From contig DATDPG010000063.1 in NCBI GenBank assembly GCA_035292885.1, forward strand, positions 1 to 32,394: a stretch of 32,394 nucleotides of DNA, in the 5' to 3' direction. The DNA comes from Bdellovibrionota bacterium. Its GTDB lineage: Bacteria > Bdellovibrionota_G > JALEGL01 > DATDPG01. Of the stretch, positions 1 through 32,394 are shown piece after piece (the stretch's first letter is position 1; each line of letters starts with the position of its first letter). Made by a program: the position numbers and the translations under genes. The notes under the pieces were generated by a model. The model had not been told where the DNA came from, ran no database searches, and saw only the letters and a program-made list of their open reading frames with translations.

Positions 1-87
1 GCCGCGCAGTTTGCGCTTTCGGTTCTTTCCCGCACGGGAACGTTTGCGCTTCCGGATTTTCTTGGTTCGTCGGTAGGGAGCCGCCAT
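1..87 (-). CDS. Small Lys/Arg-rich basic protein (3' end beyond window)
   Basis: The reverse strand from the ATG at 87 gives 29 codons with no stop before the window edge, starting MAAPYRRTKKIRKRKRS. About half the residues are Lys or Arg. Such composition is seen in ribosome-associated proteins (compare bL32, bL34, THX) and in short basic proteins of unknown function that I recall from deltaproteobacterial genomes. It does not match the bL32 or bL34 start closely enough to name it. The gene is separated by 27 bp from the RlpA gene on the same strand, which could place both on one transcript. Confidence 0.5.
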   Translation of the reverse strand, partial: MAAPYRRTKKIRKRKRSRAGKNRKRKLRG

Positions 88-114
88 GGTGGGCGGCCTT
101 ATAGAACGTTTCGG

Positions 115-753
115 CTACCTACGCAAGATCAGAGCGTCGAATCCCGCCCCGCGGATGGTCTTTACCGCTTGCACCGCTTGGCTCTCCTCCTCAAACGGCC
201 CGACCCAGATCCGGTGAAGGTTATCGGAGGTTCGGATCTCCGTCGGGTTTTGCGGGAACCTCGATCGAAGCTCGGCTAACTGCCGCCGGGCGTTTTCTTC
301 CTCACGGAAGGCACCGGCCTGAACAAAGAAACTTCCCTGGCTTGAGGAATACCCTAAGAACGCAAGTCGCACCTTTGCCGTACCCTCGGCGACCAGACCG
401 ATGTCCTGAGCCGCCGTCAGGGAAAGGTCGATGATCCGCCCTTTGACAAACGGCCCTCGGTCGTTGATCCGGACCAAAGTCGACCGTCCGTTGGAAAGAT
501 TGGTCACTTTCACCTGTGTACCGAAGGGGGCACGCCGGTGGGCGGCCGTTCGATCGCGCATGTTATAAACCTCGCCGGAAGCCGTCTTCTTGCCGTCGAA
601 CTGGCTGCCGTACCAGCTGGCGTATCCCTCGTCGGCTGAGCCGTCGCGGAACGGCTCGACCCGCTTGGCGCATCCGGCCAATCCAAGAATTGCAATAGAC
701 ATGACCAGTGTTCCGAGCCCGAGGGAGCTTGATAACAAAGGCCGCCGATGCAC
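115..753 (-). CDS. rlpA: RlpA-family septal ring lytic transglycosylase, lipoprotein with SPOR domain
   Basis: RlpA cleaves glycan strands lacking stem peptides near the division septum. From the GTG at 753 the product is 212 residues: a lipoprotein signal (MHRRPLL start, hydrophobic core, lipobox LAGC with Cys28), then a double-psi beta-barrel containing GYASWYG, TASGE, APFGT and INDRGPF (the Asp in NDRG, about residue 98, is the expected catalytic residue), then a C-terminal SPOR domain from about residue 140 (FFVQAGAF, IWVGPF), which binds denuded septal glycan. The frame is open back to 900. The extra 49 residues are unlikely to be real: they lie before a complete signal peptide and run antisense through a 35-nt repeat found elsewhere in the window. 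No strong ribosome-binding site marks the GTG; an ATG at 702 would leave a signal without its basic n-region. Confidence 0.9.
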   Translation of the reverse strand: MHRRPLLSSSLGLGTLVMSIAILGLAGCAKRVEPFRDGSADEGYASWYGSQFDGKKTASGEVYNMRDRTAAHRRAPFGTQVKVTNLSNGRSTLVRINDRGPFVKGRIIDLSLTAAQDIGLVAEGTAKVRLAFLGYSSSQGSFFVQAGAFREEENARRQLAELRSRFPQNPTEIRTSDNLHRIWVGPFEEESQAVQAVKTIRGAGFDALILRR

Positions 754-833
754 CCGGATGGCAAGGCGCGACGACGCGGTCGTACCGGTCGTACGCCGAG
801 GAGGAGTAACGCAGCCAGGCGGGATGCAGCGAC

Positions 834-868
834 GGCCGACTATCAAGATATCTCGGAGTCGGGACACT
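834..868 (+). repeat. 35-nt dispersed repeat, copy 1
   Basis: The stretch with core CTATCAAGATAT then CGGAGTCGGG matches 13871-13905 at 32 of 35 positions in the same orientation. Here it lies about 100 bp upstream of the DUF4177 gene and antisense to the open frame upstream of RlpA. The function is unknown; it could be a dispersed short element or a shared regulatory or RNA-structure site. Confidence 0.7.
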
Positions 869-965
869 GGGATGCAATGCGATGAAAAAATGGTTTTCAT
901 GAGCTTTGTGTCGCCGGAGCTTCTTTGCTAAAAGGTAAGTCCCGGCACGCGAGAGGTCAAACCCC

Positions 966-1145
966 ATGGAGCAATACAAAGTAGTCGAGTGTGCGACCGT
1001 CACCGACGAGGAACTGGAAAAGATCATCAATGAGTGGGTGGCTCACGGGTTCCGGTTGGAAGGCATTCAGTTCGCCATGCGGGAAGCGTCCAAACGACCC
1101 GCCATGGCGTTTGTTCTGTTCACGCGCCCGAAGAGCAACGCATGA
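966..1145 (+). CDS. DUF4177-like small protein (59 aa)
   Basis: ATG at 966 has a GAGAGG ribosome-binding site about 9 nt upstream. The product starts MEQYKVVECATVTDEELEK and continues with a helix containing IINEWVAHGF and a final strand AMAFVLFTRP. The layout MxxYKVV - EEIINEW - GW/GF - hydrophobic strand - FxR is that of DUF4177 proteins, short alpha/beta proteins of unknown function. The stop overlaps the start of the RDD protein gene (ATGA at 1142-1145), so the two are probably translationally coupled. Confidence 0.75.
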   Translation: MEQYKVVECATVTDEELEKIINEWVAHGFRLEGIQFAMREASKRPAMAFVLFTRPKSNA

Positions 1146-1561
1146 AGAAAGCGGATAACCTCCACCGAGCCTTGGCGAAAGGAATCGATTTCCTGATCGT
1201 CGGGACGCTTTGCACGATCCCGTCGTTCGTCGGGATCGTCGCCGGAGCGATGTATATCCTGATCTCGGACGGATTCTTTCGAGGTCAGAGTGTCGGTAAG
1301 AAGCTGATCGGCCTCCGCGTGGTCGTTACGCAGGGAGAACCGAAACGCTGCTCGTTCCAAGATTCGATGATTCGGAATCTGCCTTACGGGGTTGCGATCT
1401 TTCTCGGCAGCTTTCCGTTCGGATGGTTTCTCTTTTTCACGGTCGGCCTGTTCGTCGTGGCCGTCGAGGCGTACTTCGTTTACGCCGACGATCAAGGGGT
1501 GCGGTTAGGGGACATCTTCGCGGACACGCAAGTCATCGACGAGGCCACAACGCAGGCGTAG
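1142..1561 (+). CDS. RDD-family inner-membrane protein
   Basis: The 139-residue product begins MKKADNLHRALAKGIDFLIV. It has two N-terminal membrane segments (about residues 12-45), a G(Q)SVGKKLIGLRVV motif after the second segment, and a third long hydrophobic stretch (about 85-118) that could be two segments. The R/K-D pair in the first helix (ALAKGIDFL) and the SxGKKLxGL motif are characteristic of the RDD family, small membrane proteins proposed to act in transport or ion homeostasis. An upstream in-frame start at 1034 would add 36 residues overlapping the DUF4177 gene and is rejected in favour of the ATGA-coupled start. Confidence 0.8.
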   Translation: MKKADNLHRALAKGIDFLIVGTLCTIPSFVGIVAGAMYILISDGFFRGQSVGKKLIGLRVVVTQGEPKRCSFQDSMIRNLPYGVAIFLGSFPFGWFLFFTVGLFVVAVEAYFVYADDQGVRLGDIFADTQVIDEATTQA

Positions 1562-1566
1562 AGCCA

Positions 1567-2337
1567 TTGCGATTCGCACGCCCCATCGCTCTTGTCGCCC
1601 TTCTGTCGATCTGCGGCGGCTGCGGCCCCCGGAAACCGCCCTCTCCGATGAAGGATCAATCGATTTTTTCCACACAGAAACTTCAGATCGGCCTCTTGGA
1701 TCCGGGACATTACGTCGACCGCACGGCGCTGGATGCTTGCCCCAATGAATATCCGTCCGTCGAAGTTTTAGGCGAGACCTTTGTGCACCGCTCGCTGCGC
1801 GACAGCGGAATTCCGGCCGACCGCCTCTATCAATGGGGAGACGAATTCGCGCCGTATGAGAACCTGAAAGGATTTCACCTCCTTCTTCTTCCTTTCCGGA
1901 GTCAGGGGCAAACCTACCTTCGGACGGTCAATTATTTCGGGAAATACGTGACGACCGTCCTGCTCGATGTTCGCACGCCAACGTGCGGAGACATTCTCCG
2001 GGCCCAGCGGTTGTTCGTGGCGGAATCGATTCCGCCGATTGCGGACGTTCTTGTGGATCGGCGTCCGGTCGGTGAAGCGCCGGTGTGGGCCTGGCTTCGC
2101 GATGGAACATACGAAATCACCTGCCAGCTTCCGGGGCAGACGTTTCGGCCGATGCAGCTCACGATTCCCCGTGAAACCCGAATCGTATGCCAGAGAGAAA
2201 ATGTCGATTCCGCGACATCGGCCGGAAAAGACGAAAAAATGACCGCCGAGGAGGGGGCGGGTGCCGTTCTTATTTATATTGTGGGGGCTGCCGCGGCTGC
2301 AGCCGCCATCATTCTGCCGCTGTTGCTCTTTCTCTGA
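1567..2337 (+). CDS. Lipoprotein with PEGA-like segment and C-terminal hydrophobic helix
   Basis: I chose the TTG at 1567, six nt after the RDD stop, because it yields a short lipoprotein-type signal (RFARPIALVALLSICGGC) with a Cys at about residue 19; the lipobox is imperfect. The 256-residue product is not a family I recognise overall. Around residues 155-205 the pattern ADVLVDRRPVGEAP - LRDGTYEI resembles a PEGA repeat, a surface-layer-associated beta module. The last 25 residues are a hydrophobic, Ala-rich helix (GAVLIYIVGAAAAAAA), so the protein may be anchored at both ends. Its TGA is immediately followed by the ATG of the PfkB kinase gene. Confidence 0.6.
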   Translation: MRFARPIALVALLSICGGCGPRKPPSPMKDQSIFSTQKLQIGLLDPGHYVDRTALDACPNEYPSVEVLGETFVHRSLRDSGIPADRLYQWGDEFAPYENLKGFHLLLLPFRSQGQTYLRTVNYFGKYVTTVLLDVRTPTCGDILRAQRLFVAESIPPIADVLVDRRPVGEAPVWAWLRDGTYEITCQLPGQTFRPMQLTIPRETRIVCQRENVDSATSAGKDEKMTAEEGAGAVLIYIVGAAAAAAAIILPLLLFL

Positions 2338-3171
2338 ATGGAACGATCACCCGACATTCTTTTTGTCGGACATGTCACCGTGGATCACATTGAAGGGCGA
2401 ACCCAACCGGGGGGATCGGTTCTTTACGGCGCCCGGGTCGCGAAAAAGCTAGGCCTGGACGCCGCTATCTGGACGTCCGCCGCGAACGATTTTTCCTTTC
2501 CGGAAGGAATCACGGTTCAATCGATTCCGTCGCCGGAGACGACGACGTTTACGTTGGAATACGACGAGGTGACACGCGCGCGGAGTTTAGCGTGTCGCCC
2601 GATCGCCGATTCGATCACGAAACCCTTCCTTCCGAAGGCGTTTCGAGACTCACGGAGGGTCTTGATCGCACCGGTGGTGAACGAAGTCGGGCCGGAATGT
2701 GTGACCTGGTTTTCCACACGTTTCGTGGGCCTAACACCTCAAGGGTGGTTTCGCGACCGAGATTCAAAGGGAGACGTTACGTTCGGTGCGCGCAAGTACA
2801 ACACGCTCCCGCGAAAGGTCTCACTGGTGGTGGTCAGTCGGGAAGATATTTCAGGCGACCCGTCGGCTTGGGATTGGCTCAAATCCATTGCCGGCGTGGC
2901 TGTCGTGACGGATGGTCGAAAGGGCTACACGCTTTCCGAAGGTAAAAAAGAAGAATTCTATCCGCCGCCGTACGTGGCGAAAGAGATCGATCCCACGGGA
3001 GCGGGCGACACGTTCGCGACCGCCATGCTCATCGCCCTATCCGAAGGGGCGGATGCTCTGGAGGCGGCCCGGTTTGGCTCCGCGGCGGCCTCTTTCGTCG
3101 TCGAAAAGCGCGGCTTCGAAGGGCTGCCCGATCGAGACCGCGTGCGTCGGAGACTGCATCTAAGCACCTAA
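2338..3171 (+). CDS. PfkB-family carbohydrate/nucleoside kinase
   Basis: PfkB-family kinases phosphorylate sugars or nucleosides with ATP. The 277-residue product starts with the usual strand (DILFVGHVTVDHI), has a Gly-rich substrate loop (PGGSVLYGARVAKKLG) and the signature DPTGAGDTFATA at about 218-229, with Asp224 as catalytic base in the GAGD anion hole. It is slightly short and diverged in the lid region, so the substrate cannot be assigned. The start directly abuts the stop of the upstream lipoprotein gene, indicating coupling. Confidence 0.85.
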   Translation: MERSPDILFVGHVTVDHIEGRTQPGGSVLYGARVAKKLGLDAAIWTSAANDFSFPEGITVQSIPSPETTTFTLEYDEVTRARSLACRPIADSITKPFLPKAFRDSRRVLIAPVVNEVGPECVTWFSTRFVGLTPQGWFRDRDSKGDVTFGARKYNTLPRKVSLVVVSREDISGDPSAWDWLKSIAGVAVVTDGRKGYTLSEGKKEEFYPPPYVAKEIDPTGAGDTFATAMLIALSEGADALEAARFGSAAASFVVEKRGFEGLPDRDRVRRRLHLST

Positions 3172-3220
3172 AATCAGAGAAGGATTATTCATAGCGGAGA
3201 AAAAAAGTTCGGCAGACTGA

Positions 3221-3226
3221 TATAAT
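3221..3226 (+). promoter_or_regulatory. Candidate -10 box (TATAAT)
   Basis: A perfect TATAAT lies 27 nt upstream of the ATG at 3253 in the 81-bp gap after the PfkB gene. No good -35 hexamer is present 16-18 nt upstream (AGAAAA there), so this is a weak promoter call. Nothing else is evident in the gap. Confidence 0.3.
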
Positions 3227-3252
3227 GGGGAATACGCCCCCGGACCCCTTCG

Positions 3253-4347
3253 ATGGGCGAAAAGATGAAACGCAACCGATCCAAAGGAGATCCCGACGAC
3301 ACGCTGATCATGCGTAAGCCGTCCGATCGCAGAAAGCGGGGCCGAACGGAGGAATCGGGCGAGACGGAAGCCGCGGCCGACCACACCGTCTCCGATCTGG
3401 CGAACGAGTTCCTCGGAAGTCTCGCGGAACCCGGCGATCGCGATCCGATCTTAGACGACCGCACACGGGTCGGGGCCGATACGCATTTGGGGAAGGTCTA
3501 CCATCCGGTTTTGGCGGGAATGCTGGCGTTTTTCGTGTGGGGGGCCGGCCTTCTCTACGTCGGCCATCCGATCGCCGCCAGCGTGGTTCTCCTCATTCTT
3601 ATCTCCTCCTTTGTCCTCTTCACTTCCCTGGGAGGCGTCGCGCCGTTGTGGCTGGGGGACCGTTTTCTTCAAGATGTCGGCTGGAGGTTTCCTCTGGCGG
3701 AGAGTCTCGCGTTCGTCGGTTGCGAATTGGTTCTCCTCTGGTGGATAACGATTGTGGTGTCGGCGTCCATTGCGAAAAATTCACTCCTGGAGGATTTTCA
3801 TCCGGATTCGGAGTCTATCTGGCCGTTTTTTGCGCTGCCGTTGCCGACGCTCAATTTTTATCTTCGCGGAAGGTTTTGGCGAGGGCATCTATTTACGCTG
3901 TCGCTGTTCGTTTTACTGGCCGCCGGTATCGCGGTTCGAAAGCTCTGGATCGCGGCCCCTTTTCTTCGTCTCGAAGAAGTCGGCCGCCAAGAATCTTTCT
4001 TCATGATGGTTTGCACGCTGGCGGCGCTCGGCGCGCTGGGAACGGCGCTCGGTTTTTTCGGCTCTTTTGTCGGGACGTTTCGTGAAATGGGTTGGATCCG
4101 TGGAGCGCGGGAGGGTGCCGAGAGTGAAATTAAATTCGTACTTCTCGGTCTGTTGTTCATCGGCGGGACGTTCTTGTACACACTCTTCGGACCCCCGGGC
4201 GCGGTCATTCGCCATGATGGGCGTAATTTCGCAAACGAATTGGCCCGGCGAGGTTACGTGCGGTCGGCGGAAAAAATTCGAAGTCCGCTATTGGTTTGGG
4301 AACGGACCAACGAAAGTGTCCAAGATCATTTGTCGCTTTTGAAATAA
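3253..4347 (+). CDS. Polytopic membrane protein of unknown function with charged N-terminal tail
   Basis: I do not recognise this 364-residue protein. Residues 1-75 are strongly charged and probably disordered (repeated RR/KR, EE). The rest contains about six hydrophobic segments, at roughly 87-106, 108-125, 152-172, 212-230, 248-272 and 292-310. The C-terminal 50 residues are soluble and basic. An alternative ATG at 3265 (MKRNRSKG) would remove four residues. It is transcribed toward the convergent MltD gene with only 16 bp between stops. Confidence 0.6.
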   Translation: MGEKMKRNRSKGDPDDTLIMRKPSDRRKRGRTEESGETEAAADHTVSDLANEFLGSLAEPGDRDPILDDRTRVGADTHLGKVYHPVLAGMLAFFVWGAGLLYVGHPIAASVVLLILISSFVLFTSLGGVAPLWLGDRFLQDVGWRFPLAESLAFVGCELVLLWWITIVVSASIAKNSLLEDFHPDSESIWPFFALPLPTLNFYLRGRFWRGHLFTLSLFVLLAAGIAVRKLWIAAPFLRLEEVGRQESFFMMVCTLAALGALGTALGFFGSFVGTFREMGWIRGAREGAESEIKFVLLGLLFIGGTFLYTLFGPPGAVIRHDGRNFANELARRGYVRSAEKIRSPLLVWERTNESVQDHLSLLK

Positions 4348-4363
4348 ACCCGGGGCGCTTGAA

Positions 4364-6046
4364 TTATAGAGGCATCGCCCGGATCTTCAGTTCCAGGCCG
4401 GGGTGGATCGTGTCATCCGCTGCAAGTCGGTTCCATTTCATGATATCGGCCGTACTCACGCCGAACTTCTTCGCGATATTCCAAAGAGTGTCTCCAGCTT
4501 GAACGCGGTAGGTCGTCCATCCCTTATCAGACGGATTGGACGCAACCTGCGGAGCCGATTCCTTTGAAGGAACGAGCATTGCGGGATCGGATCGAGCATA
4601 CAGCTTTAGTTTTTGTCCCGGCCGGACCGATGACCCATGACTGAGGTTGTTCCATTCGCGGATTTCCGTGACGGTCACGCCGAACCTGCGTGAGATCGAC
4701 CACAAGGTATCGCCCGGCCGGATCACGTAATTCGATTTTTGTCCTGCCGGCGGTTTGTAAGCGACGCGGCGGACGGTTTCTTCGGACCCGCGATAGGGAA
4801 CAGCGAGCTGAAGTCCGGGCTTTACCCGGTGGGAAGGGAGTCGGTTAAACGATGCAAGCGCCGTGGTGTTTACACCGTATCGCCGGGCGATCGTGGAGAG
4901 CGTTTCGCCGCGCTTGACGACGTGGCGAGCGACCGACGTGACCGATTTTCTCCGAATTTCCGGATAGGCCGCGACAAACTTCTCTTTGTATCTCTTGGGA
5001 ACATTTAGTTCGTAATTCGGCATGTCCGGCGGCGTGATGTCCCGGCGCAGCTCTGGATTGAGTTCCGTGAGCGTATCGTGGGAGATTCCGAGGACACCGG
5101 CGATCACCGAAAGTTCCGTCGGCTCCGGGACCAAGACCTTGTCGTATTCCAGCGGATCTTCGTACTCGATCCCCTCAAATCCATACCGTTCCGGCTCTTT
5201 CGCGATCAGGGCGGCCGCGATCATTTTGGGGACGTAATCTTTGGTTTCCGTTTTCAGGTACCGATGCTTCGACATCTCCCAAAAATCTTCGGTGGAGTAG
5301 CGCCGGATGGCCTTTTCGATCTTTCCGGCTCCGGCGTTATAGCTCGCGGCGGCCAAATACCAGGAGTTGAATTGATCGTAGAGATCTTTTAGATGTTGGG
5401 CCGCGGCGATCGACGATTTTTCGGGATCGCGCCGTTCATCCACCCACCAGGTGACCCGAAGGCCGTATCGGCTTCCGGTACCCTTGATGAATTGCCAAGG
5501 GCCGCTCGCGCGTGCGCGGGAATACGCATACGGCTTGAATCCGCTCTCGATCATCGAAAGATAGACCAGATCTTCGGGGAGGCCGTTTTCACGCAGAATT
5601 CTGCGCATCATCGGAATGTATTTTTCCGAACGCGCCAGCCAGGCGGTAAAGACCTTTCGTCCGTTCGTCTGAAAATAGCGAATCCATTTTTCGACGTGGG
5701 CGTTGACGACGATCGGAATGTCGAACGTGGGAATCTTCGTTTCGTCGATCTTTCCGATTTCGGCTTCGGCCTCCTCCCCGATAATTTTTTCGACCGCTTT
5801 CGACGGCTCCTTTTCCTCGGCAAGTTCCGTGGGCGTGGTGCCTTCGTAGAAGGGTGTGACCTCTTTTTCCGTCGAAGAGGTTTCAGAGGCGGCGGGAGGC
5901 GCCTTCGGACAGAGCTCGGAAATCGTATTCACGCAAGCCGGTGTCGCGGGGGCTTTGGCCGCCGTTTCGGGGGCTTTGTGATCGGCGCAAGCGACCAGGC
6001 TTACGCAAGCTGCCAACAGCGCATTTTTCAACGATCGAAGCTTCAT
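4364..6046 (-). CDS. mltD: Membrane-bound lytic murein transglycosylase D with three LysM domains
   Basis: MltD cleaves the MurNAc-GlcNAc bond to 1,6-anhydro products from the inner face of the outer membrane. The 560-residue product has a lipoprotein signal with lipobox LVAC (Cys20), a Pro/Glu/Ala-rich spacer (20-105), and an SLT goose-lysozyme-like domain (about 150-275) with the motifs SMIESGF (catalytic Glu167), SGPWQFI and ASYNAG. Three LysM peptidoglycan-binding modules follow at about 375-418, 440-483 and 513-556 (each with a GDTL or GETL strand). Length and architecture are typical of the family. An antisense open frame runs over its N-terminal half but is a codon-bias shadow. Confidence 0.95.
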   Translation of the reverse strand: MKLRSLKNALLAACVSLVACADHKAPETAAKAPATPACVNTISELCPKAPPAASETSSTEKEVTPFYEGTTPTELAEEKEPSKAVEKIIGEEAEAEIGKIDETKIPTFDIPIVVNAHVEKWIRYFQTNGRKVFTAWLARSEKYIPMMRRILRENGLPEDLVYLSMIESGFKPYAYSRARASGPWQFIKGTGSRYGLRVTWWVDERRDPEKSSIAAAQHLKDLYDQFNSWYLAAASYNAGAGKIEKAIRRYSTEDFWEMSKHRYLKTETKDYVPKMIAAALIAKEPERYGFEGIEYEDPLEYDKVLVPEPTELSVIAGVLGISHDTLTELNPELRRDITPPDMPNYELNVPKRYKEKFVAAYPEIRRKSVTSVARHVVKRGETLSTIARRYGVNTTALASFNRLPSHRVKPGLQLAVPYRGSEETVRRVAYKPPAGQKSNYVIRPGDTLWSISRRFGVTVTEIREWNNLSHGSSVRPGQKLKLYARSDPAMLVPSKESAPQVASNPSDKGWTTYRVQAGDTLWNIAKKFGVSTADIMKWNRLAADDTIHPGLELKIRAMPL

Positions 6047-6092
6047 TTAGACCCATTCATCCATTTAAATGCGTGCGATCGGGTGGGGCATA

Positions 6093-6167
6093 GGCGGAAT
6101 TCCGGGGACATGTACTTGTTACGTGTCCCCGGAAATTGAAATCGGTACATGCCCCCAGAATTCCGCC
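6093..6167. repeat. 75-bp nested palindrome (REP/REPIN-like)
   Basis: Outer arms 6093-6115 and 6145-6167 are 23 nt each and inverted, differing at two positions (core GGCGGAATTC...GGGG...CATGTAC). A second inverted pair, GGGGACA at 6104-6110 and TGTCCCC at 6124-6130, lies inside, so two alternative hairpins can form. The GGAATTCCGGGGACA-type core resembles short palindromes spread by REP-associated Y1 transposases. It lies between the divergent mltD and M1-like/Omp85 genes and could influence transcription of either. Confidence 0.75.
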
Positions 6168-6333
6168 GCGCTCCGAACGCGGATCTCCCCAATACTCGGA
6201 CAGGCTCCTAGCGACGGTTCGAGGATAGGGAATGGGGGTCGGAAAGTCAACGAGCCGGACGCGGAAATGGCTCGGATTCTTCCCGAGTTTCAAGGGTTTA
6301 TGCTACGGTCAAAAAGCACCCGCATCCCGCACG

Positions 6334-9036
6334 ATGAAATCGCCGATTCTATTTTTCGTGGGCGCACTTTTGTCGGTTCCCGCCGCTTTCGGCTTTACCG
6401 ATCCCCTGCATCGAACGTATCGAATCCACGCCGATCTTCGCGGTTTCGAGAATCGCGAGATCACCGCCGGGATGGAAATGGATATCGAAAATCGAGGATC
6501 CACACCCGTTCAGGAGCTTCGGTTGATGACCTACCCCAACCGGTTCGAGCGGCCGCTCCCGGAACTCAACGATTTAAATTATCGGCGCGTCTATCCGAAC
6601 GGTTTTTCGCGGGGATCCCTATCGATCGAAGAATCGTCGCTGATCACCGGCGAAAAACTCACCCTTGAGGAACAGTCCATCAAAGGTCTTCCGCCGCGCA
6701 CCCTCTGGCGGATCGCTCTACCCAAACCGATCGAGCCGAATCAAAGCGTCACCATACGGATTCGCTATCGGCTGAAGGTGCCGAAAAAATATGGAACGTT
6801 CGGATATTACCGCGGCGTGCTGACGCTTTCTGGAGGTTGGTATCCGTATATCGTCTCCTACGATGAAAGGACGGGATTCCGGCCCAACGATTTTCCGCCT
6901 CCGGCCTCCTGGAAATTGCGTTTTCAAACCGACGTTCCTCTGATCGCGGGGAATCGCATCCTTACGCCGGCTTCCGGAATCGCCGAGGACGACCCGGGCG
7001 AGCGGAGGGAGATCAGCCTTTGGATGTCGCGGCGGATGCATGTGGAGCAGATCGCGGGCCGCCAGCAGAAAATTCAGATCGTTTTGCGCAAGGAGCAATC
7101 GACGGTCATTTCCCGTGTCCGGGAGCTGGCCGTCAATTGGCTGGATTTCTTGGATCACCAGCCCGCGCTTTCGGATGGGCCGTCGGAAATCTTTTTGGTG
7201 CAGGCGCCGCTCCGAGAAGCTTTGGTCACGGAAGGAGAAGGAATCACCTATTTTTCCGACCGAGCGTTCAAACTCTTTCCGACGCTCGGGCAATATCATT
7301 CCGTTCCGTTTTTGAGGGGTCTCTTCTATCAATTCCTTTTGCCCGAAGTCAGCCGGCGGGAATCCGCGGCCGATTACGATTGGGTCGTCGAAGCCTTGGC
7401 GTGGAACTGGACGCAGGAATTTACGCGCGAGAAAAATTTTGAAACCATGGATGCCCGGCGCCTCGGCCTGGTCCGGGCGTTTGCCTTCCTTCCGGCCGTG
7501 GATGAAGTGATCTACGCGCCGCAGTTCGCGTTTTACGACGTCTTTTACGACTTCGTTTATCCGTACGATCCGGTTCGGGACGAGGCTTTGCACTTCAACC
7601 ATCCCAAGCCGTACGGCCGGGCGATCTTCGCGCATCTCGAAGACGAGGTAGGCGCGGAAAAAGCGGCCGAAATCGCCGGCGGATATTTGGTCCAACCGGA
7701 TGTTCGATTCGAAGATTTGGCGGCACTTCGGTGTGGAAAAGATCTGTCAGAAAATTTCGTCCAATGGACGACACCGCGCACGGCGATCAATTACGATCTT
7801 AAGCGGCATCGTGAACGGAAAACGGAAAACGGTTATGAGCAGGAAGTGACGGTACTGCGGCAGAGTCCGGCGGAGATCGTTGAACCGGTGGAACTTCGGG
7901 CGGTGGGCGGCGACGGAGAGATCCGGACTCTCGTCTGGAACGGTGCAGGGAGCGAACATATTTTTCAGTTTCGCACCAAGACAAAAGTGAAGATTTTGGA
8001 AATCGATCCCCGGCGGCGGTTGGACGAGAGTCGTCTCGCGGACAACCGGCATCCTCCGAAATACAAATTCGTCCTCACGGAAGTCATTTTGGACTACGAC
8101 TTCAGCGGAAGCCGGCCATCCTTTTCCGTGGGTACGCAATTTCGGCGATCGTACGGAGGATCGAATCGGTACAACTTCGGCGGTTTCTTGACGACCGATG
8201 AATACGGTTTCGGCGTCGGATACACACGCCTCTTCGGCCGATTGATCGACCGCCTTCGGTTAAGCCATGCCATGGGGATCAGTTACGACCTCGTGAGGCT
8301 GGAGGAAGATCGGTTCGGTTTTATCGATCCGGCGACGGGGCAGACGCAGATCGTGCAAACCTCTCCCTCGATTCGAACGACTTCCGTGACGGTGAGTTAC
8401 GGATTCGGCAATCAACTCTCCACGACCAACCCGCTCCAAGGAGGCCACGCCGGTCTGTCCGTGACCTGGGGAAGCGAGGCGTTGGGCGGCGAGGCCGATT
8501 ACTACCGAACCAGCGTCGGTGGAGGCTGGATCTGGAAAATCCATCCGAGTCATCTTTTAGCGTGGCGTGCCCTTTTAGGCGCTTCCGGACCGGACGATAT
8601 CCCGACTCAAGTTCGTTACTCATTGGGCGGAATCAATGCGATCCGAGGTCTGGCTGTGGATGATCCGAAACACCAGGGCCGTTACATCGTCCTGGGCAGC
8701 GGGGAGTATCGCCATTTCTTGATTCAAGATATCGATATCAACTTGTGGCTCCTTCGCATACGGGATGTTCAGGGCGCCCTGTTTTTGGATGCGGGGAATG
8801 CCACCGACACGGTTTACGAGCGGGCCCAGATTCTGGCCAATGGAGGCGGTTCGCACACGACTTTGGGGGATCTGTTCGATCTCCCGTCGTGGTCGAGCGA
8901 CGTCGGTTACGGGATTCGGTTTCACATCGAATACCTGGGCGTCGATCCCGCGCTGGCTCGATTCGATGTCGCGAAAAGCCTGGACGACGGCAGTCAAAGA
9001 ACTCGATTTTATTTCGGCGTGACGCAAAGCTTTTAG
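6334..9036 (+). CDS. Fusion of inactive M1-peptidase-like domain and Omp85/BamA-type outer-membrane barrel
   Basis: I start at the ATG at 6334 because it opens a clean signal peptide (MKSPILFFVGALLSVPAAFG); an ATG at 6232 adds 34 unlikely residues. Of 900 residues, about 20-210 form a beta-rich domain like the aminopeptidase N N-terminal saddle. Residues about 220-480 resemble the M1 catalytic domain: WVVEALAW at 350-357 corresponds to the WLNEGFA helix, but the HEXXH helix is replaced around 329-338 by GLFYQFLLPE, so no zinc site is expected. From about 575 the protein turns into alternating amphipathic strands with the Omp85 signatures GGINAIRGL (about 766-774) and GALFLDAGN, and it ends in Phe as outer-membrane barrels do. 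No POTRA repeats are evident. The likely location is the outer membrane with a periplasmic M1-like domain. The role is unknown; assembly or secretion of a dedicated substrate is possible. Confidence 0.8.
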   Translation: MKSPILFFVGALLSVPAAFGFTDPLHRTYRIHADLRGFENREITAGMEMDIENRGSTPVQELRLMTYPNRFERPLPELNDLNYRRVYPNGFSRGSLSIEESSLITGEKLTLEEQSIKGLPPRTLWRIALPKPIEPNQSVTIRIRYRLKVPKKYGTFGYYRGVLTLSGGWYPYIVSYDERTGFRPNDFPPPASWKLRFQTDVPLIAGNRILTPASGIAEDDPGERREISLWMSRRMHVEQIAGRQQKIQIVLRKEQSTVISRVRELAVNWLDFLDHQPALSDGPSEIFLVQAPLREALVTEGEGITYFSDRAFKLFPTLGQYHSVPFLRGLFYQFLLPEVSRRESAADYDWVVEALAWNWTQEFTREKNFETMDARRLGLVRAFAFLPAVDEVIYAPQFAFYDVFYDFVYPYDPVRDEALHFNHPKPYGRAIFAHLEDEVGAEKAAEIAGGYLVQPDVRFEDLAALRCGKDLSENFVQWTTPRTAINYDLKRHRERKTENGYEQEVTVLRQSPAEIVEPVELRAVGGDGEIRTLVWNGAGSEHIFQFRTKTKVKILEIDPRRRLDESRLADNRHPPKYKFVLTEVILDYDFSGSRPSFSVGTQFRRSYGGSNRYNFGGFLTTDEYGFGVGYTRLFGRLIDRLRLSHAMGISYDLVRLEEDRFGFIDPATGQTQIVQTSPSIRTTSVTVSYGFGNQLSTTNPLQGGHAGLSVTWGSEALGGEADYYRTSVGGGWIWKIHPSHLLAWRALLGASGPDDIPTQVRYSLGGINAIRGLAVDDPKHQGRYIVLGSGEYRHFLIQDIDINLWLLRIRDVQGALFLDAGNATDTVYERAQILANGGGSHTTLGDLFDLPSWSSDVGYGIRFHIEYLGVDPALARFDVAKSLDDGSQRTRFYFGVTQSF

Positions 9037-9041
9037 GCTGG

Positions 9042-9233
9042 AGCCCGGATCCGACAATATTTGTTTGGTGAAAACCGCTAAAGCTCGCGCGATAGCGCGC
9101 CATCCGCGGCCGTGCTCGTCCTCGTCAATGCTCACTTACTGTTAAGTAAGCTGCGCTTGACTCGGCCTGCGCTTGGCCACGGCTGACGCACTCTCGCGCA
9201 TTTTCCCTCAAAAAATATTGTCGGATCCGGGCT
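9042..9233. mobile_element. 192-bp MITE-like element with perfect 21-bp terminal inverted repeats
   Basis: Ends 9042-9062 and 9213-9233 are perfect inverted copies (AGCCCGGATCCGACAATAT plus two bases). TGG occurs directly on both outer sides (9039-9041 and 9234-9236), fitting a 3-bp target duplication. The interior has no gene and is itself an imperfect palindrome centred on CTTACT/AGTAAG, extended by GTCAA...TTGAC, so one strand would fold into a single long hairpin. It was probably mobilised by a transposase encoded elsewhere. Confidence 0.75.
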
Positions 9234-9257
9234 TGGAACAAGGGTATAATGAACGCC

Positions 9258-9842
9258 ATGAGAAAATGGTTCCGGATTCTTACGGCGATGGTTTTCTTCG
9301 CCTGGCCTTCCCTGTCGATGTGCGCCACGCCGGATGAAGATGCGATTCAGGCCACGTTGGGGGATTTTTTCCAGATCTACGTTTTGCGCAAGGATCACCG
9401 GAGTTCCGAAGACCAGGTCACCGTCCGGAGCGCGGGGGCCGGCCGGTACAGCGCGGAAATTTCGTATTGGCGGAGTCTCAAATCCCGCGATCCGGTGGAA
9501 GAGATCTGCAACGCGTACAAATGGATCTTTTTCGGCCGCGGAACCTACGGGAAGGGGGCGCCCAAAGCATTCGAACGATTCTCGAATCTGGATGAAATCC
9601 AGCTCCGTTTTTTTGACATCGAATTCACGACGAAGTTGGGGACAAAGCGGGCCGAGATCCTCCCTTCCGAGAAAGTGATCCCGTATTTGAAGATCGGCGT
9701 GAAGCGAAGCTCGTTGGAAAAGAAGAAACCGAACTGGTCGGAGATACAGTCCGAACTCTCCAAAGGGCGCTGCGCCAATATCGGAGACCAGTATCTCGAT
9801 ACGAAATGGCTGAACGAAGCTTACATTCGACAGGGAAAGTGA
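9258..9842 (+). CDS. Secreted or periplasmic protein of unknown function
   Basis: The product (194 residues from 9258) starts MRKWFRILTAMVFFAWPSLSMC, a good Sec signal peptide ending near SMCA. The mature part is about 170 residues, mixed alpha/beta, Lys-rich at its end, with no motif I recognise. An earlier ATG at 9249 overlaps a perfect TATAAT (9245-9250); if that is the promoter, the transcript would begin close to the 9258 ATG and be nearly leaderless. There is no convincing -35. The TATAAT lies just outside the right end of the MITE. The stop is one base from the next gene's GTG. Confidence 0.55.
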   Translation: MRKWFRILTAMVFFAWPSLSMCATPDEDAIQATLGDFFQIYVLRKDHRSSEDQVTVRSAGAGRYSAEISYWRSLKSRDPVEEICNAYKWIFFGRGTYGKGAPKAFERFSNLDEIQLRFFDIEFTTKLGTKRAEILPSEKVIPYLKIGVKRSSLEKKKPNWSEIQSELSKGRCANIGDQYLDTKWLNEAYIRQGK

Positions 9843-9843
9843 T

Positions 9844-10302
9844 GTGAGTGCCGGAGTTGTTTTTTTGACCGCGGCAATTGCGTTGCTCGGCGCGCCGCCG
9901 GCCCGTTCGCCCGTCCAGCCGACGCCCATGGCGCCGCCGACGCCGGCTCTGTCCGAAGATCCACACGTGAACTATTGGATTCAGACGCTTGCCAGTCACC
10001 CGCTGAAGATGATCCGAAAAAATGCGGCCCGGCAGTTGGGATCGATCGGGAATCCGAGTTCCCTTCCGGCCCTTGCGCAAGCTCTCAAAGATCCGTTCTA
10101 CGGCGTGCGGCAAGAGTCGGCGAGGTCGCTCGGTCTCTTGGGGGACGAGCGAGCTTTGTCGCCGCTCTTCGAAGCTCAGCAGAAGGACACGGACGCCACC
10201 GTAAAACACGCGGCGCGAGACGCGATCGAGCGGATCAAGGCCCGTCAGGATTATCAGAAAAAGAAAGAAGAGAAGCGTCAACAACAGGCGCAGCCGAAGT
10301 AG
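9844..10302 (+). CDS. Small HEAT-repeat protein with signal-like N-terminus
   Basis: The GTG at 9844 lies one base after the preceding stop. The 152-residue product has an N-terminal hydrophobic stretch (VVFLTAAIALLGAPPA), a Pro-rich linker, and two to three HEAT/PBS-lyase-type helical repeats between about 40 and 130 (KNAARQLGSIG, QESARSLGLLGDERAL, KHAARDAIERI). The tail is Lys/Gln-rich. HEAT repeats usually mediate protein-protein contacts. Coupling to the upstream secreted protein suggests both work in the periplasm, but the function is not known. The convergent CDF gene ends on the next base. Confidence 0.7.
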   Translation: MSAGVVFLTAAIALLGAPPARSPVQPTPMAPPTPALSEDPHVNYWIQTLASHPLKMIRKNAARQLGSIGNPSSLPALAQALKDPFYGVRQESARSLGLLGDERALSPLFEAQQKDTDATVKHAARDAIERIKARQDYQKKKEEKRQQQAQPK

Positions 10303-11205
10303 TCACGCCGGCTTCTGAATCTTTGCCGGAATCTGCAGCGCGGCCACTTGGATGGTGGCGTGCGTGACCGAAAATTCGCTTCGGAGCCGGTCGGATATTC
10401 GGTGAATGATCGATTCGCTCTCCTTGGTGCGCATGTCGTGCACCAAAATGTGCGCGCTGGCCGCATAAAATCCGGAGCTGATCGTCCAGACGTGAAGGTC
10501 ATGCACATCCTCGACGCCATCGATTTCCAGGATTGCGTTTCGCACTTTATCGAGAGAGATATGGGATGGGGAGGCTTCCAACAGTACGTCTACGGCTGTA
10601 CGAAGGAGGCGTACCGAAGTTACGGCGATCCAGCCGGCCAAAAGAGCGCTTAGAAGCGGATCGAAAAAGAGCCAATTCGTAACGTACATGACCCCGGCGG
10701 CGAGCACGACGGCGACGGAAGAGAGGGTGTCCCCCAGAACGTGAAGAAAGGCCGATCGTGTCGCCAAGTGTTCCATTTGATGGCGAAGCAGGAACATCGA
10801 AATCAAATTGACGATCAAGCCCGCCGCGGCGATCGGAAGCATGATGTCGAGCCGGACCGGTTCGACGTGCAGCAAACGATGGGCGGCTTCCCACAAAATC
10901 TGAAAGGCGACGAAGAGCATGAGGACACCGTTGACGAGCGTCACGAGGATTTCGACACGGTAGTACCCGTACGTTTTCTGATGCGTGGCCGGTTTTGTCG
11001 CCCACCAGATCGACACAAGCGTCAGCACGAGGGAAAAAAGATCCGCCAGCATGTGTCCGGCGTCCGAAAGAAGCGCGAGGCTGTTGGAAATCAAGCCGCC
11101 CGCAATCTCGACGATGAACAAGACGAAAGTGATCCCCGCCGCGATTCCCAACCGGTGGCGCGCCTTTTCACGCATGGGATCGATCAAATGGGCGCGGTGA
11201 GCCAT
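10303..11205 (-). CDS. Cation diffusion facilitator (ZitB/CzcD-like metal exporter)
   Basis: CDF proteins export Zn(II) or related divalent metals by proton antiport. The 300-residue product has six membrane segments. TM2 carries SLALLSDAGHMLAD (Asp48, His51, Asp55) and TM5 carries HVLGD (His155, Asp159), the metal-site pattern of Zn-type CDFs; Asp48 and His51 and the TM5 pair form the transport site in characterised members. The cytoplasmic C-terminal domain (about 205-290, VEDVHDLHVWTISSG) has the dimerisation fold. I chose the ATG at 11205; an open frame to 11415 would run antisense across the divergent small gene at 11231. Confidence 0.92.
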   Translation of the reverse strand: MAHRAHLIDPMREKARHRLGIAAGITFVLFIVEIAGGLISNSLALLSDAGHMLADLFSLVLTLVSIWWATKPATHQKTYGYYRVEILVTLVNGVLMLFVAFQILWEAAHRLLHVEPVRLDIMLPIAAAGLIVNLISMFLLRHQMEHLATRSAFLHVLGDTLSSVAVVLAAGVMYVTNWLFFDPLLSALLAGWIAVTSVRLLRTAVDVLLEASPSHISLDKVRNAILEIDGVEDVHDLHVWTISSGFYAASAHILVHDMRTKESESIIHRISDRLRSEFSVTHATIQVAALQIPAKIQKPA

Positions 11206-11230
11206 GAAGATATGATAGCCTACCGCAAGG

Positions 11231-11566
11231 ATGCCCAGAACTCCTCTGGAAAGACTTAAACGAAAACGGGTGGAAGTGCGCGCGAACGGGCTGACGTACC
11301 GGGGTATTCTACTGGAAGCGACCGAAACCGAGATGACGCTCCGGGGAGAAACCGGTTTCATTACGCTTCCGATGGATCGGATCGCGTCCGTGCGGGATCC
11401 AAGTGCGCCGCTCAAAAAGGAGGAACTTCGTTTTGTCGATTCGTCATTTTATGCCGCGGATACCCCGGCCAACCTTACAGTCCCAGCTTCGCCTTCTGAA
11501 GTGTCCGTAAAGCCGGAGACCACGCCAGCTTCACCTTTAGACGAAGATCCAAAAAAGCAAAATTAA
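11231..11566 (+). CDS. Small protein with Sm-like N-terminal segment, function unknown
   Basis: The 111-residue product starts MPRTPLERLKRKRVEVRANG and has the strand pattern YRGILLEATETEMTLRG - GFITLPMDRIASV within the first 60 residues. This resembles the Sm fold of Hfq-like or LSm proteins, in which a basic start precedes five strands and the last ends in an I-x-x-V/I motif. The remainder is acidic and Pro/Ser/Thr-rich, probably disordered. The Sm assignment is a pattern-level guess; no RNA-binding residue can be confirmed. It is divergent from the CDF gene with 25 bp between starts. Confidence 0.5.
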   Translation: MPRTPLERLKRKRVEVRANGLTYRGILLEATETEMTLRGETGFITLPMDRIASVRDPSAPLKKEELRFVDSSFYAADTPANLTVPASPSEVSVKPETTPASPLDEDPKKQN

Positions 11567-11581
11567 CCTCGGATGCCGAAT

Positions 11582-12682
11582 TTATGACTTTCGGGTTTTC
11601 CGAGGAGCGCTGTCGAGGCGTTTTTCGGCCAGTTGAACGGCGACGTCCGACGTCGGACGTTTTTCCTTTTGAGAGATTTCGAGAATTTTCGTGATCGTAT
11701 TGAAGATGTTTCGTGTTTTCGTTTCGACCTTGGTCCAGTCGAAGTTGTCGGTTTCCAGGCCCATCTGAATCAGGCCGCCGGCGTTAATCGCAAAATCAGG
11801 CGCATAGACGATTTCCCGAGCGTGAAGTTCCCGGCCGATTTCCTCCGAGGCGAGCTGATTGTTGGCGGCGCCCGCGAGAATCCGGCACTTGAGTTTTTTG
11901 ATCGTTTCCGCATTGATCACGCCGCCCAGCGCGCAGGGAGCCAAGATATCGCACTTGATGGCGAAGATTTCTTTGGAATCCACCACCTCCGCGCCCAGTT
12001 CGTTTGTAGCCCGTTCCAAGTTCGCTCGGTTCGTATCGGCCACGACCAGCGAGGCGCCTAATTCACGCAGGCGTTTGGCCAAGGGCCGCCCAACATGGCC
12101 GAGGCCCTGGATGGCCACGCGCTTTCCGGCGAGATCCGCCGAGCCAAAGACAAATTTCGAGCAGGCCCTGATTCCTTCGGCGACGCCCAACGCCGTCATC
12201 GGGGAAGGATCGCCGCTGCCGCCGTTCGCTTCCGTTACGCCGACGACGTGGCGTGTGGTTTTTCGAATCACATCCATGTCTTCAGCGGATGTTCCGGAGT
12301 CGACGGTCGTGATGTAGTTACCGTTCAAACGATCGACGAAGGTTCCGTAGGCCTGAAGGAGGGCCGGCGTCTTATCCGTCGAAGGATTCCCGAGGATTAC
12401 GGCCTTTCCACCGCCCAAAGGAAGGTCGGCAAGAGCCGCTTTGTACGTCATTGCACGCGCGAGGTTCAGGGCATCCGTCAGGGCGTATTCCTCGGTCGGA
12501 TAGGCATAAAAACGGGTCCCGCCGAGTGCCGGACCAAGCCGAAGATCATGGAGGGCGATAATGGCGCGCAAGGAGGTGGTCCGATCGGTGCAGAAGACGA
12601 CCTGCTCGAACCCATCCGACTGCATCCGCGGAAACAATTCCGTTCCGCCGTCGTGCCGAGGTTCCGCCCTTTTCGCTGTCAT
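11582..12682 (-). CDS. Leucine-dehydrogenase-type amino acid dehydrogenase (Glu/Leu/Phe/Val family)
   Basis: These enzymes oxidatively deaminate branched-chain or aromatic amino acids with NAD+. The 366-residue product matches leucine dehydrogenase length. It has LGGTRFYAYPTEE, the two active-site lysines in TYKAALADLPLGGGK (Lys81, Lys93), SGTSAEDM, and the Rossmann motif GLGHVG (193-198). The C-terminus carries NNQLASEEIG and DFAINAGGLIQ. The ATG at 12682 has a GAGGAG ribosome-binding site upstream; the open frame to 12811 overlaps the NlpC gene and is rejected. Substrate choice between Leu, Val and Phe is not determined. Confidence 0.9.
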   Translation of the reverse strand: MTAKRAEPRHDGGTELFPRMQSDGFEQVVFCTDRTTSLRAIIALHDLRLGPALGGTRFYAYPTEEYALTDALNLARAMTYKAALADLPLGGGKAVILGNPSTDKTPALLQAYGTFVDRLNGNYITTVDSGTSAEDMDVIRKTTRHVVGVTEANGGSGDPSPMTALGVAEGIRACSKFVFGSADLAGKRVAIQGLGHVGRPLAKRLRELGASLVVADTNRANLERATNELGAEVVDSKEIFAIKCDILAPCALGGVINAETIKKLKCRILAGAANNQLASEEIGRELHAREIVYAPDFAINAGGLIQMGLETDNFDWTKVETKTRNIFNTITKILEISQKEKRPTSDVAVQLAEKRLDSAPRKTRKS

Positions 12683-12737
12683 GAAAGTCCGATTCTCCTC
12701 ATTTTCCCCGTGCCGGGAGCTGGAAGCCGAAGATTTA

Positions 12738-13445
12738 CTAGTGGATGCGAGAGGCGGAGTCAAGGTTCGAGGCGCTTCGTGCAACCGCAGGCTCTCGAAC
12801 CAATGTTCCAAAATTCTCGAAAAGAGATCCGGCGAGATACGGCGTGTTTTTGCGGTCGGATCTCCGGCGCTTTCGCAGGTAACTGTTGATGATCTTTCCT
12901 TGGGCGTTTCGATGTTGATGCGGAAAATCGAGATTCATCACATATCGCCCGACACCGTGGTGCACATTATGAATGAACGTCACCGTCCCGTCCGAATCGA
13001 CCTCTTCCACGATGCCGATGTGCGTGAGGTCATCGTTGAGCAGACCGTCGCGGTCCCGATCGTAGGTGTTGGAAAAAAAGATTAGATCGCCTTGTCCGGG
13101 AGGCGTCATGGTGTAAAGAGTTCCGTAGCGTCCCACAAACTCGCGGACGATGCGGACGCCGTTGCCCCGGATCTCCAGTTCGCTTGCCCCGCCGAACACA
13201 TCGATGCCGTTTTTCAACAACACGGCGCCTACCAGGCCGCTGCAATCAAACGGAAATCGCCGCCCATCGACCATAAGATCGTGAGCGTAAATGAAGTTGC
13301 GGGCGTCCTGTACGATCCGCCCCCGTTTCGCCCCGGTTTCCAAGCCGTCCCACTCCGCCATATGCGGTTTGGGGCCGAAATGACAAGCCGAAAGCGCGAC
13401 AAGGAACAGGACTGCCATTCCGAGCAGAGCCGACCGACGTCGCAT
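12738..13445 (-). CDS. NlpC/P60-family peptidoglycan endopeptidase lipoprotein
   Basis: NlpC/P60 cysteine peptidases cleave cell-wall stem peptides. The 235-residue product has a basic signal peptide with lipobox LSAC (Cys21), then a papain-like domain: catalytic Cys68 in PFDCSGLV, catalytic His142 in LTHIGIVEEV, and a likely third residue in FIHNVHH. An insert containing TYDRDRDGLLNDD precedes the His strand. The C-terminal 40 residues are basic and not part of the fold. It precedes the leucine dehydrogenase-type gene on the same strand with a 55-bp gap. With RlpA and MltD it is the third wall hydrolase in 14 kb. Confidence 0.88.
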   Translation of the reverse strand: MRRRSALLGMAVLFLVALSACHFGPKPHMAEWDGLETGAKRGRIVQDARNFIYAHDLMVDGRRFPFDCSGLVGAVLLKNGIDVFGGASELEIRGNGVRIVREFVGRYGTLYTMTPPGQGDLIFFSNTYDRDRDGLLNDDLTHIGIVEEVDSDGTVTFIHNVHHGVGRYVMNLDFPHQHRNAQGKIINSYLRKRRRSDRKNTPYLAGSLFENFGTLVREPAVARSASNLDSASRIH

Positions 13446-13483
13446 GCGGCAAAAAGTGTAGCAGCTTCCGGCTTGACATTCTA

Positions 13484-13858
13484 ATGAACCGCGGCGAAAT
13501 GGAGTCCGTGGACGCCAAAGACTGCCTCTTTTGCCGGGTCATCAAGCGGGAACTGGAATCCCAGGTGGTTTATGAAGACGACCTCGCGGTGGCTTTCCAA
13601 GATATCAACCCCCAAGCCCCGGTTCACCTTCTGGTCGTTCCTCGAAAACACATTCCGTCGCTCGCCGTAACGGAGGAGGCTGACGAAGCGTTGCTCGGCC
13701 ATGTCTTTATGGTCGCGCGCAAACTAGCGGAACGGGAGAATCTCAATAAGAACGGCTACCGAGTTGTCCTCAATACCGGCAGTTACGCCGGCCAGACGGT
13801 CTTTCATATTCACGTTCATTTATTGGGCGGTCGCTCTTTTCATTGGCCGCCGGGATAA
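13484..13858 (+). CDS. HIT-family (HINT-like) nucleotide hydrolase
   Basis: HINT-type HIT proteins hydrolyse purine nucleoside phosphoramidates and aminoacyl-AMP. The product is 124 residues (or 119 from an ATG at 13499) with DCLFCRVIKRE at the start, the AFQDINPQAPVHLLVVPRKHI strand, NTGSYAGQTVFHIHVHLLGG with the histidine triad, and an aromatic C-terminus. All these are normal for HINT. The gene is followed by a 35-nt repeat and then argS; a link to aminoacyl-adenylate housekeeping is plausible but only positional. Confidence 0.93.
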   Translation: MNRGEMESVDAKDCLFCRVIKRELESQVVYEDDLAVAFQDINPQAPVHLLVVPRKHIPSLAVTEEADEALLGHVFMVARKLAERENLNKNGYRVVLNTGSYAGQTVFHIHVHLLGGRSFHWPPG

Positions 13859-13870
13859 GACCGGCTCGCC

Positions 13871-13905
13871 GGCCGTCTATCAAGATATGTCGGAGTCGGG
13901 GCACT
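13871..13905 (+). repeat. 35-nt dispersed repeat, copy 2
   Basis: This copy matches 834-868 at 32 of 35 positions in the same orientation. It fills the gap between the HIT stop and the chosen argS TTG start (13909) and follows a short hairpin CCGGCTCGCCGG (13861-13872). Its location just before a start codon is compatible with a leader element, but the sequence is also read through by an open argS frame. Confidence 0.7.
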
Positions 13906-13908
13906 AAA

Positions 13909-15615
13909 TTGGATCGGTTTCAACGCGTGGTCTTGGATTTGGTGGCTCCGGTTTTGGGCCGCACACCCGAAGATCTGGAACCCCTGATTGAAATTCCGCC
14001 GGATCTGAACAAAGGGGATCGGGCGCTCCCCTGCTTTCGATTTGCCAAAGAAGAAAAGTGTTCGCCGCAGGAGCTGGCCACCCGCTGGAAAAAAGCGATC
14101 TGTTCGAAACGACTTCCCGAAGAGATTGAAAGAATCGAAGCCGCGGGCGGATACCTAAACTTTTTCATCACGAAAAGAATTCTCACCGCGGAAGTTTTGC
14201 AGGGAATATACGCCAGCCAGGGGAAATACGGATTCGAGAAAAGAAAAAAGCCGCCGGTGGCCGTGATCGAGTTTTCGTCGCCGAACATCGCCAAGCCTTT
14301 CTCCATCGGCCATCTTCGATCCACGAACATCGGCGCGGCCCTCGCCCGGATTTTTGAAGCCCGGGGGTGGCGGGTCATTCGAATGAACCACCTGGGAGAC
14401 TGGGGTACGCAGTTCGGCAAACTGATGGCGGCATACCGCCGATGGGGAAACGCCGAAATGTTGCGCGAAGATGCGATCTTAAACCTCTACAAGCTTTACG
14501 TGCGGTTTCATGAGGAGGAAGTCAGCGACCCCACGCTCATCGAAGAGGCGCGAGACTGGTTTTCCCGCCTGGAGAGCGGCGATGCCGAAGCGAAAGAGCT
14601 TTGGCAGTGGTTTCGCGATCTCACGCTGGCTGAACTCAAGCCTCTCTACGACCGCCTTTCCGTCGAATTCGATTACCTTTGGGGAGAAAGTTTCTACATC
14701 GACAAACTACCCACCGTTCTTAAAGAACTTGAGACGAAGGGTTTGCTGAAGGAAAGCGATGACGCGACGGTGATCGACCTCGAACCTCACGGCCTTCCCA
14801 CCGCGCTGGTCCAGAAAAGTGACGAAAGCTCGCTCTACCTGACGCGAGATTTGGCGGCGGCGATCATCCGGTTTCGTCAGTTTGCGTTTGATCGGATGAT
14901 TTATGTCGTCGGGTCGCCGCAGCGTTTGCATTTTCAGCAAGTGTTCAAGGTGCTCGAGCTTCTCGGGCACGAGTGGGTGAGCCGATGCGAACATGTTCCG
15001 TTCGGCCATATCTCGTTCGGGGATGAAGGGATGTCCACGCGGAAAGGAAATGTCGTCTTCCTCGCCGATGTGCTCGACCGGGCCGAGCAGATGGCTCGAA
15101 AAATCGTCGAGGAGAAAAACCCGAATCTGGAGGAAAAAGAGGCCGTCGCAAAGGATGTAGCGTTGGCCGCCATCCTCTTCGCTGATCTAAGCGCGAAACG
15201 AGTGAAAGATGTCCGGTTTTCGTGGGAGGAGATGTTGTCTTTCGACGGCGAGACCGGGCCCTATCTTCAGTACACATTGGTTCGCACGGAAAGCCTGATT
15301 CGAAAGTACGACCGCCCGATCGACGGAAAAGCGAACACGGATTTGCTGAGCACATCGGAAGAGAGTGCGTTGATCCGCGAACTTTCTCTTTTCCCGGTTG
15401 TGCTTCGGCGCTCGGAGTATGAACGGGAGCCCTTTCTAATCGGCCAACAAATGATTTCACTGGCCCGACAATTCAACCGGTTTTACGCCGCTCATCGAAT
15501 CGTGGACGCCCCGGAGGGGACCAATCACGCGAGAATGCTCCTGGTGTCGGCCGTGCGGGAAGTTCTCATCACGGGTCTCAAGCTTCTTGGAATTCCAACG
15601 CTCAAAAGGATGTAG
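13909..15615 (+). CDS. argS: Arginyl-tRNA synthetase
   Basis: ArgRS charges tRNA-Arg. From the TTG at 13909 the protein has 568 residues, normal for the family. It has an N-terminal additional domain (1-110), the class I HIGH-equivalent in SSPNIAKPFSIGHLRST (132-135), HLGDWGTQFG, and the KMSKS-equivalent MSTRKGN (375-381), then the alpha-helical DALR anticodon-binding domain from about 430 to the end. The FSIGH form, with Ser in place of the first His, is shared with Lactobacillales-type ArgRS as I recall them. The frame is open to 13843, but those 22 residues translate the 35-nt repeat, so I start at the TTG. The acyl-CoA ligase gene starts 11 bp after the stop. Confidence 0.95.
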   Translation: MDRFQRVVLDLVAPVLGRTPEDLEPLIEIPPDLNKGDRALPCFRFAKEEKCSPQELATRWKKAICSKRLPEEIERIEAAGGYLNFFITKRILTAEVLQGIYASQGKYGFEKRKKPPVAVIEFSSPNIAKPFSIGHLRSTNIGAALARIFEARGWRVIRMNHLGDWGTQFGKLMAAYRRWGNAEMLREDAILNLYKLYVRFHEEEVSDPTLIEEARDWFSRLESGDAEAKELWQWFRDLTLAELKPLYDRLSVEFDYLWGESFYIDKLPTVLKELETKGLLKESDDATVIDLEPHGLPTALVQKSDESSLYLTRDLAAAIIRFRQFAFDRMIYVVGSPQRLHFQQVFKVLELLGHEWVSRCEHVPFGHISFGDEGMSTRKGNVVFLADVLDRAEQMARKIVEEKNPNLEEKEAVAKDVALAAILFADLSAKRVKDVRFSWEEMLSFDGETGPYLQYTLVRTESLIRKYDRPIDGKANTDLLSTSEESALIRELSLFPVVLRRSEYEREPFLIGQQMISLARQFNRFYAAHRIVDAPEGTNHARMLLVSAVREVLITGLKLLGIPTLKRM

Positions 15616-15626
15616 CGATCCTTTCA

Positions 15627-17378
15627 ATGAATCTGGGCGAACGATTCTTTCAGACTGTTTCCACCCACGCCGACCGGAAGGCGCTTCGGTGGAAGGAGGA
15701 GAACGGCTGGCGGAGCTGGACCTACGCCGAAATGGGCGATCAGGTTCGAAAATACGCACGAGGTCTCCTGGCGCTCGGACTCTCCAAGGGGGATCGTGTC
15801 GCGATTTTGAGCCGTAACCGACCCGAGTGGGCTGTCGCCGATTTGGGCGCTGTTTCTATCGGTTGTGTGACGGTTCCAATTTATTCCACCAGCACGCCTG
15901 AAACGATTCGCCATATTCTGGATCACAGCGAAAGCCGCATCTTGGTCCTTTCGGCGGGGGACTCCTTCGATTGGTCTCGGTCCAGGCGCGAGCAATTCCC
16001 TCGGCTCGACCATGTGATTTTGCTGGATCCGGCCCCTGGGAACTCAAAAGACCCGGGGATCCGTTCGTTTTCAGACATCATGGGGATGGGACAGGGGGTT
16101 CCGGCCGAGGACGTTGAAAAAGCGATGGATCGCGTCGATGCGAGTGACATTTCGACGTTGATGTACACGTCGGGGACGACGGGAAAGCCGAAAGGGGTCA
16201 TGTTGACGCATCGGAATGTCGAGACCAACGCTTCGTCGATGACCGGTTGTTATCCCGTCGGGCCGAGCGATGTCGTTCTCTCTTCGCTTCCAATGAGTCA
16301 CGCGTTCGAGCGAACCATCGGAATGTACATGATGCTCTTCGCGGGAGCGGAGATCGCCTACGCGGAAAGCTTGGCCACGGTCCCGCAAAATCTATTGGAG
16401 GTTCGGCCGACGATCATGCTTGCGGTTCCCCGAATGCTCGAGAAATTTTACGGCCGAATACACGAAGCCATGGACCAAAAGCCAACGTTGATCCGATGGC
16501 TGTTTAAACGTTCAGTTCGCCACGCGGAGAAATGCAGGTGTCGGACCTTGTGCCCTTGGGTTCGAGGAAGTGATCGGCTCTTTTTTAAGAAAATTCGCGA
16601 GAGAATGGGAGGCCGAATGCGGCTCATCGGTTCAGGAGGAGCCGCGCTCTCCGAGGGAATCGCGAGGTTCTTCGGCGCCGTGGGCCTCAATGTCCTTCAA
16701 GGCTACGGTCTTACGGAAACCTCGCCGGTCATGGCGGCGAACCGCCCGGATCGCAATCGTTTCGGGACGGTCGGGCCGGCGATCCCCGACGTCGATATCA
16801 AGATTGCGGACGACGGCGAGGTCCTGGTGAGGGGTCCGAACGTCATGAAGGGGTATTACAAGGATGCGGGAGCGACAGCGGAAGTGTTCACTCCCGGCGG
16901 TTGGTTCAAGACCGGCGATATCGGCGAGATCGATGCCGACGGATTCTTGCGAATTACGGATCGAAAAAAAGAGATGATCAAGACGTCGGGAGGAAAATAC
17001 ATCGCGCCTCAGCCGATGGAGAATGAACTTAAACTGTCGCCTCTTATAGAGCAGGCCTGCATTGTCGGGGAGGGCCAAAAATACGTGGCGGCGTTGATCG
17101 TTCCCAACTTTTCCCTTTTGGAAACCCGGACACGCGAAGAGGGAATTCAGGCCGCCACGCGGGGTGACCTGGTCGCTAACTCGACCGTGCGCGAGTGGTA
17201 CTCGGACCTAATCAAGAAATTCAACGAGAACCGGGCATCGTATGAAACGATCAAAAGGTTCGAGTTACTCTCCGACGAGTGGACGATTCAAGACGGAGAA
17301 ATAACGCCGACGTTAAAATTGCGCCGAAAGGTCATTGCGGAACGCCACGCGACCGCGATTGAGAATTTATTTCGATAG
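15627..17378 (+). CDS. Long-chain fatty acid-CoA ligase (AMP-forming, FadD15-like)
   Basis: These enzymes activate fatty acids to acyl-CoA through an acyl-adenylate. The 583-residue product contains the phosphate-binding loop TSGTTGKPKG (181-190), YGLTETSPV (360 onward), GWFKTGDIGEIDADG, the hinge DRKKEMIKTSGGKYI, and the C-terminal catalytic lysine region TPTLKLRRK (Lys564). The large insert before YGLTET (about 270-330) is typical of the bacterial very-long-chain/FadD15 subgroup. It follows argS by 11 bp and is probably co-transcribed with it. Confidence 0.93.
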   Translation: MNLGERFFQTVSTHADRKALRWKEENGWRSWTYAEMGDQVRKYARGLLALGLSKGDRVAILSRNRPEWAVADLGAVSIGCVTVPIYSTSTPETIRHILDHSESRILVLSAGDSFDWSRSRREQFPRLDHVILLDPAPGNSKDPGIRSFSDIMGMGQGVPAEDVEKAMDRVDASDISTLMYTSGTTGKPKGVMLTHRNVETNASSMTGCYPVGPSDVVLSSLPMSHAFERTIGMYMMLFAGAEIAYAESLATVPQNLLEVRPTIMLAVPRMLEKFYGRIHEAMDQKPTLIRWLFKRSVRHAEKCRCRTLCPWVRGSDRLFFKKIRERMGGRMRLIGSGGAALSEGIARFFGAVGLNVLQGYGLTETSPVMAANRPDRNRFGTVGPAIPDVDIKIADDGEVLVRGPNVMKGYYKDAGATAEVFTPGGWFKTGDIGEIDADGFLRITDRKKEMIKTSGGKYIAPQPMENELKLSPLIEQACIVGEGQKYVAALIVPNFSLLETRTREEGIQAATRGDLVANSTVREWYSDLIKKFNENRASYETIKRFELLSDEWTIQDGEITPTLKLRRKVIAERHATAIENLFR

Positions 17379-17452
17379 TGATCGTAGAACCGAGAATTTA
17401 CCCATATCGAATCGCGATGCAGTTCGCAGCTGACTCTCTGGCCTAAGAGCGG

Positions 17453-17605
<153 letters not shown>

Positions 17606-17741
17606 TCGCTGCGGCCTAGCTGCGGCGGAAAAAATCCTTCGCTAGGTCAATGGCGCAGTCAGGCGATTGCCAACCTTCCACCGCTCCAGCGAGAGGCACA
17701 GAAATTTATCATTCAGCAGGGGGAGGCGCAACCCTTGGAGA

Positions 17742-18716
17742 TTATAGGTAGAAGTTTCGCGGCCAAGCGTGGGTCTTGAGTTCCGCGAGAAGTGCCGCGG
17801 GCAAGAGTGTTCCATCCGAGGCGGTCACGTTGCTTTCGACATGGGTGACTTTCCGCATTCCGGGAATCACCGTGGACACGACCGGAGTGGAGAGACAAAA
17901 TCGAAGCGCCATTTCCGGCAACGATTTGGCACATTCGCCGACGAGCGGCAGCAGGCGCTGGACATGCTCGTCCACCTGCTTGGGCCGATCCCCCGAAAAA
18001 TAGTCGTTCCGCCAATCTCCGTTGGGGAACGCTACGCCCGGCCGGACCTTTCCGGTGAGTCCCCCTTCGTCGAAGGGGCAGCGCGCGATCACGCCGATGT
18101 TGTACTCTTTGCAAAGGGGAAAGAGGGCGTTCTCCGCCGTCGGATCAAAAATATTGTAGATGACCTGAACTAGATCGGCGAGTTTGTGCTGGGCCACCAA
18201 AATGGCGCTTTCCGGATCGTGGTCGTTCACCGAGACTCCGATGAAGCGAATTTTCCCCTCTTTTTTTAGCTGGCAAAGTTCCTCCATCCAGCCCGGTTCT
18301 TCGAGCCAATGATCTTGCCAAACATGAAGTTGATGAACGTCGATATAATCGGTCCGAAGGTTCTTGAGCGTCGCCTCGGTCGAGGTCCGAATGTAATCCC
18401 GAGGAAACGTCTCGTAGATCTTCACGCCGCACCGAGCCGGCCATTCCCGATTCTTGGGCGGAATTTTCGATGCGACGAGGATTTCGTCTCGCCCCACCTC
18501 GCGGGCGAACTCGCCGAGCAATGTTTCAGAATGTCCGGCACCGTATGCCAGGGCCGTGTCGTAGAAATTAATCCCCAGCTCAAACGCCCGCCGCAAGGCT
18601 TTTCTCGATTCAGCGTCGTCGCCGCCTCGCCACTCCGAGCCGCCCCCCATTCCCCACGTGCCGAACCCGATTTCCGAGGCCTTGAGACCGGTTCGGCCGA
18701 GCGTTCGAAATTGCAT
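17742..18716 (-). CDS. Aldo/keto reductase
   Basis: NADPH-dependent oxidoreductase with a TIM-barrel fold. The 324-residue product begins MQFRTLGRTGLKASEIGFGTW, the standard AKR start. The catalytic tetrad is present: Asp53 and Tyr58 in NFYDTALAYG, Lys84 in LVASKI, and His131 in DVHQLHVW. The cofactor segment STVIPGMRKVTHVESN is near the C-terminus. The substrate is unknown. The open frame runs to 18821 but overlaps the divergent peroxiredoxin gene; the start at 18716 fits the family. Confidence 0.92.
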   Translation of the reverse strand: MQFRTLGRTGLKASEIGFGTWGMGGGSEWRGGDDAESRKALRRAFELGINFYDTALAYGAGHSETLLGEFAREVGRDEILVASKIPPKNREWPARCGVKIYETFPRDYIRTSTEATLKNLRTDYIDVHQLHVWQDHWLEEPGWMEELCQLKKEGKIRFIGVSVNDHDPESAILVAQHKLADLVQVIYNIFDPTAENALFPLCKEYNIGVIARCPFDEGGLTGKVRPGVAFPNGDWRNDYFSGDRPKQVDEHVQRLLPLVGECAKSLPEMALRFCLSTPVVSTVIPGMRKVTHVESNVTASDGTLLPAALLAELKTHAWPRNFYL

Positions 18717-18801
18717 CCACGCGTCATACCAGATTTTCGTTCGAGGGGGGACTCTTGTGCCTCGCGGCGCGATCAGGTAATACCGCGCGCGGGAGGACAT
18801 T

Positions 18802-19263
18802 ATGCTCAAAGAAGGCGACAAAGCACCGGAATTTCAGCTTCAGGACGATTCGGGGAAGGAAGTTTCCCTCAAGGATCTAAAAGGTAAAAAAGTCGTTCTC
18901 TATTTTTATCCGAAAGACGATACGCCGGGATGCACGAAAGAGGCGTGCAGCTTCCGAGACGATTATGCGAAGTACAAGAAAATGAACGCCGTCATTTTCG
19001 GCGTGAGCAAAGACCCGGTCGACTCACATAAAGAATTCAAGACAAAGTATTCACTCCCGTTTCCGCTTCTGGTCGATCCGGACGCGAAACTTGCCCAAGA
19101 TTACGGAGCTTGGGGAGAAAAGAATATGTACGGGAAAAAGAGCATGGGCTTAATCCGCAGCACATACGTGATCGACGAAAACGGGAAGCTCGAAAAGATC
19201 TATCGAAACGTAAAAGTGGACGGGCATTCCGAAGCGATCCTCGGGCATCTGTCGGGCAAATAA
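18802..19263 (+). CDS. bcp: Thiol peroxidase, Bcp/PrxQ family
   Basis: Reduces hydrogen peroxide and organic hydroperoxides in the cytoplasm. The 153-residue product has the thioredoxin-fold start [13 protein letters not shown] and the motif [18 protein letters not shown] with peroxidatic Cys44 and resolving Cys49 five residues on, the atypical two-Cys helix-alpha2 arrangement of PrxQ. Later motifs ([35 protein letters not shown]) are all in place. It is divergent from the aldo/keto reductase gene with 85 bp between starts. Confidence 0.96.
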
Positions 19264-19275
19264 GACCGGAAGAAT

Positions 19276-19974
19276 TTACAAGACGATACGGTCGCCGACC
19301 CTATAGTCGACGGGCGCACGGTTCCACTCGAAACGCCGCACCCGATTTCGGCCGACGACGCGAATTTCGTCTCCCTCGATCCATAGCGATGTCTGTTCTT
19401 CGATCCCCAAAACAGTGTTGCTGTTGGCTTTGTGGTATTCGGCGATCCGCTCGTCGCGCGTTTCGCTGTGCGACGCCATCGCCGGGTCGGTTTCGAGGTA
19501 ATGGGGATTGATGCTGAACGGAACGAGGTTGAGCGCTCGGAAATCGGTGAGGCTCACGACGTTCCAGTCATTCGTCGTCAGGATTGTGGGGCCGGCGACG
19601 TTCGCCCCGGCGCTCCAGCCGATGTATGGCATCCCTTTCTTTACGCGATCCCGAATCGCATCCAGCAGGTAGGTCTCTCTCAATTTTTTCAAGAGGCGAT
19701 ACGTGTTTCCCCCTCCAACGAACAGGGCGTCCGAACGCGATAAGACCGGCATCGGGTCTCGGTCCACATTCAGATGTTCGAGCTTGAAAGGCGCGGGGAG
19801 GAGGGCGTCGCAAACCTTCCGAAAATATTCTTCGGGATCGATAAACAGCGCGGCCGATACGAAGGCCGGGCGCTTAGAAGATTTGAGAAACGGAAGAATG
19901 TCGGCCTTGCAGTGTTCCAAATAAGGCCGGCCGGAGTTGCTGATGAGAAGGAGCTTCATAGTTGGGACACTCAT
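19276..19974 (-). CDS. pepE: Dipeptidase E (peptidase family S51)
   Basis: PepE hydrolyses dipeptides with N-terminal Asp. The protein follows E. coli PepE closely: LLLISNSGRPYLEH at the start, FVGGGNTYRLL, nucleophile Ser121 in YIGWSAGANVAGPT, ILTTNDW, and the catalytic His158 in FSINPHYLETD followed by SETRDERIAEY. The product is 232 residues from 19974, or 227 from a second ATG at 19959 (MKLLLISNS), which aligns better with the family start. It is convergent with bcp with a 12-bp gap. Confidence 0.93.
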   Translation of the reverse strand: MSVPTMKLLLISNSGRPYLEHCKADILPFLKSSKRPAFVSAALFIDPEEYFRKVCDALLPAPFKLEHLNVDRDPMPVLSRSDALFVGGGNTYRLLKKLRETYLLDAIRDRVKKGMPYIGWSAGANVAGPTILTTNDWNVVSLTDFRALNLVPFSINPHYLETDPAMASHSETRDERIAEYHKANSNTVLGIEEQTSLWIEGDEIRVVGRNRVRRFEWNRAPVDYRVGDRIVL

Positions 19975-20004
19975 GGCTCATGAACCGGGGTGCGTCAAGT
20001 GGCG

Positions 20005-20397
20005 CTACCAAATCATTTCAATTCCCGTCAGAGTCCTGATTTCCCGGTCCTCCGTAACCAGCGGAACTCCCAGAGACTTCGCCGTGGCGGCGATGACGCG
20101 ATCCGCAGGATCCGCCAAACGGTCTGGAAAGAGGGTGCTTTCAAAGACAATTTCGGGAGTCATGGGATGAATCACGATCCGTGAGCGGGTTACGGCGCTT
20201 TCCAGCCACGAAAGAAAAGATCCCGAAATCTCGATCCTCGCTTTTTTGGAAAGCATCGCGATTTCCAATAAGGAAATGTCCGATATACCCAGTCCCCCTT
20301 TTAAAGCTTGCTTTTCGACTCTCCTTTTTGCAGCTTCGCCCAGCTGAGACGGATTACCGATCATCCAGAGCCAGGTATACGTATCAAGAAGAATCAA
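20005..20397 (-). CDS. PIN-domain toxin, VapC-like
   Basis: VapC toxins are Mg-dependent RNases, usually cutting tRNA or rRNA. The product contains the PIN acidic residues in LLDTYTWLWM (first Asp), ISLLEIAML (Glu) and FPDRLADPADRVIAATA followed by LVTEDREI. I place the start at the TTG at 20397 because it overlaps the antitoxin stop as TTGA and begins the fold directly; an earlier TTG at 20415 adds six residues. This arrangement matches type II modules with the antitoxin first. Confidence 0.85.
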   Translation of the reverse strand: MILLDTYTWLWMIGNPSQLGEAAKRRVEKQALKGGLGISDISLLEIAMLSKKARIEISGSFLSWLESAVTRSRIVIHPMTPEIVFESTLFPDRLADPADRVIAATAKSLGVPLVTEDREIRTLTGIEMIW

Positions 20398-20540
20398 GGC
20401 CGGGCTGCGTCCCAATGATCAGGATCCATCGCCGGGCTCAGGATATCGCCCGTGATGTTGAAGGAGTCTTTCATGCATCCCATAACCGTGGTTCCGGAGA
20501 TTTCGTCGGCGGGGATGTCAAGTGTGGTGCCCCTCGTCAT
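20394..20540 (-). CDS. VapB-like antitoxin (48 aa)
   Basis: A 48-codon ORF, MTRGTTLDIPADEISGTT at the start, ends GDILSPAMDPDHWDAARP. The pattern (short Thr-rich strand, PADE helix, ITGDILSP, acidic D/E-W-D/E-A tail) is that of the small antitoxin commonly upstream of PIN toxins, in which the C-terminal segment wraps the toxin active site. It overlaps the toxin start by 4 nt. No clear ribosome-binding site is visible; a run of A/T lies just upstream. Confidence 0.7.
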   Translation of the reverse strand: MTRGTTLDIPADEISGTTVMGCMKDSFNITGDILSPAMDPDHWDAARP

Positions 20541-20611
20541 CAGAAGTTGGAACCGGGCTGTAACGGAAAAAAAATATTGCCCATTTAAGCCAACCCCCGC
20601 CTACCTTAAAT

Positions 20612-20893
20612 TCAGTCTCGATAGGCCTCTTTTCGATGGTGAACAGCGGTCATAAATATTACGAATGATTTTTCGTCAATTTCGTAAAAGAAGCGCCAAT
20701 CGCCAACTCGATATCGCCATGTCGGTGGTTCCCAGTTCCGAAGTCTTTTTATTTGTGGACCAAAATGAGGTTCTGTCTCCAGCTGAGGGTAAACCGTCTT
20801 ATTGAGTTTTTCGACAATTCTTTGGGAACCTCCCCTCAAAACGTCGTTCAAATTCTTTGTGAAGTTCTCGGTCTCAAAGATCCGATATTTCAA
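20612..20893 (-). CDS. RelE/ParE-superfamily toxin
   Basis: The 93-residue product has the RelE fold pattern: YRIFETENFTKNLNDV, a Leu-rich helix pair, PQIKRLRNW, then WRYRVGDWRFFYEIDEK and a C-terminal strand ending HHRKEAYRD. RelE-type toxins cleave mRNA in the ribosomal A site; ParE-type toxins inhibit gyrase. The basic YRYRVGD-type core with a late HxR/K segment favours RelE. Its ATG overlaps the antitoxin stop (ATGA, 20890-20893). Confidence 0.88.
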   Translation of the reverse strand: MKYRIFETENFTKNLNDVLRGGSQRIVEKLNKTVYPQLETEPHFGPQIKRLRNWEPPTWRYRVGDWRFFYEIDEKSFVIFMTAVHHRKEAYRD

Positions 20894-21132
20894 GCAACAA
20901 AACGTCCCTTCTTCCTCGCAGCATCTTGAGATCCTTTACGAAGTCGTTCGACCAAAGTTTGGTTTCCAAGAATTTCCAACGTTTCGAATTCATCGGAAAA
21001 ATCCGCTTCCTGAACATATCGTTTCAAAGCATATTCAATAAAATTAGCAATTGGTCGATGGTCGAGTTCGGCATGTCTCTTAATAGTGTTGTATGTCTCT
21101 TCATTTACTCTCAACGTGAGGGTTTTGGGCAT
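20890..21132 (-). CDS. Antitoxin for the RelE-like toxin (ribbon-helix-helix type)
   Basis: The 80-residue product begins MPKTLTLRVNEETYNTIKRHAE, a short strand then helices (HRPIANFIEYALKRYV), as in CopG/MetJ-Arc ribbon-helix-helix DNA-binding domains. The acidic C-terminus (ADFSDEFETLEILGN) would bind the toxin. An AGGAAG ribosome-binding site precedes the ATG. Such antitoxins usually autorepress the operon. Codon use is more AT-rich than in the housekeeping region, suggesting acquisition. Confidence 0.82.
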   Translation of the reverse strand: MPKTLTLRVNEETYNTIKRHAELDHRPIANFIEYALKRYVQEADFSDEFETLEILGNQTLVERLRKGSQDAARKKGRFVA

Positions 21133-21160
21133 AAGCTTCCTTTCGATTCACTTCGCTTCA

Positions 21161-21189
21161 ATTATATTCGTTTTACTTCTTTTAGTCTA
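21161..21189 (-). promoter_or_regulatory. Candidate promoter of the RelE-type toxin-antitoxin operon
   Basis: On the minus strand TAGACT (21189-21184, four of six matches to -35) is followed after 17 nt by a perfect TATAAT (21166-21161). Transcription would begin near 21154, about 22 nt before the antitoxin ATG at 21132. The antitoxin probably binds here, but no clean operator palindrome is visible. Confidence 0.5.
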
Positions 21190-21327
21190 GAGTTGTTGGA
21201 ACATCCAATCATCCAAAGAATTCAGCTTCTTACAGAAAAAACCGCCTCAAATACAAGTGTATGGTGGACCCCAAAAACTGGACAGCAACCGACCCTCCAA
21301 CTAGGGGGGTCTTAAGGAGGATCCAGG

Positions 21328-21615
21328 ATGGGGATGAGGAAGAATCACACGAACGAATACAAGGCGAAAGTGGTGCTGGCGGCGTTGAGAGAGGACCGGA
21401 CGATGTCGGAGCTGGCTTCGGAATTTCGGGTACATCCGATTCAGATCGGGTTGTGGAAGAAGGCCGCGACCCATGGATTGGCGCGACTGTTTGAAAAGGG
21501 AAACGGATTTCATGCGAAGGAGGAGGAGCAAAAGGAGCTGATCGAAAAGCTCTACGGGAAGATCGGCGAGGTCGAGGTGGAAAACGACGGGCTTAAAAAA
21601 AAGCTCGGGCTTTGA
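21328..21615 (+). CDS. IS3-family transposase OrfA
   Basis: The 95-residue product has a helix-turn-helix start (MRKNHTNEYKAKVVLAALRE, then TMSELASEFRVHPIQIGLWKK) and a C-terminal leucine-zipper-like helix (EEQKELIEKLYGKIGEVEVENDGLKKKLG). OrfA binds the IS ends and, with OrfB after frameshifting, forms OrfAB transposase. A GGAGGAT ribosome-binding site precedes the ATG. The last three lysine codons contain the frameshift site. Confidence 0.93.
   Translation: MGMRKNHTNEYKAKVVLAALREDRTMSELASEFRVHPIQIGLWKKAATHGLARLFEKGNGFHAKEEEQKELIEKLYGKIGEVEVENDGLKKKLGL
21595..21603 (+). other. Candidate programmed -1 frameshift site
   Basis: Eight A then G ends orfA. Read in the orfA frame, 21597-21603 is A-AAA-AAG, a classic -1 slippery heptamer. 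Slipping leads into the orfB frame (ALSREERWSW), which otherwise starts at TTG 21612 overlapping the orfA TGA. Confidence 0.65.
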
Positions 21616-22493
21616 GCCGGGAGGAGCGATGGAGTTGGATCGACGCGGGAAATGGAGCGCCGAGTTTGACCTGGCAATGCGAGGTGTTGGGATTGGCCCG
21701 GTCGAGCTTCTACTACTGCCCGGCGGCCCCCAGCGCGGAGGATCTGATGTTGATGAATTTGATCGACGCCCAATACACCAAGACGCCGTTTTAAGGGAGC
21801 CGAAAGATGGTGATCTTTTTGCGGACTCAGGGACGCTCGGTCAACCGCAAGCGCGTGCAACGACTGATGCGGCTCATGGGGATTCACGGAATTTGTCCGG
21901 GGCCGAACACGAGCCGGCGTCGGCTGGAGCACGTCGTCTATCCGTATCTTCTTCGGGGCGTCGTGATCGAGCGGCCCAATCAGGTCTGGAGCGCGGACAT
22001 TACGTACATCCGCCTGATGCGTGGCTTTGCCTACCTGGTCGCGATTCTGGACTGGTTTTCCCGCTACGTGCTCTCCTGGAGACTCTCCAACAGCTTGGAG
22101 ACGGCCTTCTGCACGGAGGCCCTCGAAGAGGCCTTGGGGAAGGGATCTCCCGACATTTTCAACACGGATCAGGGGTGTCAGTTCACGAGTCAGGATTTCA
22201 CAGGGCGGTTGAAAAGCCAGGAGATCCAGATCAGCATGGACTCCCGCGGGCGAGCCTTCGACAATATCTTCGTGGAGAGGCTCTGGAGAAGCGTGAAATA
22301 CGAGGATGTTTATCCCAAGGGCTACCAAGCCAGGACCGAAGCGCAGGAGGGACTCAACCAATACTTTCAGTTTTACAACGACGAGAGGTTCCATCAATCC
22401 CTTCAATATCGAACTCCCTCCATGGTTCATTTCGGAGCGAAAAAGATCCTTCGGTGCGTCCATGACGGAAAACGGCTTGCGAGATTGGCGTAG
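21612..22493 (+). pseudogene. IS3-family transposase OrfB, interrupted by in-frame TAA
   Basis: The reading frame encodes an HTH_21-type start (LARSSFYY...), then stops at TAA 21792-21794 after AQYTKTPF, and stays in frame afterwards (GSRKM, VNRKRVQRLMRLMGI). IS3 OrfB proteins have a Tyr-Gly at this point, so a TAC or TAT codon has become TAA. Downstream the DDE catalytic core is intact: Asp in VWSADITYI, Asp in FNTDQGCQF, and Glu in IFVERLWRSVKYEDV. An ATG at 21807 could restart translation but would lack the N-terminal helical domain. The copy is therefore probably inactive unless the stop is read through. Confidence 0.88.
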
Positions 22494-22793
22494 AAACGAC
22501 GATCCGACATTGGGACGACCGAAACATCGGCGTTCTTTTGCCCCGTCGCCCCCTTTATCCACTCTGGACTTATCCACAGCGGGGGCTGTCGTCCCTTTTT
22601 TGAAACAAGAAAGAAAAAAGGAGCAAAAAAGAAAGAAGGAAAAGGAGGGGGGAGATCCTGGGACCTATTGGAGGGTCCCGTCTCTCCCCCTTTTATTATT
22701 GGAAAAAAACAAACAAGTGCTACCCAAACAATTGTCTAGACAATGGGGTCCACCTCAGCTTTGCCGCAATGGATTCTTAAGCGTGCGCGTTTG

Positions 22794-23702
22794 TTACATC
22801 TGCTCGCTGGGTCGCTGAACGTCGGTCGCCTTCTTCCCTTCATGAAGAATCGTGATTTCTACTCGACGGTTCCGCTGTCTTCCGGCGCTGTTGGTGTTCG
22901 GGGCGATCGGAAAAGCCTCGCCATAGCCCCTCACCGTGATTCGGTCCCGCGGAATATCGTTCTGCTCCAACACTTGTTCAACCGCTCTGGCTCTTTGTTG
23001 TGACAGCTCCTGGTTGTAGGCATCCGACCCCATACTATCGGTGTGTCCTTCAATGAGGATTTGCCGTGAGGGATTTTGTTGAACGACCTGCGCCACCTTT
23101 TCGATTTCGCGAATGGCTCCCGGCGTGAGATCCGCCTTTTCAACCTCGAACATCATTTCGCGAAGGGTAATTTGCGTTCCCGCCTTCGTCTCTTTGGCCT
23201 TCAATTCTGCAAGCTGCTTTTCCAAGTCTGCTTTGGCTTGCTGCGAAGTCGTTTCAATCTCTTGTACTCGTTTTTCCGCTTCCCGCGCCCGTGCCTGCGC
23301 TTCCTCGGCCTCTTTCCTGGCTCGCTCCGCCTCCAGAGTTCGAGATTTTAGAACGATCTCTTGCCTCCCCTCACTCATGCCTGCCAGCTCGGCCTCGTAC
23401 TTTTTCTGATTCGACTGATTTCGTGCGATCTGGATTTTTCGCTCAACAATATAAGCAACGTGGTCCATTTCCTCCGGTTCCGCTCCCTCTTGGACCAAGC
23501 TATCCGCCCGATCCAGGGACTGCTTGGCATCATGAAGGGCCAGTGGGGCGTTTTGGGAAATCTCCGGGTCCTGCGCAGCCGCGTCGTACGTTTGGCGCGC
23601 TCTTTCCACCGCGGGACTCGTGGAAGCACAACCTCCCTGAAACAGCATAAAAGTAACCACGGCGCCCAAAAGGGCCGAATTTTTGAGTTGGATTGAAATC
23701 AT
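22794..23702 (-). CDS. OmpA-family lipoprotein with coiled coil
   Basis: The 302-residue product starts at the ATG at 23702 preceded by GGAGGA at 5 nt. Its signal ends in a lipobox-like QGGCAS. A DUF4398-like helical part (about 30-90, RQTYDAAAQDPEI..., ALHDAKQSLDRAD) is followed by a long Glu/Lys/Ala coiled coil (about 95-185) and a C-terminal OmpA peptidoglycan-binding domain (about 190-295) with ILIEGHTDSMGSDAYN, LSQQRARAVEQVL and NRRVEI. It likely tethers the outer membrane to the wall. It is co-oriented with the DUF4398-like gene 23 bp upstream. Confidence 0.92.
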   Translation of the reverse strand: MISIQLKNSALLGAVVTFMLFQGGCASTSPAVERARQTYDAAAQDPEISQNAPLALHDAKQSLDRADSLVQEGAEPEEMDHVAYIVERKIQIARNQSNQKKYEAELAGMSEGRQEIVLKSRTLEAERARKEAEEAQARAREAEKRVQEIETTSQQAKADLEKQLAELKAKETKAGTQITLREMMFEVEKADLTPGAIREIEKVAQVVQQNPSRQILIEGHTDSMGSDAYNQELSQQRARAVEQVLEQNDIPRDRITVRGYGEAFPIAPNTNSAGRQRNRRVEITILHEGKKATDVQRPSEQM

Positions 23703-23725
23703 GCGTCCTCCGTTTCCCACGACTG

Positions 23726-24091
23726 TCACTGTGTGATCCCGCGACTGCTTTCTTTGCGCAGCGTCTCCATGGTCTTGCTCGCCTCCTCAGACAAACGCTT
23801 GCTCTTATCTGCGGCACCCTTGGACTGAGCCACTTGGGCGTCGACCATCGCTTGTTCGGCCATGCGGCGCGCCTGATCGTACTCTTCATCCGACATCGCC
23901 TTTTTGGCCTTTTCGAGCTTTTCCTTTGCCATTTGAACGTCCAACGGGGCCGCACTCATCGTCTCCGGTTTCTCGGCTTCCCGAAGCGTCGCCTCGGCCG
24001 TTGAAAGAATGTCTGTCGGGGGTCTAGCGTGGCTACACCCCAAAAGAATGACGGCATATGCTCCCACGCAAGTGGCGAATTTCCAGTTCAT
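23726..24091 (-). CDS. DUF4398-like small lipoprotein
   Basis: The 121-residue product has signal MNWKFATCVGAYAVILLGC with lipobox LLGC (Cys19) and a helical mature part with LREAEKPETMSAAPLDVQMAKEKLEKA and QARRMAEQAMVDAQVA. The A-P-L-x-x-A-K-x-K-L pattern is that of DUF4398, usually found next to OmpA-family genes as here. An AGGAGG ribosome-binding site lies 7 nt before the ATG. It probably forms an operon with the OmpA-family gene. Confidence 0.85.
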   Translation of the reverse strand: MNWKFATCVGAYAVILLGCSHARPPTDILSTAEATLREAEKPETMSAAPLDVQMAKEKLEKAKKAMSDEEYDQARRMAEQAMVDAQVAQSKGAADKSKRLSEEASKTMETLRKESSRGITQ

Positions 24092-24290
24092 CGGCGCCTC
24101 CTATAAGTGCTGCGTAGGTAAATAGATCAAAACGCCCCCTCTCAGCAAGAAAAAGAGCGCACCCTTCGAGAATGGCGACCGGCGTGGAACCTAGCGGAAG
24201 TGTTAGGGCAGCGTTATGGTTATGCGTTACGATGAACGACACCAAAAAACAACTGCCTATTCCGTTTCGATCCCTGCCGAAGTTCGACGG

Positions 24291-24402
24291 GCCGTTCGAC
24301 GAGATCTTCCCTACCTGCCGAGTCACGTACCAGGCGATTCGAGCGGGACCGTAATGAAACTCGTCTCGCAAGGACAACACCAGGGCTTGGCGATGGCCGT
24401 CC
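24291..24402 (-). pseudogene. Probable IS481-type transposase remnant
   Basis: The minus strand encodes HRQALVLSLRDEFHYGPA, then RIAWYVTRQVGKISSNG, which resembles the helix-turn-helix part of IS481-family transposases (LRxxFHYGPxRIAWYLxRYHGxxIS). The similarity then breaks: downstream residues fit no frame cleanly and no DDE core follows. The fragment is cut at 24402/24403 by the IS91-like end. The remaining stretch 24092-24290 shows nothing further that I can support. Confidence 0.4.
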
Positions 24403-25219
24403 CCTAAAAGGAAATTTCAAGAATGGGAGGGTTGTACGGAAGGATGAAGCCCGGGGGTTGGGAGGGAATATAGACGCGACCGATGTGAAAAGGGAGACGA
24501 ACGAGGATGGAGAAGCGGGAAATAGGGGAGGATAGCGAGAGCCGAGGCTCTCTCGGGGCATGAACTTGAGCGGAGTCGCCGGACTTTGAATAAGAGAATG
24601 CGTTACCCGGCGATTCGTTGATCGAAATCGGCGTTGGATTCTTCTCGGACTTGGTTAAAGTCGAAGGATTGGTAGGGGCTTGCTTCTTCGGCGGCCATGA
24701 GAAAAGGAATCTTCCCGTGCCGGTCGAAGAAGGACTCGACCGGTTTTTGCGGCGGAGCGCGAGAGGCTTGGGGAACGAGGATGAAAATTTCCGCGGGATG
24801 CGAGAGGAAGGCGGCGAGCTTCATTTCGTTGTGGCAGCGGGGGCAGTCGATCGGCAGGGTTCCAAAGATCCGGGCGAGGAGGGTGGCCCAGCGGGGCGTG
24901 AGGGGTTTCTCCGAAATTCGTTGGACCTGCGCTTTCGTTTTCAGGCCCAGGAATCGCCGGGTGGCGGAGGCATAGAGGCCGGCGTACCGGCGATAATGTT
25001 GATACGTATTCGGGATGTGAACGGTCAGATGCGCGAGGAATTCTACGGGTGAAAAGTTCAGGGTGTTCCCTTTCCGAGTCCGCAGGGAAATCGAGTCTTG
25101 GGTGTACGTCAATTGGGATAACGAGACGGGGATTCGAAAGGCATAGGCCAAGCGGCGGGTGAGCTGTTCCCGGTCGGAGGCGGGGAACGGATCGGAATGA
25201 TGGACATGGATACCGGAAT
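24403..25219 (-). mobile_element. IS91-like element, copy 1 (5'-truncated)
   Basis: The segment starts at CCTAAAAGGAAATTTCAAG, exactly where similarity with the second copy (29172) begins, so this is the conserved element end downstream of the transposase. A hairpin GAGAGCC-GA-GGCTCTC lies at 24537-24552 between the end and the transposase stop, as expected for an IS91-type origin end. The other end is lost: transposase similarity stops where a truncated meaB begins at about 25220. Confidence 0.75.
24603..25219 (-). pseudogene. IS91-family transposase, C-terminal part
   Basis: About 205 residues are readable on the minus strand: HSGIHVHHSDPFPASDREQL, then LAYAFRIPVSLSQLTY, FSPVEFLAHLTVHIPNTYQHYRRYAG, and the zinc-finger-like DCPRCHNEMK near the end. 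These match the C-terminal half of IS91/IS801-type rolling-circle transposases. The catalytic N-terminal half (HUH and Y2 motifs) is missing because the gene is fused head-on to meaB. The open frame continues to 25322 only antisense to meaB. Confidence 0.75.
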
Positions 25220-25750
25220 GTCGAAACCGTTGGCGCAGGGCAGAGCGAGGTCGATATCGTCGACATTGTGGACACGGTGGTGGTTGTGCTTGGCCCGGAA
25301 ACGGGCGACGCGGTGCAGACACTCAAAGCAGGAATCTTGGAGATCGCCGATGTCTTTGTCGTGAACAAGAAAGATGTAGCGGGAGCCGAGCGGGTCGTCC
25401 ATGACATCGAATCCATGTTGTCGCTCAAGCCGACGGAAAATCGGTGGACACGGCCCGTCTTGCTCACGGAGGCGCGAAGCGGGGAGGGCGTCGAGGCTCT
25501 TTGGCAGGCGATCGAACGTCACCATTCGGAACTCGATCGGCGGGGGATCGAACCGAACGAACGGCTTCGGCGGCACCTCCACGAACTGAATGAAATTGTG
25601 GAAACTCGATTCACGTCGGAAACAATGGCCCGGCTCCAAAAAGATGAGGATCTTAAGGCGCGCCTTTCTAAGGAGGCCAGACCTAATCTTTATGCGATGG
25701 CGGAGAAGATCTTGTCGGATTCAGCCCGGCCGACTTCGCGGCGAAAATAA
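25220..25750 (+). pseudogene. meaB: MeaB/ArgK-family GTPase, N-terminally truncated
   Basis: MeaB is the G3E GTPase chaperone that protects and reloads methylmalonyl-CoA mutase. From 25220 the frame reads VETVGAGQSEVDIVDIVDT, the MeaB switch region (ETVGVGQSE), then FVVNKKD (G4), VLLTEARSGEGVEALWQAI (G5 region) and the C-terminal dimerisation arm. The Walker A (G1) motif and everything before it are missing, replaced by the IS91-like fragment. A 161-codon ORF can start at GTG 25268 but lacks nucleotide binding. The last residues (SARPTSRRK) are encoded by a 28-nt repeat also found at 28778. Confidence 0.85.
25722..25749 (+). repeat. 28-nt direct repeat, copy A (end of meaB fragment)
   Basis: Core CCCGGCCGACTTCGCGGCG followed by AAAATA. 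It matches 28778-28805 with two mismatches in the same orientation, 3056 bp away, so the pair brackets the LamG/PKD gene. It contains the near-palindrome TTCGCGGCGAA. Confidence 0.75.
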
Positions 25751-25758
25751 CGGCTCTG

Positions 25759-28608
25759 TTATCGAGGATCTGGTCTCACATTGGAGCGGAGTCGAAGTGA
25801 ACCCGCACTTACTAGCATGATGAAAATGAGAAAGAAGAGTTCGCGGGAAGATGTTGTGGCGCTGCCGCAGCCGTACAAATGCGTAACCACGGTGTCACTC
25901 TGGGAAGAGGCGTTCAAGTCCGGATCGATCAAGAACGTGGCGGGGTCGCCCTGAAGAAGACGCAAACTTCCCCCCATTTCATCGACCATCCAACACTCGG
26001 GCGCGCCGTTGGGGGTGGACAGGCAGATGTTATTCGTCGATCCCAGGACCAAGCAGGCCGAGATCTCAGCGGGGCTGGGCGATTCGTCATTGAGGCTCAG
26101 AAGAAAACTGCCGCGCAATTCCGTAGGTAAAGAGAAGGGCTCGCCCGACTCGATCTCGACGGCCTCGATTTGGTAAAGCGAACAGACTTCCGAGGTCAAC
26201 GTCGTGCTCGCGCCGATCGACGTGACGCTCACCCCCGTTTTCCCCACGACCTGGATGAGGAGGCAGGCCGTGGCTGTATTGCCCTGGCCGTCGTCGACAA
26301 CGACACAGGCGGTGAATTTCCCTTTGGAATAGGTATGAACCTGTTCGGGTGTCCCGGCGACGTTGACGGTCCCGTCACCGAAGAACCAGCGATAGGTTAA
26401 AGGATCGCCGTTGGGATCGGTGGCCGCCGACATAAAGTTGACCTGTAGGGGAGTTTTTCCCGTAGCCGGCGAGGCGGAGAGGGAAACCCACGGAGATCCC
26501 GGGACAGGTGTAGGCGTCGGTGTTGGAGAGGGCGTTGCAGTCGGCGTGGGCGTCGGCGTGACGATCGGAGTTCGTGCCGAGAAAAGAGCTTGGATATCGC
26601 TCGGACTCAGCGCCCCCTGATAGACTCGAATCTCATCCAGCGAGCCAGCAAAGTAAGGTGTTACGGCCTGCGGGTACTGTCCGAAAACAAGATTCGTCGT
26701 CGTGGAAGGCGCACCCGATGTTCCGGTCCACGGTAGAGACGCCTTCTGAATCCCATCGACATACAACTTCCCGCCGGTCGAATCGACCACGAACACAACG
26801 AAATGCCACTGATTGTCTGCGTAACCGGAAGTCCGCAAGCTGCAAGTGCCGCCGTCCCAGACATAATCGGACCCATCGCGGAAATACCAAGCGCATAGGT
26901 CGCCCCCGTTAACAAACAGTTGGTAGCCGTTGAGAGACGCAGGAAGATATTTGTTCACGATCCCATTCAGGCCGGAAGCGGAAGTTTTTATCCACGTCGC
27001 AAGCGAAAGCGGAAAGGCATTTAAGTCGCTTGCGTGTGTCACATTGACGTAGTCGTCCACGCCGTCCAACGCGAGTGCCGGGTAACCATCGGAGGAAGTC
27101 CATGTGGGACCATTCAACAACGAACCGTTGTGGCTGTTGCCGGAAGAATCGGATGCCGTGACACCGCTTCCTTCGTTCAAATTCCAATACCCGAGAAGGA
27201 CAGGGTTTGTGGGAGTTGGAACGGGAGTCGGTGTTGGTGTGACAGTTGGAGTCGCCGTAGGAGTCGGAGTCGGAGTAGGCGTGACGCCGGTCAAAAGCTC
27301 ACACGGAACTTTAACGAGGAAAGCATCTTGGCGTGGGCCTCCCATGTTGCTGGTCCAGACCATGTACTCGCCGGTCACGTCGATGTTGGCTTTGGGCATT
27401 TTGGAGTAGTCGTCCCCTCCCCCTGCGGCGTCGAGGTTCGTCATGACGGGGGCGACAATTAAAATGTTGTTGGTTTGGGAACCGTCGAGACGGAAACAAA
27501 TAATCTCATTTGAGCGAGATAGATTATTCCGGGTAGCTCCACTTCCACAGGCGAATTGTTGAGTGGAGGGAACGCCTGGTCTCGCATTTCCATGAGTGAT
27601 GTGGTTTGGAGCCGGTACCCACTCCATGCTGTACTGCACGAGTAACTTACTGAGTGGATTCGCAAAAAAATCCCAAACATACATGGCATTTGCTTTGGGA
27701 TCCCAGTTGTCAGGGCCAACGCCGTATCCGTATCCCATATCCAGATGTCCCAAGGCACCGTCCTGATCCCAAACCATTCGTTCCGACCCGTTGCTCAAAT
27801 CGAAAATCCGCATTTCAAGATCGTATTGACCGTCGATATTTTCCAGCGACATCAGCCATCGGCCGCTTTTATCCACGTGGCATTCGTCGAAATCCCTGAT
27901 TTTCGGGAAGTACTGATATTGGCGGGTGTCTTCGTGGTAAACGAGGCAACCGAGCATCTCAGCGGTTCCATTATCTCGAAGCGAGACTGAATGAACCCGG
28001 TCGTCATCGCTCGAATGGAGTTGCCAGATGTAATTGTTCGGATATGGAGTGCTGACGTCAAAAACCGTTTCGAACTGCTTGGCCAGTACGTCGTAGCGAA
28101 GCATCCGAGGACCATCGTTCAGGTAGATTTTGGTTGGTTTCGTGCCGCTGAAATACCACCCTTCGCCGCTGTTCCAGCTATAGCCGCTGGAGGAATCAAA
28201 AATAGGGCCCAAGTTTTGAACTGCTTTGGTTAACTTGTTGTAACTAAATAGCGTAACTCCCGCTCCTCCGACGTTCCGGTTCGTTCCCAGAAAGATCAAC
28301 ATCGTGTCGCTTCCGACATGGTTGTTGATATTGCGCCAGTAGGAGTAGCCGACGGAAAATACGCAGTCGGTTTCGCCGATACAATCACTGCTGTTGGTCA
28401 GTCGAATCCCCTCCGTATTATAAGGAGAGGGGAAGACGAATGATCCGCGACCGGTGGGTAGAAATTGTTGGATCTGCACTGCGCTTAAGAGAGGGCGGGT
28501 GATATTCGTGGTCGACGATTCTAGGAAGCCCCCAGCCGCTAGAACATTGCCGGCAGCGGCAATAGCCCCTAAAAATGAACACGTTCCGAAGCGCCACGGA
28601 CCCGACAA
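25759..28608 (-). CDS. Large surface protein: propeller-like domain, LamG domain, PKD domain, C-terminal sorting-type tail
   Basis: The 949-residue product starts at TTG 28608 with AAGGAGG five nt upstream, so the start is firm. Order: signal peptide (1-24); a region of about 400 residues (40-440) with repeated W/Y-D/G strand patterns (RMLRYDVLAKQFETV, EMRIFDLSNGSERMVW), probably a beta-propeller; a Thr-Pro linker (443-467); a LamG/concanavalin-like domain (about 470-675: YWNLNEGSG, ALDGVDDYV, LDEIRVYQGALS); a second Thr-Pro linker (683-703); a PKD domain (about 705-790: DPLTYRWFFGDG, HTYSKGKF); a final beta-rich part; and a tail of GCG (913-915), hydrophobic helix (924-936) and Arg residues. 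LamG and PKD domains commonly bind glycans. The gene is bracketed by 28-nt direct repeats. Confidence 0.85.
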   Translation of the reverse strand: MSGPWRFGTCSFLGAIAAAGNVLAAGGFLESSTTNITRPLLSAVQIQQFLPTGRGSFVFPSPYNTEGIRLTNSSDCIGETDCVFSVGYSYWRNINNHVGSDTMLIFLGTNRNVGGAGVTLFSYNKLTKAVQNLGPIFDSSSGYSWNSGEGWYFSGTKPTKIYLNDGPRMLRYDVLAKQFETVFDVSTPYPNNYIWQLHSSDDDRVHSVSLRDNGTAEMLGCLVYHEDTRQYQYFPKIRDFDECHVDKSGRWLMSLENIDGQYDLEMRIFDLSNGSERMVWDQDGALGHLDMGYGYGVGPDNWDPKANAMYVWDFFANPLSKLLVQYSMEWVPAPNHITHGNARPGVPSTQQFACGSGATRNNLSRSNEIICFRLDGSQTNNILIVAPVMTNLDAAGGGDDYSKMPKANIDVTGEYMVWTSNMGGPRQDAFLVKVPCELLTGVTPTPTPTPTATPTVTPTPTPVPTPTNPVLLGYWNLNEGSGVTASDSSGNSHNGSLLNGPTWTSSDGYPALALDGVDDYVNVTHASDLNAFPLSLATWIKTSASGLNGIVNKYLPASLNGYQLFVNGGDLCAWYFRDGSDYVWDGGTCSLRTSGYADNQWHFVVFVVDSTGGKLYVDGIQKASLPWTGTSGAPSTTTNLVFGQYPQAVTPYFAGSLDEIRVYQGALSPSDIQALFSARTPIVTPTPTPTATPSPTPTPTPVPGSPWVSLSASPATGKTPLQVNFMSAATDPNGDPLTYRWFFGDGTVNVAGTPEQVHTYSKGKFTACVVVDDGQGNTATACLLIQVVGKTGVSVTSIGASTTLTSEVCSLYQIEAVEIESGEPFSLPTELRGSFLLSLNDESPSPAEISACLVLGSTNNICLSTPNGAPECWMVDEMGGSLRLLQGDPATFLIDPDLNASSQSDTVVTHLYGCGSATTSSRELFFLIFIMLVSAGSLRLRSNVRPDPR

Positions 28609-28776
28609 AACCCCTCCTTACAGACGAAGGGCTCTGCTACTGCAAGTTCGTAGCCACGCGTATTTTTACGTAACAAGTTGGATTTTAAGTATTAGTTTAA
28701 GGAACAAAAGTTCCCTAATGAAAGTTTTGCGCACTGCGCCGATACGTTTTGCAGTTTCCGGTGAAGCTTGGCGCAA

Positions 28777-29171
28777 TCAACCCGGCCGGCTTCGCGGCGA
28801 AAATAGGGGCTTGGCGCCGCCTTTCCAGCGCGCATAACGCCCCAATGCGAGCAGCGGAAAATAAAGACGATAATAATCGTAGCGAAGGTAGAAGTGTCGG
28901 GGAAAACCGGTTCCAGTCCATTCCGGCTCGTCCCAACTCCCATCCGCTTTCTGGCTTGCGATGAGCCATCGAACGCCGCGCTCGATCGCTTTCTCCTGTT
29001 TCTGTTTGCAGGCCAAAAGACCGATCAATCCCCACGCCGTCTGGCTCGCTGTCGACGTGCCCAGGGGAACGTAACATCCTTTTTCGTATGATTCACACGA
29101 CTCGCCCCATCCGCCATCGGAATTTTGAATCGACGTGAGCCAAACGCCCGCCTTGCGAACATATTCGGCAG
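28777..29171 (-). pseudogene. shc: Squalene-hopene cyclase, C-terminal fragment
   Basis: SHC cyclises squalene to hopene in hopanoid synthesis. The minus frame encodes about 131 residues: WLTSIQNSDGGWGESCESYE (a QW motif), GTSTASQTAWGLIGLLA, WLIASQKADGSWDEPEWTGT (second QW motif), then GFPRHFYLRYDYYRLYFPLL, the canonical SHC C-terminus. The catalytic DXDD region and all upstream parts are absent. The gene is cut at 29171/29172 by the second IS91-like copy. The last residues (LFSPRSRPG) are encoded by copy B of the 28-nt repeat. Confidence 0.92.
28778..28805 (+). repeat. 28-nt direct repeat, copy B (end of SHC fragment)
   Basis: It matches copy A (25722-25749) at 26 of 28 positions, same orientation. 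It overlaps the final codons of the SHC fragment on the opposite strand. The stretch 28609-28776 between this gene end and the LamG/PKD gene start contains only the latter's ribosome-binding site and AT-rich sequence that may hold its promoter. Confidence 0.75.
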
Positions 29172-29503
29172 CCTAAAAGGAAATTTCAAGAATGGGAGGA
29201 TTGTACGGAAGGATGAAGCCCGGGGGTTGGGAGGGAATATAGACGCGACCGATGTGAAAAGGGAGACGAACGAGGATGGAGAAGCGGGAAATAGGGGAGG
29301 ATAGAGAGAGCCGAGGCTCACTCGGGGCATGAACTTGAGCGGATTCGCCGGACTTTGAATAAGAGATTGCGTTACCCGGCGATTCGTTGATCGAAATCGG
29401 CGTTGGATTCTTCTCGGACCTGGCTAAAGTCGAAGGATTCGTAGGGCCTCGGTTCCTCGGCCGCGACGAGGAAGGGAGTCTTCCCGTGCCGATCGAAGAA
29501 GGA
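29172..29503 (-). mobile_element. IS91-like element, copy 2 (fragment)
   Basis: The segment is nearly identical to 24403-24734, starting at the same CCTAAAAGG end and including the transposase C-terminal codons (ADFDQRIAG at the end). Similarity stops at 29503 after GAAGAAGGA. The hairpin near the end is degraded (GAGCC/GGCTC). Only about 330 bp remain, so it is not autonomous. It lies in the same orientation as copy 1. Confidence 0.85.
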
Positions 29504-29608
29504 TTTAATAATTTTCTGGTTCGATGACCCGCACGGCGCTTGCGTCGTACTGCGCCCGTTTCAAGGCCATTCCAGAATAGGAAACCATAAACCCACGAAG
29601 CTTGCCAT

Positions 29609-30784
29609 TCACTTCAAACCCCGGAGTTGAATCCCTCTTCTTGCTATTTTCTTATCGTATTCATCCGGGAGTGTTTCCATCTTTAATATGACATCTGCCG
29701 GCGTATTCGGGTTTTCAGTGAGGGCTACGAGAACGCCCCGGCGGCGGGAAGTATCGTCGTCGAGTCTCGCCTGGTCTGCCAATTGTCGCAGCACGCTCAC
29801 GGGGGTCGTTGGATTCGCGGCAAGGGTACGAAGGACCTTCGAATCGTCTGCTTTGACTAAATTCGCAAGATACTTCACGGGCGTAACCGGATCCTTGGCC
29901 AATTCAAGTTGTGCGACCATTCGCACGCGATTATCGGTATGTCGGGTCAATTCGAATACAATTTCCCTGGGTGTTTGAGGATTCCGGATAATTCCACGTA
30001 TTGTATCAATCTCTTCGGATTGCATGTTCTCTCGTGGGGAGGGCAAATCGCGGAGCGCCCGCTCGAGAATCGTTTTCGTGTTCTCCTTCGGGAGATTCGG
30101 ATTGAGCGACAGGGCCGCATTCGGAGTTCCATTACCTTTCGCCAACTCCATCAGAATTTCTTTCGGCGTATTCGGGTTGGATGCCAAGGCTCTGAGCGTT
30201 TTTCGCCGCAAAACGGGGTCTTGGTACATCGACCGTAAAATTTCAGGCGGCGTGTTCCGATTGTAAGCAATTCCATCGAAAGCGAAGCGCGCCGGCCGAT
30301 TATCCGGGGATGTTTTCACCAACCTCAGGATGGATTCAATGTCTTCGGTAGAAACATCCGGTCGGCGGAACGCCTCGCGTACCTGTTGCGGAAAATATTC
30401 GGCCAGATAAAAGTTCACCTCCTTGGCGATGACAAATAACACTATTGCCGTCCCTAAGAGGGGCTGCCATCGAGACGAGATCGGCGGTGAGAGAAAGGGG
30501 ATCAGGATCGCCGATATCGACCATCCGATGGCAAAGCCAAAGATCGCTCCGACTGTGATGATGCGGAGAATGCTGTAGAGATTGCCGCCGAGGAGATTCC
30601 CAAGTACCCACAAGGGAATGGCTCCAAGGAAGAGGCCGTAGACTCCACCGAAGAGCCGCACCCGGTTGTGATTCGACGATTTAAGGTGGTAGCGACAAAT
30701 TCCGAAATACACAGCGAACACGGCGAGATGACAGGCGACGGCTGGCCCAATATGGTCAAAGAAGACCCGTATCAAAGGAGCCAC
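29609..30784 (-). CDS. Membrane protein with leucine-rich repeat variant (LRV) repeats
   Basis: The 391-residue product from GTG 30784 has about four membrane segments (roughly 12-32, 45-66, 74-98, 106-124), then a soluble helical region (about 150-385) with at least six repeats of the form NPxTPxxxLxxL: YNRNTPPEIL, SNPNTPKEILMEL, RNPQTPREIVFEL, KDPVTPVKYLANL, ANPTTPVSVLRQL, ENPNTPADVILKM. This is the LRV repeat first described in Azotobacter. The Fe-S cysteine cluster of that prototype is absent. A second frame after the stop could extend the C-terminus to 29505 if one base is missing. Function unknown; LRV surfaces are likely protein-binding. Confidence 0.75.
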   Translation of the reverse strand: MAPLIRVFFDHIGPAVACHLAVFAVYFGICRYHLKSSNHNRVRLFGGVYGLFLGAIPLWVLGNLLGGNLYSILRIITVGAIFGFAIGWSISAILIPFLSPPISSRWQPLLGTAIVLFVIAKEVNFYLAEYFPQQVREAFRRPDVSTEDIESILRLVKTSPDNRPARFAFDGIAYNRNTPPEILRSMYQDPVLRRKTLRALASNPNTPKEILMELAKGNGTPNAALSLNPNLPKENTKTILERALRDLPSPRENMQSEEIDTIRGIIRNPQTPREIVFELTRHTDNRVRMVAQLELAKDPVTPVKYLANLVKADDSKVLRTLAANPTTPVSVLRQLADQARLDDDTSRRRGVLVALTENPNTPADVILKMETLPDEYDKKIARRGIQLRGLK

Positions 30785-30864
30785 ACGGGAATTCTACGCC
30801 GGGTGCCCAACGATAGCCAGTCGCCAATCTCAACGACCGCAAAGGGTCGTGTAAATAATCGATT

Positions 30865-32273
30865 TTACCTGACTCCGTTACCCTTCCTGCCACGTCGAGC
30901 CGCGAACAACACCCATAGACCTACGCCCAGCAAATATAGCGAAAGAGTGTGAAACGAGGCCGGCCATGCGCACCCCGCCGTTCCCCTTGAAAAGTGGATC
31001 TCAATGGACCTGCTTCCTTCACATAAATCTCCCTCACCGTCGCCGTTCTTGTCGGATTGATCCGGATCGAAAATGAGAGGACAGGTATCCTCTTCGTCCA
31101 GCACGCTGTCCCCATCGTCGTCTTCATCACATACGTCACCAATGCGGTCGCCGTCGGAATCCGCCTGGCGTTCATTCTGAACAAATGGACAGTTGTCCGA
31201 TGGGTCCACGACGTTGTCGTTGTCGTCATCTTCATCGCACACATTTCCAGCGGAGTCCTCGTCGTCATTGAGCTGGACTGGATTACTTGCTTCCACGCAA
31301 TTGTCGTCCGTACTGGAACGCCATCGCCATCCAAGTCATTCTGGCAAGCATCTCCCCGTCCGTTACCGTCCAAATCGGTTTGGTCCGGATTCGGAACCAG
31401 TCTGCAATTGTCCACTTCATCCGATATGCCGTCGTTGTCGTCGTCCGCGTCACACGCGTCGCCTGACCCGTCTTGATCGGCGTCAAGTTGAGTTACGTTT
31501 GCAACCGTCCGGCAGTTGTCGTCTCCGTCACTCAGCTGATCCTCATCGGAGTCCGAATCCTGGAAATCGGGTGTGCGGTCGCCATCCGTGTCGACAGCCG
31601 GAGTGAGGAGATCCGAATCCCCCGCTTCCACAGCGTCCGTGATTCCGTCTTCATCCGAATCGACGTCGGACCGGTCTGGATTTCCATCTTGGTCAGTATC
31701 TACTGTGGTGCCCGGGTACGATTCATCCACGTCGTAAATGAAATCGCCGTCCTCATCGGTTTCCGGGGGAACCGAGGTCGCATCGGCTGGATTTGTAGAG
31801 GCCAGAAATTCTCGAAGCTCGCTAAAACCGTCTTGATCAAAATCGTCGGCAGAGTTGTTGACCACATCCGGATCGAGGAGTGCGTTCTTGTACGCGGGGT
31901 TGGCGTCTCCATCCCCTCGAATAAATCCAATTCCATAATAAATCTCGAAACCGTCCGGAATACGGTCATCGTCGGTATCCACACTCCCGTTTTCCGTTGT
32001 GAATACAGCTTCCCCAACCTCGTCGGGTAGTCCGGCTGAATGGACTTTTACGACTACCGACTCCGTAACCGGAATCGCCGGGTTTTGAACGTCCGCCACG
32101 GAAACGGTGACATTCGTACCTTGTAGAATCGGTACGGTTGGCGTGATGGTAATGGTTTTGGTTATGTTGCTGGAAACGACGGTAAAGGGAACAGAAAGGC
32201 CGGATATCACAACACCAATATCGGCAGGATCGATGTTTCCGAGATCGAACCTCTTAGGACGGTATAGCGGACG
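30865..32273 (-). pseudogene. Thrombospondin type 3 repeat surface protein, frameshifted and 5'-truncated
   Basis: Two overlapping minus frames form one protein. The upstream frame (GTG at 32210; open back to 32273 without a start) has Ig-like strands, then many DxDxDGxxD calcium-binding repeats ([33 protein letters not shown]). Around 31309 the frame fails (GDGVPVRTT) and the adjacent frame continues the same repeats ([23 protein letters not shown]), consistent with one missing base. The C-terminus is [20 protein letters not shown], hydrophobic, then RRGRKGNGVR. TSP3 repeats make Ca-stabilised rods in outer-surface proteins. The 5' end was probably removed by the IS110-like element at the window edge. 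Confidence 0.8.
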
Positions 32274-32280
32274 TCAGCCC

Positions 32281-32308
32281 GTGCTCTGAGGTGTTATCCT
32301 CAGAGCAC
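32281..32308 (+). other. Perfect 11-bp stem-loop upstream of IS110-like transposase
   Basis: GTGCTCTGAGG (32281-32291) pairs perfectly with CCTCAGAGCAC (32298-32308) across a 6-nt loop. A second stem, AGTTTGGT with ACCAACT, follows at about 32310-32330. No T-run follows the first stem, so it is not a typical terminator. It lies in the leader of the transposase gene and is a candidate part of an IS110 non-coding RNA. Confidence 0.6.
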
Positions 32309-32345
32309 GTAGTTTGGTCTGAACCAACTTTTCAAGGAGCTGACG

Positions 32346-32394
32346 ATGCAAGCAAAATACTCTATTGGGATCGATCTGCACAAGTCTGTGATCC
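32346..32394 (+). CDS. IS110-like transposase (N-terminus only, runs off window)
   Basis: ATG at 32346 with AAGGAG six nt upstream. Sixteen codons are visible, MQAKYSIGIDLHKSVI. The GIDLHK strand carries the first Asp of the RuvC-like DEDD domain of IS110-family recombinases. The short length limits certainty; other DEDD or DDE families can start similarly. Confidence 0.6.
   Translation, partial: MQAKYSIGIDLHKSVI

Follow-up and report, generated by a model that had tools for sequence, protein, structure and literature searches.

In most Gram-negative bacteria, proteins of the Omp85 type build the outer membrane or provide passage across it, and their clients are usually received through POTRA domains. 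The window analysed here (the whole stretch of 32,394 nucleotides, contig DATDPG010000063.1 of a Bdellovibrionota bacterium) encodes an Omp85 protein that appears to carry a dead peptidase in front of its barrel. The conservation of such a protein raises the question of whether other folds can replace POTRA in client reception, and we propose that the protein illustrates how an enzyme can, in nature, be turned into a binding module. The gene is the sole copy found by a search of its own genome. An alternative in-frame ATG lies upstream at 6232; the start at 6334 gives a clean signal-peptide-like N-terminus. The features of the locus are collected in Table 1.

Table 1. Features of the fusion gene, its product and the adjoining genes, with positions in the window
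Feature	Position	Strand	Basis
mltD-like lytic transglycosylase, SLT and three LysM	4364..6046	-	Pfam SLT 94 bits, LysM 165 bits; head to head with the fusion gene
Pseudo-M1/Omp85 fusion protein, 900 aa	6334..9036	+	Open ORF; homologues of 33-44% identity in 5/5 phylum genomes
Probable signal peptide, residues 1-21	6334..6396	+	By-eye reading of MKSPILFFVGALLSVPAAFGF
M1 domain I, beta-rich, residues ~22-248 (approximate border)	6397..7077	+	hhalign to M1 peptidases, Foldseek, beta strands of the model
Former catalytic M1 domain II, HEXXH lost, residues ~249-480 (approximate border)	7078..7773	+	Alignments, hhalign
SDRAFK motif, residues 308-313	7255..7272	+	S, D, R and K invariant in five phylum members
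YHSVP, residues 321-325, likeliest site of the lost HEXXH	7294..7308	+	Tyr and His invariant in five members; register ambiguous
WVVEALAW, residues 350-357, Glu353 at the third-zinc-ligand position	7381..7404	+	Alignments
M1 domain III, beta, residues ~481-570	7774..8043	+	hhalign alignment reaches domain III; junction motif
Omp85 barrel, residues ~577-900	8062..9033	+	PF01103 at 590-900, BamA 4k3c profile match
IRGL, residues 770-773, Omp85 VRGF/Y-type loop motif	8641..8652	+	LGG...RG conserved in five phylum members
Putative secreted protein, 197 aa	9249..9842	+	No Pfam family; neighbours in G001 and G002 37-39% identical
HEAT-repeat protein, 152 aa, putative signal peptide	9844..10302	+	HEAT_2 71 bits; orthologous neighbours in G001 and G002

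Domain anatomy of the fusion protein

Residues 1-522 alone gave zero Pfam matches at E<=10, and Peptidase_M1 (PF01433) had no match at E<=10 in the fusion protein and none in its own genome. Likewise, neither the protein nor an N-domain profile retrieved an M1 match when PDB sequences were searched, so the relation described below is visible by profile-profile and fold comparison alone. Using hhalign, the N-terminal part of four members was aligned with four HEXXH-bearing M1 peptidases over 503 columns (99.7% probability, E 4e-25). Profile comparison with two groups of M1-barrel fusions with a predicted zinc site gave E-values of 6e-30 and 5e-32. Since these values hold when the 45 residues around HEXXH are masked in the zinc-site fusions (2e-30 and 6e-33), the M1 relation is independent of the WVVEALAW helix.

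In the fold search that an earlier note on this DNA had proposed, the best 50 PDB matches to a weak model of the N-terminal part were all M1 aminopeptidases (from E 4.5e-12). Both structure models are of low confidence (pLDDT 51-58, 57.5 for the N-terminal part), as the alignment could draw on just four sequences, and they were used for fold search alone. Global TM-scores to M1 structures were low, at about 0.3, because the model is poor and its domains are badly placed. Judged from the profile and fold comparisons together, the N-terminal part has the fold of an M1 aminopeptidase and comprises domains I-III. The earlier note had read this part as M1-like without HEXXH up to residue 480, ahead of an Omp85 barrel with IRGL, FLDAG and a terminal Phe. 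The M1 nature and the barrel were confirmed; the limit at residue 480 was not, as the M1 unit includes domain III and ends near residue 570.

The barrel was identified by a match of residues 590-900 to Pfam Omp85 (PF01103; 53 bits, cut-off 24) and by a weak profile match to BamA 4k3c (E 0.0018). It carries the Omp85 hallmarks IRGL, FLDAG (residues 817-821) and the terminal aromatic Phe900. Among the Pfam matches to the fusion protein there was no POTRA even at E<=10, and we regard the protein as POTRA-less because its N-terminal part is without any Pfam match at this threshold. The presence of POTRA or another known Omp85 partner domain at the N-terminus, the outcome against which the earlier note had set its claim, was rejected, since Pfam gave no match and the alignments place residues 481-570 in M1 domain III. 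This domain occupies the place of the last POTRA in BamA, bears a junction motif common to other M1 proteins, DPxxxxL(D/E)...DN, and joins the barrel directly at its end. Thus, the alignments describe what is almost certainly an Omp85 protein in which a dead M1 unit (domains I-III) replaces the POTRA domains.

The protein resembles M1 aminopeptidases (ERAP1/2, IRAP, APN/PepN, tricorn factor F3) in the fold and order of domains I-III and in the third-ligand helix, whereas it is devoid of HEXXH, GXMEN and the catalytic Tyr and has an Omp85 barrel instead of the C-terminal alpha-helical domain IV. With BamA and TamA it shares the barrel, the RG loop motif and the terminal Phe; unlike them, it has the M1 unit in place of POTRA, and it is encoded in addition to both. 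It failed the NCBIfam equivalogs of both proteins (26 bits vs 297 for BamA, 25 vs 625 for TamA). PlpD also joins an N-terminal domain of enzyme type to an Omp85 barrel, and this patatin domain is wholly periplasmic (PMC11116518). However, PlpD combines a patatin lipase fold with POTRA, while the fusion protein has a dead peptidase fold, no POTRA and no Pfam match to the patatin and POTRA pair by which PlpD and type Vd are recognised. At least one POTRA is required in the Omp85 definition of PMC11116518, which leaves the fusion protein outside; POTRA-less members are also accepted as Omp85 in PMC4104836. There, Heinz and Lithgow distinguish ten Omp85/TpsB subfamilies, recognise non-POTRA N-termini and define a 'Metallo' class by PF00149. 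We found no M1-type subfamily described there, and 'peptidase' is absent from the main text as the start of any word.

Loss of the zinc site and the inactive relatives

A fusion without HEXXH was found in all of the phylum genomes examined (five of five, 33-44% identity), with homologues in Bdellovibrionales HKST-UBA30, 'Deltaproteobacteria' HKST-UBA01 and Oligoflexia PL23a_bin.77 among them. None of the five members has the motif, nor does any protein of the two other inactive groups described below. Its former register is ambiguous: MAFFT puts it over YHSVP or about 14 residues on, over LPEVS, and hhalign sets HEIGH over HSVPF. None of these registers restores HEXXH, and an intact HEXXH-E site, which would have spoken against the earlier note, appears in none of them. 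In the hhalign register, the G003 and G379 proteins would retain HE (HEIPI and HERSL, respectively) without the second His. The WVVEALAW helix, noted earlier as retained, does align with the WxxEG helix that bears the third zinc ligand in active M1 enzymes; Glu353 is Glu in four of the five phylum members and Asp in G002, and is lost in the G379 protein. GXMEN was not found in the alignments of the fusion protein to M1 peptidases. The position of the catalytic Tyr (Tyr427) varies inside the phylum clade, and the catalytic Tyr itself is not retained. Residues newly fixed in this clade are SDR.(F/L)K, YH, DAR and PQF.F. As far as alignments can tell, the former peptidase catalytic site is lost in the fusion protein.

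In a maximum-likelihood tree of the N-terminal part, nine inactive proteins lie on one side of a branch (100/99) that excludes the zinc-site fusions and the stand-alone M1 proteins. The nine belong to this phylum, to a second phylum (G015, G069, G070) and, in one case, to a third (G379). The second-phylum forms have a shortened domain II that is mostly no longer alignable; the G379 protein had no counterpart in the seven other genomes of the third phylum that were searched. The barrels of this phylum's group are related to those of both other inactive groups (profile E 3e-18 and 3e-13). A single loss of the zinc site is likely among the inactive forms, and falls short of proof given long branches and an unrooted tree.

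Invariant positions among the five phylum members amount to 7.0% in domain I, 12.9% in domain II, 11.1% in domain III and about 20-23% in the barrel. Domain II is thus more conserved than domain I, and the former catalytic domain is therefore still in use, a case of reuse and not of decay. This conservation of an inactive M1 domain suggests reuse for holding rather than cutting proteins.

Genomic neighbourhood and proposed role

The mltD-like gene and the fusion gene face each other head to head in five of five phylum genomes, including G004, whose downstream genes differ, and this most widely conserved neighbour encodes a cell-wall enzyme. The pairing persists in the most distant phylum member (L018:10674-12164 and L017:3194-4435). 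The genes for the 197-aa and HEAT-repeat proteins lie downstream in the three genomes of the order that have downstream sequence. Part of the wider neighbourhood (rlpA, RDD) is likewise shared within the order, so we treat the adjacency to mltD as no more than suggestive. A promoter and terminator scan of positions 6000-10500 gave results at chance level. Elsewhere in the window there are genes for a 949-aa Laminin_G_3 and PKD protein, probably an exported surface protein (25759-28608, minus strand), for a TSP_3-repeat protein (30921-32210, minus strand) and for tRNA-Lys (CTT) (17495-17568, minus strand).

Genomes that host the fusion, that of the window included, also encode a BamA-type Omp85 and, beside TamB, a TamA-type Omp85, which makes the fusion protein an additional Omp85. 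The two types were recognised by score, by length and by the adjoining TamB. Another unusual protein of the window's own genome (L115:5345-8611, minus strand, contig C84) has 1088 residues; HEFSH lies close to its N-terminus, and PD40 propeller repeats and an Omp85 barrel are also present. Its counterpart in G004 shows a weak Peptidase_MA_2 match.

The best overall explanation, which in our judgement falls a little short of an even chance, is that the dead M1 unit on its Omp85 barrel is a periplasmic client-binding pseudopeptidase. By analogy with PlpD, the M1 unit would stay in the periplasm. The former peptidase groove and the substrate-side strand may capture extended segments of client envelope proteins and leave them uncut, as suggested by BepA, an E. 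coli periplasmic zinc peptidase in which edge-strand contact with the substrate is needed for the chaperone-like effect on LptD while proteolysis is restrained (PMC8423444). The M1 unit would then hand the clients to the attached barrel or hold them there. The fusion protein might in this way assist BamA and TamA as a specialised accessory factor, with the 197-aa and HEAT-repeat proteins as candidate periplasmic partners. Such a client-binding role in assembly is the most likely of the functional readings, and still a tentative one that we consider slightly less probable than the general explanation. In its favour are the M1 identity, the lost site, the retained Glu, the barrel, the conservation and the separate BamA, TamA and TamB. 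Against it stand the weak structure models, the use of BepA as an analogy alone, and the fact that the most widely conserved neighbour is mltD and not an outer membrane assembly factor. BepA, as is proposed for the fusion protein, is a peptidase fold acting as an outer membrane protein chaperone; the likeness is functional, since BepA belongs to another family (M48), is soluble and keeps its ability to cut. The example of PlpD also suggests that the Omp85 scaffold may be put to uses other than assembling or translocating proteins (PMC11116518). It is a further, rather speculative step to see here an extra POTRA-less outer membrane assembly device, with the dead M1 unit as its client-receiving module and two dedicated periplasmic partners, present throughout the examined genomes of a small phylum-level lineage.

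The neighbourhood also fits another role, in which the protein acts as a scaffold in the cell wall or envelope: its dead M1 unit would hold or regulate MltD, or sense peptidoglycan peptides, and the barrel would be a membrane anchor. The constant head-to-head position of mltD points in this direction, and the HEAT-repeat and 197-aa partners are compatible with it. However, the adjacency may be inherited along with the partly conserved rlpA/RDD neighbourhood, mltD is not adjacent to the second-phylum version, and the barrel is the most conserved part of the protein, beyond what a mere anchor needs. We consider the scaffold rather unlikely, yet the strongest of the competing explanations.

Considerably less probable is an altered enzyme, whose hydrolase activity is kept or gained through a non-classical metal or nucleophile site (His322, Glu353, Ser308-Asp309-Arg310, Asp373, Arg375). 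Within the phylum, His322 never varies and Glu353 is almost constant, and the new clade-specific motifs would suit such a site, but in no register are the general base and the second zinc-binding His kept along with GXMEN and the catalytic Tyr, and most of domain II is unalignable in the second phylum. Self-export is equally doubtful: here the barrel would carry the N-terminal part of the same protein to the cell surface, the route first proposed for PlpD. A signal-peptide-like start, an N-terminal passenger and then an Omp85 barrel at the C-terminus make up the layout expected for it; on the other hand, this route was contradicted for PlpD (PMC11116518), and M1 domain III joins the barrel directly, like a periplasmic arm. 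Plain degeneration of the gene, to which the lost zinc site and the shortened version in the second phylum could be ascribed, is hardly credible with an ORF uninterrupted in all five phylum genomes (full-length in four, cut by a contig end in the fifth) and a former catalytic domain better conserved than domain I.

M1-barrel fusions with a predicted zinc site

For the client-binding pseudopeptidase that we favour, a natural comparison is offered by fusions from other lineages, in which the same frame occurs with the catalytic site present instead of absent. In a broad sample of 385 genomes we found 14 HEXXH-bearing fusions with a C-terminal barrel-like region, of about 880-1020 residues in total, for example L094:2027-4969 and L020:8958-11843 (both minus strand). 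The L094 protein is the sole one to pass both Pfam cut-offs (Peptidase_M1 55 bits, Omp85 34 bits); that of L093 reaches 20 bits for Omp85, slightly under the cut-off. Fusions such as those of L094 and L020 share the M1 unit, the junction motif and the C-terminal barrel-like region with the window protein, and differ from it in the retained HEXXH-E, in divergent barrels and in a separate position on the tree. The barrels of one zinc-site group have no Omp85 relation detectable by profile comparison. The N-domain tree rejects the hypothesis that the zinc-site fusions all arose once, separately from the stand-alone M1 proteins (p-AU 0.0007).

The homologue search recommended in the earlier note has separated two situations: relatives within the phylum are without HEXXH and adjoin an mltD-like gene, whereas HEXXH-bearing fusions occur in other lineages. 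Its view of the architecture as uncommon holds in part. Because of the zinc-site fusions, the combination of an M1 unit with a C-terminal barrel is not unique; it is a recurrent and apparently undescribed architecture. What is restricted, to judge from profiles and alignments, is the inactive, POTRA-less form, and the window protein combines clear Omp85 identity with a dead enzyme. A full-text literature search limited to open-licence papers found no report of an M1-Omp85 fusion, which is weak evidence given this scope.

In G046, which encodes the zinc-site fusion of L020, two fragments at contig ends (L022:8401-8921, plus strand, and L021:9344-9853, minus strand) may belong to one further M1-Omp85 fusion, whose catalytic region is absent from the assembly. 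The zinc-site fusions of L020 and of L091 (G111) adjoin genes that we assigned by eye to an ABC-type ATPase and a permease.

What the first reader, a model, noticed from the sequence alone, without database searches (positions are those of the whole stretch)
25722..28805. Direct 28-nt repeats bracket the LamG/PKD surface-protein gene
Copies at 25722-25749 and 28778-28805 (26 of 28 identical, same orientation) coincide with the last codons of two unrelated truncated genes, meaB on one strand and shc on the other. Only the surface-protein gene lies between. Ending two unrelated reading frames at the same sequence suggests a recombination or insertion site, with the gene as exchangeable cargo.
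Basis: seen in the sequence. Interest (0 to 1): 0.55.

Follow-up and report, generated by a model that had tools for sequence, protein, structure and literature searches.

The report
Duplicated gene-end overlap around inserted gene
The short repeat on both sides of the surface-protein gene is the doubled tail-to-tail overlap of two neighbouring housekeeping genes, left when the surface gene entered their junction, rather than a mobile element's own recognition sequence.

Summary
The repeat is real and not chance, but it is not a free-standing recombination sequence. It is the 30-nt antisense overlap between the stop codons of convergent meaB (+) and shc (-). Both copies (25721-25750, 28777-28806; 27 of 30 identical) encode both tails: meaB ..RPxSRRK* on + and shc PLFSPRSRPG* on -. 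In a relative of the same order (G001), intact meaB and shc face each other with a 79-nt overlap and nothing between, so the order is inherited and the LamG/PKD gene is the insertion. Neither gene is truncated at the repeat. Both lack their 5' parts, which meet IS91-like remnants at 25208 and 29172. The block is a second, diverged copy (70% and 78% amino-acid identity) of the genome's full-length meaB (C108) and shc (C106). Those two are also separated: each keeps a copy of the overlap and borders other accessory genes (Ig/kelch, Fic, SpvB/TcdB-like, Rhs). So the junction seems to have received inserts at least twice, duplicating the overlap each time. Only such insertions spare both genes, so selection explains the pattern. 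Favoured route: homology-assisted integration or local duplication. No integrase or dif-like site was seen. An ordinary but instructive variant of insertion between core genes.

The parts
24403..25208 (-). IS91-like element remnant A: element 3' end at 24403, C-terminal part of a Y2 transposase, cut at 25208 where the meaB fragment begins
   Evidence: Pfam Y2_Tnp E 3e-8; NCBIfam IS91 transposase E 6e-8 but below cut-off; same terminus in 5 copies in the genome
25209..25750 (+). meaB fragment: 3' part of the MeaB GTPase gene with a complete 3' end, 5' part missing
   Evidence: Pfam MeaB E 5e-27; TIGR00750; 69.9% identical over 176 aa to the C108 meaB
   Evidence: encodes RPTSRRK* on + and PLFSPRSRPG* on -
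25759..28608 (-). inserted cargo: 949-aa LamG/PKD protein gene, the only gene between the copies
   Evidence: Pfam Laminin_G_3 E 3e-22, PKD_4 E 2e-11; no match in the 4 other genomes of the phylum, and only partial matches elsewhere in its own genome
28747..28776 (+). eroded remnant of the meaB end left of overlap copy 2
   Evidence: anchored alignment to the meaB end, 0 of 1000 shuffles as good; alignment
   Evidence: 27 of 30 identical to copy 1; encodes both tails
28777..29171 (-). shc fragment: last ~130 codons of squalene-hopene cyclase with a complete 3' end, 5' part missing
   Evidence: TIGR01507 E 7e-46; 77.7% identical over 130 aa to the C106 shc
29172..29518 (-). IS91-like element remnant B: same 3' terminus as remnant A, directly abutting the shc fragment
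   Evidence: 95% identical to remnant A over 300 nt; terminus shared with C50, C10, C22; 48 aa of transposase at 81%

Best explanation
The repeat is the doubled 3'-end overlap of two convergent core genes. In the ancestor meaB and shc faced each other and shared their last ~30 nt on opposite strands (shown in related form in G001). A LamG/PKD surface-protein gene entered that junction together with a second copy of the overlap, so that both meaB and shc kept complete reading frames (inferred). The favoured route is recombination assisted by homology: incoming DNA that carried the cargo next to an already separated meaB-remnant/overlap/shc end recombined in shc, while the other side was joined without homology just after the meaB stop. 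A local tandem duplication of the junction followed by erosion gives nearly the same picture. Selection filters the outcome, because an insertion that does not duplicate the overlap truncates meaB or shc. The same junction was filled a second time, on the native copy (meaB on C108, shc on C106), with other accessory genes. Later the window's block, a diverged extra copy probably acquired from a relative, was cut at both 5' ends by IS91-like elements, so meaB' and shc' here are remnants.
For: Both copies encode both tails; all 4 differences in the 11 shared shc codons are synonymous, while 4 of the 5 changed codons in the meaB frame are not. G001: meaB 2475-3494 (+) and shc 3416-5497 (-) on an 8.1-kb contig, 79-nt overlap, nothing between. 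Native C108 meaB and C106 shc each carry the overlap (28 of 30 identical to each other); C108 keeps an shc shred beyond the meaB stop (26 of 29 nt match shc sequence about 173 nt away from the overlap in C106); C106 keeps a meaB-tail remnant beyond shc (1 of 1000 shuffles as good). Flanking core genes fit one split locus: coaE-purQ-meaB on C108 and shc-selA-HNH-TPR-LysM on C106, versus coaE-purQ-meaB-shc-HNH in G001. Cargo next to the split ends: Ig/kelch, Fic, SpvB/TcdB-like, Rhs. Of 7 differences in 45 nt, copy 2 is the changed one at 5, copy 1 at 1, and 1 is unresolved, with C108/C106 as outgroup. Fragments and native copies diverged under constraint (dS 1.87 and 1.32, dN 0.23 and 0.17). 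argS on the window's contig is the only argS found in the genome, so the contig belongs there.
Against: The empty site rests on 1 of 4 relatives of the phylum: G002 and G003 have meaB but no shc match, and G004 has both genes on different contigs. C108 and C106 were not shown to be adjacent (no end overlap), so the size and unity of the native insert are inferred. A third overlap copy on C106 (R2) starts within 1 nt of the shc stop and has no meaB remnant, which homology-assisted integration does not predict in particular. The duplicated lengths differ between loci. How the DNA was joined is not directly visible.
Confidence: 0.75

Rival explanations
1. Site-specific integration: the overlap is an attachment core like those of elements that target gene 3' ends and carry a replacement tail; the cargo units are integrase-less cassettes moved in trans, in series at this junction.
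For: Five direct copies of one core at the split meaB/shc ends; single-gene units between copies (LamG in the window; Fic between two copies on C106); the gene tails are restored.
Against: No recombinase gene lies in the LamG segment or in the Fic segment. The shared stretch differs in extent between loci and is eroded at its edges. The core is not a palindromic recombinase site (12 of 30 positions). Copies were found only at meaB/shc.
Confidence: 0.12
2. Tandem duplication of the meaB-shc junction came first, giving a dispensable spacer of redundant gene tails; cargo genes accumulated there afterwards by unrelated events.
For: The native locus keeps extra eroded shc pieces: the C108 shred and a ~155-nt second tail on C106 that is nearly identical to the shc end.
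Against: In the window copy 1 ends within 5 nt of the meaB stop, with no detectable shc remnant beyond it.
Confidence: 0.3
3. Target-site duplication by a transposase.
For: Direct repeat flanking an insert; IS remnants nearby.
Against: At about 60 nt the duplication is far longer than usual transposase target duplications (general knowledge); IS91-like elements make none (general knowledge); no transposase lies between the copies.
Confidence: 0.03
4. Assembly artefact: the block from another genome was misjoined at IS91-like repeats.
For: The block is bounded on both sides by IS91-like sequence, and other contigs (C22, C10, C50) end inside such elements.
Against: argS on the same contig is single-copy; base composition of the block matches the contig; no long repeat lies between meaB' and shc', so the finding inside the block would stand.
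Confidence: 0.08

Closest known systems
Small variable segments between core genes of bacteria, some flanked by direct repeats, explained in part by homology-assisted illegitimate recombination (PMC2884548; passages read)
   Same: An accessory insert between two conserved genes, direct repeats at its base, different content at one site.
   Different: The repeat is the coding overlap of the two flanking genes; in that paper most flanking repeats are under 30 bp and are discussed as sites of deletion by slippage.
Integrative elements that target gene 3' ends and restore the tail (recalled, no call)
   Same: A direct repeat made of a gene's 3' end on both sides of the insert, with the gene kept intact.
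   Different: No integrase, variable extent of the repeat, and two convergent genes are preserved at once.
IS91-family elements (Y2 transposase)
   Same: Y2_Tnp domain and a shared element terminus beside the block.
   Different: They bound the outer, 5' sides of the block; they do not coincide with the 28-nt repeat.

Membership tests
Convergent overlapping gene pair (meaB/shc) | the two frames share 3' sequence on opposite strands in an intact relative | tested here: met
   G001, 79-nt overlap; 1 of 4 relatives
Convergent overlapping gene pair (meaB/shc) | each repeat copy encodes both tails | tested here: met
Integrative element with att sites | integrase within the flanked segment | tested here: not met
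   a single LamG/PKD gene between the copies
Integrative element with att sites | core of constant extent | tested here: not met
   extent differs between loci and fades at its edges
dif/Xer site | partly palindromic 28-bp site (recalled) | tested here: not met
   12 of 30 positions match the reverse complement; no comparison with a dif model was run
IS91 family (flanking remnants) | Y2 transposase domain | tested here: met
   Pfam Y2_Tnp 34.3 bits, cut-off 20.9
IS91 family (flanking remnants) | full-length family transposase over the curated cut-off | tested here: not met
   NF033538 32.1 bits, cut-off 125, fragment only; hence called IS91-like
IS91 family (flanking remnants) | GAAC/CTTG target next to the element end (recalled) | tested here: not met
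   the bases before the shared terminus differ in all 5 copies and are neither
Variable segment between core genes | site empty in a relative | tested here: met
   G001

The most novel reading that the evidence does not exclude
The antisense overlap of a convergent core gene pair acts as a reusable landing site: incoming DNA that carries the same overlap recombines there, both genes keep their tails, and surface, Fic and Tc/Rhs-like genes are swapped between related species at this one junction without any dedicated enzyme.
Probability: 0.2. Interest if true: 0.5.

Novelty: new variant of a known kind. Interest (0 to 1): 0.33.

Why it matters
It shows how a striking direct repeat around a 'cargo' gene can arise from gene anatomy and selection alone: when two convergent genes overlap, only insertions that double the overlap are tolerated. 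That gives a simple, testable prediction for insert hotspots between overlapping convergent genes, and a warning against reading such repeats as att sites.

Tried and rejected
Scattered genome-wide repeat: rejected, 2 places at up to 3 mismatches. Transposase target duplication: rejected on length and content. dif/Xer-like site: core not palindromic. IS91-type target beside the element ends: not seen. Common origin of the window insert and the native insert: no substantial similarity between the cargoes (best 40 nt at 80%, E 3e-4; no tblastn hit). Paper searches listed nothing that I recognised as a duplicated antisense overlap or a meaB/shc junction; only PMC2884548 was opened, by passages. 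G004's locus L065 was fetched but its neighbour genes were not read.

Full report
What was claimed.

Observation. The repeat is present as stated. The 25-base core with up to 3 mismatches occurs only at these two places in the 3.1-Mb, 214-contig genome, and none of 100 shuffles of the window had it. Between the copies lies one gene of 949 aa with Laminin_G_3 and PKD domains.

What the repeat is. Read stop to stop it is 30 nt (25721-25750; 28777-28806; 27 of 30 identical). On the + strand each copy ends the meaB frame (LSDSARPTSRRK*, LAQSTRPASRRK*); on the - strand each ends the shc frame (EPLFSPRSRPG*, KPLFSPRSRPG*). It is therefore the antisense overlap of two convergent genes, present twice. 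In 11 shc codons the copies differ at 4, all synonymous; in 13 meaB-frame codons they differ at 5, of which 4 change the residue and 1 is the stop. With the other loci as outgroup, of 7 differences in 45 nt copy 2 is the changed one at 5, copy 1 at 1, and 1 is unresolved. This fits copy 2 having been freed from the meaB constraint but held by shc. A meaB remnant continues about 30 nt left of copy 2 (0 of 1000 shuffles as good), whereas right of copy 1 nothing of shc remains beyond chance (108 of 1000).

Ancestral order. Of the 4 other genomes held for this phylum, G001 and G004 have shc, and all 4 have meaB. In G001 meaB and shc are convergent, overlap by 79 nt, and have nothing between them; this is the empty site. 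In G004 they lie on different contigs, and G002 and G003 gave no shc match. So the ancestral order rests on one relative plus this genome's own remnants.

The genome's other copies. The full-length meaB is on C108 in the order coaE-purQ-meaB, and the full-length shc on C106 beside selA, HNH, TPR and LysM genes; in G001 coaE-purQ-meaB-shc-HNH is one run (names of the G001 genes by likeness to these). C108 has the overlap and, beyond the meaB stop, an shc shred with an internal deletion. C106 has the overlap and, beyond the shc stop, a meaB-tail remnant (1 of 1000 shuffles as good), then a Fic gene, then a second ~155-nt shc tail, then an Ig/kelch gene. C108 and C106 both run into large SpvB/TcdB-like or Rhs-like genes at their ends. 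They may face each other across one insert, but their ends do not overlap and the link is unproven.

Two events. Within a locus the copies resemble each other more (window 38 of 45; C108/C106 42 of 45) than across loci (32 to 36 of 45), and the cargoes are unrelated. This suggests two separate splittings of the same junction, unless the copies were homogenised within loci.

Origin of the window block. Its meaB and shc pieces are 69.9% and 77.7% identical in protein to the native ones, with dS 1.87 and 1.32 and dN 0.23 and 0.17. They diverged under selection and lost their 5' parts later. The cuts coincide with IS91-like sequence: at 25208 with a Y2 transposase fragment, and at 29172 with a terminus shared by five copies in the genome. 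argS on the same contig is the only match in the genome, so the contig is not foreign.

Mechanism. Shown: the overlap, its duplication, the insert, the empty relative, and a second split in the same genome. Inferred: homology-assisted integration, or local duplication followed by erosion. Selection explains why the overlap is always doubled: any other insertion would truncate one of the genes. Homology-assisted illegitimate recombination is a described route for variable segments (PMC2884548, passages). A dedicated site-specific system is less likely: no recombinase in the segment, a shared stretch of varying extent, and a non-palindromic core.

Verdict. Observation confirmed; interpretation partly supported. 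The site is an insertion junction, but the repeat is inherited gene anatomy. Interest is moderate to low, raised by the recurrence at one junction.

Noticed in passing
24403-24702 and 29172-29471: 300-nt direct repeat (95%) that is the 3' end of an IS91-like element; the same terminus is found on contigs C50, C10 and C22.
   Followed up: partly
L066:11909-13372 and 13396-13548 (contig C106): A Fic-domain gene sits between the full shc gene and a second, nearly identical ~155-nt shc tail: another cargo gene bracketed by shc ends.
   Followed up: partly
C108 right end (L067) and C106 right end (L066, L086): Large genes with SpvB/TcdB-like domains (C108) and Rhs/fn3 domains (C106) run off both contig ends.
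   Followed up: no
25759-25880 and 30865-31000: The LamG/PKD protein and the protein next to the thrombospondin-type-3 repeats both end in a hydrophobic stretch followed by basic residues, like a C-terminal surface anchor (seen by eye, not tested).
   Followed up: no
830-868 and 13867-13905; 9042-9074 and 9201-9233; 17448-17484 and 17574-17610: Short dispersed direct and inverted repeats of 33-39 nt, 84-90% alike, possibly small repeat families.
   Followed up: no
20005-20893: PIN-domain gene next to a second small gene, resembling a toxin-antitoxin locus (only the PIN domain was tested).
   Followed up: no
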